64,000 bases of DNA from a virus. Positions within the stretch are counted from its first letter, which is position 1. The number at the start of each line of letters is the position of its first letter. Below the pieces are notes generated by a model, which searched no databases, was not told the DNA's origin, and saw nothing but the letters and a program-made list of their open reading frames with translations. Both the position numbers and the translations under genes were made by a program. The stretch lies in IMG/VR virus record IMGVR_UViG_3300042924_006768, positions 1 to 64,000 of that record. The stretch is one strand, 5' to 3'. This document shows, piece by piece, positions 1 to 64,000 of the stretch.

Positions 1-732
1 CGAGGTATATCCTTCAGGTATTGTTTGCAATCTCTCAAACTCATCAGCAGTCAATAATCTACATAAACTTTTATCCTCATTGAACAAATACTGATTGGTA
101 TGACAATTTTTGGTCGTCAAACAATTTGATTTGTCATTACATACCCAATTCACACCCTTATCAATTCTAGGTTTGTTTCCCCATTTATTATAAAAACATT
201 TTGGTATTTCCCTGAACTTTGAATCACCCAACACATCATTCAATTTGATATTTCTATTTTCTGGTTGAGTTACATTAGGAATATTTGTCCAATATAATCT
301 TTCTCTGTTTTGAGCTGATACCAAATTACTATTGATTGAAATAGGTTCAACTCCCATCTCTTTTGTTATGATGTCTTCCCATTCCTTTTTCATCTTAACA
401 TTTTCTAATAGAAAATATTTGGGTTTAACTTCATTCAATATTCTAACATATTCCCAAAACAATCCACTCTTTCCATCAAATCCTGTTCTATTACCAGCAG
501 ATGAAAAACTTTGACAAGGACTACCACCAAATAATAAATCAATACTAGGTAAATCACTACCTTTGATTTTGGTAATGTCACCAAGTTGAATTGTATTGGG
601 GTAGTTGTGTTGGGTTACTTTAATTGCGTACTGGTCAATCTCCGAAGCATAATAGTTGTCATATTTTATTCCAACCTGATTTAATGCAATTTGACCACAA
701 GATAATCCATCGAAAAGGCTCAGTATATTCAT
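1..732 (-). CDS. DNA (cytosine-5) methyltransferase, 3' end outside window
   Basis: The 244 codons read without a stop to the window edge, so the C-terminus is missing. The protein starts MNILSLFDGLSCGQ (SAM-binding motif I). Motif IV is GGSPCQSFSSAG with the catalytic Cys, motif VI is LLENVK and motif VIII is QNRERLYW, in the canonical order for C5 methyltransferases. The start is an ATG at 732, just beyond a terminator-like hairpin that ends the upstream gene. It is the first of five methyltransferase genes in the leading 15 kb and could protect phage DNA from host restriction. The target sequence cannot be read from the protein. The translation was made directly from the minus strand. Confidence 0.93.
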   Translation of the reverse strand, partial: MNILSLFDGLSCGQIALNQVGIKYDNYYASEIDQYAIKVTQHNYPNTIQLGDITKIKGSDLPSIDLLFGGSPCQSFSSAGNRTGFDGKSGLFWEYVRILNEVKPKYFLLENVKMKKEWEDIITKEMGVEPISINSNLVSAQNRERLYWTNIPNVTQPENRNIKLNDVLGDSKFREIPKCFYNKWGNKPRIDKGVNWVCNDKSNCLTTKNCHTNQYLFNEDKSLCRLLTADEFERLQTIPEGYTS

Positions 733-767
733 AATGGAAAATATAAGAAATAAACTTCATAAAAACA

Positions 768-802
768 AAAAACCCCACCTTTTTTTGAGATGGGGATTTT
801 TT
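768..802 (-). terminator. Rho-independent terminator
   Basis: On the minus strand an 8-bp stem (CCCCATCT with AGGTGGGG, one G-U pair) around an A-rich loop is followed by a run of T. It lies directly after the stop of the 810-1259 gene and before the methyltransferase start. Confidence 0.8.
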
Positions 803-809
803 CTTAAAC

Positions 810-1259
810 TTAAAAAGTCATAGTACCTAAAAAATTTTTATCGTTATCATACAAATTAACACTTTGTAGATTACCTGCACTCCATGCTCCTTTTACCCCT
901 CCCCATTTCCAAACACCATTATAATATGGAACATTTTTTTTAGATACCCAATTTGCTAAATATTGTAACTCAACCACAGGTCCGTTGTATTTGTCATCAT
1001 TAGGCATTATAGTTGTTTCCATAACAACTTCATTCTTATCAGAAAAAAACCTAATGTTCCCATTTCTAGTATCATATTTCCAAGTTCCTTGGGGGCAATA
1101 TCTATCCCAAGGGTCCGTTGGTTCTGGACATTCATTTTGTTTATTCATTGCCCATTTTTTAAAATCTTCTAAAGTTTTTCCACTTATTGATTGTTCGTTA
1201 ATTACTCTTTTAATCAATCTAACTAAATCACTTTCAGTTAATCTTACTATCTTTTTCAT
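810..1259 (-). CDS. Probable packaged/internal virion protein with N-terminal targeting peptide
   Basis: The 149-residue protein has no recognisable enzyme domain. It opens with MKKIVRLTESDL and continues to INEQ at residue 23, a peptide nearly identical to that of the next gene and related to the N-termini of at least five other proteins here. Both LTE and INE fit the (L/I)-x-E cleavage rule of T4-type prohead proteases. The rest is a Trp-rich globular domain with a Cys pair (CPEP, YCPQG). Its start overlaps the end of the 1234-1698 gene by 26 nt, so the two are co-transcribed. A capsid-targeted internal protein is my inference from the peptide; the body could have any function inside the head or after ejection. 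Confidence 0.7.
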   Translation of the reverse strand: MKKIVRLTESDLVRLIKRVINEQSISGKTLEDFKKWAMNKQNECPEPTDPWDRYCPQGTWKYDTRNGNIRFFSDKNEVVMETTIMPNDDKYNGPVVELQYLANWVSKKNVPYYNGVWKWGGVKGAWSAGNLQSVNLYDNDKNFLGTMTF

Positions 1260-1698
1260 ATTTTTTTATTTGTTTTTCTATTTCAGAATATATCAGTTTA
1301 ATCATTTTAAAATAAAATTCATCTGTTTTATTTTGGTCTGTCATATTGTTAATTATGTTATATAATATATTTGCATAATAATCTTTTTCAATAAATTCAT
1401 ACGTTATATCATCAATGGCTGAATCAATCCGCCAATATTTTTTTTCTTTCATTACAGAATGTACTTTTTTTGCCCACCACTTGAAGTCACCTTCTTTAAC
1501 TATTTTATCTAAAATTAAGTCCAAAACTTTGTCTTCCAAATCTAATGTTTCACCTAATTGTAATGCCGTTTCAAATTGTTCATTGTCAATTAATATCTTG
1601 AATTTTTCAAGATATTCTTCGTTTTCATCTTGTTCTTTAATTATCCTTTTAACCAAATTAGTTAAATCACTTTCTGTTAATCTTACTATCTTTTTCAT
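1234..1698 (-). CDS. Probable packaged/internal virion protein, acidic helical, with N-terminal targeting peptide
   Basis: A 154-residue, charged and mainly helical protein of unknown fold. The first 23 residues (MKKIVRLTESDL, then IIKEQ) match the N-terminus of the downstream 810-1259 protein, and the underlying DNA is also almost identical, so the leader was duplicated. IKE followed by Q fits a T4-like prohead protease site. The ATG at 1698 has an A-rich leader and the ATATTTAT motif 30 nt upstream. The TGA stop lies inside the start region of the next gene. The leader comparison is direct; packaging in the capsid is inference. Confidence 0.7.
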   Translation of the reverse strand: MKKIVRLTESDLTNLVKRIIKEQDENEEYLEKFKILIDNEQFETALQLGETLDLEDKVLDLILDKIVKEGDFKWWAKKVHSVMKEKKYWRIDSAIDDITYEFIEKDYYANILYNIINNMTDQNKTDEFYFKMIKLIYSEIEKQIKKYEKDSKIN

Positions 1699-1727
1699 CG
1701 TTTTTTTTTCAATTTTATTTTATAAAA

Positions 1728-1735
1728 ATAAATAT
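1728..1735 (-). promoter_or_regulatory. Candidate late-promoter motif ATATTTAT
   Basis: Minus-strand ATATTTAT, 30 nt before the start of the 1234-1698 gene. The same octamer in the same orientation recurs before several structural and targeting-peptide genes in this window. Confidence 0.45.
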
Positions 1736-1744
1736 CTCATATAA

Positions 1745-1785
1745 ATAAAAAAACCCCAACAAATTTCTACATTTATCGGGGTTAA
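1745..1785 (-). terminator. Rho-independent terminator after Nudix gene
   Basis: On the minus strand the 6-bp stem AACCCC...GGGGTT encloses a 20-nt loop and is followed by seven T. It lies about 70 nt after the stop of the Nudix gene and separates it from the downstream targeting-peptide operon. Confidence 0.7.
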
Positions 1786-1854
1786 GATATATCGACCAAC
1801 ATAAGAAAGGGAAGTTGGGTTGTGAATATAAATATATTGATTTTTCAAAAAGTA

Positions 1855-2241
1855 TCAAAAAATTTTATTAATTATAAAAAAAAGTTGTTTTTCAACATTA
1901 TCAGGCAAGTTTTTTTTATTAAACCACCCACATTCATCGTGTTCGTGACCATCCATAGCATCATCCAAATCAATCTCGACCTTTCTTGAAATCTCATACA
2001 TAAACAAATAATACTTCATTCTACCCCCACCAGTCAATGTTGCCAAATATTTCAAATCACCCAATATCACCAATCCTGTCTCCTCACTAAACTCTCTAAT
2101 AGCACCATTTTCAACACTCTCACCTTTCTCCAAATGACCACCAGGTACAGACCATACACCAGGTAAACTACTCTTCTGACTTCGTTTACATAATAAACAT
2201 TGATTTTTATATTTTAATAAGATACCAGCACAATTTCCCAT
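1855..2241 (-). CDS. Nudix hydrolase
   Basis: A 128-residue Nudix fold protein. The Nudix box GX5EX7REUXEEXGU is complete: GGHLEKGES, then IREFSEETGL at about residues 35-57, including the metal-binding REFSEE. The family hydrolyses nucleoside diphosphates linked to another moiety, for instance damaged dNTPs or ADP-ribose; the substrate cannot be told here. Length is typical for the family. It is the last gene of the leftward run before a plus-strand gene, and is separated from the next minus gene by a terminator. In T4-like phages Nudix proteins (NudE type) affect host nucleotide pools, but close orthology is not claimed. Confidence 0.93.
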   Translation of the reverse strand: MGNCAGILLKYKNQCLLCKRSQKSSLPGVWSVPGGHLEKGESVENGAIREFSEETGLVILGDLKYLATLTGGGRMKYYLFMYEISRKVEIDLDDAMDGHEHDECGWFNKKNLPDNVEKQLFFIINKIF

Positions 2242-2267
2242 AACGAATTATTATTATATTTATAAGT

Positions 2268-2615
2268 ATGAAGTTAAGTATAAACGGAAACATTTTCAAG
2301 GTAAAAATCCAAACATCTCCCGAAGAAACTCAAGAAGGAATGATGTTCAAAAAATTTGATAAAACATTCAACGGAATGTTATTCGTAATGAAAAACCAAG
2401 AACATTGTTTTTGGATGAAAAATTGTATTATACCACTAGATATCATATTCATCGACAATGATGTTATCACCAAAATACATCATAATTGTCAACCAATGAT
2501 TAATGAATCACATAAGAATTATTGTGGTGAAGGAAACTTTATTCTTGAAGTAAAAGGAGGAACTTGTAAAGGAATGGGAATTAAAAAGGGGGATGTTGTT
2601 ACATTCCCCCTATAA
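2268..2615 (+). CDS. DUF192 family protein
   Basis: A 115-residue protein of the DUF192 family. The diagnostic elements are EGMMFKKF, GMLFVM, and FWMKNCIIPLDIIFID, followed by the conserved glycine-rich end (GTCKGMGIKKGD). The family forms a small beta-barrel of unknown biochemical role and is often secreted in bacteria. No signal peptide is present here, so it is probably cytoplasmic or virion-associated. It is one of very few plus-strand genes in the left part and its 3' end almost touches the convergent DHH gene (2-nt gap). Confidence 0.85.
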   Translation: MKLSINGNIFKVKIQTSPEETQEGMMFKKFDKTFNGMLFVMKNQEHCFWMKNCIIPLDIIFIDNDVITKIHHNCQPMINESHKNYCGEGNFILEVKGGTCKGMGIKKGDVVTFPL

Positions 2616-2617
2616 TA

Positions 2618-4126
2618 TTAACCTTTCATTACTTTCTTAATTATATTCTTAAAGTAGTTTTCATTAACATCATCGCCTTTTTCAGCTCTGATTCTTTCTC
2701 TTAATATTTCAACGAACTCATCTTTAATCATTCCAATGAACTCAGTTGTTTTGTAAGGTCCGAATCCACCACCTAATGCTGATGCTTGGAAATTAGTGAT
2801 ACACTTATGTCCACCACTATTATTCTTAATTACATCATAAGCTGTTGTATATACTGAATCCAATACTGATTGTTCAAACTCACTAAGTTCAACATATGGT
2901 TTTGACATCGTTTTACTTACAATTTTTTGCCATTCTTGTAAACCTCTTTCATAATCAGGATATTTTTTAGACAAGAAGTTTTCAAATTTTCTTGGTATTT
3001 CATTATAACCTTCAAGTGCATCACCATAAAAAGATAACAAATCCTTTAATGTAAACCCAACACTCTCACCAGGAACAAATCTCTTACTAGTTTCAGCAAC
3101 TCTTTTAAGTTTACCCGCAGTTATTTTAATTTCACTTAACTCAGGTTTTCTTCTTTCAATAATACCTCTATTAATTTCACCCAAGTCAATTCCTTTCAAT
3201 CCTCTTTGTTCTTTGAATGGGTTACAAGATACTTGTAGTAAACCTACAGAACCCCAAGTTATTACTTGGAAATCAGCATCAGGATAAATATAGAAACTAG
3301 CATACCTATCATATGAACCTGGTTTAGTCATACTTCCACCACCATCTTTGATAATAATACCATCCTCAAACTTCTGTTTTGCATAAGTTTTCATTTGTTG
3401 GAGGTATTTCTCTCTATTCATTTGTAGTTCCTCAACACCTGACCAACCCTCTTCTTTCATAATTTGTCTTATCTTGTTGAAGATACTGATTAGAGATGGT
3501 TCACACTCCATTACCAATCTATCCAAGAATCCTTTTTTATTCTTAAATGCCAATAATAGTTTGTTTGTAACCAAACCCATTAACATCTTATTTCTTTCAA
3601 CTGGTTGTCCCTTATCAATCTTAATAACATAATTGATAACATCATCCATAGTAATTCCCATAGCTCTAAAGTTAGCGGAATCCACAGTTGAAATTAATTT
3701 GATGTCAGCTGAAGGAAATATATCTCTTGGTGATAATACACCTGAAATTGTTTCCACATTTGACCTTGCTGACTTGAAACTTGTTGATGTATCTTTTTCT
3801 ACACCAGATTGTGTATCGTGGTGGTCAGTATGAATAACAAACATTGGTTTTCCATGAGCAAAATCAACTAATACGGGCATAACATCACCACTTGCATCTG
3901 GTTTTTTTATAGCCCATTCGTCACCACCATATTGGATAATCTCAGCATCAACAACTTTGATACCATTATTTTCCAAGTATTTTTTCATTCCTAAAGCAGA
4001 CGTTACACCATCCAGTCAAAGGTCCTGATGAAAGTAGACCTTCGCTTTTTTATAGCGAAGAGCAAGAGAATTGATATCTCTAATTCCACTTTCAATCAGG
4101 ACCATTTTGGTTTTAATTGTATTCAT
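2618..4126 (-). CDS. DHH-family phosphoesterase with in-frame TGA inside the catalytic motif (possible ribosomal hop)
   Basis: From the ATG at 4126 the frame gives 36 residues ending VYFHQDL, then TGA (4016-4018), then LDGVTSALG and 450 more residues without a stop. Removing TGA-CTG gives FHQDLDGVTSALG, which is motif I (HxDxDG) of DHH phosphoesterases. The other motifs are intact downstream: VLVDFAH (II), HTDHHDT (III) and STVDSANF (IV). The family cleaves phosphodiester or phosphoanhydride bonds with Mn ions (RecJ-type exonucleases, nano-RNases, pyrophosphatases). An alternative is a truncated product starting at the ATG at 3988, which would lack motif I. The upstream HNH gene ends one base before this start codon. 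Family assignment is firm; the recoding is inferred. Confidence 0.8.
4013..4021 (-). promoter_or_regulatory. Candidate stop-hop recoding site CTT-TGA-CTG
   Basis: Two leucine codons (CTT, CTG) flank an in-frame TGA. If peptidyl-tRNA-Leu leaves CTT and lands on CTG, exactly 6 nt are skipped and the product reads HQD-L-DG, the intact catalytic motif. A +1 shift at this site, as in the RF2 gene, instead runs into TAA after four codons. TGA is used as a genuine stop elsewhere (for example at 7627 and 1234), so global recoding is unlikely. Confidence 0.55.
4021..4103 (-). repeat. Long inverted repeat / mRNA structure abutting the TGA site
   Basis: Bases 4021-4035 and 4088-4103 are complementary over 15 bp with a single bulged base (minus strand GGTCCTGATTGAAAGT with ACTTTCATCAGGACC). 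Inside the arms are a perfect 6-bp hairpin (CTTCGC/GCGAAG, 4040-4045 with 4055-4060) and a smaller one (GAATT/AATTC). The 3' arm ends on the first base of the CTT codon preceding the TGA, so the structure would re-form directly behind a ribosome paused there. The element lies entirely within coding sequence. Confidence 0.75.
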
Positions 4127-5032
4127 TTATTTTTTTATTAATAAATATTGTGTTTTATTAATTAGTTCATCATAAGTTATTGAACATTTTTCTTGTTTAG
4201 AACAATTTTCACTTTCTGTAATAACTTCTAAGTTTTCTTTAGCACTAATAATTTGTGGTGGTATATTTTTTTTATATCCCTCACTAATACTAAACCTATG
4301 GTCTAAGTGATGTTTTCCCCTACCAATAGGTAAATTATTTGGGTTTATAATTTCTTTATAAGTTCTATAGTTTCTTGCTGTTAAAGCTCTTACAATCTTA
4401 TCATATTGTTTCCACTTTTTTATTTCATCATCACTTAATTTAAGTTGAATTGATTCATAAAAACATTTTTCACATATAAACTTTTTGGTTTTACGAACAA
4501 AATTACAATATGTTTTTTCTGATATGTGATTGTTTTCACATTGTACTTTAATTTTACTATGTTTTCCATTTAATACTAAAACATCTAATAGTTGAAAATT
4601 ATTTTCATTTGTGACTTTTCCCAAGTATGATTCATTGATAATAACTTGGTTCTTTTTGATTTTGACTTCATCTTTGATTGATGGATTTTTACTTCCCTTC
4701 CACTTCTCAGAAAACATTTTTTTCATTTTACCAAGTTTTTCTTCATCAAAAAAATCATCCCATTTTCTATTATCACCATATCTCCCATTACCCTCACCAG
4801 TCAATTGACAAGGACGACATATTTGTGTCTCAAAGGACATCTTAGGTTTTGTCAAATGACCAGCATTAATTGAGTGTAATTCGTTTGGTGTTTTACAATT
4901 TGGGTTATCACAAGTCCAAATAACCTTAAAGGCTGTTGTACCTTTAACATTTGTTAGATTAATATTCTCAAATAAATCATAATGAACAACTATTGATTTA
5001 CTATAAATGGGTTTCCAAATTGATTTAATCAT
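4127..5032 (-). CDS. HNH homing-type endonuclease
   Basis: A 301-residue free-standing endonuclease of the type common in T4-like phages. The N-terminal half has zinc-binding Cys pairs (CDNPNC, CRPC) and a second pair set at CENNH/CEKC. The C-terminus carries the HNH region: HHLDHRFSISEGY, then ENLEVITESEN and SKQEKCS. Such enzymes cut alleles lacking their gene and spread by repair. Its stop directly precedes the ATG of the interrupted DHH gene, so the likely target lies in that flank. An ATATTTAT motif lies 17 nt upstream, so it seems to have its own promoter. Confidence 0.85.
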   Translation of the reverse strand: MIKSIWKPIYSKSIVVHYDLFENINLTNVKGTTAFKVIWTCDNPNCKTPNELHSINAGHLTKPKMSFETQICRPCQLTGEGNGRYGDNRKWDDFFDEEKLGKMKKMFSEKWKGSKNPSIKDEVKIKKNQVIINESYLGKVTNENNFQLLDVLVLNGKHSKIKVQCENNHISEKTYCNFVRKTKKFICEKCFYESIQLKLSDDEIKKWKQYDKIVRALTARNYRTYKEIINPNNLPIGRGKHHLDHRFSISEGYKKNIPPQIISAKENLEVITESENCSKQEKCSITYDELINKTQYLLIKK

Positions 5033-5048
5033 AAAACTATATTTTATT

Positions 5049-5056
5049 ATAAATAT
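5049..5056 (-). promoter_or_regulatory. Candidate late-promoter motif ATATTTAT
   Basis: Minus-strand ATATTTAT 17 nt upstream of the HNH endonuclease start, in the gap after the terminator of the preceding gene. Confidence 0.45.
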
Positions 5057-5111
5057 CTTGTTTTATGAAAAAAACCATCCATATCGTTGTGAAAATAATA
5101 TAATACCAAAT

Positions 5112-5136
5112 AAAAAAAGGAACAAAAGTTCCTTTA
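5112..5136 (-). terminator. Rho-independent terminator
   Basis: A perfect 8-bp stem, AAAGGAAC/GTTCCTTT with a TTTT loop, is followed by T residues on the minus strand. It lies 25 nt after the stop of the 5161-6066 gene. Confidence 0.85.
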
Positions 5137-5160
5137 ATTATTTTTTCATTATATTTTTTT

Positions 5161-6066
5161 TTAACTTAAAAGTTCATCCAAGAATAAATCGATTGGGTCA
5201 ATTCCACCAATCGAGATACTCGATGATGGTGGAGGTGGAGCTATGGCGCTTTTAGTTCCAGTATCTGATTCGATTGATTTATCTGATTTTAAAGAATTTT
5301 CATACTCAGCAATTTTACTTTCCAAATCAGGTACTTGTTTTGCTAATTCTTCAGGTCCACCAGTAAAATTACCCATACCTAAGTAGTCTAAAACATTAAG
5401 ATAAAATTTAGTATTTTGCATCAATTTTCTCACAGCTGGTCTTCCCATTGTTTTAAAAACATCGGCACTTGTTTTAGCTTTAGTAAAAACACTTACCCAT
5501 TCTTTTACAGTATTAACAAATCCTGTCCCCAACTTTGGAAAACTACCCACAGTTTTTTCTAAAACTTCAATTAGTTGTGCTCCCCATTTGGGAGATGTTT
5601 CAACCATTTTAGCAACCGGTCCGCCCATTTTGTTTGCCGCCGTAGCTAACTTAGTTGCGTTTTTTGATAAAATCGCACCCTTAACTAATTCAGCACTTCT
5701 TCCACCCATTTTGATAATATTCATAATAGGAGTCGCAATCAAATCACCAAAAACTGGTATTGCTCCAATGAATGATAAAAGAGCAAATAATTTATCCCCT
5801 TGTCTCCAATAACTAATCCCATTTATAAGATCGATTGGTGAACCTATGATGGGTATCATTCCAGCCCAATCACCAATAGTGTTCCACCATGTTCCTTCGT
5901 TTATTGGGAATTTAATATTTGGATTCAACATTTTGAACATTTCTATAACAATCAATTTATCCTCCTTGGAAAGTTTATTCCACTTTTCATTAACTAGTTC
6001 TGATTGTTGTTCTATGTAAATTTTTTCCAAATTTTTTCTAATCTCCTTTTCGAGTAAAATTTGCAT
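5161..6066 (-). CDS. Putative internal virion protein with hydrophobic pretoxin-like region
   Basis: A 301-residue protein. The N-terminal helix MQILLEKEIRKNLEKIYIEQQ resembles the targeting peptides of other proteins here and ends in IYIE. A second (L/I)-x-E-like site (PINE) precedes WWNTIGDWAGMIPIIG. Residues about 75-125 are glycine-rich and hydrophobic (PIIGSPIDLI, FIGAIPVFGDLI), resembling the membrane-active or pretoxin segments of bacterial toxin proteins. The C-terminus is proline/serine-rich (APPPPSSS) and acidic. ATATTTAT lies 16 nt upstream and a terminator follows, so it is a single-gene unit. I infer a packaged protein that may act on membranes; no catalytic domain is recognised. 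Confidence 0.6.
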   Translation of the reverse strand: MQILLEKEIRKNLEKIYIEQQSELVNEKWNKLSKEDKLIVIEMFKMLNPNIKFPINEGTWWNTIGDWAGMIPIIGSPIDLINGISYWRQGDKLFALLSFIGAIPVFGDLIATPIMNIIKMGGRSAELVKGAILSKNATKLATAANKMGGPVAKMVETSPKWGAQLIEVLEKTVGSFPKLGTGFVNTVKEWVSVFTKAKTSADVFKTMGRPAVRKLMQNTKFYLNVLDYLGMGNFTGGPEELAKQVPDLESKIAEYENSLKSDKSIESDTGTKSAIAPPPPSSSISIGGIDPIDLFLDELLS

Positions 6067-6081
6067 ATAATAGTTTTTACA

Positions 6082-6089
6082 ATAAATAT
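6082..6089 (-). promoter_or_regulatory. Candidate late-promoter motif ATATTTAT
   Basis: Minus-strand ATATTTAT 16 nt upstream of the 5161-6066 gene and just after the methyltransferase terminator. Confidence 0.45.
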
Positions 6090-6094
6090 TACCC

Positions 6095-6123
6095 CAAACA
6101 AAAAAAGGAGCTTATTCAGCTCC
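6095..6123 (-). terminator. Rho-independent terminator overlapping a stop codon
   Basis: Stem GGAGC/GCTCC, extended by neighbouring pairs, with seven T after it. The loop contains the TAA stop of the 6112-6963 methyltransferase, so termination overlaps the gene end. Confidence 0.8.
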
Positions 6124-6963
6124 CTCTTCAAATTCTATTTTCATTTGTTTCTTTTTATCCACAAACGCTTGAACCCTATCAGTTCCAATCTTTGTATAAT
6201 TTGGACTTAATTCTATTCCAATCCATCGTCTGTCCAATACTTCAGCCGCAACCATTGTTGTTGCACTACCACAGAATGGATCCAACACAATATCATTTTT
6301 GTAGGTCAAAATCTTTATTGCTTTTGTTGGTATGTCCATACTAAAGGTCGCTTTCGTTAATGTCTTGGTATCAGCAAAGTAGCTCCATTGACCATAAACC
6401 AATTCCATAAACTCTTTTTTATCTTCATCAAGGTATGTCATTTTGGTTTTACCATCTTCTTGGACAACTGGTGTTCCTATCCATTGTGGTTGTCCTTTAG
6501 TTTGTTTTTTATGGAACTTCTTATATGCTAATATTACACATTCTTTTGGGTTGTAGATATAAGGGCTAGAACTATTCATCCAAGAACCCCAAGCTGTAGT
6601 TTTACTTCTATGTGGTGATTGTTCTTCCAAATCAACCACACCAAAAAACTTAAATCCAACTTTTTTCATCAACATCCAAAACTCAGCAACCATAAAAACT
6701 CTTCCACCTCTATCCTGAACATTTATTTCATAAGGAATGTTTAAACTAATTCTTCCATCCTCTTTTAAAACTCTGAAAGCTTGAGTTAACCATTTCTCAG
6801 TCCATTCCCAATATTGTTCCATTGATAAACCATCATTGTAATCATCATATGCAATATTAACATTATATGGTGGACTGGTAATAACTTGGTCAATACTATT
6901 TTCAGGGAAGGTGGACATAACCTCAACACAATCCCCATTTACAATTTTTCCTATTGGTAACAT
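6112..6963 (-). CDS. Adenine-N6 or cytosine-N4 DNA methyltransferase (beta class)
   Basis: A 283-residue amino-methyltransferase. Motif IV, TSPPYN, lies near residue 30 and the SAM-binding motif I, LDPFCGSATT, near residue 230, the order of beta-class enzymes. The N-terminal GDCVEVM and the C-terminal RRWIGIELSPNY (motif III/X region) also fit. It transfers a methyl group to an exocyclic amino group of A or C; which base is not evident. No restriction endonuclease gene is adjacent. It is followed in the same orientation by a C5 methyltransferase-like gene 22 nt upstream, so the two may be co-expressed. Confidence 0.93.
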   Translation of the reverse strand: MLPIGKIVNGDCVEVMSTFPENSIDQVITSPPYNVNIAYDDYNDGLSMEQYWEWTEKWLTQAFRVLKEDGRISLNIPYEINVQDRGGRVFMVAEFWMLMKKVGFKFFGVVDLEEQSPHRSKTTAWGSWMNSSSPYIYNPKECVILAYKKFHKKQTKGQPQWIGTPVVQEDGKTKMTYLDEDKKEFMELVYGQWSYFADTKTLTKATFSMDIPTKAIKILTYKNDIVLDPFCGSATTMVAAEVLDRRWIGIELSPNYTKIGTDRVQAFVDKKKQMKIEFEEGAE

Positions 6964-6985
6964 TTTTTATTTTAATGATATGAAA

Positions 6986-7630
6986 TTATTTGCTAATTAT
7001 CAAATTAGGGTTAAGACAAGATTCTAAAACTTCCAAACATAATTGTTCAGGTATTTTACTTCTTTCATAACTTCCTTTTCTACCTTGAGTTCCTGTCTTA
7101 CTTCCTCTTGGTGCGGGTTGGTGATGGCATTCTTTGTTTCCATTTTTACAAAGTGGTCTTGGAATCCAAGTTTTGCTATTTGTCCATATGTCAGTTGGTT
7201 TGGCTCTTTCATCACCATATTTACAATACCATATTGTATGTCTAGTAAACTCTTGCATCCAAGGCATCTTTCTTAACATTCCCCTAGGATTCTCAATAAA
7301 GAATACCATATTTGGATTTATCATTAACCACTCTTTAATTAGAGATATAAAGTGTTGGTTAACTCCATCACATTTGATTGCGTATTCGCTTTTGGGTTCA
7401 GTTCCATTTCTATGATGGGATATTGCTGCGATTGTATATGTTGTACAATCTGGTGATGCCCATATTACATCAGGTATAAATGGTACATCACTTAATGTTA
7501 ATTTTCCTATATCTTTGGATAAGTTGATACCTTCATATTGTTCCCAATCAACAGAGAATACTTCCATTCCAAGTGATTCTGCGGTTTTTCCAATACTACG
7601 ACTACCAGCGAATAATTCTAATACTTTCAT
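6986..7630 (-). CDS. C5-cytosine methyltransferase-like protein (small phage type)
   Basis: A 214-residue Rossmann methyltransferase. It begins MKVLELFAGSRSIGKTAE (motif I). WASPDCTTYT takes the place of the usual PCQ motif and keeps a Cys, and FFIENPRG corresponds to motif VI. The C-terminal target-recognition half is much shorter than in classical C5 enzymes and holds a Cys/His-rich stretch (CKNGNKECHHQ). Length and the SPxC variant are typical of a phage subfamily. Its start overlaps the TGA of the 7627-7872 gene (ATGA), suggesting translational coupling. Activity on cytosine is likely but not certain because of the altered motif. Confidence 0.8.
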   Translation of the reverse strand: MKVLELFAGSRSIGKTAESLGMEVFSVDWEQYEGINLSKDIGKLTLSDVPFIPDVIWASPDCTTYTIAAISHHRNGTEPKSEYAIKCDGVNQHFISLIKEWLMINPNMVFFIENPRGMLRKMPWMQEFTRHTIWYCKYGDERAKPTDIWTNSKTWIPRPLCKNGNKECHHQPAPRGSKTGTQGRKGSYERSKIPEQLCLEVLESCLNPNLIISK

Positions 7631-7872
7631 TCTTCCAATGGTTTAATGATAACTTCACTTTCCGTAACAATAACAACCCTTGCACCACAGGATAATAAAG
7701 GTTTTGCTTCACATCCTTCACCACCATATATAACTTTGCTTGGACCTAATATCTCAACTTCATTACAATAGGTGTTCTTCTTACCTTGTTTTACGGTTAT
7801 AACAGGTAAGTTTGTTCCTTTTGTTTTATTGGAACGGATGTGATGTTGATTGACGTGGATATAGGTTTTCAT
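7627..7872 (-). CDS. Conserved small phage protein
   Basis: An 81-residue protein of unknown function, coupled by an ATGA overlap to the methyltransferase downstream. Features are VNQHHIRSN at the start, PVITVKQGKKNTY, GPSKVIYGG and LSCGARVVI, a pattern I associate with a short, widespread phage family without known role. It has no transmembrane segment. Confidence 0.7.
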   Translation of the reverse strand: MKTYIHVNQHHIRSNKTKGTNLPVITVKQGKKNTYCNEVEILGPSKVIYGGEGCEAKPLLSCGARVVIVTESEVIIKPLEE

Positions 7873-7881
7873 TTGTGTATT

Positions 7882-8034
7882 TTATAAAGTGGTTAAGTAA
7901 CATCCTAATATGATTAGTATACTGAATGGTATTGTTAGTATTGCTATCAGTATTGTGTCCCCATTTGTTATATAAGGTTCATAAAATTGTCCTCCTTCAC
8001 CTTTGTCAAGCCACTTTTTAATTTTCTCAACCAT
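7882..8034 (-). CDS. Small single-span membrane protein
   Basis: A 50-residue ORF translated from the minus strand: MVEKIKKWLDKGEGG, a short soluble part, then a hydrophobic helix from about residue 28 (ILIAILTIPFSILIILG) to near the end. It fits neatly between flanking genes with 9 nt to the next start. Function unknown; short membrane proteins are common in such phage regions. Confidence 0.6.
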   Translation of the reverse strand: MVEKIKKWLDKGEGGQFYEPYITNGDTILIAILTIPFSILIILGCYLTTL

Positions 8035-8114
8035 TATTCAATAATTGTTCTAATTTTTTTTATAAAATTCATTAATAATACCATAAATTTCTGAACTATT
8101 GGGTATCAAAACTA

Positions 8115-8294
8115 TTAGGGTTTACAAATATCCAACAATTGTTCTATATATTGAATATTTGTTTTAAATTTAATTTCACATTCAACTTCTTCAACTTCAG
8201 TTTTATTTTCATCTTTATAAATTGGTATAATATTAACCTCATCAATTCTACTGTTTAATAAACTTTCCAGTTTTTTTCTTTCTAAATTTTTCAT
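8115..8294 (-). CDS. Small acidic hypothetical protein
   Basis: A 59-residue ORF from an ATG at 8294 to TAA at 8115. It starts MKNLERKKLESLLN and has an acidic centre (EVEEVECE). No domain is recognised. Codon use and spacing resemble the neighbouring small genes. Confidence 0.55.
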   Translation of the reverse strand: MKNLERKKLESLLNSRIDEVNIIPIYKDENKTEVEEVECEIKFKTNIQYIEQLLDICKP

Positions 8295-8404
8295 AATGTA
8301 TTGTTTTTAATTAATATTAACTATTTGTCTTCCCCAATTAAGTTTTTGTTCAGCACAATCTTTCTTGAAACTCTTTAAAACTTTCTCTTTTTATGATTTT
8401 ATTT

Positions 8405-8605
8405 TTAATATGTAAAAAAATTTGTACGTCTATCACCACATTTAACGCAAATCTTATATTCAATATCTTGATATGTTGAACTTATAACGGTTTTACCAGC
8501 TATTAATTGAATAACTAGATTGCGAAAAGTTACAGTTTCATATCTGATTTTATCAGAATCACAAACACTACAATTATTAGTAAGTTTTTTTAAATTTTCT
8601 TCCAT
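8405..8605 (-). CDS. Small zinc-ribbon-like protein
   Basis: A 66-residue protein with two Cys pairs, CSVC at residues 12-15 and CVKC near residue 53, spaced as in zinc ribbons. The middle is hydrophobic (LVIQLIAGKTVI). Function unknown; it may bind nucleic acid or a partner protein. It is part of a run of small minus-strand genes. Confidence 0.65.
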   Translation of the reverse strand: MEENLKKLTNNCSVCDSDKIRYETVTFRNLVIQLIAGKTVISSTYQDIEYKICVKCGDRRTNFFTY

Positions 8606-8608
8606 AAT

Positions 8609-8707
8609 TTAATTGTTTTCTGTGGTTATTAAATCGTGAAGCCCTTCCTTATTGAAACGATGGAAGAGCTCTTGTGCCATATCTTGGGGTGGTATGTTGT
8701 TTTCCAT
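8609..8707 (-). CDS. Very small hypothetical protein
   Basis: A 32-residue ORF starting MENNIPPQDMAQELF. The start overlaps the TAA of the 8707-8934 gene by one base, and it ends 3 nt before the 8605 start codon. The tight packing argues for a real gene but no homology is recognised. Confidence 0.4.
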   Translation of the reverse strand: MENNIPPQDMAQELFHRFNKEGLHDLITTENN

Positions 8708-8934
8708 TATTTGATAATTGTTCTAATTTTTTTTCTTTTGAACCAATCAACATATGATGTAGCCTCTTCAAGAGTTATAAATTGATAATTAGTGTTTATC
8801 CACGGCATAAAGAAAAATATTTTCTTTTCTATTTCATATCTTGTTACAAAGTATACTTCAGGTATAAAATCTATTTTAGCCTCATAATTCTTCGTTATTT
8901 GAGGTGTTTCAACTTTTACAATTCTGTATTCCAT
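8707..8934 (-). CDS. Hypothetical protein
   Basis: A 75-residue protein, mixed beta/alpha, starting MEYRIVKVETP and ending in a basic tail (FKRKKIRTIIK). An aromatic patch (FFFMPWINTNY) lies near residue 42. No family is recognised. It sits 1 nt after the 8936-9325 gene and is probably co-translated. Confidence 0.6.
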   Translation of the reverse strand: MEYRIVKVETPQITKNYEAKIDFIPEVYFVTRYEIEKKIFFFMPWINTNYQFITLEEATSYVDWFKRKKIRTIIK

Positions 8935-8935
8935 A

Positions 8936-9325
8936 TTATATTGTTGTTTTAGTTGAAGTTAAACAATATGTATAGTTACTTTCTGATGTACAATTGCAAA
9001 TACCAAAACCGCAACTTAAAGCATCAGAATATGTTGTTGTATTTGATTTAATTGTCCCTTCATATTTTTTTTGCATTAGTTCCATAACACTCCCAATCGT
9101 AGAACCACAAATACCATTACCACCATTTTCAGGTTTGCATCCACAATTTATGTTTAGGTAATTAGTTTCTTTGTATTCGTATTTGTCTTTGATGAACATT
9201 GAGTCAGGATTATAAGTCATCTCATATAATCTTATTAAAGAAAATATGGAACTTTCAATTTCTTTGATGTCTGTTGAATTATCAAAAACATCTTTAATTA
9301 ACAATCTTAAATTGTCTAGTGTCAT
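8936..9325 (-). CDS. Cys-rich hypothetical protein
   Basis: A 129-residue protein with a helical N-terminal half and a Cys-rich C-terminal half (CGCKPENGGNGICG, CGFGICNC, YC). The cysteines suggest metal binding or disulfides. No family is recognised. The start is 1 nt from the thymidylate synthase stop. Confidence 0.6.
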   Translation of the reverse strand: MTLDNLRLLIKDVFDNSTDIKEIESSIFSLIRLYEMTYNPDSMFIKDKYEYKETNYLNINCGCKPENGGNGICGSTIGSVMELMQKKYEGTIKSNTTTYSDALSCGFGICNCTSESNYTYCLTSTKTTI

Positions 9326-9326
9326 A

Positions 9327-10457
9327 TTAATTAGATAATGGTAATTTTATGGTTGGGTGTGATTGATAATTTTCTAACTTGAATGTTACACTTGGGTCTA
9401 ATGTATTCAATACTTCATCCAATTCCAATAGATGCCAATTCTCATTACCTGAATTAATCTTCAATGTGGGTAATTGATATGGTTCTCTAGTTAATTGTTC
9501 TTTGAGTCCATCAATATGGTCTGAATAGATGTGTGTGTCACCCAAATTACCAATTAATTCTTCAGGTATCATATTAGTCATTTTACCCAATATCGTCAAT
9601 AACAAAGCATAAGATGTGATATTATATGGAAGCCCCAATCCTGTATCAATCGATCTTTGATTCCACATAAGAGAGATTGTTCTGGTTGGAATATTGTTAA
9701 TAGTTAATAATTCTTGAACAGTATCAGTTATTTTCACACCTTCATATCCTTTTGGATTTTCTAATTTAACCAATAACTTAATTCTTTCTTCATCACTCAA
9801 CTCTCTTGTCCAAACTTGAAATCCATAATGACAAGGTGGGAGAACCATATTTGGTAAATCCGCTGGATTCCAAGCTGATACCATCAATCTTCGGGAATCA
9901 GGATTTGTTTTAAGGTCGTGGATTAGGTTGGCGATTTGGTCTATATGTTGTTTTATACCATTACTATCAACATCTGAGTATAAATGACCCGTACCACTTT
10001 CATACTTATAAACCTTCCATCTTCGCCATTGTCTTCCATATATTTTTCCCAATTCACCCCACTTCTTAGCAAACTCATCATCTGTTTTGATTTTGTTGAT
10101 GAATTCTTCTTGTGTTAAATTTCGACCATTAAATTTTCCACTATCTGAAACGACTTCAGATAGTTCTTTTGGTAACATTATATACTTCTTATAAGCGTCT
10201 CCTGTCCATATGTTACAATCATTATCAACCAAATATTTTATATTGGTATCACCCCTTAAAAACCAAATCAATTCAGTCACAATTCCCTTGAAATACATTT
10301 TCTTGGTTGTTAGGACTGGAAATCCATCTGACATTTTATGTCTTATCTGGCGACCGAATACTGATATTGTTCCAGTACCTGTTCTATCACTTTTCTTAAC
10401 CCCATTTGTCATTATATCCAATAGGAGTTCTTTATAATCCAAATCTAATTTATTCAT
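9327..10457 (-). CDS. thyA: Thymidylate synthase
   Basis: A 376-residue ThyA-type thymidylate synthase, which makes dTMP from dUMP using methylene-tetrahydrofolate. It shows the phosphate-binding RTGTGT, ELIWFLRGDTN, the catalytic LPPCHYGFQVW, RSIDTGLGLPYNITSYALL and GDTHIYSDH. The Asn in LPYN favours a dUMP substrate rather than dCMP hydroxymethylase activity, which has Asp there. It is about 110 residues longer than bacterial enzymes because of insertions after the dUMP loop and after the catalytic Cys. It supplies dTTP for replicating an AT-rich phage genome. It lies 5 nt from the thioesterase gene. Confidence 0.97.
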   Translation of the reverse strand: MNKLDLDYKELLLDIMTNGVKKSDRTGTGTISVFGRQIRHKMSDGFPVLTTKKMYFKGIVTELIWFLRGDTNIKYLVDNDCNIWTGDAYKKYIMLPKELSEVVSDSGKFNGRNLTQEEFINKIKTDDEFAKKWGELGKIYGRQWRRWKVYKYESGTGHLYSDVDSNGIKQHIDQIANLIHDLKTNPDSRRLMVSAWNPADLPNMVLPPCHYGFQVWTRELSDEERIKLLVKLENPKGYEGVKITDTVQELLTINNIPTRTISLMWNQRSIDTGLGLPYNITSYALLLTILGKMTNMIPEELIGNLGDTHIYSDHIDGLKEQLTREPYQLPTLKINSGNENWHLLELDEVLNTLDPSVTFKLENYQSHPTIKLPLSN

Positions 10458-10462
10458 ATATA

Positions 10463-10894
10463 TTATTTTTCTTCAGGGTTTAATAGTCCTTTACCATATT
10501 GTTCCATTCTGTTGTAGTATCTTGTTTTAACTCTGTCAGAGATTGGAATGGCTCTACCTTCTTCATCAATTCTTACAAACTTGATATTGGTTGATACTAC
10601 CACATCTTGATGTCCAGTATAAACATTATGTTTTCTAACCTCCATATATAAAGTTACGGAACTAGTTCCAAACTCTTTAACTGTGGCATAGAACTTAATA
10701 ATATTTCCAACCTTAACGGAGTTCTTAAATAAAAGTTCATCAATTTTGATTGTCACCATTCTTGGTGTATCACATATCTGTGCCGCATAAGCACCAGCAC
10801 TTTGGTCGATTAACCCCAATATTGTTCCACCGAATATATTATCGTGGACACCATTATCTGAGGTCTTACAAATATAAGTCGTTACTAATTCCAT
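10463..10894 (-). CDS. Hotdog-fold acyl-CoA thioesterase
   Basis: A 143-residue hotdog protein of the YciA/BACH type. The start-proximal HDNIFGGTILGLIDQSAGAYA contains the conserved N/G...D active-site region, followed by FKNSVKVGNII and VTLYMEVR strands. The family hydrolyses acyl-CoA thioesters. In a phage it could alter host fatty-acid or lipid precursors; that is inference. It lies between thymidylate synthase and a GNAT gene. Confidence 0.88.
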   Translation of the reverse strand: MELVTTYICKTSDNGVHDNIFGGTILGLIDQSAGAYAAQICDTPRMVTIKIDELLFKNSVKVGNIIKFYATVKEFGTSSVTLYMEVRKHNVYTGHQDVVVSTNIKFVRIDEEGRAIPISDRVKTRYYNRMEQYGKGLLNPEEK

Positions 10895-10938
10895 TAATTT
10901 TTTTAATTGAGGATAGATAAAAAATGGGGGATTGTCAA

Positions 10939-11286
10939 CTATTTTTTTACAACCTTGAATAATGCTTTTTCAATGTTGTATCCGTTGTTAATAAAATGTT
11001 TCAAACTATTAACATTACAATGAGCATAAACTTGTTTTTCGGTGTCTTTTAATTTAATACCTCTATAATTCCAAAGCATTTTATATATTCCTTTGTTTCT
11101 ATGTTCTTCTTTGACAAAGGCATGACAGAGATAAATAACATAAGGATGTTCGATATATGAAACAATACCAACAAGTTCTTCTTTGTAGAAACAACCATAA
11201 TATGTTGCAGTTTCATCCAATAAATCTGGTTTTATTTCAACGAATTCTTTTTCAACTTCTTTATAACTAACTTTTCTTATTTCCAT
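10939..11286 (-). CDS. GNAT-family N-acetyltransferase
   Basis: A 115-residue short GNAT. The acetyl-CoA-binding signature (Q/R-x-x-G-x-G/A) appears as HRNKGIYKML after the beta-4 strand VIYLCHAFVKEE. The C-terminal YAHCNVNSLKHFINNGY matches the last GNAT beta-alpha unit. Substrate unknown. It lies 4 nt from the phosphoesterase gene upstream. Confidence 0.85.
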   Translation of the reverse strand: MEIRKVSYKEVEKEFVEIKPDLLDETATYYGCFYKEELVGIVSYIEHPYVIYLCHAFVKEEHRNKGIYKMLWNYRGIKLKDTEKQVYAHCNVNSLKHFINNGYNIEKALFKVVKK

Positions 11287-11289
11287 AAT

Positions 11290-12003
11290 TTACACTTCAA
11301 TGATATACCAGTTTCCATCAACATTTTCAACTAAACAAGTTGTATTTTCACAAAAATCACCTGAGTTCATATAATCAACATCTATTTTGGGTTGGTGAAT
11401 GTGTCCACAAACCGCAACATCATATCCTTTTTGTTTGGCCAACTTTGTTGCATTTGTTTCAAACTTCTCAATGAAATTATTCAACCCCTTAACATTTCTT
11501 TTAATAATGTTTGCTAATGAATGATAAGGTAAATTAAGTTTCTTCCTGATGAAATTATAAAATGTATTAAGTTTAATAACAAAATCATATGACCATCCCC
11601 CAATTAACGCGACCCATTTCATTTTAATCACGATAAAATCCAATACATCTCCGTGGAAACAATAATATAATCTACCATCAACACCCTTGAAACCATACTC
11701 TCTTACAAAATCAATCTTACCCATTTGAAAAGGGACAAACTGATTCATAAAATCATCGTGATTTCCGTGTAGATAGATGATTTTTGTTCCGTGTTCGGCC
11801 TTTTTCATTAACTTTCTAATTATTTTTGAGTCACCCTTTTTCCATTTAGTTCCCCTCTTTAATGCCCATCCATCAATAATATCACCATTTAATATTATTG
11901 TCTCAGCATCATTATAATCCAAGAACTCAATAATCTTGTCAGTGTTTGATTGAATTGCACCTAAATGTAAATCACTCATAATAATTGTTTTCCACTTGTC
12001 CAT
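11290..12003 (-). CDS. LpxH-like calcineurin-type metallophosphoesterase
   Basis: A 237-residue protein with all five metallophosphoesterase motifs: SDLHLG, NGDIIDGW, YLHGNHDD, FHGD and CGHIHQP. The overall pattern, including the long middle segment with KMKW and KLNTFYNFIRKK, resembles UDP-2,3-diacylglucosamine hydrolase (LpxH) and its Bacteroidota relatives, which act in lipid A synthesis. Membrane-associated action on host envelope lipids is possible; a general phosphodiesterase role cannot be excluded. A CTATTTAT motif, a near match to the late motif, lies about 15 nt upstream. Confidence 0.85.
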   Translation of the reverse strand: MDKWKTIIMSDLHLGAIQSNTDKIIEFLDYNDAETIILNGDIIDGWALKRGTKWKKGDSKIIRKLMKKAEHGTKIIYLHGNHDDFMNQFVPFQMGKIDFVREYGFKGVDGRLYYCFHGDVLDFIVIKMKWVALIGGWSYDFVIKLNTFYNFIRKKLNLPYHSLANIIKRNVKGLNNFIEKFETNATKLAKQKGYDVAVCGHIHQPKIDVDYMNSGDFCENTTCLVENVDGNWYIIEV

Positions 12004-12057
12004 ATATCTTTTTATTGATAAATAGGAATTGGGGCTTACATTACCACGAATACTATA

Positions 12058-12672
12058 TTAAGTTAATTTTAATTCTTCAGGTCTTAATACACAATCCAAA
12101 ATATATTTTCCAACATCAGGGTCAACACAATTTCTAATTATCTGGTCTTTTCTGTGGGATAACTTAAACTCCCTCAAATCAAAATAACCTTTCTCAGAAC
12201 TTCCCCTCTCATTATGGGTCAATCCATCTTTAATTTCAATTTCAGGGATATCAATGTTTGTCCAAAACAAATGTCTCCCCAACTTTATTGTTGGTTTGAC
12301 AAATGGTTCATAATATGGTTTAACATTTTCGACAACAAACTTGATGTTCGTATTCTTGGTAAAGTTTTGTAAGAAAATAATTTCAGCCCATAACTTCATA
12401 TCAGGCATTACGGAGTCATAACTTCCTCCTTTGCTTGCCATCATTCTAACTTTACTATGACTTTGACAGGGGGGACTTGACCAAATAAAATCAAAGTTTC
12501 TCCAGTTCTTGGCGAGGTATTCGTGGGCATCACCAACCACAATTGTGTCATTAGGAAAAAAATGTTGATAGACATTTGCGATTTCTTCATTGTATTCCAC
12601 CGCTGTCACATCAACATTTTCCCAATATTTCCTATTCCCACCTATACCAGCATATAGATTTAATACTCTCAC
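12058..12672 (-). CDS. DNA (cytosine-5) methyltransferase, short
   Basis: A 204-residue protein with C5 methyltransferase motifs I (LNLYAGIGGNRKYW), IV (WSSPPCQSHS) and VI (VVENVKPYY). The C-terminal half is short, as in several phage enzymes. Spacing of motifs is normal, so it is probably active. It is the third C5-type enzyme in the window and differs clearly in sequence from the other two, so the specificities probably differ. Confidence 0.9.
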   Translation of the reverse strand: MRVLNLYAGIGGNRKYWENVDVTAVEYNEEIANVYQHFFPNDTIVVGDAHEYLAKNWRNFDFIWSSPPCQSHSKVRMMASKGGSYDSVMPDMKLWAEIIFLQNFTKNTNIKFVVENVKPYYEPFVKPTIKLGRHLFWTNIDIPEIEIKDGLTHNERGSSEKGYFDLREFKLSHRKDQIIRNCVDPDVGKYILDCVLRPEELKLT

Positions 12673-12677
12673 TAATT

Positions 12678-12824
12678 TTATAACTTTATTGAAATATAAG
12701 TTCCTTTATACCATCCAAACATCTGGTCACTAAACTCTGTAACCATATTAAAATCATCCATATTGATTTCCATTTCAACGAAATCCATTTCATTTGGAAA
12801 TCTAACAAATCTTTTTACCATCAT
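12678..12824 (-). CDS. Small acidic hypothetical protein
   Basis: A 48-residue ORF starting MMVKRFVRFPNEMDFVEME. Its ATG overlaps the TAA of the HAD gene (TAATG), a coupling arrangement, and it ends 5 nt before the methyltransferase start. The Phe/Met/Asp-rich sequence matches no family I know. Confidence 0.6.
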   Translation of the reverse strand: MMVKRFVRFPNEMDFVEMEINMDDFNMVTEFSDQMFGWYKGTYISIKL

Positions 12825-13186
12825 TATTCGAATATTTGTACTTTTGCGTAAATCTGTTTAAGTTCACTCCAATTACCTTTATAAGTTGTTGCTTTTACAG
12901 GTCTATTATCAATCCAGTGATAAACCTGACCATCTTTACATCTTGGTTTATCCATAATCAATCCGTGAAACTTAAACCCCTTCAATCTTAACCAATCTTC
13001 TGTAATATGTCTATCTTTACTCTCTCTGGCAGTAAAGAATGTTATAATGTTTCCATCATCATACCACTTGTTAAGAATCAATCTACTTTCCTCGTAATGT
13101 AAGGCAAATGGATATAGATGGGAGTCTTCATTTCTTATATCCTCACAAATTGTCCCATCTATATCAATCAAATAAACTTTATTCAT
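12824..13186 (-). CDS. HAD-superfamily phosphatase
   Basis: A 120-residue HAD protein. The nucleophile motif LIDIDGTICED lies at residues 6-16 and motif II Thr in FFTARESKDR; the acidic motif appears as HWIDNRP near the end. It resembles phage 5' nucleotidase or polynucleotide 3'-phosphatase-type HADs of the short C0 type. It overlaps the ParB gene end by 8 nt, so it is in the same operon, under the host-type promoter at 14.3 kb. Confidence 0.88.
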   Translation of the reverse strand: MNKVYLIDIDGTICEDIRNEDSHLYPFALHYEESRLILNKWYDDGNIITFFTARESKDRHITEDWLRLKGFKFHGLIMDKPRCKDGQVYHWIDNRPVKATTYKGNWSELKQIYAKVQIFE

Positions 13187-14219
13187 TTACGGTTTTTTTT
13201 CTTCTTTTTTTATTATTCCAAAATTGTAATATGTTTAACTCCTCTTCATTCTTTTTCTTTGATTTTACATTGTAAACAGCATTGATTAAATCATATGCTT
13301 GTTCTCTGTTATGAATTTGAACTTTGTGATAATACAAATAATTTTCTTGAAGTTTATTTATAAATCTATTCAAATCAAACTTGGGTACATTCATTAATAA
13401 ATTTAATAACGCAAAATAAAAATGTTGAGATGTAATATTACAAACTTTAGTCACCTTTTTAATATCATCGGCATATCGTTGAGCTCTTTCCAAATTTGGG
13501 TCATCAGAAGCAACTGTCCATAGACCTTGTTCAAATTTGTCTTTCATCGATTGATGAGTATTATGTTTTATATTCGATTTTCCACCATGTCTATCGACAC
13601 CAGACAAATCATTTTGACACATTGCTGTACAAAAATAGAATGTGAATTCTTTATTTTTTTCAATAAAGTTTTTCAACTTAATATATTCAGGTAATCCATC
13701 TTCAACATAAGAATGTAAATAATCAGGATTTTTCCAATTCGTAAAAGTTCTATTCATAACTTTAACTGTCTGAGGGGGAATTTTTTTACGAATTATAAAA
13801 TAAATCCCTTTTTTATTGTTGGGGTTATTTTCATTATACTTCATCAAAGCCTTTACACGATGTTGTCCTTCACCAATTTCTAATTTTTTATCCACAATAA
13901 TTGGGACAATTATACCGTATTCTTCAATTGTTTTACATATTTCATCTACTTTTTTTTGGATAATCTTACGATTCGACTTTCCAAATGAAAATGTATCTAA
14001 ATCTGTTGTATAATTAAGAACCCCTTCATCGTAAACCTTAGATTTTCCTCTGTGGTCAATTGTATGTAAAAGTTCCTCACCTGTAATTGATAAATTTCTT
14101 TGTATTTGTTGTTCATTAAACAATTTCAAAAAATTATCATTTGTTAAATTGTTGAGAATGGACATAATTTGATTCTCTGAAAGTTCTAATTCTGCTGTTG
14201 CAGTTAAATCGTGATTCAT
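13179..14219 (-). CDS. ParB/Srx-like nuclease domain protein
   Basis: A 346-residue protein. Residues about 85-150 form a ParB-type domain: IVPIIVDKKLEIGEGQHRVKAL holds the conserved GxHR-like box (GEGQHR). The long C-terminal part is helical and basic (KKKNEEELN, NKKRRKK). ParB-like phage proteins act as DNA-binding or DNase proteins; some are nucleotide-dependent. A long gap and a strong host-type promoter precede it, so it heads an early transcription unit with the HAD and methyltransferase genes. Confidence 0.75.
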   Translation of the reverse strand: MNHDLTATAELELSENQIMSILNNLTNDNFLKLFNEQQIQRNLSITGEELLHTIDHRGKSKVYDEGVLNYTTDLDTFSFGKSNRKIIQKKVDEICKTIEEYGIIVPIIVDKKLEIGEGQHRVKALMKYNENNPNNKKGIYFIIRKKIPPQTVKVMNRTFTNWKNPDYLHSYVEDGLPEYIKLKNFIEKNKEFTFYFCTAMCQNDLSGVDRHGGKSNIKHNTHQSMKDKFEQGLWTVASDDPNLERAQRYADDIKKVTKVCNITSQHFYFALLNLLMNVPKFDLNRFINKLQENYLYYHKVQIHNREQAYDLINAVYNVKSKKKNEEELNILQFWNNKKRRKKTVNE

Positions 14220-14280
14220 AGTTTGGAGTTTAAATTGTAATATAAAATGATTTTAAATAGTTTCACAAGTGGATTAATTA

Positions 14281-14313
14281 CAAATGTATGAAAAATATTT
14301 TTACAACCAAAAC
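14281..14313 (-). promoter_or_regulatory. Host-type (Bacteroidota) promoter
   Basis: On the minus strand TTTTG, 19 nt, then TACATTTG: an exact match to the Bacteroidota -33/-7 consensus TTTG-N19-ish-TAnnTTTG. The -7 box ends 62 nt before the ParB-like gene start. The position in the 129-bp gap supports use by the host housekeeping sigma factor. Confidence 0.75.
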
Positions 14314-14348
14314 ATTTCTAAAAATTTTTATTCTTTTTTTAATAAACT

Positions 14349-15146
14349 TTATTCATAGTTCTTCCAAAGAGTTTCAGTTTTGGTTTTAGGTTTATGGTTA
14401 CCATCAACAGTTTTTACATCAAAATGAACTTTAATAAATCCATTATCAGTCAATCTATCATATAATTCACAATCATATCCACTAATCAATATCTTAGCTT
14501 TGGAATCAATAACAGAATCGAGAAACTTAATATGTCCATCTCTATCCATATCTTCCTTATATCTCGCATTTGTTCTGGTTGATTGTTCATAAGGGGGGTC
14601 AGCATAAATGAAACAATTTGGATATTCCTTATATTTTTCAATCAACTTTATTCCATTAGTGTTTAACATAATTACTTTTGACAATCTATCGTGTAATTCA
14701 GGTAATCTATCAATTGCAGACAAAAAATCTGAAGTTGATTTACTCATCTTCCTTCTTACTATGTTGCTGATTGTAATTCCACCCACACCATTATGTGATG
14801 TTCTGTTTACATAAAAAAAGTAAAATGCTCTATCCAAAGTGGTTAAGTCACCTTTCAACTTATCTTTGAATTCCTTCCTTAAATCTTCGGAGAAATGAGT
14901 TAAATCACATTTGAACTTGAACTCATCGAATAAATCTTTATCCGACAAAACTTTATAAAGGGAATAAACATTTTGTTCTATATCATTGTAAATCTCAATT
15001 TCAGTTTCAGGTTTTTTCAATCCTATTGAGAAGGAACCACCGAATGGTTCTAAATAAATGTTAAAGTCATTTTGGTTGGGGAAGTGTTCTATAATATTGT
15101 TAAACATTGTTCCTTTTCCCCCGAAATATTTTATTGGTGTATTCAT
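14349..15146 (-). CDS. D12-class N6-adenine DNA methyltransferase (Dam-like)
   Basis: A 265-residue Dam/DpnM-type enzyme. It opens PIKYFGGKGTMFN (motif X/SAM pocket), then LEPFGGSFSIGL (motif I) and FIYADPPYEQSTR (catalytic DPPY). This alpha-class order is characteristic of the D12 family, which often methylates GATC, but the recognition site is not proven here. It overlaps the DUF3310 gene by 4 nt. Confidence 0.95.
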   Translation of the reverse strand: MNTPIKYFGGKGTMFNNIIEHFPNQNDFNIYLEPFGGSFSIGLKKPETEIEIYNDIEQNVYSLYKVLSDKDLFDEFKFKCDLTHFSEDLRKEFKDKLKGDLTTLDRAFYFFYVNRTSHNGVGGITISNIVRRKMSKSTSDFLSAIDRLPELHDRLSKVIMLNTNGIKLIEKYKEYPNCFIYADPPYEQSTRTNARYKEDMDRDGHIKFLDSVIDSKAKILISGYDCELYDRLTDNGFIKVHFDVKTVDGNHKPKTKTETLWKNYE

Positions 15147-15388
15147 TTATTCTCTAATTGATTGATGTGGTGTTGAAGATACCATAAAGCTTTCTTTAGG
15201 TCTTCTAATTCTTTTGATTGGTCTTTCTTACCTGCCCTACTGATATACTTTACAGTATTACCCAAGGCAAATCCTAATGACCAGGCATCTATCACCTTTA
15301 TCGCTTCATAAACATTATCAGCGCCTCCATAATGAGAAGGGTGATTAACACTTTCTTTCTTTTCCCAAGTTTTGATTACGGTCTCCAT
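15143..15388 (-). CDS. DUF3310 protein
   Basis: An 81-residue protein of the DUF3310 (SaV-like) family. It carries NHPSHYG, EAIKVIDAW, GNTVKYISRAGKK and LKKALWYLQHHI. The family is common in phages, sometimes fused to nucleotide kinases; biochemical role unknown. Its start overlaps the preceding gene by 13 nt. Confidence 0.9.
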   Translation of the reverse strand: METVIKTWEKKESVNHPSHYGGADNVYEAIKVIDAWSLGFALGNTVKYISRAGKKDQSKELEDLKKALWYLQHHINQLENK

Positions 15389-15582
15389 TTTTGATTTTCT
15401 ATTTTATTTTCATTCATATTTTTTCCCATCCTTTCATAATCCTGAATAAGTTGTTCAACGATTTTATCTAAAACATCGTTTCCTTCTTCTTTTTGAGATA
15501 GGTAATGTGATAGGTGGACATCTTTCGTTTCTTTCCACCCCTTTGTGTTGGTTAGAGTTACTCTTAGTTTTAGTGATTCCAT
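15376..15582 (-). CDS. Hypothetical protein
   Basis: A 68-residue charged protein starting MESLKLRVTLTNTKGW. No family is recognised. It is the first gene of the operon containing DUF3310 and the Dam-like methyltransferase. Confidence 0.6.
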   Translation of the reverse strand: MESLKLRVTLTNTKGWKETKDVHLSHYLSQKEEGNDVLDKIVEQLIQDYERMGKNMNENKIENQKWRP

Positions 15583-15604
15583 ATTAGTATTTTGATTTTG
15601 ACAA

Positions 15605-15640
15605 TAAAAAAAGGTTCTAACTTTTGGTCAGAACCTTTCT
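15605..15640 (-). terminator. Rho-independent terminator after the lipoprotein gene
   Basis: A 9-bp stem AAAGGTTCT/AGAACCTTT with an 11-nt loop, T-rich on the minus strand, lies about 20 nt after the lipoprotein stop. Confidence 0.85.
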
Positions 15641-15658
15641 CATTTGGTTTTTAATTTC

Positions 15659-16921
15659 TTATAGTCCCAATAATAGATTTGCTTGTTCTGTCCAAGTCCA
15701 ATTGAATGTTGATTTGTTTGCACCAATTGTTCTAGTTGCAACATTAGTAGCAAAAGCACTCGTACCATTTCTAAACACGGTACTCAATGTTACATTTACT
15801 GGAAGTATAACTTGTAAGTTTGAGAAAGTCAAAACTCCTGATGTTAAATTATCTGTTGAACAAGTAGAATTTGTTGGGTTTGATATTGATAAGTCACCTC
15901 TACCCGCAATAGCTGGGTCAACGAAATCACGGAAGAATATGTTTTCGAATGTTCCTCTTGGACAAGCTCTAAAGTCACCCAATTCAGCTTCAGGACTTCC
16001 AATTACAGAACCATTTCTTATAGTGTGAGATGCCATCAAAGTACCTTCAGGTCCATCAATTTCTAAAGCATGGTCAGTTGCACTACCACAAATTACAATA
16101 AAATTATTTAATGTTCCAGCCCAAGCTTGGTCTGTGTCAATTGCATCGTCACCTGAAAACCATACAATAAGGTTTGTTACATTTACAGTTCCACCAAAGA
16201 ACTCAATACCATCATCTTGATTACCAACGATTTCAATATTCTCAATTGTTGTTCCATTACCAACACCACCAAGTGTTAAACCATTGATTTCGTTACCATT
16301 ACCAATGTTTGCGCCTCCGTGTCGAATAGATATATATTTCATAACACCAGAGTTATCACTAACATCATTTCCACCATATAAACCATTAGGGTCAGTAGTA
16401 GGAATACCTTCGATTTGGATTTCATTAGCTGAAGCTGAGATTGGTGCTTTTCCTAATATAATAACACCACCCCATAATCCTTGTGTTGCGGGGTCAAGGT
16501 TTGGACTAATGAAAAGTCCAGCACCTACTTGTTCAGGTGTAATTTCATCTGCAACAGATGTGAAGATAATAGGTTTAGTTGGTGTACCAACAGCATTGAT
16601 TTTACCACCTCTTGCAACTAATAAAGCTGTTGCGTTTGCTCCTGTACCTGCTTGACCTTTGATAACTGTACCTGGTTCTATTGTTAGTGTAACACCATCC
16701 AATACCGTGATTCTTCCACCCAACTCATAAACATTGTCTGCTGTCCAAGTTGTGTTAGAACTAATGTTTGATGATATTACAACATTAGTTGTTGCTCCTT
16801 GACAAGTTCCATCAACACAAACTTGACCATTTGGACATACTGTATCAGCACAAGAATCTTTTTGTTTACAAGATTGTAAACTTGCTAATACAACGAAAAG
16901 TAAAATAAAAAGTTTTTTCAT
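15659..16921 (-). CDS. Surface-type lipoprotein with Cys-rich and beta-helix regions
   Basis: A 420-residue protein. Residues 1-18 are a type II signal peptide (MKKLFILLFVVLASLQSC) with the lipobox Cys at 18. The following KQKDS resembles the Q-K-D type surface-export signals of Bacteroidota lipoproteins. A Cys-rich EGF-like stretch (CADTVCPNGQVCVDGTC) comes next, then a long beta-helix-like region rich in G, N and I repeats (IENIEIVGNQDDGIEFFGGT). Closely similar proteins are host cell-envelope proteins of flavobacteria as far as I recognise them. GC-richer codon use and a private terminator suggest a host-derived cargo gene. It might modify the infected cell surface, for instance by receptor masking; that is inference. 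Confidence 0.85.
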   Translation of the reverse strand: MKKLFILLFVVLASLQSCKQKDSCADTVCPNGQVCVDGTCQGATTNVVISSNISSNTTWTADNVYELGGRITVLDGVTLTIEPGTVIKGQAGTGANATALLVARGGKINAVGTPTKPIIFTSVADEITPEQVGAGLFISPNLDPATQGLWGGVIILGKAPISASANEIQIEGIPTTDPNGLYGGNDVSDNSGVMKYISIRHGGANIGNGNEINGLTLGGVGNGTTIENIEIVGNQDDGIEFFGGTVNVTNLIVWFSGDDAIDTDQAWAGTLNNFIVICGSATDHALEIDGPEGTLMASHTIRNGSVIGSPEAELGDFRACPRGTFENIFFRDFVDPAIAGRGDLSISNPTNSTCSTDNLTSGVLTFSNLQVILPVNVTLSTVFRNGTSAFATNVATRTIGANKSTFNWTWTEQANLLLGL

Positions 16922-16991
16922 AAAATTGTTTTATTGGTTTATTAACTTTTAATAATTAATTTAACACAACCAAATAATCCAATTTCCAATA

Positions 16992-17552
16992 TTACCTTAT
17001 TGCTAAGTTTTTTGACTGAAAAATATACGACAATACCTTTCTTTTCATCAATGGTAACAAAGTTTCCTCGAATGGAACTTCTTTATCACAATGAATATAA
17101 AATGTTGGTAACTCATTTTCAGTTGATATAAGGTGAGTATAAAAGTTGGGGTCTTCAATTTGTTTGAAGGTTGTCTTATTTTCACCTTTGTGTTTTCTAA
17201 TATTGTACTCCCAAATGTCTATCAAATTACTAGATTTGGTATAGAAATAACCTTTCTTGGAAGTCAAATTATCTTCGTTTAATATAGATACAACCTCAAT
17301 TGCATCATAAACTATTGTCCAAACAGATTTAATGATGTCAAAGTAATCTTGTAGTTTGGCATCACTATATTTTAATATCTTTATAAGTTCAGTTTCTTCG
17401 TGTATGGTTAAGATTGGTCTGTCCTTAGTTTTCAGGTCAGCAAGTGTTATCTCATCGTCAACATTGAGTAATGACTTATCTGTATATAATATTTGATTCT
17501 TTGATAATAGATTTCGAATGTTTGCTAAATGGAGGGTAATTTCCGTGAACAT
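16992..17552 (-). CDS. Conserved phage hypothetical protein, probable 3' part of a split gene
   Basis: A 186-residue soluble protein starting MFTEITLHLANIRNLL. Its start lies 27 nt inside the preceding short ORF in another frame, without a clear ribosome binding site. Together the two look like one protein of a type I associate with T4-like marine phages (a DWIFEG...DAE...YVLL N-terminus followed by FTEITLHLANI). A -1 frameshift in the overlap would join them. No enzymatic motif is visible. Confidence 0.6.
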   Translation of the reverse strand: MFTEITLHLANIRNLLSKNQILYTDKSLLNVDDEITLADLKTKDRPILTIHEETELIKILKYSDAKLQDYFDIIKSVWTIVYDAIEVVSILNEDNLTSKKGYFYTKSSNLIDIWEYNIRKHKGENKTTFKQIEDPNFYTHLISTENELPTFYIHCDKEVPFEETLLPLMKRKVLSYIFQSKNLAIR

Positions 17553-17668
17553 TGTTTGTTCAGTTTTTGGAAATAACCTAAGAGGACATATTCTTTTAAT
17601 TCAGCGTCAATGACACCTTCGAATATCCAATCTGTACTCATAACAAACTTTAATTTATTCTTCTTCAT
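17525..17668 (-). CDS. Short ORF, probable 5' part of a split gene
   Basis: A 47-residue ORF starting MKKNKLKFVMSTDWIFEG and ending in TAG within the next gene. The run VLLGYFQKLNKQ near its end, followed in the -1 frame by the 16992-17552 protein, suggests a broken or programmed-shift gene. The A5 run in CCAAAAACTG could allow an AAA-to-AAA slip by -1. It may also be a separate small gene. Confidence 0.5.
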   Translation of the reverse strand: MKKNKLKFVMSTDWIFEGVIDAELKEYVLLGYFQKLNKQCSRKLPSI

Positions 17669-17703
17669 ACTCAAAATATAATTAAAGTTTTATCTAAAAT
17701 AAA

Positions 17704-19098
17704 CTAGTTCATTCTCATTATGACAAAAGTATATTTCTTACCATCAGGAGTTGTTACAGTTTGTTCATCATATCTTCCATCATAAGAAGCCATAACACCC
17801 AAACCATCACTATCTACAATATCAGTTGCAACCCCTTTTATATCAACATACTCTTTCAAATCCCTACCCAATTCTTTTAACCAATCTACTGGGTCTGTTC
17901 GTCTAACAATGGATTCAACTTTTTCGTCAATCATTTCTTCACTTGGTTCAGTATCAGGTTCAATACCATCAAGTTCCTCTTGAGCTTTCTCAATATTATC
18001 TTCTATTTCTTCAATTTCACTTTCCAAATCAGCTATTTCATCTTCGTCCTCAGTTCCTTCTAATTCTTCTTGTTTTTGAGATTTTAATTCTTCCATTTCG
18101 TTGATGTAGTTCTCAAGTTGTTCTTGTCTTTCCTCTTGTTCAGTTGTTAATTCATAATCATCTTCATCGAAATATATATCAGGATTTTCACGAACATCAT
18201 CATAATACCAATCTCTCATTTCATCTCTGATTTGGTCTTTATCTAAATTATCTTCAATCAAATATTGATTAATTCCATCAATACCAATATCCTCGATTAA
18301 TTGTTCTTGATTCTCGATTGCGGCCTCATAAACATCATCCCAATAACCAACAGTGTATTCTTGACCCCTTAAACCAATAACCTCAAAATTGTTCAAGTCA
18401 CCATAAGAACGATAAGATTGTGGTATAAGATAATATACATCAGCTATACCCTCTTGTAATTCCTCAATTTCATTCTGTAAGTCAGTAATCCTATCATATA
18501 TTTCTTCCCTTTCTTCAGAATCCATTTCCAATCCTTGACCTTCTTCAACTAGTCTTTCAATTTCTTCGTTTTTAGCTTTAATTTCATTTTTAGTATTTTC
18601 ATCCATTTCATTTAAGTCACCCTCACCTACCAAATAATCGAACAAAGCATTTGCCGCCAATCCTTCATCATCAATCTTTGGATTATCCAAGTCCCACTCT
18701 CCATCTTGTCTCCTCTCATCAGCATCAGCCAATTTAGCCAACTCCTCTCTTCTAATTCTCATTTTTTCGATTGGGGTATTATAATCAGTTACATATCCTT
18801 TAACCACCGTGTTACCCAAACTACTAATTTGTGTACTACTGATATTCAATCGTCCAGTAATTACAGCAACATTACCCAAATCTTTAATCGGAGTTCCACT
18901 TAAATTAACATCTCCAACAACATATAATGGTTTCCCACCAAACTTTTTAATACCAGTAACCTTTGAGTTATATGAAGCTAACTTCAATAGTTCCTCATAT
19001 TGTTTAGCAGTAATCTCATAATAGTCACCTTCATTTTGTTCTTTAAGGATTTTAATTAGGTTTTTTGCCTGACTTTCGGCTATAATAATTTTTTTCAT
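17704..19098 (-). CDS. Probable packaged protein: targeting peptide, LRR-like strip, acidic coiled coil
   Basis: A 464-residue protein. It begins MKKIIIAESQAKNLIKILKE, a variant of the shared N-terminal peptide, with LKE as a likely (L/I)-x-E cleavage site. Residues about 55-105 are short leucine-rich/beta-strip repeats (VNLSGTPIKDLGNV, LNISSTQISSLGNT). Residues about 165-420 are extremely acidic and predicted coiled coil (EEIERLVEEG, ELKSQKQEELEG). A basic C-terminal domain follows. Such composition fits a prohead core or internal protein. A GTATTTAT motif is 30 nt upstream. Function inferred only from the leader and composition. Confidence 0.65.
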   Translation of the reverse strand: MKKIIIAESQAKNLIKILKEQNEGDYYEITAKQYEELLKLASYNSKVTGIKKFGGKPLYVVGDVNLSGTPIKDLGNVAVITGRLNISSTQISSLGNTVVKGYVTDYNTPIEKMRIRREELAKLADADERRQDGEWDLDNPKIDDEGLAANALFDYLVGEGDLNEMDENTKNEIKAKNEEIERLVEEGQGLEMDSEEREEIYDRITDLQNEIEELQEGIADVYYLIPQSYRSYGDLNNFEVIGLRGQEYTVGYWDDVYEAAIENQEQLIEDIGIDGINQYLIEDNLDKDQIRDEMRDWYYDDVRENPDIYFDEDDYELTTEQEERQEQLENYINEMEELKSQKQEELEGTEDEDEIADLESEIEEIEDNIEKAQEELDGIEPDTEPSEEMIDEKVESIVRRTDPVDWLKELGRDLKEYVDIKGVATDIVDSDGLGVMASYDGRYDEQTVTTPDGKKYTFVIMRMN

Positions 19099-19127
19099 AT
19101 TGTCAAATAAGGTTTTATTTACATAAT

Positions 19128-19135
19128 ATAAATAC
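19128..19135 (-). promoter_or_regulatory. Candidate late-promoter motif GTATTTAT
   Basis: Minus-strand GTATTTAT, 30 nt before the 17704-19098 gene. It is arranged divergently, 5 nt from a plus-strand copy. Confidence 0.45.
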
Positions 19136-19140
19136 TTAAG

Positions 19141-19148
19141 ATATTTAT
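19141..19148 (+). promoter_or_regulatory. Candidate late-promoter motif ATATTTAT
   Basis: Plus-strand ATATTTAT, 43 nt before the 19191-19349 gene, back to back with the minus-strand motif at 19128-19135, so one intergenic region may fire both ways. Confidence 0.4.
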
Positions 19149-19190
19149 TAATGAAGTTGACTTCATAACAAAAATTAAAACAAAAGGATT

Positions 19191-19349
19191 ATGGCTGGAT
19201 GCGGATGTAAAAACAAACCACAAGGTCAACCTGCCCCTTCAACACCACCACCTGCTAACAACCAAACAACTAGTCAGAGACAGGTGACTAACAACAACAT
19301 TCAAGAATCAATCAAAAAGGTTGTTGAGAAGTACTACAACAAAAGATAA
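19191..19349 (+). CDS. Small conserved phage protein (MAGCGC type)
   Basis: A 52-residue protein starting MAGCGCKNKPQ, followed by a Pro/Thr/Asn-rich linker and a C-terminal helix IQESIKKVVEKYYNKR. I recognise this layout (Cys-Gly-Cys start, disordered middle, YY-containing helix) as a recurrent small protein of T4-like marine phages with no known function. AAAGGA precedes the ATG and a strong terminator follows, so it is a monocistronic unit. Confidence 0.75.
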   Translation: MAGCGCKNKPQGQPAPSTPPPANNQTTSQRQVTNNNIQESIKKVVEKYYNKR

Positions 19350-19378
19350 CTTCACTGAAGGGAAGGTACGAACTTTGA

Positions 19379-19405
19379 AGGGGACAATCAATGTCCCTTT
19401 TTTTA
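19379..19405 (+). terminator. Rho-independent terminator
   Basis: Stem GGGACA/TGTCCC with a 5-nt loop and a run of eight T, 30 nt after the 19191-19349 stop. Confidence 0.9.
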
Positions 19406-19438
19406 TTTTACTATTTAAGATAATAATTTTTTTGTTTA

Positions 19439-19446
19439 TACATTTG
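19439..19446 (+). promoter_or_regulatory. Possible host-type -7 box TACATTTG
   Basis: TACATTTG fits the Bacteroidota TAnnTTTG box and ends 11 nt before the start of the 19458 gene. The expected -33 TTTG is only TTTA, so the call is weak. Confidence 0.35.
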
Positions 19447-19457
19447 ATAAAAAAATT

Positions 19458-20288
19458 ATGAAGTATATTAATAGATTATCAAAAGAAGGTTTTGTAAACC
19501 TATTCGCTGACTTTATTGTCAAAAATGTAAACCCAAACTTTACCTCAAGATTTCAAGTTGTTGATTTTAAATCATTCTTGGTTGTTTATGGTGCAACAAA
19601 CTCAGATGAAGTTTTAGATTTAAATAAGTTAAGAGATTTATTTGTTGAAAAGAATCCTGATTTATTAACCTATCTTAATCTTAAACATATCAATATAATT
19701 GATTTAATAGATTATAGAGAACCGCTTTCCCCAAACGAATATTACTTTGAATATCATAAAAGTGATAGACCTATTTTCCACCAACAGGTAATCAATGAAG
19801 TTAATAGAGATAGTAAAAATGATTACAACAAAGAGTTCCTAAATAATATTAACTTTACAGACAAATTGGAACTAGAGTTCTATTCCCCATTCATCCCTGA
19901 GAACCTTAAAATATTCAACACAACGAACTTTCTTTCTGTTTCCTCATCATTCCCTTATGGATATAGTTTAAACCTTGGTAGAAGAGAATTGTATTATGGT
20001 GAACATATTTGCAATCAATTATTTAACTTACTTGAAACAGATAAAATTATATTTAAGTATTCTTCAGTTATTAATAGTGAAGACGATTTTAACATTGAGG
20101 TAACTTGTGATTCAATTTATACACCAGAGAAAATTAAGTCATTAATATTAGATGTATTTGATTTCAACTTGAATAAGTTTGCAAATGACTATATAAAAGA
20201 TTATGATGTTGAAAGAGATATTGATAATCAATTAGGTGAGAAACCTTGGTTGGTTAAAGATAGAATGAAAGATTTGGTTATATTCTAA
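19458..20288 (+). CDS. Conserved hypothetical protein
   Basis: A 276-residue soluble protein of no recognised family. Visible features are LINRLSK-like start (MKYINRLSKEGFVN), an aromatic middle (NEYYFEYHKSD), SVSSSFPYGYSLNLGRRELYYGEH near residue 170, and a terminal KPWLVKDRMKDLVIF. The layout suggests a globular alpha/beta protein. It is an isolated plus-strand gene bounded by terminators on both sides. Confidence 0.65.
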   Translation: MKYINRLSKEGFVNLFADFIVKNVNPNFTSRFQVVDFKSFLVVYGATNSDEVLDLNKLRDLFVEKNPDLLTYLNLKHINIIDLIDYREPLSPNEYYFEYHKSDRPIFHQQVINEVNRDSKNDYNKEFLNNINFTDKLELEFYSPFIPENLKIFNTTNFLSVSSSFPYGYSLNLGRRELYYGEHICNQLFNLLETDKIIFKYSSVINSEDDFNIEVTCDSIYTPEKIKSLILDVFDFNLNKFANDYIKDYDVERDIDNQLGEKPWLVKDRMKDLVIF

Positions 20289-20290
20289 AT

Positions 20291-20322
20291 GATAATGTCC
20301 CCTAATATTGGGGACATTTTTT
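20291..20322 (+). terminator. Rho-independent terminator between convergent genes
   Basis: A perfect 9-bp stem AATGTCCCC/GGGGACATT with a 7-nt loop, followed by T6 on the plus strand. It ends the 19458-20288 gene and, being palindromic, may also stop the convergent glutaredoxin transcript. Confidence 0.9.
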
Positions 20323-20608
20323 ATTGTAAGAACTTTTTGATAATTTCCAATCCTTCTTCTAATTCGTTGAAATCCTCTTCAGGTGCAAATAACATTGGTA
20401 TGGGTTCGTCACTCTCGGATTCATCTACCAACATAAATGCTGGAACAAAATCTTTTCCTGTTAATTCGACAAACATATCAAACTCGTCACTATATTCATC
20501 GATATCTCTATCATAGAACTCAATGCCATTTTGAACTAACAAATCTTTGAAGTCCGTACAGTGGGGACATCCCTTCATTGTGTATAATATGACTAATTTA
20601 TTATCCAT
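20321..20608 (-). CDS. Glutaredoxin-like protein
   Basis: A 95-residue thioredoxin-fold protein with the active site CPHC at residues 14-17 (MKGCPHCTDF) and the cis-Pro region DFVPAFML. T4-type glutaredoxins supply electrons to ribonucleotide reductase; no reductase gene lies in this window. It overlaps the thioredoxin gene by 8 nt. An acidic loop (DESESDEP) is inserted before the last helix. Confidence 0.9.
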   Translation of the reverse strand: MDNKLVILYTMKGCPHCTDFKDLLVQNGIEFYDRDIDEYSDEFDMFVELTGKDFVPAFMLVDESESDEPIPMLFAPEEDFNELEEGLEIIKKFLQ

Positions 20609-20909
20609 TAATAATATTATTTATAACACCTTTTAATTCATTCTCTGACATCATACCTGGTTTTGAAAATACTTCACCACCATTATTAAATGCTTTTGTT
20701 GTTGGTACAGCACGAATACCTAGTTCAACAGCATATTCACCATTTTCTTCAACATTCATCGTATACATTGGTATATTTGTACTTTCCGCAACTTTTTCGA
20801 ATGTTGGTTTATACATTCGACACGGGCCACAAAAGGTTGCCCAAAAGTCAACAATCACTGGTTCTCCAGCTTCTATTTTCGATTTCAATTCACTACTTGT
20901 AATTTCCAT
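20601..20909 (-). CDS. Thioredoxin
   Basis: A 102-residue thioredoxin with active site WATFCGPCRMYKP and cis-Pro in IRAVPTTKAF. Size and fold are complete. It is coupled by overlap to the glutaredoxin gene, so the pair forms a small redox operon, probably feeding phage deoxynucleotide synthesis. Thr replaces the usual Glu/Trp residue before the CGPC site, a mild variation. Confidence 0.93.
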   Translation of the reverse strand: MEITSSELKSKIEAGEPVIVDFWATFCGPCRMYKPTFEKVAESTNIPMYTMNVEENGEYAVELGIRAVPTTKAFNNGGEVFSKPGMMSENELKGVINNIING

Positions 20910-21220
20910 TATTTATTAAGTTTTATTAAGTTATGTAAGGTAAACTCCGCAACATTCAATCTATCAGTTGTGGTTAGAATAAATATATCTTCAGCCTTTT
21001 TTATGTAAATAAGAATACCATTTGAGTCGTACTCCACCAATCTATCAAGTTCCACAATTTTACCCTCCACAACTTGTTTATTAACAAAAATCAAATGAGA
21101 TTTACTTAAAAACTTATCCAAGTTTTCTTTAGAAATATTTTCATTTTTTATATATAATGAAGATGGGATTTGTTTAAATCTTTCTTTGAATATGTCGTTA
21201 ATTCTTGTTCTACTTGTCAT
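20909..21220 (-). CDS. Hypothetical protein
   Basis: A 103-residue protein starting MTSRTRINDIFKERF. It has an alternating alpha/beta pattern with no recognised motif. It overlaps both neighbours by 1-4 nt (thioredoxin, PcfJ-like), so it is co-translated with them. Confidence 0.6.
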   Translation of the reverse strand: MTSRTRINDIFKERFKQIPSSLYIKNENISKENLDKFLSKSHLIFVNKQVVEGKIVELDRLVEYDSNGILIYIKKAEDIFILTTTDRLNVAEFTLHNLIKLNK

Positions 21221-22941
21221 AATATGTCTAAGGTTGGGTGATAAATGTTTTTTACAGGATTATTGGTAAATGTTACTATTTTTCTTGGAGGTAACTTACT
21301 AGTTGTTCCATTATACAATTGAGCTTTGAGGTTATCCTCAACAAATATTAAATGCGACATAAATGTTTTTCCCCCATATTTAATTTCAACTTCAGGTAAT
21401 TTGAATATATCATTCTCCAAAGTATAAAACATTCTGGTATCAAGTTCAATCAAAACTTTTGTCCAAGTTTCATCCAATTTTTCATTATGTCTCCCTAATG
21501 ATTGAACACGATTGAATCTAATTTTGTTAAAATTGTCTTCGATTTTATATTCAATTGTTGCTCTATTTCTCGAATTATTATCACCTTTCCTTAATGAAAT
21601 AATAATTGATGCTGGTTTATCAACATACGACCTAACACAATTGGATTGATTAAAACTTTCCATATTGTATTCTTTGGTCTCATTCAATAATACAGGATAA
21701 TAATCATCAATTGGTTCTTCGATATATTGTTTGAACTTTTCATCAAATATTCTTCTATATTGGGCAGAACTAAGTGAACCAATTTTTTCAGACCAAATGT
21801 AATGTTCTTCACTAAAACTATCATAATCTTTGGCTCTCCACATTACAGGTTCAAAGTTTTTTAACCTATTTTTATATCTAATGTGGTCTGTAAATGAATG
21901 AAAGTTGATTTCACCCCTAACAACTAACTTAAAAATCTCAAAACAATATCTAACTTCGGTTTTAGTGTAATCGTTTATATTAAGTTGTTGGTTGTTTAAA
22001 TAATTTTCCCAATCCATAAAGAAAGTTGTACTTTCAATTGTTTCTTTAATGAAATGGTCTGGTTGGGATAATATAAAATCTTTACCAAAAAATTCTAGTG
22101 CAAACTTCAAAGATTCCGTTCCATCTGTTGATGTTACATTGTGTAATACCCTTTTTACTTTATCACCAAACAATCCGTAGAAACCCATAAAGGCATCAAC
22201 AAACTTGAATTTGTGTTTTTTAAATATTTTTTTTGTAATCTGTGGAAATGTTCTGTTAAAGTACATCCAATTATTAGGAACTTTTACACCAATTCCATCT
22301 AAATATCGTTTATAAATGACATTGTCGTATCCATTGATATTCATATCAGTACCCGAAATATTTGATAGAAATATTCCTACAGCATCATTAACTTCTTTTC
22401 CTGATTGTTCAATTCTCTCAAAATCATTCAACCTCATACCTCTTATATGATTTATCCATAGTTGGATGAATGCCTGAATTGGTTTATTAGACCAATTGTT
22501 TTTTGTCAATAATTTTTTTGATTTTCGTTTAAGATGATAGTTTTTGATATGACCATTATAAAGACAATTCTGTTTAAAGTTATATGTTAAAAAATGACAT
22601 ATTGTATCTTTCTTAAAATATTTTTTACCAGCTTGTCTACCTTTAAAATAAACAAAAAATTTCATAGATACCTTGTCTTCAGTTTTTTCAACATAAAGTG
22701 AGGTTCTTTTGAAAATAATATGGGAACATAAGTTATTATAATTTTTAACATAGGATTCCTCGTCCAAAAATGTTTTGTCATAATCAAACTCTTTTCGTAA
22801 AACTGAAGGTGTAAAAAAACCAGACAACTCAGGTGAATCAGTTTTGTGACCACCCAATAAATCTTGTTCATCTATTTCACAATAATCTTTGTAGAGTAAA
22901 GTGTGATAACTTGATATGCTGAATTCGTATAACTTTTCCAT
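21217..22941 (-). CDS. PcfJ-like protein
   Basis: About 574 residues from the ATG at 22941 (MEKLYEFSISSY). An upstream in-frame start would fall inside the terminator hairpin of the preceding gene, so it was rejected. The C-terminal third carries the PcfJ signature: SFNQSNCVRSYVDKPASI, an RKGD turn and RATIEYKIED. PcfJ-like proteins are found on plasmids and phages; their role is unknown. The N-terminal part is large and helical. Confidence 0.7.
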   Translation of the reverse strand: MEKLYEFSISSYHTLLYKDYCEIDEQDLLGGHKTDSPELSGFFTPSVLRKEFDYDKTFLDEESYVKNYNNLCSHIIFKRTSLYVEKTEDKVSMKFFVYFKGRQAGKKYFKKDTICHFLTYNFKQNCLYNGHIKNYHLKRKSKKLLTKNNWSNKPIQAFIQLWINHIRGMRLNDFERIEQSGKEVNDAVGIFLSNISGTDMNINGYDNVIYKRYLDGIGVKVPNNWMYFNRTFPQITKKIFKKHKFKFVDAFMGFYGLFGDKVKRVLHNVTSTDGTESLKFALEFFGKDFILSQPDHFIKETIESTTFFMDWENYLNNQQLNINDYTKTEVRYCFEIFKLVVRGEINFHSFTDHIRYKNRLKNFEPVMWRAKDYDSFSEEHYIWSEKIGSLSSAQYRRIFDEKFKQYIEEPIDDYYPVLLNETKEYNMESFNQSNCVRSYVDKPASIIISLRKGDNNSRNRATIEYKIEDNFNKIRFNRVQSLGRHNEKLDETWTKVLIELDTRMFYTLENDIFKLPEVEIKYGGKTFMSHLIFVEDNLKAQLYNGTTSKLPPRKIVTFTNNPVKNIYHPTLDIL

Positions 22942-22949
22942 AATGAAAT

Positions 22950-22987
22950 TATAAAAAAAAGAGGAGAGATAATCAATCTCTCCCCTC
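22950..22987 (-). terminator. Rho-independent terminator after DUF932 gene
   Basis: Stem GGAGAGAT/ATCTCTCC with a 5-nt loop and eight T on the minus strand, between the DUF932 stop and the PcfJ-like start. Confidence 0.9.
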
Positions 22988-23000
22988 ACATTTTCAATCA

Positions 23001-23750
23001 CTACACCATAGTTTCAGCCAATGTCCAAAGTTTGGTATTCATTTGGTTTGCAGCCATAATATTTTTCAAACCTTTCAAGGATGTTTTTCTACCAGAGTTT
23101 GATTTGTAATCAACACCACCTCTGATGAACTTCTCTTGGATTACATTGAAAGTTGTCCAAAGGTCATCTTTGCTATCTTCAATTCTTTGTGGTGTGATAA
23201 GTTGCTCAAGGTTTAGTGTTGCAGGAACTGAACCCATTCCCCACTTGATGATTGATGCGTTTTTAGCAAACTCAATCTTCTCACCTTCAGTCAACATTCT
23301 ATCCATCATTTTATCAACTGAGTTTTGGATTAGAGGTAATTTCTTTGCAAAGCTCTCAGTCAATCTTTTTACTTCGTCAGAGTCAAAACCCATATGTCTT
23401 ACAGTGAATTGTTCAGCGGTTGAAGTTGGGACAACCAAACCATTGGAACATACTAACCTGAAGAGACCGGCACCAACCGTAAGAGCTGTAGTACCATTGT
23501 GAGAGTTTCTAACGATGGCCTCAACTAATGTGTCACCAACAGCAGGTAATTCACCATTACGGAATCTTAGTTCGTGTACACCATATGCACCTTTACCATT
23601 TTGTTTTACAGATGCAAGTTGCCATCCTTCGTTGGTGAAGTTTTCCATCAATTCGATTGTTGGAACGAATGAATACTTGTTTGACATTTTGGGGTCAGCA
23701 GAAGTAGAGAAGATTGCAGGAGCGATTGATTTGATGTCTTGGATTGTCAT
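23001..23750 (-). CDS. DUF932 (phage/plasmid-like) protein
   Basis: A 249-residue DUF932 protein. Typical features are the N-terminal SNKYSFVPTIELME, GAYGVHELRFRNG, then LFRLVCSNGLVVP and a helical C-terminal half. The family is common in phages and plasmids and no biochemical role is established. GC content is a little higher than in neighbouring hypothetical genes. It is flanked by a host-type promoter and a strong terminator, so it is an independent, probably early and highly expressed unit. Confidence 0.88.
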   Translation of the reverse strand: MTIQDIKSIAPAIFSTSADPKMSNKYSFVPTIELMENFTNEGWQLASVKQNGKGAYGVHELRFRNGELPAVGDTLVEAIVRNSHNGTTALTVGAGLFRLVCSNGLVVPTSTAEQFTVRHMGFDSDEVKRLTESFAKKLPLIQNSVDKMMDRMLTEGEKIEFAKNASIIKWGMGSVPATLNLEQLITPQRIEDSKDDLWTTFNVIQEKFIRGGVDYKSNSGRKTSLKGLKNIMAANQMNTKLWTLAETMV

Positions 23751-23785
23751 ATCTTTAAGTTTTTAGTGGTGAGTGATTGATAAGT

Positions 23786-23817
23786 CAAAGATACAACGAG
23801 GTTTTCTAATTTCCAAA
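23786..23817 (-). promoter_or_regulatory. Host-type (Bacteroidota) promoter
   Basis: On the minus strand TTTG, 20 nt, TATCTTTG, an exact fit to the Bacteroidota -33/-7 consensus. The -7 box ends 35 nt before the DUF932 start. Confidence 0.8.
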
Positions 23818-23818
23818 T

Positions 23819-24103
23819 CTAATTCAAAGAAATTAATCCATATTTTGTTTTTTGAAAGACACCATTGGTTAATAACACCTTCATATCAGGTTTTCCCTTC
23901 TTAATGTCCACAACGATTTCAATCAATTGTTTTTGAGTCAAAACAATATCCTCACCATTGTCAAGGTTCTTATAACATTGTTCCTCCACCTTTTTATAAA
24001 AAACTTCTTTGAGTTCGTCACCAATCAAATCAATCAATTCGTTGGGGTTACTCTCAAAGAAGTTTATAAAGTTCTTAATGTATATTTCAACATCAATATT
24101 CAT
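23819..24103 (-). CDS. Hypothetical protein
   Basis: A 94-residue acidic helical protein starting MNIDVEIYIKNFINFFE. No family is recognised. The gene ends close to the promoter that drives DUF932. Confidence 0.6.
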   Translation of the reverse strand: MNIDVEIYIKNFINFFESNPNELIDLIGDELKEVFYKKVEEQCYKNLDNGEDIVLTQKQLIEIVVDIKKGKPDMKVLLTNGVFQKTKYGLISLN

Positions 24104-24116
24104 AGATATAATTTTT

Positions 24117-25490
24117 TTACATTACATAATAGAAACCATCACCTTGGTCCATCATTTTCTCTTTCAATGTTTCAGGTATTTTAATACTTGGATTCGAACC
24201 TTTTAAGTTAACAAAAGATAAGTTTTCCAAACCTGTAATGGACTCAGGTAAAGATACTAATTGTTTGTTATCAGGTAAAGAAAGAAAACTTAATTGTTGT
24301 AAGTTTCCAATACTATCAGGTAATGATTTACATATGTTTTGTAAAACCAAAGCATCCAAACTTTTGAATCTACCCAAAGATTCAGGTACATCTAAACCTA
24401 TTGGTGTTTGAGATGTATTGTTAATCATCAAATGTTCAATATCATCTGGTAAATTGTCGAATAATTCTTCGAAACCATATAATGCAACATATTTTCCTGC
24501 TGAACTATTTGGATAAGAAATTTCAACTTTCTTCCCACCCTTTGTAGCCAAACCTTTTGCAAACTCACTTTTGAAGAAATCTTTCAACTCAGGTGCCTTC
24601 TCATTCAAAAACTTTACTAAATCAATCTGTCTATCGTGTCTGTCCATAAATTGACTTGAAGGGAAATGGAACTGATATCTTTCTTCAGGTAATCCTGTTC
24701 TTTTACCAACTTGGCCATTGTCATTCTGTGGGAATACAACATAAAGAGGACCATCCTTAATATATCTTTCAAACCAAGTCAAACCAGGTGCTGATGTACA
24801 CCAGTCAGATTCACCCTCTCTATAATCCTTATAGCCTCCATAATAAATTGCAGCGTCTTTACTAGTTGGATTGTTACCTTCAACTTTAATCAATACCCAA
24901 TCACTTCCTTCAAAAATAATATCACCACCAGCGTGTTTTAATCCTTCTCTAGTTTTCTTTGCTTGTTTTTTCTCAAGTTCTTTCTGTTTCTTTTCAGGTA
25001 ACTTGAAGTTAGCAAATATATCTTTCAATTGAGCTGGTGTCAATTTATTGATGTCCCTTTGGTTTTCAGGTAAATATTGTTTTACTTTTTCGAAAAATTG
25101 AAGCTGTTCAGTCATCTTGAATAAATCTTCCAAATACAATTCTCTATAACTTTTGATTGCATTTTTGAACTCTTTAGATTGGGGGTCTAAAGCTTTCATT
25201 TCGTCAGTCATAGTAGGTACTGCGAAGTTTTTCAACATCCATTGTGTAAACTTACCAACTTTAACTTTATCCATATCATCAATCGATGCCCCATCTATAT
25301 CAAAGTTTTCAGGTGCTTTGGTGTCAGGGTCAGCAAATATGATTCTTTTTAATATGTCAAAGGTCATCAAACCTTTAGCTTTTGGATTTTTTTCTAATGC
25401 TTTTTGTGATGGGGTAACCATCTTATCATAAAGAACTTTGAATCTTGAGTTTTCAACAATTAATTTCTTAAGTACGGAAGTAAATCTCAT
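24117..25490 (-). CDS. Probable packaged protein with targeting peptide and C-terminal leucine-rich repeats
   Basis: About 457 residues from the ATG at 25490. That start gives MRFTSVLKKLIVENSRF, an amphipathic leader with IVE as a (L/I)-x-E site; a longer frame upstream has no promoter. The middle contains SDWVLIKVEG, DWCTSAPGLTWFERYI and GPLYVVFPQND, a domain I associate with phage proteins near prohead genes. The C-terminal 110 residues are leucine-rich repeats (LPDDIEHLMINN, LPDSIGNLQQLSFLSLP, LPESITGLENLSFVNL). ATATTTAT lies 18 nt upstream. The role is unknown; LRRs suggest protein binding. Confidence 0.65.
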   Translation of the reverse strand: MRFTSVLKKLIVENSRFKVLYDKMVTPSQKALEKNPKAKGLMTFDILKRIIFADPDTKAPENFDIDGASIDDMDKVKVGKFTQWMLKNFAVPTMTDEMKALDPQSKEFKNAIKSYRELYLEDLFKMTEQLQFFEKVKQYLPENQRDINKLTPAQLKDIFANFKLPEKKQKELEKKQAKKTREGLKHAGGDIIFEGSDWVLIKVEGNNPTSKDAAIYYGGYKDYREGESDWCTSAPGLTWFERYIKDGPLYVVFPQNDNGQVGKRTGLPEERYQFHFPSSQFMDRHDRQIDLVKFLNEKAPELKDFFKSEFAKGLATKGGKKVEISYPNSSAGKYVALYGFEELFDNLPDDIEHLMINNTSQTPIGLDVPESLGRFKSLDALVLQNICKSLPDSIGNLQQLSFLSLPDNKQLVSLPESITGLENLSFVNLKGSNPSIKIPETLKEKMMDQGDGFYYVM

Positions 25491-25507
25491 TTTTTTTGTT
25501 TTTCTTA

Positions 25508-25515
25508 ATAAATAT
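25508..25515 (-). promoter_or_regulatory. Candidate late-promoter motif ATATTTAT
   Basis: Minus-strand ATATTTAT, 18 nt upstream of the 24117-25490 gene. Confidence 0.45.
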
Positions 25516-25537
25516 CTTTGATGTGATAAAAATAGTA

Positions 25538-25567
25538 GTCCCAATAACTATTATTGATTATTGGGAC
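25538..25567. repeat. Perfect 10-bp inverted repeat
   Basis: GTCCCAATAA and TTATTGGGAC separated by 10 nt. On the minus strand a T-rich stretch follows a few bases later, so it could terminate transcription after dnaJ. On the plus strand it would lie in the 5' leader of the small 25598 gene. Confidence 0.6.
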
Positions 25568-25597
25568 AAATATAATACTTTTAAATTAAAAAAGACT

Positions 25598-25747
25598 ATG
25601 GAACAAGAAAAAGGATGTACAACATGTAAAAATAAAGGTTTTCAAACAAAACACTTAAATTTAGTATTAATTTCTGTTGCAGTTGCGGCTTGTACCTTTT
25701 ATGGATTTGTAAGTTTAGTTAGAGATTTATTTAATTTTTTCTTTTAA
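25598..25747 (+). CDS. Small single-span membrane protein with CxxC
   Basis: A 49-residue protein starting [15 protein letters not shown], with a CTTC pair near the N-terminus, then one hydrophobic helix ([17 protein letters not shown]). An earlier in-frame start exists but would run through the inverted repeat, so the ATG at 25598 with its A-rich leader is preferred. The 3' end overlaps the convergent dnaJ gene by 17 nt. Function unknown. Confidence 0.6.
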
Positions 25748-26642
25748 ATCTAACATTTAAGTTAATTATAAAATCACCGATTCCCTCAACTTTGAAACCT
25801 TTGTTTTTTACTCTCAATGGTTTACTACTATCAAAAGTTTCGGGTAGTTTAACTAACATTGCACCATCTGGATGGGGAATACTGATAGACTCCTCCAATA
25901 TTTCTTTGTCGTTGAGATAACAATCGTAAATAAGATTATTCCCCTCTTTTTTGAAGTCTTGTTCTGGTTTAATCATTACCTTAATTACTAAGTTTCCATA
26001 TACACCATTGGTGAAATCACCCTTACCCTGCATTCTGAAAAATTGACCATCACCAACACCATGTGGAATTTTTATTTTTATGGTTTCAGATTTACTACTA
26101 TTTGAAGTACCATTACAAGTGTTGCATACTTTTTTAAAAAGAAACCCACTTCCCTTACAATGATTACAATTTTGATGAAAAACTTGGGTGAAGAAACCAT
26201 TACCCATTTTCATAACAATTGTTCCTGTTCCATTACAAACATTACATTTTGTTTTTTCACCACCATTACCATCACAACCTTCACACTTTTCATTCCTTAA
26301 ATATGTAAAAGTTTTTTCTGAAGACTTAAAGGAATCTAAAACACTAATTTCTAAATTAATTATTTTGTCAGGGACTGATGGGGGGCGATTTCTATTATTG
26401 AATGAATTGAAAAATTCTTCGAAGATATTGTTTCCACCGAATGGATTTTTTCTTTGGTTATCATAATTAGTTCTTTTATTTTCATCACCTAAGATATCAT
26501 ATGCTTCAGAAACTTTTTTAAATTTTTCTTCATTACCACCCTTGTCAGGATGATGTTCCATAGCTAATTTCCTATAACTTTTTTTAATTTCATCTGATGT
26601 TGCGTTCTCGTTAACTCCCAGTATCTCGTAGTAATTTTCCAT
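25731..26642 (-). CDS. dnaJ: DnaJ-type co-chaperone
   Basis: A 303-residue DnaJ. The J domain (residues 1-65) has [14 protein letters not shown] with the HPD tripeptide. A short G/F region follows ([13 protein letters not shown]). Four zinc motifs, [24 protein letters not shown] and CNTCNGTS, make the central domain, and the C-terminal substrate domain is present. It is shorter than host DnaJ (about 375). It would stimulate host DnaK during capsid assembly or replication. The last zinc motif ends in Ser rather than Gly. Confidence 0.95.
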
Positions 26643-26678
26643 TATTTATATTTAAGTTATGTATTTTATTTTTATTAT

Positions 26679-27320
26679 ATGAACTATTTAATCATTCTCT
26701 TCAAAAATAAAGAAAAAAGGAAAATAATCAACAAATTTAAAACTAAGAAAAAGGCCTTAGATTTTTTTAATGAACAATCTAAACTGAGCGATAGTGTGGT
26801 TTTTGAAAAAAGAACTGAAAACGGTTCAAAGTGTCAGTTCGAACTGCTATTGATGGAAAACAAGGAATTTGGTTTGGAAAAAATATACATTAAGGACGAA
26901 CTAGGTCGAACAACTAAAGTTGAAACGGATTCGGAGGAGTATAATGTACTAAAGATAATTAAGTACAATCTTGAGGAGGAATTTTTGGACTATTCGACAA
27001 AGAAAAAAATAACTAGTAATATTTTTGAGAAAAAGTATTTGAGTTATAAAGGAATAAAAATGATTTCTAAATTAAACAACAAAATTATATTTCAGGGTAA
27101 CGAAGAAATTAAATTATTTACCTTTAAGGATGAGGATGATGCCGACCGATTTATTGATTCGATGGAAAATAAAATGAGGTCTGAAAAAAGGGGTGATTGT
27201 ATTTTTGTAAAAGATTTTTCTTTTCCACAAAAAAAATATCTTTATAATCTTTTAGTTGAGTATGGGTTTCCTAAATCTTATCTTCAGCGTTATTCAACAA
27301 CTCATCCCTCAAAAAAATAA
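26679..27320 (+). CDS. Conserved hypothetical protein
   Basis: A 213-residue basic protein starting MNYLIILFKNKEKRKIINKF. Residues 20-60 look like a small alpha/beta unit found in some phage proteins (FKTKKKALDFFNEQ), and the C-terminus contains SFPQKKYLYNLLVEYGFPKSYL. No function is recognised. It is divergent from dnaJ and its 3' end overlaps the minus-strand 27271-27519 gene by 50 nt. Confidence 0.65.
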   Translation: MNYLIILFKNKEKRKIINKFKTKKKALDFFNEQSKLSDSVVFEKRTENGSKCQFELLLMENKEFGLEKIYIKDELGRTTKVETDSEEYNVLKIIKYNLEEEFLDYSTKKKITSNIFEKKYLSYKGIKMISKLNNKIIFQGNEEIKLFTFKDEDDADRFIDSMENKMRSEKRGDCIFVKDFSFPQKKYLYNLLVEYGFPKSYLQRYSTTHPSKK

Positions 27321-27519
27321 ACTCTATACCTGAAATGTCAATTTTGAATTGATTTGTGTCTGAAAAGTTTTCTACTTGAGTTTTACTATAGTTAAAGTCA
27401 TTTTCATTTAGAGAAAAGACTACAACGGATCTACTATCAGGAAATACTTTACTAACTTCATCTGAAACATATGCAAGTTTCTCAATTAACCCATTAACAC
27501 CTTTTTTATCCGTTGCCAT
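27271..27519 (-). CDS. Small conserved phage protein
   Basis: An 82-residue protein starting MATDKKGVNGLIEKLAYV, with SVVVFSLNENDFNY and QFKIDISGIEFIFLRDE, an alpha/beta arrangement I associate with small T4-like phage proteins. Overlaps the next upstream gene by 34 nt and the convergent gene on the plus strand. Confidence 0.65.
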   Translation of the reverse strand: MATDKKGVNGLIEKLAYVSDEVSKVFPDSRSVVVFSLNENDFNYSKTQVENFSDTNQFKIDISGIEFIFLRDELLNNAEDKI

Positions 27520-27677
27520 AATGTAATTTTTTTTGGTTTAAGAGGTATAATCTCTTCTTTTTTCATATTTTTTATCTTGTTGATAAAGTTTTCTTTTTCT
27601 TTATCAAGTTCTAGTTGGTCTCGCTTAATCTCCTTTTCCAACCATTTCAGTTTTTGATCCGAGTTGTTCTTCATCAT
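27486..27677 (-). CDS. Small coiled-coil phage protein
   Basis: A 63-residue, strongly charged helical protein (LKWLEKEIKRDQLELDKEK) with a basic C-terminus (LWQRIKKVL). It overlaps the 27625-28071 gene by 53 nt. This short coiled-coil type recurs in related phages beside the next gene. Function unknown. Confidence 0.6.
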   Translation of the reverse strand: MMKNNSDQKLKWLEKEIKRDQLELDKEKENFINKIKNMKKEEIIPLKPKKITLWQRIKKVLMG

Positions 27678-28071
27678 CTTCTAATTCTACTTTTTTTGAT
27701 GTTGGTTCACTTATATTGAAAAATAATCCCTTTAACTTTTCCAAATTTTGTTTTTCGAATATTTTTTTCAATTCATCTACTTTAGTTTCGAACAATTTAT
27801 CCTTTTCTTCTCTTTCGATGTTGTACTTAATAATATTTCTAAGATTACTATGAGTTTTTTGAATATCACTTTCAGAGATTTCAGTGACTATTGAAAATAA
27901 TCTTTCATTCTCAATTTGGGAAGTTTGTTCGATAATCTTATCTTCTTCAACAAACTTCTTGGGTATTTTCCAAGTGTTCGGAAAACTTATGTCGAAAGAT
28001 AAATAGTTTTTTAACTTTCTTATTGATTGTAGATATGGTAATAATGATGAAAATTCTTGATATAAACTCAT
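27625..28071 (-). CDS. Conserved phage hypothetical protein
   Basis: A 148-residue protein starting MSLYQEFSSLLPYLQSIRKLKNYL, with FDISFPNTWKIPKKF and a helical C-terminal half (REEKDKLFETKVDELKKIFEK). I associate the N-terminal pattern with a conserved T4-like marine phage family lacking a known function. The start overlaps the membrane-protein gene by 4 nt. Confidence 0.7.
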   Translation of the reverse strand: MSLYQEFSSLLPYLQSIRKLKNYLSFDISFPNTWKIPKKFVEEDKIIEQTSQIENERLFSIVTEISESDIQKTHSNLRNIIKYNIEREEKDKLFETKVDELKKIFEKQNLEKLKGLFFNISEPTSKKVELEDDEEQLGSKTEMVGKGD

Positions 28072-28256
28072 AAAGTTATTAAATAAGTAATGACATATGC
28101 TAATGAAACTCCAAAAAATATAAGTTCCCTATTTCCCAAAATCAATTTACTTGGTGGATTTGATAATAGGGCACTTATAAATTTATAAGATACTCTGAGT
28201 ACGAAAAGTATTGAAAATACATTGAGGTATAAAAAAATAGTATCAATATTATACAT
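28068..28256 (-). CDS. Small membrane protein
   Basis: A 62-residue protein with two hydrophobic helices (LYLNVFSILFVLRV and LIFFGVSLAYVITYLITL) and a short basic loop. No family is recognised. It overlaps the histone H1-like gene by 8 nt. Confidence 0.65.
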   Translation of the reverse strand: MYNIDTIFLYLNVFSILFVLRVSYKFISALLSNPPSKLILGNRELIFFGVSLAYVITYLITL

Positions 28257-28431
28257 TTTCCTCTTTTTTTCTTTCTTCTAATATTTCTGTTCTCAATTTT
28301 TGTAACAAATTTTTTAAATCTTGTGCTAATTTTCTTGCTCTTGTACCAGCACTATTATTGCCTTTGAAAAATTTGTTAGTGTCAACTGATAATTCTTCAG
28401 TCAGTGTTTTGATTTTTTCTATGGTCTCCAT
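28249..28431 (-). CDS. Histone H1-like (Hc1-type) protein
   Basis: A 60-residue protein: FFKGNNSAGTRARKLAQDL is the hallmark of the short Bacteroidota histone H1-like family (NNxAGTRxRK), flanked by charged helices. Bacterial members bind DNA and compact the nucleoid. The phage copy may help organise phage or host DNA. It is less lysine-rich than host versions. The Bacteroidota link supports the host assignment. Confidence 0.85.
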   Translation of the reverse strand: METIEKIKTLTEELSVDTNKFFKGNNSAGTRARKLAQDLKNLLQKLRTEILEERKKEENV

Positions 28432-28498
28432 TTTATATAAATTTTATTACTACTAAATTAAATATTATTGGTCTGATGTAAATAAAAAACCAATTTTT

Positions 28499-28966
28499 TT
28501 ATAAATTTAAACTTTTATCAAGTATTTTATAAAGTACATTTATCATATCTAAATCAGACTTTGTAAATGGTTTTCTAACATCGAATAAAGAGTCAAAAAA
28601 ATCATTAACTGAGTTTTTAATCTTGTCCTCTTTTTGGTAATAAAAAATATCTTCGAAAAAGGTTTCAAAATAAACAAAATGTTCACCTTCAGATTTGAAG
28701 TGTAGCCCCTCTTTTTTGAAGTTTTCAATAGTTTTATTCCAACACCAAGAAAAATGTTTTTTGTTATCTTCTTTTGTTAAAATAATTTTAGTTTCGAATG
28801 AATCTGTTGTTTCACCTAAATAAGTTTCTCTAATTAAATCATATAAAGATTGACTAAAATCAGAAAACAACTCCATTTTTTCGGTTATAATGTTGTTCAT
28901 TTTCAACCATATTTCAACTTCGTCTGGTGGAACAGGCTTGGATAAGTAATTAAAAAAATTCTCCAT
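28499..28966 (-). CDS. Conserved phage hypothetical protein
   Basis: A 155-residue acidic protein: MENFFNYLSKPVPPDEVEIW at the start, KEDNKKHFSWCWNKTIENF in the middle, and FTKSDLDMINVLYKIL at the end. I recognise this as a recurring T4-like marine phage protein located near head genes; its role is unknown. The length is normal. Confidence 0.7.
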   Translation of the reverse strand: MENFFNYLSKPVPPDEVEIWLKMNNIITEKMELFSDFSQSLYDLIRETYLGETTDSFETKIILTKEDNKKHFSWCWNKTIENFKKEGLHFKSEGEHFVYFETFFEDIFYYQKEDKIKNSVNDFFDSLFDVRKPFTKSDLDMINVLYKILDKSLNL

Positions 28967-29013
28967 AAGAAATGTTTCTTACGGAGAATATAATATAGGT
29001 ATATAAAATGTAA

Positions 29014-30705
29014 TTACTGAGTTTTTTTGTTGTAACTTAATAATTGTTTCATTCTTTCGAATTCTTCATTAAGTACTTTAGTATTTTTTTCATCAATACT
29101 TTCAAGTTTTATACTGATACCTTTTCCATCTTGGTCACCTGATTTTTCATTGAAAACTGGTTGAGGTACTCTTTTGTATGATTGGTCTTTCAATTTTTTT
29201 AGTGTATTTTTCTTTCTCATTTTGTTGAACCTATCGTTAGTTTTAGATTCTAAAGCATTTCCACCTGGTGCATTACCTGTCATTGAGTCACCTTTGAACA
29301 ATTTTTCCATCCATTCTTCATTATAATCGATAGCATCAGGAACTGGAAAATTTTGTCCTGCAATTTCATAGTTAAAATCTTCCAATTCATCTGTCATTTT
29401 AAATGCTTTCTTGTCCATTTTAGCTAATTCACCATTACCCTGAGGGAACATTTTAGGATTCATATCGAATTTACCCTTGGAACCATCTTTCAAATAATCT
29501 TTCATTTTTTTAGATACTGATTTTAAATAATCATCATTTTCTTTACCTGAACCTTTGTGTGCCTTCTCATATGTTGTTAGACCCCTAGGTTTGCCTATTG
29601 TCTTTAAACCTTTCACTTTTTGTTCATTAACTAAGTTTTCGATTAAATCAATAACTTCGTTTTCTGTTAATTTTATGATGTCACCTTCACTATCTTGGAT
29701 GTGGTAAATAATTGACTCTTTAACAGGATATGTTTTACCATCAACTTCGAAAGTTTTTTTACCTTCCTCAACCGCCGCTTTACCTTTTCCCTTCCAACCT
29801 TGTTTAGCTCTTTTAGCAAAATATAATTCACTCATTTTTTCTCTATTTTTTTGAGGAACTTTTTTACCATCCACTTGGAATTTTTCGTTTTGTTTTTTTA
29901 ATTTCTTAATCGCTGAATCAATTTCTTCAATACTCATATCAGAATATTCACCACTCTTTTCAACTTCTACATCACCTTTCCACTTTTCACTCATCTCACC
30001 TTTACTTTTTCTAAGTAGTTTGAAATCTTCGGCATCGATTTTACCGTTTTTATTCTTATCCAACTTTTTTTGTTTTCCATAAAGTTTTTCATTTATTTCT
30101 TCTTCCAACATTTCCATATGTGCTTTACATCTTTCAGGATTTTTTTTACCACCTTTACAATAGTCGAAAAGTATATCTTCATCTGAAATGTTATCCTCAG
30201 TGTCTTCAAAACTATCTAAATCCATTTCTTCTTCAACATAGTCAAATTGATTATCAGGATTCAAGTCGTATGTTTTTTCATCCATTTGTTTGTAACCACA
30301 TTCCATACACTCACCTTCAGTAAGTCCACCACCACATTGTTCACATTGTTCACCTTCCGTTATTGGTTCAATGTCATCCTCAATGAATGGGTCTAAGTCA
30401 TCATCATCACCATATAATTCATCTTCCAAATCAATATCTCTTGTATCCATTTGATATTTAAATTCATCAGGTGTTAGTGAGTCCATTTCCAAATCTTTCA
30501 TAAATTCATATGGTCTTACTTTTCTACTAAATTCATACTTATCATAATCATGTCCATCTCTTTCCATTTCAATTTCAGGACTATCAAATCCTTCCTCCAT
30601 TTCCATTTCTTTAATTTTATCCATCAACTTATTAGCTTTAGTTTCCAATGTTTCGTTGATTGATTTTTTGATTAAAGATTCTAAATATTTTTGTGTATTC
30701 TTCAT
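29014..30705 (-). CDS. Probable prohead/internal protein: mosaic with zinc pairs, EF-hand loop and internal targeting motif
   Basis: A 563-residue acidic protein. The leader MKNTQKYLESLIKKSINE ends in INE, a possible prohead protease site. Residues 121-137 hold CEQC and CMEC (zinc-ribbon-like). Residues 216-227 (DKNKNGKIDAED) match a calcium-binding EF-hand loop. Residues about 243-305 form a basic helical module. At about 343-362 there is an internal copy of the targeting peptide (IIKLTENE...LVNEQ), so the protein could be cut there. The C-terminus is helical. ATATTTAT lies 16 nt upstream. I infer a structural or scaffold role. Confidence 0.65.
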   Translation of the reverse strand: MKNTQKYLESLIKKSINETLETKANKLMDKIKEMEMEEGFDSPEIEMERDGHDYDKYEFSRKVRPYEFMKDLEMDSLTPDEFKYQMDTRDIDLEDELYGDDDDLDPFIEDDIEPITEGEQCEQCGGGLTEGECMECGYKQMDEKTYDLNPDNQFDYVEEEMDLDSFEDTEDNISDEDILFDYCKGGKKNPERCKAHMEMLEEEINEKLYGKQKKLDKNKNGKIDAEDFKLLRKSKGEMSEKWKGDVEVEKSGEYSDMSIEEIDSAIKKLKKQNEKFQVDGKKVPQKNREKMSELYFAKRAKQGWKGKGKAAVEEGKKTFEVDGKTYPVKESIIYHIQDSEGDIIKLTENEVIDLIENLVNEQKVKGLKTIGKPRGLTTYEKAHKGSGKENDDYLKSVSKKMKDYLKDGSKGKFDMNPKMFPQGNGELAKMDKKAFKMTDELEDFNYEIAGQNFPVPDAIDYNEEWMEKLFKGDSMTGNAPGGNALESKTNDRFNKMRKKNTLKKLKDQSYKRVPQPVFNEKSGDQDGKGISIKLESIDEKNTKVLNEEFERMKQLLSYNKKTQ

Positions 30706-30720
30706 TTTTGGTTTTTTAAT

Positions 30721-30728
30721 ATAAATAT
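30721..30728 (-). promoter_or_regulatory. Candidate late-promoter motif ATATTTAT
   Basis: Minus-strand ATATTTAT 16 nt upstream of the 29014-30705 gene. It overlaps the last base of the preceding stop codon, so it would act inside a gene cluster. Confidence 0.45.
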
Positions 30729-31489
30729 TATATGTTAGTCTTATGATAATCTTGAATCAAAAGTTTTCTCACAAAATCACTACTTAGACTATATTTTTCA
30801 CTCAACTTATTAATAATTTTATTTATTTTGGATTCATTTGTAAGATTAAGGGCATTAATATCTCCCTGATTACAATAAGGGAATGTTTTACACTTTTTCT
30901 TTACTTGGACGAATTTTCCACCAGGAAACAATGTTTTACTTTTACCTCTCCAATCTTTTTTACTTGTTGATTTAGCCCAAGCTGCAGGTGTAACATAAGA
31001 ACCAGCAGAAGATGCCCCAGTTGCTTCTTTTGTTTCAATTTTATGTATTTCTTGTTTTTTTATTTTTTTTGGAGCTTCATCAGAAAACATACTTAACTTA
31101 GGGGCTTTGAACTCACTTTCGTTTTGTTGTTTCTTTTTTTTACCCTGACAATGAGCTTTTTGACTAAACCCTTTTGGATTCGAACAATTAATCGAGTCTT
31201 TATATTTTTGACTCCATTTTTCTTTCATTTCACCACTCATAGCTGGAACAAATACCCCAGCACCACCAGTTCCTGTAGCTTCCTTGGTTTCAGTTTTATT
31301 AGTCTTACCTACCGAAAATATTTTACCTATTGGTAACTTCATTTTTTTTGTCTCGGTTTCATCTTCTTCGGATATTGAACTCATATATTCTGAATTTGAT
31401 ATAGAACCTGTTATCCCCAAATTAGGGTTGTTTAAAATTTTACTTGAGATTTTATCTTTCAAGGACTTAGTTAGATTTTCAGCATTCAT
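30728..31489 (-). CDS. Repeat-containing probable virion protein
   Basis: A 253-residue protein, largely disordered and basic. Two related modules, ETKEATGTGGAGVFVPAMSG and ETKEATGASSAGSYVTPAAW, are visible, each followed by a Trp/Lys-rich stretch. KDSINCSNPKGFSQKAHCQG and KCKTFPYCNQGDINAL are Cys-containing motifs that I associate with head or internal proteins of marine T4-like phages. A C-terminal helix ends the protein. It lies between two genes I assign to the virion. No function is known. Confidence 0.65.
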   Translation of the reverse strand: MNAENLTKSLKDKISSKILNNPNLGITGSISNSEYMSSISEEDETETKKMKLPIGKIFSVGKTNKTETKEATGTGGAGVFVPAMSGEMKEKWSQKYKDSINCSNPKGFSQKAHCQGKKKKQQNESEFKAPKLSMFSDEAPKKIKKQEIHKIETKEATGASSAGSYVTPAAWAKSTSKKDWRGKSKTLFPGGKFVQVKKKCKTFPYCNQGDINALNLTNESKINKIINKLSEKYSLSSDFVRKLLIQDYHKTNI

Positions 31490-31491
31490 AA

Positions 31492-32163
31492 TTATAATCC
31501 GATTGGTCTTGTTGATGGTTTGAATGTTTCGTATTCTTGTTTTTCTGTTGGTCTTTCATTTGAAACTTTAGTTTTGATTCTATTACCTATAATGTCCGCC
31601 CACTTTGATTCAAATTTTGTAAAATATCTCTCCAACTTTTTTTGAGTCTCTAACAGTTCTGCATCCAATTTTATCATAGTTTCTATTTCAAAATATACAC
31701 CATCATTAAGGTTGAAAATGAATGTTAGGTTTTCTTTTCTTAACAACCCTGACCAAATAACATTTTTTTCATATATGTGTAGTGGATTGAAATCTACCAT
31801 ATTTGACACCTCTTCAACAAATTCATCCATTGTTTCTTGGAAAGCTAACTTTTCATCTTCAGTTAATACTAACTCTTTTTTGTTTTTACCATGTAAAACT
31901 ATAATACCGCCAGAAACTCTATATTCTGCAACTTCTTCGTCCCTTTTTTCTTTTTGTTCATCATCGGTTATATCCTTTTCAATAGATTTACCAACATCAA
32001 TTTTTTTTGTAACATTTGATGATGTTAAATCAGTAACGGAGTCTTCTAATATCATTCCGTATCTTTTTTTAATCTCGAATGTTTCATTAATACTATTATT
32101 TGAAGACAACAAACTTCTTGAAGCCTTTAATAATTTTTTTATTTCATCATGTGAATTATTCAT
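31492..32163 (-). CDS. Conserved phage protein, probably structural
   Basis: About 223 residues from the ATG at 32163 (MNNSHDEIKKLLKASRSLL); the longer frame would overlap the amidase gene more deeply. The central part contains YRVSGGIIVLHGKNKKELVL, then a helical domain with QETMDEFVEEVSNMVDF and WADIIGNRIKTK. The layout matches a family of unknown function in marine myoviruses. It is co-transcribed with the amidase and the flanking virion-type genes. Confidence 0.65.
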   Translation of the reverse strand: MNNSHDEIKKLLKASRSLLSSNNSINETFEIKKRYGMILEDSVTDLTSSNVTKKIDVGKSIEKDITDDEQKEKRDEEVAEYRVSGGIIVLHGKNKKELVLTEDEKLAFQETMDEFVEEVSNMVDFNPLHIYEKNVIWSGLLRKENLTFIFNLNDGVYFEIETMIKLDAELLETQKKLERYFTKFESKWADIIGNRIKTKVSNERPTEKQEYETFKPSTRPIGL

Positions 32164-32752
32164 TTTCAATTTTTTTTCTAAATTTTTCAAAATCAAAGGC
32201 CGGACTTAAATCAGTAAATGAAGAATCAAAATTACTTCTTGTTACTACCCCTTGAAATTTCTGTATACCATTTATTTTAGTGTTATGTTCTATAATTTCT
32301 TTACTCATTCTCATATCTAAGATAATTTTTTTACATAACTTGGTCAGAGAATCGAGTTGTTCATCTGAATAAGGATCCCAAAAAAAATAATCTCGCCATT
32401 TCCTCTCAAACACTTTACCTTTATAAATATCACCAATCCAGTTAACATAGTGGTTCTCTAAAGGTTGTTTTTCTAACCAACCTAAGTTTTCCAAACAAAT
32501 TATTATTGAATTTCGATTGATTTGAGTATCCGAGAAAAACTGACAATGTTCTATGTTGTCGAGTAAATTTAAAATTCTACCATCTTTTGTTACTATATAG
32601 TTTGGTATTTTTTTATATTTTCCATTATGTCTATAACGCAAAGAAGTCAAATAATTCTCGACATTTCTACTAGTATGTGTAAGAATTATTTGACTTTTTT
32701 TCTTCTGTTTACCAAGAGGTTTAAAGTCCCCATATTTGATTATATCAATCAT
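32156..32752 (-). CDS. N-acetylmuramoyl-L-alanine amidase-like protein
   Basis: A 198-residue protein of the amidase_2/PGRP fold. The pattern ILTHTSRN (zinc His), PNYIVTKDGRI, INRNSIIICLENLGWL and IEHNTKINGIQKF follows the family order. The final zinc ligand is less clear, so activity is not certain. It could cleave peptidoglycan as part of the particle or as a lysin. It is embedded among probable virion genes and 4 nt from a membrane-protein gene. Confidence 0.75.
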   Translation of the reverse strand: MIDIIKYGDFKPLGKQKKKSQIILTHTSRNVENYLTSLRYRHNGKYKKIPNYIVTKDGRILNLLDNIEHCQFFSDTQINRNSIIICLENLGWLEKQPLENHYVNWIGDIYKGKVFERKWRDYFFWDPYSDEQLDSLTKLCKKIILDMRMSKEIIEHNTKINGIQKFQGVVTRSNFDSSFTDLSPAFDFEKFRKKIENE

Positions 32753-33570
32753 ATTCTATCTATGGATACATTTGGCTTGGTGTATGTCAATTTCGTTGGA
32801 CGAGTTGGTGTTACTGGTATTTCCTCTTTTATTTCAAGTGGTTCGAGTCCGAAATCGGAAGGATTGAAATATGGTTGTACTTCTTGTTCAAGTTCTTGAC
32901 TTTCGACTTTAGAATCTATTGTAGGTAATTCCTCTGTTGTTGTTACAACTTTTTCTTCAATTGTTGACTCCGCAACTTCTTTCTTTTTTCTTCCCCTTTT
33001 TACCTTTGGCTTTTCTTCTTCCTCTTTTTCAAGAATTGTATCTAAATCCATTAGGGAAGTGATTTCCAAATCTCTATCATTCTGAGGGTCGTTGGTAACT
33101 GGTTTCCCAGGTTCTTCATATTTTACAAAGAAGTGTAATGAGGTTAATGATATTACAGGGAGAAGTCCACCACCTAATATTGCCAACCATCTTTTATGTG
33201 AAATTATATCTGTTGGTTCTGTCCCGAATAATTCAAAAATTGGTGAGGTAAGTTCAACCCAAGATATAAACAATTCTCCTGTCGGGTCAATCTCTTTATA
33301 TGAATAGAATATATTTCCCACCATTTGAACGAATGTAACTAAACCGAACATAAACCTCACACCACCTTTAATTTTTTGTGTCGCGGCAATTAGTGCGGTT
33401 ATAGCTCCAATTTCAATTGCTATCGAAAGGTAAATTGCCCAACTAAATGGATTGGTAATGTCGTACCAAGCAACAACATGTGATATAGATATACCAGCCA
33501 CCAAAAAGATGGGGACTAAAAACATTGAACGGATGGGATTATTTTTAATCCAAGTAAATAAGTTATTCAT
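32749..33570 (-). CDS. Four-helix membrane protein with charged cytoplasmic tail
   Basis: A 273-residue protein. Four transmembrane segments lie at about residues 14-36, 42-63, 70-90 and 127-147. The C-terminal 120 residues are acidic and basic low complexity (EEEEKPKVKRGRKKK) and then proline-rich. It lies beside the amidase-like gene, so a holin-like or envelope role is possible but unproven. Overlaps the upstream gene by 8 nt. Confidence 0.65.
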   Translation of the reverse strand: MNNLFTWIKNNPIRSMFLVPIFLVAGISISHVVAWYDITNPFSWAIYLSIAIEIGAITALIAATQKIKGGVRFMFGLVTFVQMVGNIFYSYKEIDPTGELFISWVELTSPIFELFGTEPTDIISHKRWLAILGGGLLPVISLTSLHFFVKYEEPGKPVTNDPQNDRDLEITSLMDLDTILEKEEEEKPKVKRGRKKKEVAESTIEEKVVTTTEELPTIDSKVESQELEQEVQPYFNPSDFGLEPLEIKEEIPVTPTRPTKLTYTKPNVSIDRI

Positions 33571-34018
33571 TATTGTTTTTCATTTCAATGTACATAATAT
33601 AACCATCATTATCAATATACCCATAATCAATTATTTCCATATCAAATTCTTCGGCAATCCTTGGAAATCTTTCTTCAATTATTTTGTCAATAACTTCTGA
33701 TTTTTCTAATCCTTTATATTGTTCTTTTTTAAATGCCGCATCCCAACAACTTTCAACCCATCCTTCCCAAAATATAATTGAATCTACTTTGTTTTGAATA
33801 TAAACTTGGTCATCATATCCATCCCAATCATCCAATAACATATCATAATCAGGGGTTTCTGTATTATATTCAGGATTGTCTTTAACTTTTTTTAGAAAGT
33901 CATCAATCAGTTCCATTCTAGTTAGGTCAGACATAAGACAACCCCTATATTTGGGGGTGTCTCTGAACTGAAATCTATTTATTTCCTCTAATTGTCTTTC
34001 AGTGATTATTATTTTCAT
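33563..34018 (-). CDS. Hypothetical protein with short targeting-like leader
   Basis: A 151-residue acidic protein. It starts MKIIITERQLEEINRF, similar to the shared leader, with ITE as a possible (L/I)-x-E site. The body is rich in Asp/Glu/Trp (DDWDGYDDQVY, FWEGWVESCW). No family is recognised. Overlaps both neighbours by 4-8 nt. Membership of the packaged set is weaker than for the other leader proteins. Confidence 0.55.
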   Translation of the reverse strand: MKIIITERQLEEINRFQFRDTPKYRGCLMSDLTRMELIDDFLKKVKDNPEYNTETPDYDMLLDDWDGYDDQVYIQNKVDSIIFWEGWVESCWDAAFKKEQYKGLEKSEVIDKIIEERFPRIAEEFDMEIIDYGYIDNDGYIMYIEMKNNNE

Positions 34019-34308
34019 TTTTCAAGTTGCTGAAGTTCTTTGTCTATTTCAGCTTGTCTATTCACATCAAGGATTTTTCTGTCAGTTGCTTGAATCATTC
34101 TTTTTTCGGCTTTCAATCCTTCAATTTTGATTTGTTTTTGTAAATCTTCTTTCAAGATTACAATTTCAGTTTCTAAACTATCTATTTGATTTGAAATTCG
34201 TTTCTCACTTTGTTTTTTTGCCATATTTCCTGTACAAGTAGAAATTAGAACCAAAACTAATGCTATAATTAGTCCGTGTTTACCCAAAAAATCTGTTATT
34301 GTTTTCAT
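34015..34308 (-). CDS. Small membrane-anchored coiled-coil protein
   Basis: A 97-residue protein from the ATG at 34308 (MKTITDFLGKHG). A single hydrophobic helix (LIIALVLVLIST) is followed by a coiled coil (IDSLETEIVILKEDLQK) and a conserved end (EKRMIQATDRKILDVNRQ). The layout resembles an inner-membrane spanin-like subunit but the same pattern is found in conserved phage proteins of unknown role. ATATTTAT lies 14 nt upstream. Confidence 0.65.
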   Translation of the reverse strand: MKTITDFLGKHGLIIALVLVLISTCTGNMAKKQSEKRISNQIDSLETEIVILKEDLQKQIKIEGLKAEKRMIQATDRKILDVNRQAEIDKELQQLEK

Positions 34309-34321
34309 ACTTTCTTTTTTT

Positions 34322-34329
34322 ATAAATAT
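34322..34329 (-). promoter_or_regulatory. Candidate late-promoter motif ATATTTAT
   Basis: Minus-strand ATATTTAT 14 nt upstream of the 34015-34308 gene, between the sigma factor and the membrane/amidase operon, so it could let late transcription start here. Confidence 0.5.
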
Positions 34330-34343
34330 TAATTGTTTATTAA

Positions 34344-35144
34344 TTACATCCACTCAAATAGGTCACCTGATAGGTTTCTCAATTTTCTCAATGACTTTTC
34401 TTTAATCTGACGAACTCTCTCTTTCGTTAGATTAAAATCACCACCGATGTCTTCCAATGTTCTTGGTGACCCTGATAGACCAAAATAGTCCTCAACGATT
34501 GCTCGTTCTCTTTCATCCAAACAAGTTAATAACCCTAATAGTTTTGTTCTTAAAATGTCCTTGGTATGAAATGCTTCATCAGGCATATCAGCGTCATCGT
34601 TTTTCAATACATCGAATAGATTATCTCCTTCTTCATTGATTTCCATATCCAAATCAACCATAGATGGAAGACTGGTAAATCTACTATCTAACTCACCACC
34701 TTTGGCGTCAATTTCTTTCTTGGCTCTGTGTAGGTCTTGAACCACATTCACAGGGAGACGAATGGTTCTTGCGTTGTCATTTAAACTTTGTAGGATTGAT
34801 TGTTTTACCCACCACACGGCATAGGATATAAATCTCAAATCTTTGTTCCAATCAAAGTTCTTGATGGCCTTCATTAAACCTAAATTACCTTCAGCAATAA
34901 GGTCAGCCAAATCCAATCCCTGATTTTGATATTGTTTTGCAACTGTGATAACAAAACGAAGATTACCCTCTAATAGTTCTTTATGGACTTTATCCACATC
35001 ACTTGATGTTAATGAACCTGATTTCATAAGAACGGCAAGTTCTTTTTCTCTGTCAGGAGTCATAACTTTTTTCTTTCTAATGTCTTTGAGATATTGTTGA
35101 ATCTCTTCTTGATTGATTGGAATACCTGAATTTTTTTCTTTCAT
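34344..35144 (-). CDS. Sigma-70 family RNA polymerase sigma factor
   Basis: A 266-residue sigma factor close to Bacteroidota RpoD. Region 1.2 is present (EEIQQYLKDIRKKK). Region 2 reads LRFVITVAKQYQNQGLDLAD and FISYAVWWVKQSILQSLND, with core- and -10-binding elements. Region 4 carries the helix-turn-helix TLEDIGGDFNLTKERVRQIKEK. The first 10-15 residues lack the long region 1.1 of host RpoD. It probably redirects host RNA polymerase to phage promoters; the ATATTTAT motif is the obvious candidate target. It follows the host-type promoter at 35.7 kb. Confidence 0.95.
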   Translation of the reverse strand: MKEKNSGIPINQEEIQQYLKDIRKKKVMTPDREKELAVLMKSGSLTSSDVDKVHKELLEGNLRFVITVAKQYQNQGLDLADLIAEGNLGLMKAIKNFDWNKDLRFISYAVWWVKQSILQSLNDNARTIRLPVNVVQDLHRAKKEIDAKGGELDSRFTSLPSMVDLDMEINEEGDNLFDVLKNDDADMPDEAFHTKDILRTKLLGLLTCLDERERAIVEDYFGLSGSPRTLEDIGGDFNLTKERVRQIKEKSLRKLRNLSGDLFEWM

Positions 35145-35145
35145 A

Positions 35146-35661
35146 CTATTTTGAATATTGTTTTAACAAATCTTTTTCTTCTTCATTTAGTGAGTTGAAC
35201 CCACTCATATTAATCTTATCCAAGAGGTCATCCAAGGTAGGAACAATTTTTTGTTTGACTCTATTTTCTTCGATAATTTCTTTCTCAAAGATTTTAGTTA
35301 GGTCACCCAAAATAGCTTCCCTCATTTCTTCTTGTTCTTCCTCTGAATATTCTTCATTCGTTGCACAAATATCCGTACCAAACAATAGTTTCTCGTGTTC
35401 TTTTTCGAACCAATATGACATTTTGTCAGTTTTGATAGGTACAAGTATATGCGTAATTGATAAATCACTCAAAATTGAGTCGAAGAAATTTTTTATACTT
35501 TCGAAAGAAAGTCTAGTTTCGAAAGTAAACAAAGCAGTTTGAGGACCGAAGAAGTACTTGACACCACTTTTACTTGCGATTGTACTAATCTCCTTACCAA
35601 TAGATTTAACAAATAATTCTTGTTCGTTGTGTTCGATGAAAACAGAAAGTAAGTATTTCAT
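35146..35661 (-). CDS. Conserved phage hypothetical protein
   Basis: A 171-residue protein starting MKYLLSVFIEHNEQELFV. An N-terminal alpha/beta half (GVKYFFGPQTALFTFET) is followed by an acidic helical half with DLLDKINMSGFNSLNEEEKD. Conserved in T4-like marine phages as far as I recognise. It is the first gene under the 35.7 kb host-type promoter and is 1 nt from the sigma gene. Confidence 0.65.
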   Translation of the reverse strand: MKYLLSVFIEHNEQELFVKSIGKEISTIASKSGVKYFFGPQTALFTFETRLSFESIKNFFDSILSDLSITHILVPIKTDKMSYWFEKEHEKLLFGTDICATNEEYSEEEQEEMREAILGDLTKIFEKEIIEENRVKQKIVPTLDDLLDKINMSGFNSLNEEEKDLLKQYSK

Positions 35662-35686
35662 ATTGTTATGTCGTTTTTGTTGAGTA

Positions 35687-35718
35687 CAAATATAAAACTA
35701 AATTCCAATTAAAACAAA
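35687..35718 (-). promoter_or_regulatory. Host-type (Bacteroidota) promoter for the sigma operon
   Basis: On the minus strand TTTG, 20 nt, TATATTTG: an exact consensus match. The -7 box ends 26 nt before the 35146-35661 gene. The -33 region overlaps the terminator of the gp46-like gene. Confidence 0.8.
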
Positions 35719-35746
35719 AAATGGTGAGTTTTTTTCTCACCATTTT
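35714..35746 (-). terminator. Rho-independent terminator after the gp46-like gene
   Basis: Stem AAATGGTGAG/CTCACCATTT with a 7-nt loop and trailing T residues, 5 nt after the gp46-like stop. It shares bases with the downstream promoter's -33 box. Confidence 0.85.
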
Positions 35747-35750
35747 ATTT

Positions 35751-38123
35751 TTACTGACTGACACTACTAATATTATTCTCTTTTGTAATCTTTATAATGT
35801 TGTCAGCCCAATTACTAACCAGTGGATTGTGGGTTATAACGAATATCTTTTCGAAATAGTTTTTAATTTTGGTAAAAAACTCCCCAACCATTTCCAAGTT
35901 TTCATTTGATATTTTTCCAAATACCTCATCCATAACTATAATATTTGGTTTTGGTAGTGAACATATCTTTGTCAATACTGCTCTCAACGCCAATGATGCT
36001 ATGGTTCTTTCATAACCTGACCCAGATGACATTAATTTCTCAACTTGGGTGTTGTTATCAATCATGACAAATTCAACCTCATTCTTGTCATTTATATTGA
36101 TTTCCAATCTAAAGTGAGAACTATCTTCCAACAACCTTTGTAACTCAGAATTCAACATTGGAATCATTGTTTTCATTATTGTTTTAGATATACCATTCTT
36201 TCCAAAGATTTCCAAATAAACTTTATAGATTCTTTCTTTCTCAGCTTCAACTTTGATTTTTTCAATCATTTGGATATTTTGTTCAATCTTATCTTTTAAA
36301 CTTTGAATTTGATAGTTGTTAGAATCTAGTATTCTTTGAACTGATGATTTTTCTCTGTCAAGTTCATCCAATCTCAGGTTGGCTTTGATAAGTTGGGTTT
36401 CAATCTTGTTGTTTGTGGATATTTTATCCTGTAACAAGTTAAACTTTTCCAACTTATCTTCCAATCCTTTGATTTTCATCAAATAACCCTCAATTGTAAG
36501 TTCATATTTTTCTTTGATAAGTTTGTTTTTCTCATACTCATCGAACTCTTTTTTCAATAGAACATACTTAGCTTCTTTGATTATTATATTATTCATTTCC
36601 CCCTCATATTCGGTCTTTTGACTAATATAACCTTCAAGTTCCGCTATTTTACTTTGAGTTATTGAGGCCATCATTAATTCAATACCACAATGTTCACACT
36701 TAATTCCACCATCAACTGAAGATTTTAAACTTTCAATCGATTTGATATTTTGTTCAACTTGAACAATCTTTTTGTAGTAATGTTTGTGTTCATCTTTCAA
36801 CCAGTCGTGTTCTTGTTCCGAGTAAAACTCTGTTGGTTCAACTACCTTGAGTTCATTTAATTGTTTTTCAATACTTAGTTTTTGGGTTTTAATTCCGATG
36901 ATTTCACTTTCAATACGCTCAGGAACAATATTCGAGATTTCAATATCAATATCCGTATGTTTGGATTTCAATAATGTATCTCTATATTCTTGTCCTTTGA
37001 TTATTCTGTTCTGAACATCAATCAAATTGTTTTGTTGGGTAATGTTTTCGGTTTGTAATTGTTCAATTCTTTCTTTGTATCCATCATTATCTGATTTCAA
37101 CTTTTCGCTTGAATATACATTGGATAACATTGACTTGGAAAACTCTGAATAGATTTCTTTTCCAGTATCTTCCTTCTTTTTAATAAAGTCCAATCCCATA
37201 AATCTGGACAATACCTGTCCTCTTGCTGTGGGTTTAGAATCAATTAACTCTTCAAGGTTTGTTGCCGTGGTTAAGATTGTCATCAAGAAATCTTCCTTCG
37301 TCCCGATGGAGGTTTTAATGAAACTTTCCGTTTCTCTCCTTTGTTCTCCTGTAAAGTTCTGTAATGTTCCATCTGATAACTTCTTAAAGAAATCTAATTC
37401 AGTTTTTACATTCCAATCCCCATCTTTTTTCTTCTTTCTTTCAATATTTCTAACAATAACATATTCATCACCATCAATGATAATTTCACCTTTGATATGA
37501 ACTTTATCTTTATTAGAAAATCTATTGAAAACTTCTTCAGCTTTTGATGTTTTGGTTGTTTCATTGAAGAATAAAAATAACAATAAATCCACAGTTAAAA
37601 CTGTCTTTCCACCGAAATTAGGAGGATTTGATTCCACCACCGAGATACCATTACATTTGTCAAAATCAATCTTTTGATTTTCACCATATGATAAGAAATT
37701 GGAGAACTCAATGTTTTTAATATACCATCTTTTAAATGGTGATATTTCACTTTCATTTAATAATAATCTACTATCAACAGCTTTATCCAAATTAAGAATG
37801 TCATCTGTAAGATTTGTTAGATTTTTGTTTTCCAAGAATGATTTTACCAACTCATATTGATAGTTCTTATCCAAGATATTAAATGAGACATCAACTGTTT
37901 GTGTTGTAACTTCCGTGGATTTTGTTTTGGTTATTACATTAACATTGGTTGAGTTATATTTCTTTTGGAAATAATGTCTAACACTTTTGATTTTTTCTTG
38001 TGTAAAGTTCTCAGGATAATCTTCCCATACAACTTGAATATATGGGTTATCAAATTTGTTAAAATCAATATCTTTAATCATAAAATTGTAATTGTAATCA
38101 GGGGGTGGATTGAATAAATCCAT
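35751..38123 (-). CDS. Rad50/SbcC-type recombination nuclease subunit (gp46-like)
   Basis: A 790-residue SMC-type ATPase, partner of the gp47-like nuclease at 40 kb. The Walker A region is NPPNFGGKTVL, with a normal GKT but an atypical start. A long coiled coil carries the zinc-hook CEHC at about residue 480. The ABC signature is LMSSGSGYERT and Walker B is IIVMDEVFG. The complex processes DNA ends for recombination-dependent replication. A 130-residue N-terminal extension (with NYNFMIKDIDFNK) precedes the ATPase start and is absent from T4 gp46. It ends at a terminator and is 8 nt from the 38132 gene. Confidence 0.93.
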   Translation of the reverse strand: MDLFNPPPDYNYNFMIKDIDFNKFDNPYIQVVWEDYPENFTQEKIKSVRHYFQKKYNSTNVNVITKTKSTEVTTQTVDVSFNILDKNYQYELVKSFLENKNLTNLTDDILNLDKAVDSRLLLNESEISPFKRWYIKNIEFSNFLSYGENQKIDFDKCNGISVVESNPPNFGGKTVLTVDLLLFLFFNETTKTSKAEEVFNRFSNKDKVHIKGEIIIDGDEYVIVRNIERKKKKDGDWNVKTELDFFKKLSDGTLQNFTGEQRRETESFIKTSIGTKEDFLMTILTTATNLEELIDSKPTARGQVLSRFMGLDFIKKKEDTGKEIYSEFSKSMLSNVYSSEKLKSDNDGYKERIEQLQTENITQQNNLIDVQNRIIKGQEYRDTLLKSKHTDIDIEISNIVPERIESEIIGIKTQKLSIEKQLNELKVVEPTEFYSEQEHDWLKDEHKHYYKKIVQVEQNIKSIESLKSSVDGGIKCEHCGIELMMASITQSKIAELEGYISQKTEYEGEMNNIIIKEAKYVLLKKEFDEYEKNKLIKEKYELTIEGYLMKIKGLEDKLEKFNLLQDKISTNNKIETQLIKANLRLDELDREKSSVQRILDSNNYQIQSLKDKIEQNIQMIEKIKVEAEKERIYKVYLEIFGKNGISKTIMKTMIPMLNSELQRLLEDSSHFRLEININDKNEVEFVMIDNNTQVEKLMSSGSGYERTIASLALRAVLTKICSLPKPNIIVMDEVFGKISNENLEMVGEFFTKIKNYFEKIFVITHNPLVSNWADNIIKITKENNISSVSQ

Positions 38124-38131
38124 AGGGTTTG

Positions 38132-38380
38132 TTACTGGTTTTCTTCTGTTGGTTGTTCTAATTCACTTGGGTCTACAATTGAAAAGTTTAATTCTTGTCC
38201 ACCTAATGAAACTTTCATTTCGTTTTCTAATTGTTCGTTTTCTGTAAGTTTCGCTTGATATTCTTTTAACTTTTGTTCCAACAATTCAGTATATTGTTTT
38301 TGGAATTGTTTTTTCTCAGCGGCAATTTTTTCGTTTCTTTTTGCAACTTTCTTTCTGTGTTCTTTTTCTTTCTTTCCCAT
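38132..38380 (-). CDS. Small basic coiled-coil phage protein
   Basis: An 82-residue protein: a very basic helix MGKKEKEHRKKVAKRNEKI, then a long Gln/Glu-rich coiled coil and an acidic tail. I associate it with a small conserved protein between gp46 and gp47 genes in related phages. Function unknown. Confidence 0.65.
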   Translation of the reverse strand: MGKKEKEHRKKVAKRNEKIAAEKKQFQKQYTELLEQKLKEYQAKLTENEQLENEMKVSLGGQELNFSIVDPSELEQPTEENQ

Positions 38381-38381
38381 T

Positions 38382-38594
38382 TTAATTATTAGTTATTTTT
38401 TTATATGTTTTAAATCCACCATAAGTTCCTAAATCCATTAAAACATCTTCAATGTTTTGATTTAAATTGTAAAACTCATTGTAATTAACTGTTGTAATTT
38501 CAGTTCTTCCATCAGGTTTTTCACTCACTGAAACAATCTTATCAGGATTGACGAAAACTGAACCTTTTTCTAATTTAAACTCGATTAGTTTCAT
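38382..38594 (-). CDS. Small conserved hypothetical protein
   Basis: A 70-residue protein starting MKLIEFKLEKGSVFVNPDKI, with RTEITTVNYNEFY; a short beta-rich fold. It is 1 nt from the coiled-coil gene. Unknown function. Confidence 0.6.
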   Translation of the reverse strand: MKLIEFKLEKGSVFVNPDKIVSVSEKPDGRTEITTVNYNEFYNLNQNIEDVLMDLGTYGGFKTYKKITNN

Positions 38595-38609
38595 TATTTA
38601 TAATTTTTA

Positions 38610-38963
38610 TTATTTAGATGGTCTATTTTCCTCAAAGTATTCAACGATTGCATTGATTGCCCATACAGCACCTGATGATAAAATACCATCAAAAAACCAA
38701 GAACCCCACATAGGAACTCCAAATAACATATGAACTGGTGAGAATATTACCAATGATAAAAACCATCCTCCGTGGAAACTAAAACACATAGGACAAGATA
38801 AAATACCATCAATAAAATGAAAAAAGAATTGGAATGGTTGATACGGATTATTTCCAAGATTTTTGAAGAAATCTCTTAGCCCTTGGAATATACTTCCATA
38901 AACCATAATGTTCATCAATCCATAGGATAAGATAAACCAAGTAATTAATTGTACTGAAATCAT
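38610..38963 (-). CDS. DUF1360-like membrane protein
   Basis: About 117 residues from an ATG at 38963 that overlaps the previous stop (ATGA), chosen over an upstream in-frame ATG. Hydrophobic segments occupy much of the protein; ILSCPMCFSFHGGW holds the CPxC pair followed by a Gly-Trp region typical of DUF1360. The C-terminus (EYFEENRPSK) is soluble. Unknown function. Confidence 0.65.
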   Translation of the reverse strand: MISVQLITWFILSYGLMNIMVYGSIFQGLRDFFKNLGNNPYQPFQFFFHFIDGILSCPMCFSFHGGWFLSLVIFSPVHMLFGVPMWGSWFFDGILSSGAVWAINAIVEYFEENRPSK

Positions 38964-39259
38964 AATTTGAAATAATTGTTTTCTTTTATTGCACAAAGTC
39001 CCTCATTCAACATTTCACATATCTGTTTCAGTTCTTCAACCTTGAAGTCATCCAAACAAAACCATTCTCTTTCAATATTATGTTTTTTGAACCTGAAATG
39101 TAATGCTTTTTCGAGTTGTGTGGGGTACTTTGTCTCAAATTCAAGTATAGTAATTAAATTTGGTGAGTTCAACTCTTTAACCCTATCTTTTACATTTCTT
39201 TTTGTGTAACCAATCTTAACTTGGTCTGAGTTGTCTTTTATAAAGTAAACAAATCCCAC
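38960..39259 (-). CDS. T5orf172/Mug113-type GIY-YIG-related protein
   Basis: A 99-residue protein. It begins with GTG at 39259: GFVYFIKDNSDQVKIGYTKR, then KALHFRFKKHNIEREWFCL. This is the T5orf172/Mug113 pattern (YFI...KIG.T...R), a small nuclease-like fold related to GIY-YIG. Role unknown; such domains are common in phages. The start codon is buried in a hairpin arm, which may limit translation. Confidence 0.85.
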   Translation of the reverse strand: MGFVYFIKDNSDQVKIGYTKRNVKDRVKELNSPNLITILEFETKYPTQLEKALHFRFKKHNIEREWFCLDDFKVEELKQICEMLNEGLCAIKENNYFKL

Positions 39260-39285
39260 TACTTTTTTATATTAAAATAGTGGGA
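39254..39285 (-). repeat. Inverted repeat over a GTG start codon
   Basis: TCCCACTA (39254-39261) and TAGTGGGA (39278-39285) form a perfect 8-bp stem with a 16-nt A/T loop. In the mRNA the GTG start of the T5orf172 gene is within the 3' arm. It may act as a weak terminator for the gene above or block initiation. Confidence 0.65.
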
Positions 39286-39296
39286 CTAATTAAAAA

Positions 39297-39983
39297 TTAA
39301 AGATTTTGTGAAAGATTAGAACCTTTCATATAAACAGCACCAGTATTTGATACTAGTTTCTCTAGTTGTTCAATCTTGTTATTAAGTTCAGTTATTGTCT
39401 TATCTTTATCCCCCATCTCTCTTCTCAACTTCATTAAAGTTTCTTGTAACATTCCCATCTTATCATTTGGTTTTTCAACTTCTTTGATAACCTCAACAAT
39501 TTTTTCGACTTCTACTTGAACTTCAACTATTTTTTCAATCTCAATTGGTATTTCAACAATCCTTTCGATTATTTGGGGTATTGTCTCACCTGATATGAAT
39601 ATTGGAACTTCCTTTATTACTTCGACAACCTTTTCTACAACAACTTCTTTTGTTATCTCAACTATCTTCTCGATTGGGATTTCTTTTTCAACATACACGG
39701 TTTTAATAACTTCCTTTTCAACCTCTTTAACGACCTCGATTGGAATCTCTTTAATCGTTTCTTTCTCCACATATTTAATAATCTCAACCGGAATTTCTTT
39801 CTCAACATATTCAATAATTTTTTCTGAGTTATCACCCATTAAACCATATCTCTCAATATCATACCCCCTCTTAAAACATTTTTGAAAGAACTTATCAACA
39901 TCTTCAATATCATTTAACTTACAATAATCAGTTAAATCCTTTTGGTTTTGTTTGTTAAGCGTTAAGTAATTTTTCTTTTCCAT
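39297..39983 (-). CDS. Low-complexity Val/Glu/Ile repeat protein
   Basis: About 228 residues from the ATG at 39983 (MEKKNYLTLN). Residues about 60-175 are made of degenerate units such as YVEKEIPIEKIVEI and KEVPIEVVKEVEK, with Pro every 12-20 residues. The end is coiled coil (MGDKDKTITELNNKIEQLEK). The repeats form an extended, possibly amyloid-like or rod structure; no catalytic motif. It overlaps the end of the gp47-like gene by 29 nt. Confidence 0.65.
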   Translation of the reverse strand: MEKKNYLTLNKQNQKDLTDYCKLNDIEDVDKFFQKCFKRGYDIERYGLMGDNSEKIIEYVEKEIPVEIIKYVEKETIKEIPIEVVKEVEKEVIKTVYVEKEIPIEKIVEITKEVVVEKVVEVIKEVPIFISGETIPQIIERIVEIPIEIEKIVEVQVEVEKIVEVIKEVEKPNDKMGMLQETLMKLRREMGDKDKTITELNNKIEQLEKLVSNTGAVYMKGSNLSQNL

Positions 39984-40731
39984 CAATAATATCTTCAAAT
40001 GAGTTCATCTCAAACTTAAGGAATGGTCGAGGATTATTCAAGTCAACAAATGAATAATCATCTTTAATAACATCATATATTCCAAATCCGTGTTTCCGTA
40101 AAGATTCCCCAAAGTTTTGTTGGATTGTTGAGCCTACTTGGATTATTGGTGTTTTATCCAAATAAATCGTTTGTCTGGCATGTATATCACCACATAGAAC
40201 AATATCACATCCTTCAAACTTACTGACCTCATATCCTGTCTCAAACTTATATCCAATATCTGTGTATAAACCAACAATAGGTCCGTGAAATAACCCAATC
40301 TTTAATCTGTCTGACTTCTCTATAACTGGTGGAATGTTATGTTCAAATAATGAATAAACAACCCAATCTATATTCTCGTCTTGATACACACCTCTATCCT
40401 TGTAATAAACAATATTGTCATTGTCCATTGATTGAATGATGGGGGTTAATGTATCCAACCTTGATAAGTTATTCTCTAACATATCGTGATTTCCAACAAT
40501 GATAATTGTTTTGGCTATCTTTGAACACTCATCCAATACCCACCTTACCATTTCAATAAGTTCAGGACTGACTTGGTTTTTACTATGGACTAGGTCACCA
40601 CTAAATACGACTCTATCAGGCTTTATTTCCTTGAATTGATTAAACATATCCGTTAGGATTGTTTTATATAGGTCGTGGTCTTTTATTAATCTCAAATGTA
40701 AATCTGAAAAATGAACCAATTTTTTAATCAT
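39955..40731 (-). CDS. Mre11/SbcD-type nuclease subunit (gp47-like)
   Basis: A 258-residue metallophosphoesterase nuclease with motifs SDLHLRL, FSGDLVH, IIVGNHDML, GLFHGPIV and CGDIHARQTI. This is the Mre11/SbcD/gp47 order. With the gp46-like ATPase it resects DNA ends. It is shorter than T4 gp47 by about 80 residues, missing most of the capping domain. Its start overlaps the 40724 gene by 8 nt. Confidence 0.93.
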   Translation of the reverse strand: MIKKLVHFSDLHLRLIKDHDLYKTILTDMFNQFKEIKPDRVVFSGDLVHSKNQVSPELIEMVRWVLDECSKIAKTIIIVGNHDMLENNLSRLDTLTPIIQSMDNDNIVYYKDRGVYQDENIDWVVYSLFEHNIPPVIEKSDRLKIGLFHGPIVGLYTDIGYKFETGYEVSKFEGCDIVLCGDIHARQTIYLDKTPIIQVGSTIQQNFGESLRKHGFGIYDVIKDDYSFVDLNNPRPFLKFEMNSFEDIIDGKEKLLNA

Positions 40732-40927
40732 AATTTTTAATTCGTTTTAATAAATGTTCGTCAGATTGGTAATTAACGGACATAACATCATCACCAACAA
40801 AGGCATCAACTTTTCCCAACTCATATGCTCTTATTAACATTGGGTCTTTGAATTCCCTTGTTTCACCTTTCAACTCGTCAGAGAAACCAATCATATAAGT
40901 TTCCAATAATATCTTGTTATCTATCAT
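40724..40927 (-). CDS. Small conserved phage protein
   Basis: A 67-residue protein containing MIGFSDELKG and LIRAYELGKVDAFVGDDV, which I associate with a short protein next to gp47 genes in related phages. Role unknown. Overlaps both neighbours. Confidence 0.65.
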   Translation of the reverse strand: MIDNKILLETYMIGFSDELKGETREFKDPMLIRAYELGKVDAFVGDDVMSVNYQSDEHLLKRIKNYD

Positions 40928-41154
40928 TTATCAAATAATTCGAAGTCGGGATTAACGTGTCCACAATCATCACAACGATAAGTTGGGAATGGTACTAAGG
41001 TATCTTCAAAACTACCTATTAACATTTTAGAAACTTTTTTGATTAGAACTACTTCTTTAAAGTATTTTGACCCACACTCCTCACAGGTAATAGTTGGTTG
41101 TTCTTTAAGGTCAATTTTTGGTAGGTTTTGTTCTGTATTAATTAGGTTATCCAT
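40924..41154 (-). CDS. Zinc-ribbon protein
   Basis: A 76-residue protein with CEEC at residues 24-27 and CDDC near 63, the two knuckles of a zinc ribbon. VVLIKKVSKMLIGS is the conserved linker in related phage proteins. It may bind DNA or RNA polymerase; no function is known. Confidence 0.75.
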   Translation of the reverse strand: MDNLINTEQNLPKIDLKEQPTITCEECGSKYFKEVVLIKKVSKMLIGSFEDTLVPFPTYRCDDCGHVNPDFELFDK

Positions 41155-41155
41155 A

Positions 41156-41428
41156 TTATTCTACAATTATATTAAAATCTTCATTATCAATTTTATCCCA
41201 TTCGGTATCTTGGTTATTAAGTTCTTCCATCAAACTTTCATAAACATTACCATCCATAGGTTTCATATCCCAACCATTTTCCAAAATATAAGCTTGGATT
41301 TGGTCTTCATCCATACCATCCAATTCAGGATAATCTGTAATGTTAATAACCAATGGTTTTTTTCTAAGGTAAGTTGTAAAAGATTCATAAACTGAAACTT
41401 CAACTGATTCTAATTTCTGGTTTTCCAT
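41156..41428 (-). CDS. Acidic hypothetical protein
   Basis: A 90-residue very acidic protein (DYPELDGMDEDQIQAYILE). No family is recognised. It is 1 nt from the zinc-ribbon gene. Confidence 0.6.
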   Translation of the reverse strand: MENQKLESVEVSVYESFTTYLRKKPLVINITDYPELDGMDEDQIQAYILENGWDMKPMDGNVYESLMEELNNQDTEWDKIDNEDFNIIVE

Positions 41429-41430
41429 TT

Positions 41431-41616
41431 TTAATTATTGTTTTTGTAAATTAATTTATATGTTTCAGGTTCAATACCTACTATTTCTCTATCAGAGACA
41501 AACTTAACACCATTATAAATAATGGTATATTTTTTTTTCAACTTTTTCATTACTAGTTTAAATTCATCAAAATAATCTTTTTCCGTTTCCGTTTTTGAGT
41601 CTTCTAATAGTTCCAT
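41431..41616 (-). CDS. Small hypothetical protein
   Basis: A 61-residue charged protein starting MELLEDSKTETEKDYFDEF. No family is recognised. It is the first gene of the leftward replication/recombination run, facing the divergent restriction endonuclease gene across a 135-bp gap in which I see no exact promoter match. Confidence 0.55.
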   Translation of the reverse strand: MELLEDSKTETEKDYFDEFKLVMKKLKKKYTIIYNGVKFVSDREIVGIEPETYKLIYKNNN

Positions 41617-41751
41617 TTTTTTTATTTTTGATTATAGGATAAGGATATGAAATTTGTTTTTTAAAATCAACTTATACAAGTTTAAGATAAAAAAATATAC
41701 ACACTATAATATAAATCTAATTAAAATGTTATATCTTTAAAAGAAAAAACT

Positions 41752-42378
41752 ATGGCGTTATCCAAAGAAGATGGGTTCAAAATACGAGAAGAATATTCCA
41801 CAATCAAAGAAAAAATGGTGTGTGATAAACACAATTTAGTTCAGTTGGGTGGTTCTAAAACAAAGATAGATGGTTTTAGTAACGAAAAAAATGTAAGTAT
41901 AAAAAATGCAAGTGGTGTTAGTACACAAGTTCATCTAACTACTCAGAAAAGTTTCATAGAAAGTTTTGATATGAATTCTAATTGTGTTGAATTTATAAAG
42001 TTGTTTTGTGGTAATGAAACTATGAATAACTATGGTCGTGATAGATATCAGATTAATCAAATAGATTCAAAATTAGTAGATTCTTTCAAAGTTTTTTTAG
42101 ATGAAAACAAGGAAAGAATTATTGATTTGATAGTTAGAAATGGTCATAATATCACACATATCATTTTTAATGATATTAAGAAAAACAACGAGTACGAATT
42201 AACTTATCAAGAAATAATAAACAGAATTTCCAAGTGTGAATGGATTTTTATGAATGGTGGTATTCATCTTAAAGATGAAAATAAAAAAACTTATTTTCAC
42301 TTTCAAAGAGAGGGTAAAAGGAGTAAAACAAATAGATACAATGTTTTATGGCATATACATAAGAATCTATTTGTTTAG
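41752..42378 (+). CDS. Putative type II restriction endonuclease
   Basis: A 208-residue plus-strand gene convergent with, and overlapping by 12 nt, a DNA methyltransferase gene, the usual layout of restriction-modification pairs. The region KTKIDGFSNEKNVSIKNASG fits a PD-(D/E)xK core in which Asp is followed by SIKN. The C-terminal half is basic (REGKRSKTNRYN). No recognised close enzyme family; the assignment rests on gene neighbourhood plus a plausible nuclease core. It stands alone on the plus strand within a long leftward operon, which suggests recent insertion together with the methyltransferase. Confidence 0.6.
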   Translation: MALSKEDGFKIREEYSTIKEKMVCDKHNLVQLGGSKTKIDGFSNEKNVSIKNASGVSTQVHLTTQKSFIESFDMNSNCVEFIKLFCGNETMNNYGRDRYQINQIDSKLVDSFKVFLDENKERIIDLIVRNGHNITHIIFNDIKKNNEYELTYQEIINRISKCEWIFMNGGIHLKDENKKTYFHFQREGKRSKTNRYNVLWHIHKNLFV

Positions 42379-43080
42379 TCTTGATTCCGCTATTTCATAG
42401 TATTTTTTATCAAGTTCAATTCCTATATAATGTCTATCTAAAGTCTTAGCTACCTTAGTTGTTGTGCCCGAACCTAAAAATGGGTCTACTACCAAATCAT
42501 TAACTTCTGTGGTCAAAAGAATACAATTTTCGACCAACTTTTCAGGAAAAGGGGCGGGATGTTCACTCCCCTTATCAGGATTTATCGTCCAAATTTCAGA
42601 ATGAAATTGTTTATCTAAATTTTCCTTGTATGTTTTAGGTTTTCCTTTTGTCAACCAATAAATGTGTTCAGTACAAGGTAACAAAACATCTTTTCGAATA
42701 TTTGGACTTGATAGTCTATTCCAAATTATCAATTGATATAATGAAAGATTTGACTTACTGATAAAATCAGTTGGTAAATGAACTTTGTTATTGTGTCGTC
42801 TAGGTTTATGGTTAAAAAATATAGACCCTGTAGGTTTAATTATTCGCATCATCTCATTCAAGATTGTGACCATCCAATCATTATAGTCACTTTCTGAAAG
42901 ATTATCGTCATACTCAGAATAATCTATGTTAAATTTTTTCCATACTTGATTACCAGGTTTAATTTTTCCTCCAACAAGACCTTTTTTGTTGTATGGTGGG
43001 GAAGTTACAATAACATCAACTGAATCAGATTCGATTGATTTCATCATTTCTAAACAATCACCAAGTATTAATTTTTGCAT
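42367..43080 (-). CDS. Adenine-N6 or cytosine-N4 methyltransferase of the putative R-M pair
   Basis: A 237-residue beta-class amino-methyltransferase. Motif IV is TSPPYN at about residue 30, and motif I is VDPFLGSGTTTKVA near residue 205; GDCLEMM and HYIGIELDKKYYEIAE complete the pattern. Convergent overlap with the 41752 gene suggests it protects the same sequence that nuclease cuts. It is 6 nt from the RecB-like gene upstream, so it could also be transcribed with the replication operon. Confidence 0.93.
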   Translation of the reverse strand: MQKLILGDCLEMMKSIESDSVDVIVTSPPYNKKGLVGGKIKPGNQVWKKFNIDYSEYDDNLSESDYNDWMVTILNEMMRIIKPTGSIFFNHKPRRHNNKVHLPTDFISKSNLSLYQLIIWNRLSSPNIRKDVLLPCTEHIYWLTKGKPKTYKENLDKQFHSEIWTINPDKGSEHPAPFPEKLVENCILLTTEVNDLVVDPFLGSGTTTKVAKTLDRHYIGIELDKKYYEIAESRLNK

Positions 43081-43085
43081 ATGTT

Positions 43086-43931
43086 TTAAAATATTTTAAG
43101 ATTCATCACCTGAGTTATAACCGACATAGGAATTCTAAATTCTTCAAATGTACCATTGTCTTTTAACAATACTATTATAGCCCCAAATAGTCCAATTTTT
43201 TCATATTTACTTCCTTTCAACATCTTAAATAATAATCTTAAATATAGTGGAAGTTGAATGTAATAGTGTCCCAAAGCATTATTTGGTAATTTATTGAAGG
43301 GGTACTTCATTGGTTTGGTAAATTGATTAGATTCAAAGTTTTTTGGTTTGTTAGTTTTATAATCACCACAGAAAATACCTATTTGGTTTTTTTCTTTATT
43401 TTCAATTAACCACATTTGGTCGGGTTGTCCAACATATTGTAATTCGTTATCACCTAATACCATTTCAGTATCTAGTAAAACCGCACCTCTTTCTTTCATT
43501 AATTCCAAATAATTACCACCAGCACTAACCATTCTATCACTCTTCAATATTTGTTCAAAATCACAATCAAATATGGGTTGTCTAACTTCTTTTTCGATAT
43601 CAAACATTTCCAATGATTTTTGTTCCAACAAATAGTGAGTTCTACTCCCCAAGTTAGTAGAATATGTACCAGCATCAGCCCATTCTTTTAATAATTTTTG
43701 TTGTTCTTCAACATCACCTTTGGCCTTTTTTAATGCAATTTCTTCAGCTGGAAACTCATCGTAATATTTTTTAATAATCTTTGATACGGAATACCAATCA
43801 TCTTTCAGTTTTCCATTGATATCCAACATTGTATATTTATGAGCTTCTTCCTCAAATGTAAGTTGTAGTTCTTTTTGTCTATTCCCCACTATTTCCAATA
43901 TCTCATCTCTTACTTTATATAAATCTGTCAT
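43086..43931 (-). CDS. RecB/Cas4-type PD-(D/E)xK exonuclease
   Basis: A 281-residue nuclease. Core motifs are GSRTHYLLEQ (helix with His), YVGQPDQMWL (Asp), IFCGDYKTNKP (D-x-K) and HYYIQLPLYL (QxxxY). That is the RecB-family order. It probably takes part in phage recombination or host DNA degradation; it is conserved beside the primase in related phages. It overlaps the primase gene by 4 nt. Confidence 0.88.
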   Translation of the reverse strand: MTDLYKVRDEILEIVGNRQKELQLTFEEEAHKYTMLDINGKLKDDWYSVSKIIKKYYDEFPAEEIALKKAKGDVEEQQKLLKEWADAGTYSTNLGSRTHYLLEQKSLEMFDIEKEVRQPIFDCDFEQILKSDRMVSAGGNYLELMKERGAVLLDTEMVLGDNELQYVGQPDQMWLIENKEKNQIGIFCGDYKTNKPKNFESNQFTKPMKYPFNKLPNNALGHYYIQLPLYLRLLFKMLKGSKYEKIGLFGAIIVLLKDNGTFEEFRIPMSVITQVMNLKIF

Positions 43932-44830
43932 CTTATTGTTATGTAATATTCATTTATGTTTCCCCTCAAATCAGCAATGTCCTTATCAAGTGGTAATTTT
44001 ACAATCTTTATTCTTCCATATAATTCACCACCATTTAACTCGTGGTACAAACTTACAGCATTATCATAAGCATCACCATCCAATGCAATTGTTATATTTC
44101 CTTTAGCTTTGTCATATAAAGTATTAAATAATAACGAACTCATATGTTTCCCTAACATCGGAATACTATTTGGTATAAAGATAGAATCAAATGCTCCCTC
44201 AACCAAGGTAATATCTTTTTCCCAATCAATCAAACTCTCAAAAAAAATAATTTCATCTTTGGCTGATTCAGGGTTCTTATATTTGGCCTTAGTATGTAAA
44301 TCCCAACTTCTCGCAATATAATAATTTAATTCGTCTTTTTTATCATAAGATGGAATTATAATTCTACCTGCGTGACTACCATTATCACAAAATCCAATAC
44401 CATATCTTTCAATAATTTCATCAGTAATGCCTCTATTAGTTAAATAATTGTAGGCTTGTCTTCTTACAGGATAGATACTTGAAACTTCGTTGAACTTTTT
44501 AAAATGTTCAGGTAATTTAAGTTTTTGAGTTTTTTTATAATTGGTTGGTTTGTTTTCCTCAGGGGCTAATATGGAATATGTTTTATAATGTGATTTTTTA
44601 CCATATTTTTTTATCAACTTTCCAAGTGACCCGTGCATATTGTCCGTATCACCACAACTCCAACAATGAAATAGATGTTTGAAATAATTAATCTCCAAAT
44701 TACCCTTATTTTTACCTTCATCACAATTAGGACAATTGTATGAAACTTGACATTTGGACTCATAATGTTGTTTTTCCTTTCCAAATATGTCATTGAGTAA
44801 ATCTACTATTATTTCATTATCGTCAGCCAT
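43928..44830 (-). CDS. DNA primase (zinc finger plus TOPRIM)
   Basis: About 300 residues from ATG 44830 (MADDNEIIVDLL); an earlier GTG at 44839 is less likely. An N-terminal zinc finger (CPNC ... CWSC) at residues 35-60 is followed by a linker and a TOPRIM region with LVEGAFDSIF and IALDGDAYDNA. It is DnaG-like and makes RNA primers for lagging-strand synthesis. The helicase-binding domain is not evident. No helicase gene lies in the window. Confidence 0.88.
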   Translation of the reverse strand: MADDNEIIVDLLNDIFGKEKQHYESKCQVSYNCPNCDEGKNKGNLEINYFKHLFHCWSCGDTDNMHGSLGKLIKKYGKKSHYKTYSILAPEENKPTNYKKTQKLKLPEHFKKFNEVSSIYPVRRQAYNYLTNRGITDEIIERYGIGFCDNGSHAGRIIIPSYDKKDELNYYIARSWDLHTKAKYKNPESAKDEIIFFESLIDWEKDITLVEGAFDSIFIPNSIPMLGKHMSSLLFNTLYDKAKGNITIALDGDAYDNAVSLYHELNGGELYGRIKIVKLPLDKDIADLRGNINEYYITIR

Positions 44831-44857
44831 AATATTCACAAAGTTTTACTACCTAAT

Positions 44858-44865
44858 ATATTTAT
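44858..44865 (+). promoter_or_regulatory. Candidate late-promoter motif ATATTTAT
   Basis: Plus-strand ATATTTAT 18 nt upstream of the first gene of the plus-strand structural block (44884). Confidence 0.5.
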
Positions 44866-44883
44866 AAAAAACAATTTTGTCAA

Positions 44884-45099
44884 ATGCCAACAACGATAAC
44901 AATAAATGGAGTTTCAGGTGCAACACCTTTTGACATTTATTTATGTGATGATCCCCTAACAACTTGTGTGTATGTAAATACCATAACTGGTGGGACTTAT
45001 TCTTTTGATGTACCTCTAATTATGGATGGTCAACTATCATATAACCTTAAAGTTGTTGACGATAATAATTGTGAAATAATCTCCAATTTAGTAGTATAA
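44884..45099 (+). CDS. Small virion-type protein
   Basis: A 71-residue beta-rich protein (ITINGVSGATPFDIYLC). It is a paralogue of the 47036-47335 gene: IYLCDDPLTTCVYVNTI against IYICDIFGSQCILVAYI. First gene of the plus-strand block; structural role inferred from context. Confidence 0.6.
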   Translation: MPTTITINGVSGATPFDIYLCDDPLTTCVYVNTITGGTYSFDVPLIMDGQLSYNLKVVDDNNCEIISNLVV

Positions 45100-45102
45100 T
45101 AA

Positions 45103-47013
45103 ATGAGTTCAGGTTATACCATTGTCAATACAGCGTCTACGATATATTCAGGTTTTACTTTTACAAATTACTTGGGTAATCAACACACAATATTCTTACC
45201 ACCTAATGTAACTTATTATATTGCTGGTTCAGGAGTAACATCACCATCAGTAGATTTGGTTTTAACAAATTTGGGCGCTTTAGATGGATATTTGAATTGG
45301 CAAGGATGTTGTGATGGAACTGACATAAGTGTAGCTGTTGTTACTGGGTCAACTTTATCACCATCGGGTGTGTTCACTAATATGGGTTACATTGGAAGAG
45401 CTAATGGAGTTGATTATCTGTATGGTTGTTATAAAACTCAAAGTATTACTGATTCTGCAATATACACAGAGTATACAGTATTTGCTTCAGGTTCTACATA
45501 TGTGGATTGTAATGATTGTATAGCTAATAACCAGTGTGACATAGAGGAATGTTGTATTTTACTTCATGTTGAAAACTTTGAGCTAAATTATTATAGAAGT
45601 TTATTTACTGAATCAATAATAAACGGAAGACAATATTACATATTTGATAATTTTCAAGGAGAAACAATAATACTTTTTTGGGATTTATTTTTGCAACAAT
45701 GGTTTTTAAATAATTTGACAACACCTGAAACATTTGATTTGGGAGGTTACGGATTCACAACAGGTTATTGTCCAACTAATGCAACTTTACTTATTGATGA
45801 TACAATTTTAACAAATGGATTTTCAGCATATGTCACGACAACTTCATTTGTTTGTTCAGGATGTCCACCAACTTATTGTATAACAAATACAGGTTTAGGT
45901 TATGATGACAACTTTGTATCAGCAGGTACTTATAATGGTGACACATATTGGTCAGGAATTACAAATGGTGATTTCATATATTACACAACGGGAGGTACTT
46001 GGTGTTTATCAACTACATTGGGTGGTTTCTGTCTTTTGGAAGGACCTTATCCGTGTAACTCAAATTGTCCTGATTTGTGTGATGATTATGTTTTCAGTGG
46101 TAATTGTCCCACACCAACTCCAACACCAACAGTAAATTGTTCTGTTTTAGATTTTTCTGCAATATTTGATTGTGAAGTCACACCAACTCCAAGTGTAACC
46201 CCAACAATTTCAGTAACACCAACAATAACTCCAACACCAACTCCAAGTGATCCTTGTGGTGGTAGAGCTGTAGATGTGACAATAACTGGGTACACACCAA
46301 CACCAACTTCAACACAAACACCCACACCAACTCCAACGCCTGCTGTAACATATGCTTGTAGTATATCAGGTAATGTTGTGTTCAATACAGTTCAAGGTGA
46401 TATAATCTGTCCTATGAGTAAACAATTTCAAGATTGTTACAATGGACAAATGTATTATACAACTTTACCTATTCCTTTACCATCTGGTGGAACTTTGACT
46501 AAGTTTGCAATTTATAAAGCAGACATAAATGGAGTATCAAAATGTGTATCCTTTGTTGGTATCAACTTGAGTGTAATAGGGGTTGACATAATTGATGTTA
46601 CTGACGGACCTTTAGGTTTCTCAAATTTGAATGAATGTTATTTGTGTACTCCAAATGTAACCGTAACACCTACAATATCATCCACTCCAAGTATTACACC
46701 AACAATTACACCTACACCAACACCATCCGTTGCAATTGGTTATTATGTATATCAAAAATGTGGAACTAATCAGTATATAATTCAAACTTTACCTGGCCCA
46801 ACTTCGACAGAGGGTCAAGTGTTCAAAGACCCTGAGGCTTTTGAATTCAATGAATGTTGGCAATTCCTATACTATTCTGTGACTTATCCTGATTTACCAC
46901 CTAGTTCAATATATAGTAACTTCTCAGGTAATTATTTCCCAGAATATGGTTTCAACTTCTATGATAGTTGTGATGATTGTTTTGGGGTGTTCAGTACACT
47001 CACAGGAATATAA
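45103..47013 (+). CDS. Putative fibre or decoration protein with Thr-Pro stalks
   Basis: A 636-residue, Cys- and aromatic-rich beta protein in modules. Two Thr/Pro stretches (about residues 340-410, for example TPTPTPTV and VTPTISVTPTITPT, and about 525-545) separate globular units with paired cysteines (CCDGTD, CDIEECC, CDDCFG). Such TP stalks are flexible spacers and possible glycosylation sites. It is 3 nt after the small 44884 gene. A tail fibre or capsid decoration role is inferred. Confidence 0.6.
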   Translation: MSSGYTIVNTASTIYSGFTFTNYLGNQHTIFLPPNVTYYIAGSGVTSPSVDLVLTNLGALDGYLNWQGCCDGTDISVAVVTGSTLSPSGVFTNMGYIGRANGVDYLYGCYKTQSITDSAIYTEYTVFASGSTYVDCNDCIANNQCDIEECCILLHVENFELNYYRSLFTESIINGRQYYIFDNFQGETIILFWDLFLQQWFLNNLTTPETFDLGGYGFTTGYCPTNATLLIDDTILTNGFSAYVTTTSFVCSGCPPTYCITNTGLGYDDNFVSAGTYNGDTYWSGITNGDFIYYTTGGTWCLSTTLGGFCLLEGPYPCNSNCPDLCDDYVFSGNCPTPTPTPTVNCSVLDFSAIFDCEVTPTPSVTPTISVTPTITPTPTPSDPCGGRAVDVTITGYTPTPTSTQTPTPTPTPAVTYACSISGNVVFNTVQGDIICPMSKQFQDCYNGQMYYTTLPIPLPSGGTLTKFAIYKADINGVSKCVSFVGINLSVIGVDIIDVTDGPLGFSNLNECYLCTPNVTVTPTISSTPSITPTITPTPTPSVAIGYYVYQKCGTNQYIIQTLPGPTSTEGQVFKDPEAFEFNECWQFLYYSVTYPDLPPSSIYSNFSGNYFPEYGFNFYDSCDDCFGVFSTLTGI

Positions 47014-47035
47014 GTAGGAGGATATTTAAGAGTAT

Positions 47036-47335
47036 ATGACCTCACTTCAATTCACTCAAATAGCTGGTTTAAATTATCCATACACAATTTATATATGTGA
47101 TATATTTGGTAGTCAATGTATTTTAGTTGCGTACATTGATACTTATGTCCCATTAAATAATACATTCGTTCTCCCACCACAATTTAATACAGCACCAGCA
47201 ATTGGTGTTAAAGTAATAACAGCGGATGGGTGTGAAAAATTTAAGGTTATATATTGTAGTGATGATATAAAAGACTTTATGGATTTGGATGATTTCTTTT
47301 TTATGGATGGTGTTGGATATTTCTTTATGTCTTAA
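47036..47335 (+). CDS. Small virion-type protein, paralogue of the 44884 gene
   Basis: A 99-residue protein related to the 71-residue product of the 44884 gene, with an additional acidic/aromatic C-terminus (DLDDFFFMDGVGYFFMS). The two copies flank the TP-stalk protein. Structural role inferred. Confidence 0.6.
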   Translation: MTSLQFTQIAGLNYPYTIYICDIFGSQCILVAYIDTYVPLNNTFVLPPQFNTAPAIGVKVITADGCEKFKVIYCSDDIKDFMDLDDFFFMDGVGYFFMS

Positions 47336-47343
47336 GTATTTAT
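47336..47343 (+). promoter_or_regulatory. Candidate late-promoter motif GTATTTAT
   Basis: Plus-strand GTATTTAT within the palindrome TATTTATAAATA, 12 nt before the ATG at 47356. The symmetry means it could also fire on the minus strand. Confidence 0.4.
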
Positions 47344-47355
47344 AAATAAAAAAGA

Positions 47356-48171
47356 ATGGCATTTCTTACCGATAGAACTTTAGCAACTGGTGTAACATTT
47401 AATGATTTGATTCACATTGTTATAACAGGAGATACATCACAAAATCCTGCAGGTTCTTCTTATAAAGCAACAATTCAACAAGTTACTAATTTAGTACAAT
47501 CAGTATACATTACTGGTGGTACTTATAATTCCTCAACTGGTGTAATAACATTTACTAATAGTTCTGGTGGTACTTTTTCAGTTTCAGGATTTGTTACAGG
47601 ATTTACAGACACAAGTGTTACCGCTTTTACTTACAATAATAATACATTTACTTTATCTGAAAGTGATGGAAGTTCATTTTCTGTAAATGTTAATACTATG
47701 ACTGGTTTAACAATTAATGGAAATTTATCAGTCACGGGAACAACTAATAGTGGAACAATATCAGCAACGACATATCAAAATTTACCAACGGACATAAGGG
47801 TTACTGGTGGTACATTTTCGGCGGGAACATTAACACTTGTAAATAATACTGGTGGTACTTTTAATGTTATAGGTGTAGGTACTTCCACCGAATCAACAAC
47901 TGGTATATCAACTTCAGCTATTACATTAGTTACAGGTTATAGTTATAATGGAATAAGTTACTCAGGTAATGTTGATGTCACTTTATTTTCACCCTCAGGT
48001 ATTCAAGGATATAAATTAACAATCAAAGACGAAGGTGGTTATGCAGGTTCTTATAGAATTCGTGTTACACCAGTCTCAGGTACAATAGATGGAAACTCTT
48101 ACATTGATATGAACATAAACTATATGTCACTTACATTTGTGGCAAGAAATAATAATTGGTGGATAATATAA
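47356..48171 (+). CDS. Fibre-like structural protein
   Basis: A 271-residue Gly/Thr/Ser-rich beta protein with repeated phrases such as VTGGTFSAGTLTLVNNTGG and YITGGTYNSSTG. This repetitive strand-turn pattern is usual in phage fibres. The C-terminus ends in aromatic residues (NNNWWII). It ends 1 nt before the 48173 gene, so the two are co-transcribed. Confidence 0.65.
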   Translation: MAFLTDRTLATGVTFNDLIHIVITGDTSQNPAGSSYKATIQQVTNLVQSVYITGGTYNSSTGVITFTNSSGGTFSVSGFVTGFTDTSVTAFTYNNNTFTLSESDGSSFSVNVNTMTGLTINGNLSVTGTTNSGTISATTYQNLPTDIRVTGGTFSAGTLTLVNNTGGTFNVIGVGTSTESTTGISTSAITLVTGYSYNGISYSGNVDVTLFSPSGIQGYKLTIKDEGGYAGSYRIRVTPVSGTIDGNSYIDMNINYMSLTFVARNNNWWII

Positions 48172-48172
48172 T

Positions 48173-49387
48173 ATGGCATACATTTTTAATAATTCAGTAA
48201 AATATTCTGATGGTCCTAACTTGGACGCATTCGGTAGATTAAGGACTGCCGCAGTTCAAAATCTTTTGGATATTAAACATACATTTGATAAAAATCCACT
48301 TCAGGTTAGTGAAGTAACTGCAGGTACTGCAACATCAGTATTTAGTCAACAATATGCGAGGGTCAGAATGTCAACATCGGCTAACAACGATTTAGTTATT
48401 CGTAAAACTAAAACACATCCAATTTACCAACCAGGTAAAAGTCAGTTGTTTGAGGGAAGTTTTAGTAATTTTCAAATTGAAACTAATATAATCAAAAGAA
48501 TTGGTTGTTTTCAATCAACTACTGGTTCACCATATAATTCAGTGTTTGATGGTTACTTTTTGGAAAGTAATGGTGTTACTAGTGCAATAACATTTAATAT
48601 ATTCTTAAGTGGTTCTTGTACTTTTAGTGCTGACTCAACAACTTGGAACTCAACCGAATTCGACCCAAATAATTTTGATTGGGCTGAAACAAATCTAATG
48701 ACTGTAGATTATCAATGGTTAGGTGTAGGTAGAGTGAGATTTGGTATGGTTTTATCAGGTCAAACATTCTATTTTTTAGATTATACCGCAGCAAACAATA
48801 TACCAACTGTTTATATGTCATCACCAAATCAACCAATAAGATATGAAATTAGACAAGTTGGTGCTGGTTCAGGTTATTTTGATATGATTTGTTCTCAAAC
48901 TTCAACTGAAGGTGCTCTAAATGGTTTATATTCAACAGTTTCAATTCCTTACACCGCAACAACCACGATGGCTACCTCAGGTACAAAATATCCATATATT
49001 GGATATAGATTAAAACAAAATTACATTGGTGTAACATCTCAGTTTGACACAATCAGTATCTTAAACACTTCAAACGATAATTACTTGTTGACTATGGAAT
49101 TCAATCCAACATTATCTTCAACGCCAAGTTGGACTGATATACCTAACTCACCTTTTCAATATTCTTTAAGTGATGGAACTCCAACAATAACAACACCAGG
49201 ACACGTAATGACATCATTAATTGGTCAGGCTGGTACATCTGCTTTAACGACCACTAAATTAGATGACAATCAAATAAGAGTTGGTTCAAATGTTAATGGT
49301 ACTTTAGATGAAATGTGGTTATGTATAACACCATTAGGTGTAAATGCTACTTTTATTGGGGCTGCGGATGTTTTATATTATTTATAA
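48173..49387 (+). CDS. Structural protein (DAFGRLR type)
   Basis: A 404-residue protein starting with NNSVKYSDGPNLDAFGRLRT, a phrase common in virion proteins of marine phages; then FDKNPLQVSE and a long beta domain (KSQLFEGSFSNFQ, VDYQWLGVGRVRFG). I regard it as a virion component, perhaps a tail or head-associated fibre. No enzymatic motif. Confidence 0.75.
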   Translation: MAYIFNNSVKYSDGPNLDAFGRLRTAAVQNLLDIKHTFDKNPLQVSEVTAGTATSVFSQQYARVRMSTSANNDLVIRKTKTHPIYQPGKSQLFEGSFSNFQIETNIIKRIGCFQSTTGSPYNSVFDGYFLESNGVTSAITFNIFLSGSCTFSADSTTWNSTEFDPNNFDWAETNLMTVDYQWLGVGRVRFGMVLSGQTFYFLDYTAANNIPTVYMSSPNQPIRYEIRQVGAGSGYFDMICSQTSTEGALNGLYSTVSIPYTATTTMATSGTKYPYIGYRLKQNYIGVTSQFDTISILNTSNDNYLLTMEFNPTLSSTPSWTDIPNSPFQYSLSDGTPTITTPGHVMTSLIGQAGTSALTTTKLDDNQIRVGSNVNGTLDEMWLCITPLGVNATFIGAADVLYYL

Positions 49388-49437
49388 TGTCAAATAATCC
49401 TCTATAATTTTTTTAAAAAAATAAAAATAGTGACAAC

Positions 49438-49445
49438 ATATTTAT
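49438..49445 (+). promoter_or_regulatory. Candidate late-promoter motif ATATTTAT
   Basis: Plus-strand ATATTTAT 23 nt before the 49469 gene, in an 81-bp A/T-rich gap. Confidence 0.45.
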
Positions 49446-49468
49446 CATAAGGATAAGTATAAAATTTT

Positions 49469-51304
49469 ATGTCAAATTGTATAAGTTTAATTTCTTGTGA
49501 TGGTTTATGTCCTGATATACATAATATTAAGGATCCTAGTCGTAGTAATTTATTACCATATTTAAATACATTAGTTCAGATTAATGGAAATGTTGATTGT
49601 ACTTATGTAGTTAAAGAACCTTTACTAGTTGGATTCCAAATGGATAGTATTGAGTTTCTTTGTGACTTATCCCAACCAAATGGTCTTAATGCTTATGGAA
49701 GTGTATCATATAGTGTAAATTCAGTAACTTACAATGGAAATGAATTTATCAATACACCTAACTTTCCAAGTTATACAATAGACCCAAATAGTTTCGATTG
49801 TTTGGATTGTGACACAGATTCACTTTTATGCGTTGGTAATACAACAAATAGTAATAATTCCAACGCCCATAGTCAAAATTTAACGAATATCCTTCTAAGT
49901 TTAGGTTTGAATATTCAAGTGTTCCCATATAGTGATAATGGAAGTTTTGTTTTTAGAATTTATGAAAACGATAGTTTCACTATCGAAATAGAAAGAACCT
50001 CTATACCAAATCCAGGTGTCTATCAATTCTTCTATGTAAATGGGACTCTTAGTCTCAATTTCAATGGTATCAATATAACAACTAATTTAATAAATGATGA
50101 TACTAACACTTGTGCAACAAGAAGAACTGGTTATGAGGTAACCACATTTTCCGCAGTATCCACTTGTGGTGTTGTAAATAACTATGGTGATTATGTTACT
50201 GTTAATGAGTGTGATGTAATTACCATTTTTCCTATGGGTGTAACTTGTAGTGTTGTTAATACCTTTGGTAGAACTGGTTCAACAAGGAGTGCAACTTTGG
50301 TTGTTACTGGCGGAACACCTCCATATAATTTTCTATGGGAGAATGGAAACACAACTGGAACTATCATAAACTTACCCTCAGGTACATATAATGCTGTGGT
50401 TACTGATGCTTTTGGTGATTTCGTTGTAAATACATCTTGTTTTTTACCACCAGTGGATTGTACACAAATAACTATCAACACGAATATAAGTTATACTTGT
50501 CAAGTTAATTCATCTTATTCTCAAACTGGTTTTGCTTTCTTATCTTTAATCCCAAGTGGTGGTTTCGGACCTTATACCTTCTCAGGTTCAATTAATAATG
50601 TTGTAACTACTATAACAGATGGAATGTTGTTAAATAATGGTGATTTGTTAAATATTGTTGTTTTTGATACAAACGGATGTTCTTCAGATGTAGAGTTTTT
50701 GGGTATTGTATGTCCACCCGGTCCTACACCAACACCACCACCATTTGACCCATTACCTTGTTTGTCATCAATTTTATGTCCGAATTCAAATTTATTCACA
50801 TTGGATATTTCGGCTTCAACTATTGATTTAAATTTTGGTATCACACCACCATCTTATGTGTATGAGTTTAATTTTATTTTATCATCATCAAATTATACCG
50901 GTGATGTTGTTGGTAGTTACAAAATTTTTAATGTTGATTTACCAAATTCTTTTTTAAGAACAATAACATCAAATTCATCTTTCCCAAATAATATTAACAA
51001 TACAATGTATTGGGATGGGGCTTTAGGAACACCTGAAGTATCATTGAATGATTATGTTGAATTTGGGTTTACTGAATTAACACCTATAAATCCGACTAAC
51101 TCTGATTCACCTTGGAATGTAACTTATTACCCATATAGTGAACTGAATCCAGGTTATACTCCAACTTACTCGTGGGTACCAGGTTCAACATCTATACAAT
51201 TAGCTGTCGCACTATTTGATGATGATTATTGCGTACATAAAGGAACAACAACAATTACCATACCTACAGATGGTAATACAAATACAGTAACAATATCTTT
51301 TTAA
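49469..51304 (+). CDS. Adhesin-like virion protein with SprB-type repeat
   Basis: A 611-residue Cys-rich protein. Residues about 258-325 match SprB/PKD-like repeats of Bacteroidota adhesins: LVVTGGTPPYNFLW, NLPSGTYNAVVTDAFGD. A weaker second copy covers about 340-405 (SLIPSGGFGPYTF, LLNIVVFDTNGC). A short TP linker (GPTPTPPPF) follows, then a C-terminal beta domain. Similar repeats occur in the 55889 and 56627 genes. Likely a fibre or baseplate-associated adhesin. Confidence 0.7.
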   Translation: MSNCISLISCDGLCPDIHNIKDPSRSNLLPYLNTLVQINGNVDCTYVVKEPLLVGFQMDSIEFLCDLSQPNGLNAYGSVSYSVNSVTYNGNEFINTPNFPSYTIDPNSFDCLDCDTDSLLCVGNTTNSNNSNAHSQNLTNILLSLGLNIQVFPYSDNGSFVFRIYENDSFTIEIERTSIPNPGVYQFFYVNGTLSLNFNGINITTNLINDDTNTCATRRTGYEVTTFSAVSTCGVVNNYGDYVTVNECDVITIFPMGVTCSVVNTFGRTGSTRSATLVVTGGTPPYNFLWENGNTTGTIINLPSGTYNAVVTDAFGDFVVNTSCFLPPVDCTQITINTNISYTCQVNSSYSQTGFAFLSLIPSGGFGPYTFSGSINNVVTTITDGMLLNNGDLLNIVVFDTNGCSSDVEFLGIVCPPGPTPTPPPFDPLPCLSSILCPNSNLFTLDISASTIDLNFGITPPSYVYEFNFILSSSNYTGDVVGSYKIFNVDLPNSFLRTITSNSSFPNNINNTMYWDGALGTPEVSLNDYVEFGFTELTPINPTNSDSPWNVTYYPYSELNPGYTPTYSWVPGSTSIQLAVALFDDDYCVHKGTTTITIPTDGNTNTVTISF

Positions 51305-51307
51305 TCT

Positions 51308-52030
51308 ATGGCATATTTTGATATAAATATTTTTGGTACTGGTCATCTACAACATGACTTAGATTTGTTTACATTCAATCTACATATATTACAAGTAGAA
51401 TCGGATGTTACACCCACAAATTTTGATATGTTCATAAGATTTTATGCTTTCCCATTCAATTTCAAAAATGGAACGATTTTATCAGCTTTTTATAGAGACC
51501 CCACATTACCAAATCCAGCGCCATCATTAAGTAGTAGATTTTCGGTAAACAAACCACAAGTAATACATCTTACAGGTATGACACCTAATAATCCAATAGA
51601 TTTATATGATTGTAATCCAAATCAGTATCTGATAGGTAGTTGTTCACCGGCACAATTAAGTTTAAACACTCCGTTAGCTTCACCTTGTCCAAATCCTGAA
51701 GATATTAGATTGTTTTCTGGTACATTTTGTATTCCTTTTGACCAAAGTGGATTTGACCAATCATGGACTAATATTACAAACTCAGGTACTGGTAATAGAA
51801 ATTTAGTCCCAAATGTAGGTCGTTATTTTAACTTGCCAATAAGTGTTGATATTATAGCTGATGGATGTATTTATCGTAACAAGGGTAAACTTACCGCAAA
51901 TATATACCAAGATTACACATACAATTATCAAAGTAGTGATGACCCCAATCATCCATATGGTAATGTAGATTGTTTAAGTAACCCCAAGTTTTATCCTATT
52001 GGTTATAGAGATAAATTAAGAGTTACTTAA
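51308..52030 (+). CDS. Structural hypothetical protein
   Basis: A 240-residue beta protein starting MAYFDINIFGTGHLQHDLDL. It has a Pro-rich middle, Cys pairs (YDCNPNQ, GSCSPAQ, SPCPNPED) and a C-terminal GYRDKLRV. No family known. It ends the plus-strand block and overlaps the convergent RuvC-like gene by 4 nt. Confidence 0.55.
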   Translation: MAYFDINIFGTGHLQHDLDLFTFNLHILQVESDVTPTNFDMFIRFYAFPFNFKNGTILSAFYRDPTLPNPAPSLSSRFSVNKPQVIHLTGMTPNNPIDLYDCNPNQYLIGSCSPAQLSLNTPLASPCPNPEDIRLFSGTFCIPFDQSGFDQSWTNITNSGTGNRNLVPNVGRYFNLPISVDIIADGCIYRNKGKLTANIYQDYTYNYQSSDDPNHPYGNVDCLSNPKFYPIGYRDKLRVT

Positions 52031-52629
52031 TTCCAAATATTTTGTTGTTTCATATAACCTAAAACACAACAATAAGCATCACTCATATCAAAATTTTCTT
52101 TTTTGAGTGTGTTGTTTTTAGTATAACTCCAATTGATTTGTGGTTCTCTTTTTGCAACTTGTTCCCATATAATTTCTTTTTTGTCACAATTTTTAGGGAA
52201 ACCACCAAATAAAACGAATTTACCTTTATCGTTTTCTTTAACCAACCATGGGAAGGCTGACTTCCTAGAGTTGTAGGTTGATATATATTCAGGTACTATA
52301 CCCAAAACATCATAAATTTCTTTCGAAATAAGAGTATTATACCTCATCAAGGTTTGAATTGTATATACATTATTACTATTAAGAAGTGGTTCTTCTATAA
52401 CTACTTTTTGTATATTCAGACCATCATATTGTTCCAATTTGGTTTTAAAGACATCACTTTTTAAAAAAAGTTCTTTCATTTTAGCGATGTCTTTTTCCTT
52501 TATAACTGGTGAAATGTGAGTTAATTCTAATAGTTGTTTTGTTTCAATATCGAACAATGCCCATCCAATGGTTTTAGTTGAAACATCCAATCCCAAAATC
52601 TTTGGCGATTCTTTAAAATTTTTGTCCAT
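52027..52629 (-). CDS. RuvC-like Holliday junction resolvase
   Basis: About 200 residues from the ATG at 52629. The RNase H-fold active site is visible: ILGLDVSTKTIGWALFD (first Asp), KVVIEEPLL (Glu) and the C-terminal NFDMSDAYCCVLGYM (Asp). A RuvC-type enzyme would cut branched DNA before packaging, the role of endonuclease VII in T4. It lies between convergent structural blocks, away from other replication genes. Confidence 0.85.
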   Translation of the reverse strand: MDKNFKESPKILGLDVSTKTIGWALFDIETKQLLELTHISPVIKEKDIAKMKELFLKSDVFKTKLEQYDGLNIQKVVIEEPLLNSNNVYTIQTLMRYNTLISKEIYDVLGIVPEYISTYNSRKSAFPWLVKENDKGKFVLFGGFPKNCDKKEIIWEQVAKREPQINWSYTKNNTLKKENFDMSDAYCCVLGYMKQQNIWN

Positions 52630-52636
52630 AAATAAA

Positions 52637-55600
52637 TTAAAAATCAAATTTTACTAAAAGTTGCTGAATCCCTTGTCTAAGTACAGGTGATTGTAACTTT
52701 GATATAATCATAAGATTTTTATCAGAATCGTAAAGACCTACTTCAGTCATAAATGGTGTAACACTTGGTGACCATGTTGGGTTCGAAGAGGATAAAAACT
52801 CAACTTGACTTAAATTTATTTTGTATCTCATTTCATAGATTGTTGCTTGAATATCAGTCTCTAAGTTTCCATAGAAGTAATATTCATCACCAAAATTTAA
52901 TTGACTACCAGTAAAACCTTGTGGTGTAAGTGTAATATAATCATTCAAATCGTAGTATGGTGCATTGTCATATAAATCTTGTGTAATAACAAAGGTGGTA
53001 CCTGTGATTCCAGACGATGTTAATAATCCATTTACTGTCGTACTCGTTAAAGAGCTTGTAAAATCAATTATTTTCCATTCTGATGGAGTGGGTCTTTCAT
53101 CCCCAACAACTTTTTGACAAATTATCTCAAATGTATCCGCATAAAAACCACTCGCTGAACTACAAACATCAGAACATATTGTTGATGCTGTAACGATACT
53201 TGGGCAATTACCTGATACAATACCTGAACTTGTAGTTCCTGATACATCATATATTGATTGTGTTATATCTCCATTGATAGCCAAAACACATCCACTAAAG
53301 GTTGTACCAGTTTGGTAATCTGAAATTACAAAGTCACAATCAATTGTTTTTATTATTGATTGTGTTGAAGTGGTTTCCGCCGTATAACTTTCACAAGTTA
53401 ATGATATACAATCAGACCATAATGAAGTTGTTAAACCAGTAATTGATGCTGTCTCTGACGACCAACTACCCAAAGGTAATTCTGACGATGTAAGTCCAGT
53501 TAAAACCGCAACTCTTGTATTAGCTGAATAAATTTCCCAATTCGGGCTTCCATAGATTAATCTATAATCAACTCCCGTAAATAAATCCAAATACAATTCA
53601 GTTGCCCCACTCAGAACTTTGGCATACATAGTTGTACTACATGCTTGATTTTGTTCACAAATTTCAACACATATTTGTGGGTTTGAACTACATTCAGTAT
53701 ATCCACTTGAAACACCACTTATCGTAAAGTCTCCGATAGGACTCGACCCACTGAAATTTATTATTGTATCACCAGATGTAGTATTATCTCTGAAAATCCA
53801 ATCTGAGCCATCCCAAAAAATATTAGTTATTGTTGTAGTGTACAATAAATTTCTGAATATCGGTAACCCATTGGACATTTGAGGTGTACTGACGAATGGA
53901 TATGAATAAAAAACATTTGGACTTGTTTCTACCCAAAAAGTAAAACCAGAATACCAACAAGGTGTAACATTTGTTTGATCAGACGATAAACAAGTTAAAT
54001 CCCCTCCAAATCTAACCCCGACATTTTGTGAACTATCTTGATTACAACTGATATTAGGACCTGTAGCTTTCAAATAATAATTACAATGTAGTGAGTTAGT
54101 AAATGCCAAAGAATTTGTTAATCTATATGTTACATACAAATATTCAGTAGAGGCACTTAAAATACCATCAACACTTGTTGATGAGTCACCACAAGTGTTT
54201 GGAACTATTAAATTCAGTTTTGGTGCTGGCAATGTCCAGTTTCTATTGGATTTATATGACATTGCAGCTACTATTTCTTCATCATCGATGATAATAATTT
54301 TCGAATCAGGGAAAACTTTTCCTACTCTACTTGGTAATATTGGGTTTGCGTGAGTGTCCCACAAATTATAATATCTCAAACCAGGGTTGTTCATATCCTG
54401 ATTTTTGGATGATTTCATGTATTGTACTCTGAATAAACTCAATCCATCAAAACCTGGAGGATCCACATAAAATGTTTCACCAAAACAACAATCAGGGTTT
54501 TTATGCCACATTAATGTTGGGATGTGAAGTTTGAAGTTTCTTGCTTGTCCTGTTGTATCATCAAATTGGTCATCAAATGGTTGTAGTGCAAACTTTTCAC
54601 CATAGAACAAATCTATTGTTTGATTAGTGTAGTGAATTATTGCAATCGTTTTTTGTTCCTCAGGTCTTACAATTATAGGTTCACCAAATGAGTTATTAAA
54701 ATAAACAACACTTGTCGTTGTTTGTCCACTTGATGACGCATAACCAAAGTATTCTTTCGAACCCAAAAATCCTATTGAACCAAACTTCGTATAATCTTTG
54801 TAAAGACCTGAATCTAATCCAGCTGGATCTTCTGACCAAGGAATATTCATATTCCAAATTTTAACATCAAATTGGTCAGTATAACAAACAGATTCGAAAT
54901 TTATAACATTATCATTCCAATGTGGAGATGGTGTGATAGTATCATATAACGATATCATATTTGGTGGGTAAACTAATACTCTTGCGTAACAATCGTTCCC
55001 CAAATAACTATAATCAGGAGTATTTCTATCCAAAGTTATAGTATTTAGACACATATCAACAATTCTATAAGTCAATATAGGATAACAACTTTGTAGTTTT
55101 ACAACACAATTAGCTTTAGTGTTCGTAGAACAAGCGTTTGAAGGTGTTGGTGTTGGACAAAATGTCGCTGATGGTGTTGGGGTGGGTGTAGGTGACAAAC
55201 AAGGGTCTGTTGGTGAAGGTGTTGGTGTTGCAAATGGTGTTGCTGTTACCGATGGGGTAACTGATATTGTAGGTGTTGGAGTTGGGGTAACAACATTAAC
55301 ACATTGACATGTATTTGAACCCTCACCATCATAAAATATTGTTACAATGTCACCGATTGCAAATCCCCTCACAACATCCGTATCACAAGAATCAAATGTT
55401 AGTGTCATTTGATTAGTACCAATTAAGGTATTCATTTGGACTGTGTAATTTGAATTAATTACATAATCACTATTGGTTAACGCACTCCAATAAAATGTAG
55501 TACCAGTACCACCAGTGAAAAAACCTCTTGGACTTGCTGTATTAAAGATAGGACTCGATGTTGAATCCATAAATGGTATTCCATATGTATTTCCAGTATT

Positions 55601-55861
55601 ACCATCAACATAGAGTGGATATTTTATATTCTCTTTGTTACTTTGTGGTGCACCTGAGGAATTTTGTGCATTGAAACTTGGTTCTAAAATAAATGTATTA
55701 AATTGACTATATGTATTAGTTGGTAATGTGTTATATGACACTTCACTATCACCTACTTGGAAATACGCAATATTGAATGTCCCTTGTGATAACTTCAATC
55801 TTGCAGTATCTGTCAACCTAGTATTAATTAACCCCGATGTATTTTTTATTATATATCCCAT
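52637..55861 (-). CDS. Large baseplate protein with Thr-Pro insertion
   Basis: A 1074-residue protein. The N-terminus MGYIIKNTSGLINTRLTD, then QGTFNIAYFQVGDSEVSYN, and the C-terminus TEVGLYDSDKNLMIISKLQS, QLLVKFDF match a conserved baseplate-associated protein of marine T4-like phages. Residues about 195-245 are a TP-rich insertion (TPTPTPTISVTP, SPTPTPTPSAT) with Cys. The middle is long and variable, with many Cys. ATATTTAT lies 7 nt upstream. It is the last gene of the 64-52 kb structural run. Confidence 0.75.
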   Translation of the reverse strand: MGYIIKNTSGLINTRLTDTARLKLSQGTFNIAYFQVGDSEVSYNTLPTNTYSQFNTFILEPSFNAQNSSGAPQSNKENIKYPLYVDGNTGNTYGIPFMDSTSSPIFNTASPRGFFTGGTGTTFYWSALTNSDYVINSNYTVQMNTLIGTNQMTLTFDSCDTDVVRGFAIGDIVTIFYDGEGSNTCQCVNVVTPTPTPTISVTPSVTATPFATPTPSPTDPCLSPTPTPTPSATFCPTPTPSNACSTNTKANCVVKLQSCYPILTYRIVDMCLNTITLDRNTPDYSYLGNDCYARVLVYPPNMISLYDTITPSPHWNDNVINFESVCYTDQFDVKIWNMNIPWSEDPAGLDSGLYKDYTKFGSIGFLGSKEYFGYASSSGQTTTSVVYFNNSFGEPIIVRPEEQKTIAIIHYTNQTIDLFYGEKFALQPFDDQFDDTTGQARNFKLHIPTLMWHKNPDCCFGETFYVDPPGFDGLSLFRVQYMKSSKNQDMNNPGLRYYNLWDTHANPILPSRVGKVFPDSKIIIIDDEEIVAAMSYKSNRNWTLPAPKLNLIVPNTCGDSSTSVDGILSASTEYLYVTYRLTNSLAFTNSLHCNYYLKATGPNISCNQDSSQNVGVRFGGDLTCLSSDQTNVTPCWYSGFTFWVETSPNVFYSYPFVSTPQMSNGLPIFRNLLYTTTITNIFWDGSDWIFRDNTTSGDTIINFSGSSPIGDFTISGVSSGYTECSSNPQICVEICEQNQACSTTMYAKVLSGATELYLDLFTGVDYRLIYGSPNWEIYSANTRVAVLTGLTSSELPLGSWSSETASITGLTTSLWSDCISLTCESYTAETTSTQSIIKTIDCDFVISDYQTGTTFSGCVLAINGDITQSIYDVSGTTSSGIVSGNCPSIVTASTICSDVCSSASGFYADTFEIICQKVVGDERPTPSEWKIIDFTSSLTSTTVNGLLTSSGITGTTFVITQDLYDNAPYYDLNDYITLTPQGFTGSQLNFGDEYYFYGNLETDIQATIYEMRYKINLSQVEFLSSSNPTWSPSVTPFMTEVGLYDSDKNLMIISKLQSPVLRQGIQQLLVKFDF

Positions 55862-55867
55862 TTGTTT

Positions 55868-55875
55868 ATAAATAT
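55868..55875 (-). promoter_or_regulatory. Candidate late-promoter motif ATATTTAT
   Basis: Minus-strand ATATTTAT only 7 nt from the ATG of the 52637-55861 gene, so the leader would be very short. Confidence 0.35.
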
Positions 55876-55888
55876 ATTATGTAGGATT

Positions 55889-56614
55889 TTATGTTACCAC
55901 AGCTTTACAACAATCACAACCACTTATTCTCAAATTCGAGATTGTAAAACTATCTGTGCTTGTTCCTATGTAACAATTTATGTCTATATTTTTTAATATT
56001 GATGTTGTTGTTGATAAAATAAAATCATCACCAAGTTTGTATATAACATTATTCCATACCTCTGTCAGTGAAGAAATATATTTTGTTTCTCCTTGACAAC
56101 CCGGTGTCGGATTAAATGTTTCTCCTGTAGTCGTAGACGAATAGGACATACCACTTAGAACAGAATTTATTTCTAATTGTGATGTAGTTGTTGCAGTACA
56201 TGCAGTTAATGAAGGTGAATTACTCGTTGTGTTCAAATGTCTGACATCAAAAGTGAGGCTAACACCTGATGGTAGTTCGGGATTCACTACAATTGTCGAT
56301 GTATAATCGAAAACATTTAACGATGGTGAACTTATCGATTGACTATTAGTTGTTTGAATTGATACTGAATATGTTGTAAAGCCTGATGGTTTTTCTAAAA
56401 ATATTGTTTTTGATATTGTTGTACCTGACACATCTTTTGTAACTACACTATACAAACCAGAACATAAGTCAAAAAACAACGGAGAATTTTTATAACTTAT
56501 CCCACCATTGATTGAATATGAATATGGAGGATTTCCACCAAAGGAATAAACCGAAAGTGTTCCATCACATCCACAAATTGTTTGATTAATTGTTACAATA
56601 CTATCTAAGGCCAT
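55889..56614 (-). CDS. SprB-like adhesin domain protein
   Basis: A 241-residue protein. Residues about 8-78 form one SprB-type unit (SFGGNPPYSYSINGG, LCSGLYSVVTKDVSG). A Ser/Thr-rich beta region and Cys pairs follow (GCDCCKAVVT at the end). Encoded 12 nt after the 56627 gene's stop, so probably a partner or module of the same structure. Confidence 0.65.
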   Translation of the reverse strand: MALDSIVTINQTICGCDGTLSVYSFGGNPPYSYSINGGISYKNSPLFFDLCSGLYSVVTKDVSGTTISKTIFLEKPSGFTTYSVSIQTTNSQSISSPSLNVFDYTSTIVVNPELPSGVSLTFDVRHLNTTSNSPSLTACTATTTSQLEINSVLSGMSYSSTTTGETFNPTPGCQGETKYISSLTEVWNNVIYKLGDDFILSTTTSILKNIDINCYIGTSTDSFTISNLRISGCDCCKAVVT

Positions 56615-56626
56615 TTTTAATTTTTT

Positions 56627-58777
56627 TTATGGTGTACATGAAATACAACTTATATCGTAATAGATTTTTAAATTAGCTGTTATTTGTAAATCAATTAGTG
56701 AAATTGGTGGATCACATATTGTATTAATAATAATTTGATTATTGAGTGGGTCTAAATCAACAGTTTGGATACCATCGTACTGAAGTAAGGTATTACTTAA
56801 AGCTGTGTAGTACTCATCGTCTGTTGGGAAATCATTTAAGGTAGTGCCAGTATAAAAAGTACTAGTTTTCACGGTTGAGCCTCCTGATACAACTACCTCA
56901 TAAATAGCTTCATTTAAAATACAACCCGTATCACCTGAGGTTAAGTCAAAAAATCCTTCAATCAACATTTGTTGTGGACCTCTTTTACCTATTTCACCAG
57001 TGAATGAAGATACATCCTCACATAAACTTAATATTTCATATGAACTTACCAAATTATATCCAAACATTCTTACACTTCGTGTTCTAACACAACCATTGTC
57101 GTCAGTTACTGATAATGTGTAAGAAGCTGCCGACAATCCAGTAATCGTGAGTCCAGTTTGACCACTTGGAACATTTGAACTCCAAGTCCAAGAAAATGGT
57201 GGTTCACCATTAGTTATAAACGCATTAATCTCACCATTTAAACCGATTGTTGGTGATATAACATTTAAATTGAAGTCAACACTATTCGAGATTGATATAT
57301 TAAATGGTTCGATTTGTTGACAAAAATTTGAATCGGATACAGACGCTGTGTAATTTCCTGAAGCTAAATTATAAAAAGTGTAAGACAAACTACTACTAGT
57401 ATCTGATTGAATTCCGATGTCATAAAGATATGGAGGTGTGCCGCCTGAAGTGATGGTTAAAGTAACTGAACCATCCTCATTATTACAAGTTGTACCAGTA
57501 GTAGATGTACTAAGAGTAAATAAATTTGTGTTACTAATGGTAATTGTTTGGGTGTATACACAAGGACCACCATTTGTTATTTGAAGTGTGTAGACACCTG
57601 AACTTAAATTGTTGAAAGCTGTAGAACTACCAAAACTAGAACTTGTTTGAGTGTTACCTAAATTATCAGTAATAGTTGCAGTGTAAAAACCAGAACCTCC
57701 AGCTAATTGTAACGACAATCCACCTGAGTTGTCATTACAAGTAGAATTTGTTGTGTTTAATGATACAACATAGAAACTATTTGGGGTTTGAATAGTTGTT
57801 GAACTTGTGGTTGTACATAACCCAGCATCTGTAACATTTACCGAAAAAATACCACTTGTAAGTCCTGTAAAAGTATAATATTGGGAAAATGTTATCACCG
57901 TTTCCCCATTACTTCCTTGATAATAATAAGGTGCTGTTCCACCACTAATGTAAACTATCACTTCACCATCACCTGAAAAACAAGAGGGGGGTGTACCCAA
58001 AATATTTGTAACATTTAATGGGGGAATACTTTCGATGGTTGCTGTTTTAGATACAATACAACCACTAGCATCTTGTATTGTTAATGAGTATTCACCTTGT
58101 GTTAAACCAGTCAAAAAACTACCACTTGTTAGTGATGGTACCCATCCGTAATTATATGGTGGATTACCTGTCAGACCTGTAACATAGATAGCACCAGTAT
58201 TCACAGCACAATCAGCGTCATTTATAGTATAAAATCCGAAATCCAAAGTTGTAGAACTTTTTACAATACAAGATTCAGTTTTTCCAACACAACCACCCCC
58301 ATCAGTTCCAACAACATAATAAGTTCCTGGTTCTAAACCATAGAATGTTGTCAATTGTTGACCATTAGAAATGGTTTGAACTGCAACATCTGAATTTATG
58401 TTATATAAATAAAATTGTTGTGCAAAATAGTTGTATATTTCATCAAAAAAAACTGTCAAATAACCATTTGGGGAATTACATACTGTGTGTCCAACTTCGG
58501 CTATGTTTATACAACTACCTGAGGAAATATAAATCGAGAAGGGTGAAGTTTGGGTAGGACAACTATCAAAAAGATAAAATGTGTAAGTACCCGCACTCAA
58601 TCCACTGAAGGTATAAGTTGTAGCAGTTCCTATAATTGTTGTTGAACTGAATGGGTCAATCATCTGAAGGGAAACACCAGGAGAGGTTGATTGGATACTT
58701 AATTCGAATGCCCCTAAATTAGAATTTGTACAATCTCCAGTGATTGATGTGACAGCAAAATTTAATTCACAAGACAT
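56627..58777 (-). CDS. Large adhesin-like virion protein with about seven SprB-type repeats
   Basis: A 716-residue protein. I count about seven units of roughly 70-75 residues following Cys...GxxxxxxxGGxPPYxY...GLxxGxYxxxVxDxxGC, for example GNPPYNYGWVPSL with LTQGEYSLTIQDASGC, GGTPPYLYDIG with LASGNYTASVSDSNFC, and GEPPFSWTW with LSAASYTLSVTDDNGC. These match SprB repeats of Bacteroidota gliding adhesins. The C-terminal 170 residues form a different domain ending in CISCTP. Starts 1 nt from the large baseplate gene upstream. Fibre or receptor-binding role inferred. Confidence 0.75.
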   Translation of the reverse strand: MSCELNFAVTSITGDCTNSNLGAFELSIQSTSPGVSLQMIDPFSSTTIIGTATTYTFSGLSAGTYTFYLFDSCPTQTSPFSIYISSGSCINIAEVGHTVCNSPNGYLTVFFDEIYNYFAQQFYLYNINSDVAVQTISNGQQLTTFYGLEPGTYYVVGTDGGGCVGKTESCIVKSSTTLDFGFYTINDADCAVNTGAIYVTGLTGNPPYNYGWVPSLTSGSFLTGLTQGEYSLTIQDASGCIVSKTATIESIPPLNVTNILGTPPSCFSGDGEVIVYISGGTAPYYYQGSNGETVITFSQYYTFTGLTSGIFSVNVTDAGLCTTTSSTTIQTPNSFYVVSLNTTNSTCNDNSGGLSLQLAGGSGFYTATITDNLGNTQTSSSFGSSTAFNNLSSGVYTLQITNGGPCVYTQTITISNTNLFTLSTSTTGTTCNNEDGSVTLTITSGGTPPYLYDIGIQSDTSSSLSYTFYNLASGNYTASVSDSNFCQQIEPFNISISNSVDFNLNVISPTIGLNGEINAFITNGEPPFSWTWSSNVPSGQTGLTITGLSAASYTLSVTDDNGCVRTRSVRMFGYNLVSSYEILSLCEDVSSFTGEIGKRGPQQMLIEGFFDLTSGDTGCILNEAIYEVVVSGGSTVKTSTFYTGTTLNDFPTDDEYYTALSNTLLQYDGIQTVDLDPLNNQIIINTICDPPISLIDLQITANLKIYYDISCISCTP

Positions 58778-61700
58778 TAACTACATAATATTGAAAAGTT
58801 TATCCCAACATTCAATTTAAAATCGAATTGTTGTTCTTCTTCAGGACATAATAAACTATAAACCACTAATCTGCCCTTATTTGTAAAATAATAATCATAA
58901 CCCAAATTAACTAAATCCTCTAGGGCAAATGTTAAAGCATTTTTCCAAGCTGATAGACTTGGTGCACTTGTTATTAAATTATTATATCCGAAACCATTAA
59001 AAAATGAATAACTAATAACTTGTACTGAATTAATTCGTACATCAACGAACCATTCAGTCGTTAAACTATTCAAATCACAATTATTCATATTATAACCATT
59101 ACCATTCAAGTAAGTATTCAAAACATTACCCAACACAGCAAAAAAGTCAGGGAGTTGTGGGTTAATTTCACTTGGATATACTGAACATTGGACAGCATCA
59201 ATCGGACAATCATATGAGAATATAGATGACGATGTACTACATGAACGACAAGTTGGTGGTAATCTTTTAGCCGCGGCATCATTACCTGTTTGTTGATTTG
59301 GATTACTTATTACCGGAGGATTTCCTACACCAGTTCCACCCTGATTTGGTACTGGTATCTCGAAAGGTACAACTTGACATCCCTCTTGTCTTCTCCAAAC
59401 AAATTTTTGTCTGTGAAATATAGAATTTTCCAATTTAGTACCTGTATTCCATATAGTTGTGGTTGGTATCATTTGTTCAACCATTCTTATCCAATAATCA
59501 CCTATACCTTGTACATACTCCAACATTGTTTCATAACTGAAATTATTGTTAGGTATATTAATAGTTTCTTTAGATTGTAAGTATTTCCAGAAAATAGACT
59601 CAAGTGTTGGATAACCACCAGTTTTACCATTAGACGCAAATAATCTATTTCTAACATTAATCGTATTATTCCAAAATGTTTGTGCAAATTCGAAAAATGT
59701 TTTCCTTTGGGGTTGTGGATTTATTTCAGTCCAATCCACACCACCTCTATTTGGGTAGTTTGTGTATGGATTAGGATCACAATATGTTGGTGGTACATAA
59801 TTTAACCCTTGATTAGGTATTGGGTAGTTAAATTCATTTGACATATACCAAACATCATAAGCAATACCTTGAGCTGGATTCATAAACAAATCCATATTTT
59901 TAACATTCAAAACCAACTTATCATCTTCAACATTGTATCTAGCGTTGAATGTTGACTCGTTATTAGACCTCAATCCAACTTCTGAATCATGCCAACTTTT
60001 GTTATTATCGACAATAGAAGATAAATTATATCCCAACGACATAAATGGGAACTTTCTAAATCTATTCAAATAAACTTGTCCGTAATTGAATGGTATCAGT
60101 GTGGTTTGAAAATTTGGATTGTTTCCTGTAAAAGTGGAATTAACTAAGTCTACTTCTTCAGGTGCTCGATGTTGAGGTGTTTGTTCGAACCACCCACTAC
60201 CTATTTGGAAGAAGTAATCTTCACTTTCAGGTGGAGTTGTTGGATAACCAAACTCATCCATAGGAATTTCACCAGTTGTCAAATTAACACTTACTGAGGT
60301 TGATGAAGTGGTAAAACCAGTATAATCGTATCCCAAAATTCTAAATACATTTGTTGGGTCTAAAGATGGTAATATTTGTGTATAAGTACCTCCAGAAATT
60401 TGGGCATATTGTTGATTGAAGTCATCCAAATTGATTTTTTGGTCAGCTAAGTATACAAATTCATTAAATTCAACTAAAGCTTCAGGAGCACCAATTAATC
60501 TCAATAAAATTTCTATCGATTTCCTTGTACCTTTGGACTTAAATAAATAAGCAGAATTTAATACCAAATTTCTATAAAATTGATAGTTAAGTTGGTCAGG
60601 TGTAGTTTGTGTTGGTAAACCAGTGTATTGAGAAAGATTTTGATTTGTTTGTCCGAAAACTGAATCCAAAAAGGCCGTGTTAGAAATAGGTGATATGTTT
60701 GTTGTCCACCCTAAAGTTTGTGCTAAATTTTTTAAAAGTTGTGAAGGTATGTCAGCACCAACATTATAATTTACTGAAGTCATATTTGCTAAGGCATCTA
60801 TGAACTTCTTTGTTTCATCAAAACTTCTACCATAAATTTGTAGAATCTTCTCCATTTTTTGGTCAGGAGTGTCAAATTCTTTAAAAGCTGGTGTTGTATA
60901 AAATCTTGATATTAGATTAGTTTGATACAAATCGAAGAACTCACTAATCTCATTTAACTCTGTAAGATAAGTCGTAAATTTTCCAGTCTGTATGTCAATG
61001 TTCCAAAAACCATTTAAAGGCCAAGTTAATAATGAAGTGTTTATTAGATAAGTTCCATCATCACTTAGAGTTGGGGTTACAAATTGTGCCGTATAAATTG
61101 GTGTAATATTACGATTCAAAAGGAAGTTTTCTACTTCATCTAAATTTTCGTTGAAAACTTTGTTTACCTCAGAATCATTAGGTCTAATTACTATATTACC
61201 ATAATAAACACTAAGTCCTGAGAATGGATTACCTTGTGAACTGAGTGTCAATACACCTGAAGAAGAATCTGTTGTAGGTGTTATATTTGTAATTGAAAAC
61301 CCTGAACTACCCAAATATAAAGAATATTTAGTGTAACCAGTGGTCATATTCCTCAAATCACTTACTTTTACTTCCCTTAAACTAAGATTCCTCGTTGCAT
61401 TAATAGTAAAATCGATTTCGAATGGATTTCTTAATCTTGAAACAATTAAATCGAATGTGGTTTCATCCGTAACCTCGTTGTAAAATATATTCTCCACTGT
61501 CGCACCAGTAGTATAATCCAAACCCTGAAATGTTGACTCCAATGCGGCTGGGAAGTAAGAAATTATAGTAGTAATCGAGGCTGACATCCTCTTTACCATG
61601 GAACCATATAATGTAAAGTTTGTTACTAATGTGAGGTCAAAGTTGGGGTATACCTTAAAATTATTTTCTATTATTGCTTTGGATTGACCAATATTTTCAA

Positions 61701-61902
61701 CACCCAATCCATTTAAATTGATTGGTTCAGAAAAAGTACCCGTAATAAAATTTCTATTGACCTTTTCACTTGTTGAAGTAGAAAATCCAAAGTTAGCATT
61801 AGTCAAACCCCCACCTGTAACTAGTTGTAATCCAACTAAATTATCTGAGAAGGTTTGTGCACCAGTGACTGGTTGCGGTGGTACTGTAAAATTATTAGCC
61901 AT
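58777..61902 (-). CDS. Large baseplate/tail structural protein
   Basis: A 1041-residue protein. Landmarks are an N-terminal Pro/Gly region, KMEKILQIYGRSFDETKKFI, then YLFKSKGTRKSIEILLRLIG, which resembles tail-assembly proteins of the P2 gpI-like type, and SIFWKYLQSKETINIPN. A Cys-rich part near residue 880 (CRSCSTSSSIF) precedes the end. I recognise it as a conserved baseplate-region protein of marine T4-like phages. It overlaps the adhesin gene's start by one base. Confidence 0.75.
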   Translation of the reverse strand: MANNFTVPPQPVTGAQTFSDNLVGLQLVTGGGLTNANFGFSTSTSEKVNRNFITGTFSEPINLNGLGVENIGQSKAIIENNFKVYPNFDLTLVTNFTLYGSMVKRMSASITTIISYFPAALESTFQGLDYTTGATVENIFYNEVTDETTFDLIVSRLRNPFEIDFTINATRNLSLREVKVSDLRNMTTGYTKYSLYLGSSGFSITNITPTTDSSSGVLTLSSQGNPFSGLSVYYGNIVIRPNDSEVNKVFNENLDEVENFLLNRNITPIYTAQFVTPTLSDDGTYLINTSLLTWPLNGFWNIDIQTGKFTTYLTELNEISEFFDLYQTNLISRFYTTPAFKEFDTPDQKMEKILQIYGRSFDETKKFIDALANMTSVNYNVGADIPSQLLKNLAQTLGWTTNISPISNTAFLDSVFGQTNQNLSQYTGLPTQTTPDQLNYQFYRNLVLNSAYLFKSKGTRKSIEILLRLIGAPEALVEFNEFVYLADQKINLDDFNQQYAQISGGTYTQILPSLDPTNVFRILGYDYTGFTTSSTSVSVNLTTGEIPMDEFGYPTTPPESEDYFFQIGSGWFEQTPQHRAPEEVDLVNSTFTGNNPNFQTTLIPFNYGQVYLNRFRKFPFMSLGYNLSSIVDNNKSWHDSEVGLRSNNESTFNARYNVEDDKLVLNVKNMDLFMNPAQGIAYDVWYMSNEFNYPIPNQGLNYVPPTYCDPNPYTNYPNRGGVDWTEINPQPQRKTFFEFAQTFWNNTINVRNRLFASNGKTGGYPTLESIFWKYLQSKETINIPNNNFSYETMLEYVQGIGDYWIRMVEQMIPTTTIWNTGTKLENSIFHRQKFVWRRQEGCQVVPFEIPVPNQGGTGVGNPPVISNPNQQTGNDAAAKRLPPTCRSCSTSSSIFSYDCPIDAVQCSVYPSEINPQLPDFFAVLGNVLNTYLNGNGYNMNNCDLNSLTTEWFVDVRINSVQVISYSFFNGFGYNNLITSAPSLSAWKNALTFALEDLVNLGYDYYFTNKGRLVVYSLLCPEEEQQFDFKLNVGINFSILCS

Positions 61903-62813
61903 TATTGTGATGTTATTCTAGAAAAACTTTTGTTAGTATCAATATTGTCACCTCTATCTTGTCTAACCTCATAAAGAGTTTCGTTGAATTGGTCTTTAAT
62001 TTCGTAAAGATTATATTGTTTATAAATGTTATTATTGTTATCATACATAGTGTAGATACCATCTTCCATAGATTTCGTTTGATTACCAAATAGTGCAATA
62101 GCTAATGTTCCAAAGTCGTGTTCAGCTATTTCGATATCTAAAGTAATAGGATTGAAATAGGTATTAGTAATAATAATGTCTTGATTCGGTTGTCCGATGT
62201 ATGGAATTGCATTTGGTTTATTTGATGGTGCTGAAGATGGAGATAGAGTACAAAATACTAAATTTGTATTTGTATCTGTGTATCTATATCTTACAGCTTT
62301 CTGTGATGTATTCGTTAAATTTTGGACAACTGGTTCACAGAAAAATGAAGAAGTAACTATTCTAAAAAAATTGGCTATTTTAGAACCATCTGAATTCAAA
62401 TACTCAATCCTATATCCAACTAAACCTTGTTCAAAAAATTTATTTCTATATAACGAAGGTACTTGATTTAAATCTATTACTAAACCTCTAACATTCGGTA
62501 ATGTTGATAGAACGGCACAATCCAAAATTTTTGTTCTAATTTGAACAGGTCTTAACATTAGAGTGTAAATTCCAACTCTATTAAATTGGTCACTTGGTAA
62601 TGTCAAATTATATAATCCACCTAAGACCTCAATTCCTGAATTACCACCAGTGTTTGCGTTATTGAAATAAGGTTTGAGAATTGTTCTTGCATCCAACTTT
62701 GTTAGAACGAAATTTTGTGTTTCGTCTCTTGATGGTGTATAATTTAAGATAATCTCAACATCTTCTGGTGAAACATCTGCCGGTCTAATTGTACCATAAC
62801 TACCTGTTGCCAT
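61902..62813 (-). CDS. Conserved baseplate-region structural protein
   Basis: A 303-residue protein starting MATGSYGTIRPADVSPEDVE, with GIYTLMLRPVQIRTKI and GYRIEYLNSDGSKIANFFRI, patterns I associate with virion proteins adjacent to the large baseplate gene. The C-terminus has EDGIYTMYDNNNN and ETLYEVRQDRGDN. Overlaps the 58777-61902 start by one base. ATATTTAT lies 23 nt upstream. Confidence 0.7.
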   Translation of the reverse strand: MATGSYGTIRPADVSPEDVEIILNYTPSRDETQNFVLTKLDARTILKPYFNNANTGGNSGIEVLGGLYNLTLPSDQFNRVGIYTLMLRPVQIRTKILDCAVLSTLPNVRGLVIDLNQVPSLYRNKFFEQGLVGYRIEYLNSDGSKIANFFRIVTSSFFCEPVVQNLTNTSQKAVRYRYTDTNTNLVFCTLSPSSAPSNKPNAIPYIGQPNQDIIITNTYFNPITLDIEIAEHDFGTLAIALFGNQTKSMEDGIYTMYDNNNNIYKQYNLYEIKDQFNETLYEVRQDRGDNIDTNKSFSRITSQ

Positions 62814-62835
62814 TTTTTATACTTTTCTTTTGTTT

Positions 62836-62843
62836 ATAAATAT
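62836..62843 (-). promoter_or_regulatory. Candidate late-promoter motif ATATTTAT
   Basis: Minus-strand ATATTTAT 23 nt before the 61902-62813 gene, in the gap after the 62849 gene. Confidence 0.45.
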
Positions 62844-62848
62844 TGAAC

Positions 62849-64000
62849 TTATATATTTACAATATTAAAAAATTTATATCCATACTTTTCCAAATCCCCA
62901 ACATTGTCAACTTCACCCAATCTAATTAGTCTTTCTAACCCAGATAACTTACCCCTCTCAACAAAAACATTTGATTGTACTTCAGGTTCTGAAATTACAT
63001 TCATTAATACCTCATCTTTTGTTATTGCCGAACAAACAATAGTATCATTAGTAAATCCAGATTGTTCAACTAAAAAAATAGTTGTACCATCTATATAATC
63101 ATAGTATAATATATCATTTATTGTATATGAGGTAAAAAGACCTGAACTATCGGGGCCGTGAAAAGTTCCAATTACACCTGAACTTCCTGTAATTGGGAAA
63201 CCTAAAATGAAACCTCCACCATATAAATTATTTCTATTACCATAGACTCTTAAATCATTCAGAGAGGATTTAGTGTATCCAGTTACTAAAAAAGGTACTG
63301 ATGTGAAATCATCATACGATTCTAACGCAAAATCACAACTGGAGTCTCCCGAAAATAGATAATCATAACTCAATGGTGTACCAGACCAACTACCACCTTG
63401 TGGTACAAAATATGCTGTACCATTTGGGTTAGGAATAGTTACACCACTAATTGGTAATGTTATTGTTTTTTTTACTATATTTAAACCCCAAGGACTATTA
63501 CCCGACATAGTAATTGTATAGTTAGCACTACTTGATGGATAATCATGGAAATAATTATTCCCCAAGTTAGAAGGAACTGATTCTGTTGGTGTGTTATCTC
63601 CCCAATCTATTGTGTAAGTTGAAAACTCCAAGAATTTTTTGGCCGATAGTGCAGAAGTATTTGTTAAAAAGACTCTATAGGCATTAGATGGGTTTCCAGA
63701 AAAAATAAAATTAGTGATTGTGTCTTGTTGGAAAATCATTCCATCAAATAATGAATAATATCCTATATCTACAGTATTTTGAGTTAACATAATCGGTATT
63801 GTCAAACCTGTTAACAATGATGAACCATTTGTACCACCCGATAAGATATCAGGTAAAGGGGGATAGAAAAAAGTATACCCACTATAGTTAGATGGTGGTG
63901 TATTTGAAATTGAAACGATTGAGCAACAAGGGTCAGCACTGATAGGTGTTGGAACTGAGCCCAAAATGAACCTTCCTAATTTCAAATCGTTTTTAAGATT
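62849..64000 (-). CDS. Structural protein, 5' end outside window
   Basis: The frame stays open to the window edge, so a TTG near 63985 is not a true start and the N-terminus is missing. The 383 visible residues contain a PKD-like segment (TYTIDWGDNTPTE) and a C-terminal domain (DEVLMNVISEPEV, FVERGKLSGLERLIRLGEVD) that I recognise from a conserved baseplate-region protein. It heads the run of structural genes at the right edge. Confidence 0.75.
   Translation of the reverse strand, partial: NLKNDLKLGRFILGSVPTPISADPCCSIVSISNTPPSNYSGYTFFYPPLPDILSGGTNGSSLLTGLTIPIMLTQNTVDIGYYSLFDGMIFQQDTITNFIFSGNPSNAYRVFLTNTSALSAKKFLEFSTYTIDWGDNTPTESVPSNLGNNYFHDYPSSSANYTITMSGNSPWGLNIVKKTITLPISGVTIPNPNGTAYFVPQGGSWSGTPLSYDYLFSGDSSCDFALESYDDFTSVPFLVTGYTKSSLNDLRVYGNRNNLYGGGFILGFPITGSSGVIGTFHGPDSSGLFTSYTINDILYYDYIDGTTIFLVEQSGFTNDTIVCSAITKDEVLMNVISEPEVQSNVFVERGKLSGLERLIRLGEVDNVGDLEKYGYKFFNIVNI

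Follow-up and report, generated by a model that had tools for sequence, protein, structure and literature searches.

A putative translational bypass site linked to an endonuclease-like gene in the active-site codons of phage DHH-like phosphoesterase genes

A stop codon and a short gap interrupt the presumed active-site codons of a DHH-like phosphoesterase gene in many phages, and this interruption is very likely a programmed translational bypass site that resides on a homing-endonuclease cassette, an interpretation reached without protein, ribosome-profiling or mRNA evidence. The occurrence of the gap in many phages, the matched codons on its two sides, an upstream mRNA stem, selection, linkage to an endonuclease-like gene and exchange between genes are established by comparison of nucleotide sequences. 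The locus analyzed in most detail lies in a 64,000-nucleotide stretch of viral DNA (the window), taken from a virus record 91,045 bases long.

On the minus strand of the window, an ATG at 4126 directly follows the stop codon of the upstream gene and opens a frame of 36 codons plus TGA (ORF1, 4016..4126, MNTIKTK...YFHQDL) whose product ends in KVYFHQDL. When compared with relatives that lack the gap ("gapless"), ORF1 corresponds to the N-terminal part of a DHH-like protein, through the first Asp and the Leu of motif I. Its last sense codon, CTT (Leu, 4019..4021), is the putative take-off codon; the TGA stop (4016..4018) lies directly 3′ of it and is followed by CTG (Leu, 4013..4015), the putative landing codon, and the 6-nt gap consists of this stop and landing codon. 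The remainder of the gene, ORF2 (2618..4012, minus strand), runs from GAT at 4012 for 464 codons to a stop at 2620-2618 and encodes the DHH-like body. Dropping the 6 nt gives HQDLDG. A sequence-only reading of this DNA had placed TGA at 4016-4018, had called the arrangement Leu-to-Leu and had pointed out that a 6-nt skip restores HQDLDG; its coordinates and frame statements hold on re-reading.

Elsewhere at this end of the window, two adjacent minus-strand genes (810-1259 and 1234-1698) encode small proteins that share a near-identical start, MKKIVRLTESDL..L.KR.I.EQ, and then diverge; judged by sequence, the common start looks like a shared N-terminal tag. Probable DNA methyltransferase genes also cluster here (1-732, 6112-6963 and 6986-7630, minus strand). 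Two of the three match methylase families, the gene at the window edge not being among those searched.

Residues H32, D34, L35, D36 and G37 and the block T97-D98-H99-H100 are invariant in 12 gapless relatives of the interrupted gene, and we take these to be the conserved motifs of DHH-like proteins named motif I (HxDxDG) and the DHH motif. The Pfam DHH family (PF01368) was matched by all five of the gapless relatives searched, with E-values of 8.3e-5 to 3.5e-3 and scores of 18-23 bits, below the cut-off of 28.1. RecJ/DHH chains headed the Foldseek PDB list (best E 1.9e-3) obtained with a low-confidence model of one gapless protein (L006, mean pLDDT 65.8), in which motif I directly follows the first strand, residues 26-31. 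The DHH body of the window itself was not named by Pfam or PHROGs, and PDB sequence searches returned one marginal rhodanese row and otherwise nothing. Two distant megaphage relatives have HKDLDG unbroken, among annotated phages the DHH protein has two distant relatives (E 1e-5), and one relative, at 31%, lies on a bacterial genome contig. The DHH proteins of L084 (7404 onward), L145 (4686 onward), L082 and L091 carry long C-terminal additions; the one in L084 may resemble a SET-like domain, and the one in L145 may be like a peptidoglycan hydrolase.

The prevalence of the interruption was assessed with a protein search and with three sequence patterns. Comparison with homologues had been proposed as a check in the sequence-only reading; among 67 related loci found with the DHH body, motif I is unbroken (H[QI]DLDG) in 60 and contains a stop (YFHQDL-stop-LDG) in 7. 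A degenerate pattern for HQD-L-stop-L-DG found 37 stretches, 36 of which are DHH genes interrupted in frame and one a chance match. An upstream-region pattern that was blind to the gap found 76 stretches, comprising 46 DHH genes with a stop after the Leu, 2 gapless DHH genes and 28 unrelated stretches; it required no stop, yet 46 of its 48 DHH loci had one, and it was through this pattern that further gap lengths came to light. The 70 stretches found with the third pattern were 49 known contigs and 21 chance matches, with no gap lengths beyond those known. A CTN take-off codon was required by the HQD-L-stop-L-DG and third patterns but not by the blind pattern or the protein search; the Gln codon CAG was required by the blind and third patterns but not by the HQD-L-stop-L-DG pattern; and the landing codon, for which UUN was also allowed in the HQD-L-stop-L-DG pattern, was wholly free in the blind pattern. 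In all, the same site is interrupted in 49 viral contigs from 45 metagenome ids, not counting the window. These include several near-copies, and two equal the window at this site. Such recurrence rules out chance and assembly error, the latter a possibility that the sequence-only reading had left standing. Identical sequences were collapsed to one in the 170-nt grouping and in the exchange, endonuclease-linkage, codon and synonymous-control counts.

Among 26 distinct sequences, the gap is 6 nt in 19, 8 nt in 2 (8-nt loci: L118, L145), 9 nt in 2 (9-nt loci: L122, L123, L130, L128, L138) and 11 nt in 3 (11-nt loci: L113, L116, L117, L114, L119, L131). A stop lies directly 3′ of the take-off codon in all 26 (TGA 20, TAG 4, TAA 2). 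Both the take-off codon (CTT 22, CTG 2, CTC 2) and the landing codon (CTT 19, CTG 6, CTA 1) are Leu CUN codons in every one of them, always from the same codon box although not always with the same third base. The same Leu in gapless relatives is encoded by UUA or UUG in 32 of 34 distinct sequences. The presence of CUN at both ends corresponds to what re-pairing of one tRNA-Leu would require. The Gln codon upstream of the take-off codon is CAG in 25/25 gapped versus 3/34 gapless sequences. In the 9- and 11-nt gaps of L113, L114, L119, L122 and L128, a Shine-Dalgarno-like GGG lies a little upstream of the landing codon, a feature for which a 6-nt gap is too short.

These properties bear on whether the stop is simply decoded. 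Readthrough or a reassigned stop, with the extra residues tolerated in motif I, is compatible with 6- and 9-nt gaps, which leave the frame unchanged. Gaps of 8 and 11 nt, however, shift the frame, so that readthrough cannot yield the protein in those members and is ruled out for the family as a whole. Nor does any reassignment fit, since TGA, TAG and TAA all occur at this one site; in the window, ATG-initiated ORFs of at least 150 aa terminate in TAA (39), TAG (5) and TGA (4). The spacing of motif I is, moreover, kept in every related locus of the protein search other than the 7 gapped ones, and we consider readthrough or reassignment highly improbable. A +1 frameshift of the release-factor-2 type at CUU-UGA-C might be suspected from the core CTTTGAC, which we take to be that of the prfB site, and from the SD-like AGGA ahead of it. 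In the window, the +1 frame reads D-W-M-V-stop, confirming the earlier statement that it ends after four codons, and other members have TAG or TAA stops, CTG or CTC take-off codons and 8-, 9- or 11-nt gaps; a frameshift of this type is thereby ruled out, for the window by its +1 frame and for the family by the variation in stops and gap lengths, and its probability is close to nil.

A stem, P1, lies in the fold of the 90 nt preceding the stop. In the window it comprises 17 bp formed by a 5′ arm at 4085..4102, with one bulged base at 4094, and a 3′ arm at 4022..4038 that includes the Shine-Dalgarno-like CAGGA and ends directly 5′ of the take-off codon (all minus strand). Two smaller hairpins inside P1, P2 (4082-4077/4069-4064) and P3 (4061-4054/4046-4039), occupy the inner region at 4039..4082 and differ among phages. 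Standard pairs occupy 98.1% of the P1 cells across 25 distinct sequences, compared with 65.3% and 58.5% for P2 and P3, respectively. Compensatory change is seen at two P1 pairs, 13/81 (GC in 13, AU in 11) and 7/87 (AU in 3); covariation is modest, as 8 of the 17 pairs are invariant and both arms also encode conserved residues. P1 retains 15-17 of 17 pairs in 24 of the 25 distinct gapped sequences, its effect on translation being inferred, versus only 6-13 of 17 at the same positions in 34 gapless genes. Stability was compared with that of 200 versions of each sequence made by random synonymous recoding that followed the codon use of the gene itself. No recoded version was as stable as the natural one in 24 of the 25 gapped sequences (mean z -7.8 over all 25); for 34 gapless genes the mean z was -1.4 and the lowest -4.0. 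The 90 nt after the gap showed no excess structure (mean z -0.8, 25 sequences). In the window fold there is no take-off hairpin: the unpaired bases run from the second base of the take-off codon through the stop to the second base after it.

The strong structured RNA adjoining the gap could also be taken to mean that the 6-11 nt are removed from the mRNA by a tiny self-splicing or processed element and not skipped by the ribosome. Rfam gave no match at the gathering threshold for five loci covering all four gap lengths, however, and a stop after the take-off codon and matched Leu codons are features of bypassing with no role in splicing. To our knowledge, excision of 6 nt from an mRNA has no precedent, and we regard it as very unlikely here. 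A search of genome contigs with one exact P1-arm pattern gave no match. When the collected loci were scanned for a take-off codon, stop, matched codon and strong 5′ stem, 85 distinct segments were found; those with FHQD are the gapped DHH family, and the others, of which two GC-rich contigs supplied the majority, were discarded on visual inspection, so that other bypass genes are not excluded.

Downstream of the gap, the landing frame contains no stop before the normal end of the body, or before the contig runs out, in every group except one (the L083 group, below). Its dN/dS is 0.045-0.286 in 17 pairs, including pairs of 8-, 9- and 11-nt members; the pairs were hand-chosen, and several body dS values exceed 1. 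On these substitution rates, purifying selection acts on the body when it is read in the landing frame. The 27 codons preceding the gap give dN/dS values between 0 and 0.324 in 11 pairs and of 1.36 in one, L079/L080, with 5 of the 17 pairs left undefined; selection on the ORF1 protein appears less clear than for the body. The ORF1 peptide resembles the N-terminus of gapless relatives, and no nascent-peptide signal in it could be separated from ordinary protein conservation.

The exceptional group consists of five contigs (L083, L090, L099, L108 and L107, the last cut off at the contig end) with one common 170-nt sequence, in which the 3′ arm of P1 and the gap are present and the 5′ arm is missing. 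This is the only one of the 25 sequences to lack excess structure (66 of its 200 recoded versions were as stable) and the sole group with a further nonsense codon in the body, an in-frame stop at body codon 84 in the four of five contigs that extend there. Its dN/dS (0.146-0.147) is not raised, and any decay would therefore be recent. Since its upstream protein resembles that of the gapless L135, the group looks like a recombinant. The coincidence of stem loss with an additional nonsense codon is a natural test of the stem, though no more than a hint from one event. A second such test is L135, which is gapless and has no P1 and on the body tree is placed within the 11-nt clade; L150 carries the same segment. 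Both retain the stretch TCTACTTTCACCAGGATCTT, and precise loss of the gap is possible in these two sequences.

The second nonsense codon of the L083 group and the less clear selection on ORF1 would also fit a split gene, in which translation stops and restarts downstream to give a short peptide and a shortened body, or a dead enzyme of which only the cassette is kept. In the window, a Met codon at 3988, 8 codons past the gap, begins a 456-aa ORF. This Met is not universal, however, being replaced by Ile in L080, L095 and L119 and by Val, which may also start translation, in L102. Restart at this position would drop motif I in all members, and it has no need of matched CUN codons, a stem or a stop after the take-off codon. 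Together with the low dN/dS of the body, these observations make a split gene or dead enzyme unlikely. Simple decay is likewise rejected, as the body is conserved in the landing frame, the codons are matched and the stem is dedicated. The preference expressed in the sequence-only reading for a hop over readthrough or decay thus gains strong comparative support, though without peptide, ribosome-profile or reporter data: gaps of 6, 8, 9 and 11 nt occur with three stops, CUN codons match at both ends, a dedicated stem is present, and the body evolves under purifying selection when read in the landing frame.

The gene upstream of ORF1 (4127..5032, minus strand) encodes a 301-aa protein, and its stop codon abuts the DHH start codon. 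The protein has cysteine pairs, and H242, D244-H245, N267, N276 and K279 are invariant in 11 sequences; we take this H-x-D-H...N...N..K pattern to be an HNH motif. The top VIA structural row was an HNH nickase (Z 4.7, rmsd 4.6, 73 residues, 200-282), barely above unrelated rows. Pfam, PHROGs and NCBIfam gave no HNH family, the PHROGs matched (5104 and 23051) have no known function, and Foldseek found nothing significant. The endonuclease label is therefore only probable, resting as it does on a motif assignment by eye and a weak structural match.

The HNH-like gene and the gap are closely associated. In the widest alignment search, the HNH-like protein was found at 21 loci, and in each of the 20 contigs that continue downstream (near-copies among them; the 21st stops at the contig end) a gapped DHH motif lies 93-135 nt downstream of the gene. 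Conversely, a full HNH-like gene precedes 13 of 30 distinct gapped versus 0 of 41 gapless DHH genes (Fisher's p 2e-6). This count required at least 1200 nt of upstream sequence, and the gapless L135 and L150 were therefore left out; the p value ignores relatedness, and L107 (L083 group) and L131 (near L119) were counted apart. Of the other 17 gapped genes, 16 have no HNH-like gene and one has only a remnant. Several gapped genes without the HNH-like gene retain a similar short tail (YLLIKK) before the start codon, and in L091 and L109 a 29-residue HNH-like remnant ends 134 nt before the motif, which suggests, at the level of sequence, that the endonuclease has been lost from a cassette that remains.

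Comparison of individual loci indicates that the 5′ segment is transferred between diverged DHH genes. L105 and L082 are 99.4% identical over the 154 nt up to the landing codon, with bodies that are 58.2% identical. Contig L009, which carries L105, and L006, one gapped and the other gapless, are 96% identical over 2310 nt upstream; downstream of the gap the first 210 nt differ slightly and positions 210-600 are identical. The segment before the gap has been swapped out between them, and ~0.9 kb in front of the gene in L006 is missing from L009. On the body tree, for which bootstrap values are not fully settled, the gapless/gapped label needs 10 changes, at least 5 of them forced by well-supported branches. 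Because the element is diverse and moves between genes, the recent 6-nt insertion mutation entertained as an alternative in the sequence-only reading, private to this phage, is rejected. That reading had included neither the mRNA stem nor the linkage to an endonuclease-like gene, nor the other stop codons and gap lengths.

We propose that ribosomes translate ORF1 to the Leu CUN codon that has the stop next to it and pause there for take-off. The peptidyl-tRNA-Leu would then release the take-off codon, the mRNA would slide by 6, 8, 9 or 11 nt, and the tRNA would re-pair with the second CUN, with decoding restarting at GAY-GG. The outcome would be an uninterrupted HQDLDG and an active DHH (RecJ-like) phosphoesterase. 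Since P1 extends right up to the take-off codon, the ribosome would enclose most of the 3′ arm, which could refold only on forward movement. In a refolding estimate for the window, which assumes that the ribosome footprint covers 15 nt of mRNA upstream of the P-site codon, the free RNA has -16.1 kcal/mol at take-off, -19.0 after 6 nt, -25.0 after 11 and -35.4 after 15; in this model, forward movement of the ribosome is downhill. By analogy with a proposal made for the 5′ stem-loop of T4 gene 60, refolding of P1 behind the ribosome would pull the mRNA, and CAGGA before the take-off codon and GGG in the 9- and 11-nt gaps might assist. At the DNA level, cleavage of gapless DHH genes near motif I by the HNH-like enzyme would allow the 5′ segment, with its stem and gap, to spread; the gapped allele would then be immune to cutting, and the hop would keep the invaded enzyme gene working. 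Cutting of gapless alleles and immunity conferred by the gap are inferred because the exchange borders adjoin the gap, and the hop and the motor role of P1 are inferences as well.

Bonocora and colleagues reportedly described, in PNAS in 2011, the T4 gene 60 bypass together with a mobA homing-endonuclease cassette. In the T4 record, gene 60 has a 50-nt bypass and is preceded on its 5′ side by gene 60.1 and a mobA pseudogene. In the accessible portions of two sources, the 5′ stem-loop of gene 60 is said to act as a motor or to promote directional sliding (PMC5009743, PMC11194080). Like gene 60, the locus described here is a phage gene with a short early ORF1 (46 codons in T4, 36 in the window), a stop directly after the take-off codon, a matched landing codon and a 5′ stem upstream of take-off, and in both an HNH-type endonuclease gene lies 5′ of the gapped gene, the T4 cassette being described as mobile. 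The two differ in gap length (6-11 versus 50 nt), in codons (Leu CUN versus Gly GGA) and in product (a DHH-like phosphoesterase versus a topoisomerase subunit). Unlike in T4, the stem ends at the take-off codon and there is no take-off hairpin in the window, which makes it less likely that the system is the same as that of T4, not that it works like it. The DHH family also has many alleles and several gap lengths, its host gene is not split by the endonuclease, and the endonuclease ORF is full-length where present, whereas T4 mobA is a pseudogene.

Other systems offer partial parallels. Synthetic "stop-hops" (Weiss et al. 1987) were test constructs, and the authors of a 2016 review, in those sections of it that were available, knew of no natural in-frame stop hopping (PMC5009743). 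The 6-nt DHH class is of the stop-hop type and, unlike the synthetic constructs, is conserved and has a stem. The same sections report 81 bypass sites in 12 genes of Magnusiomyces mitochondria, seemingly independent of mRNA context (PMC5009743). The DHH family shares with these the many short bypassed inserts, and mobility appears in the title of a review cited there; it differs from that single organelle in that a single site, accompanied by a dedicated stem, recurs in the same gene across many phages. Suspected bypasses in the Streptomyces phage Hau3 terminase and a Prevotella loescheii adhesin (29 nt) are likewise hops proposed in a phage or bacterial gene (PMC5009743), but in other genes and with other signals, and no link to a homing endonuclease or an allele family is described in the text available. 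Counterparts with shorter gaps have, according to that text, long been presumed (PMC5009743). A literature search, whose coverage left out most subscription papers, found no report of the gapped DHH family.

Knowledge of programmed bypassing in bacteria and phages has so far been based on one well-studied case, T4 gene 60. We think it probable that the DHH genes represent the first family of short hops to be found in nature, true in-frame stop-hops (CUN-stop-CUN, 9 nt for one Leu) among them, that this family arose independently of T4 gene 60 and is driven mainly by one 5′ stem zipping behind the ribosome, and that in many phages the hop disguises a homing endonuclease lodged in the active-site codons of a gene they need. 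The family supplies natural alleles, 26 of them distinct, that differ in gap length, codons and stop, along with close gapless sisters as controls and a stem-less member. With these, three matters become directly testable: whether a 5′ stem acts as a motor, how small a gap can be, and how homing endonucleases and bypassing are connected. If the proposed mechanism is true, the gap-length series (6, 8, 9 and 11 nt) and the broken stem-less member would constitute a natural experiment on the distance of a stem-driven hop. The findings also suggest that readthrough and decay are not the only possible explanations of an in-frame stop in a viral gene.
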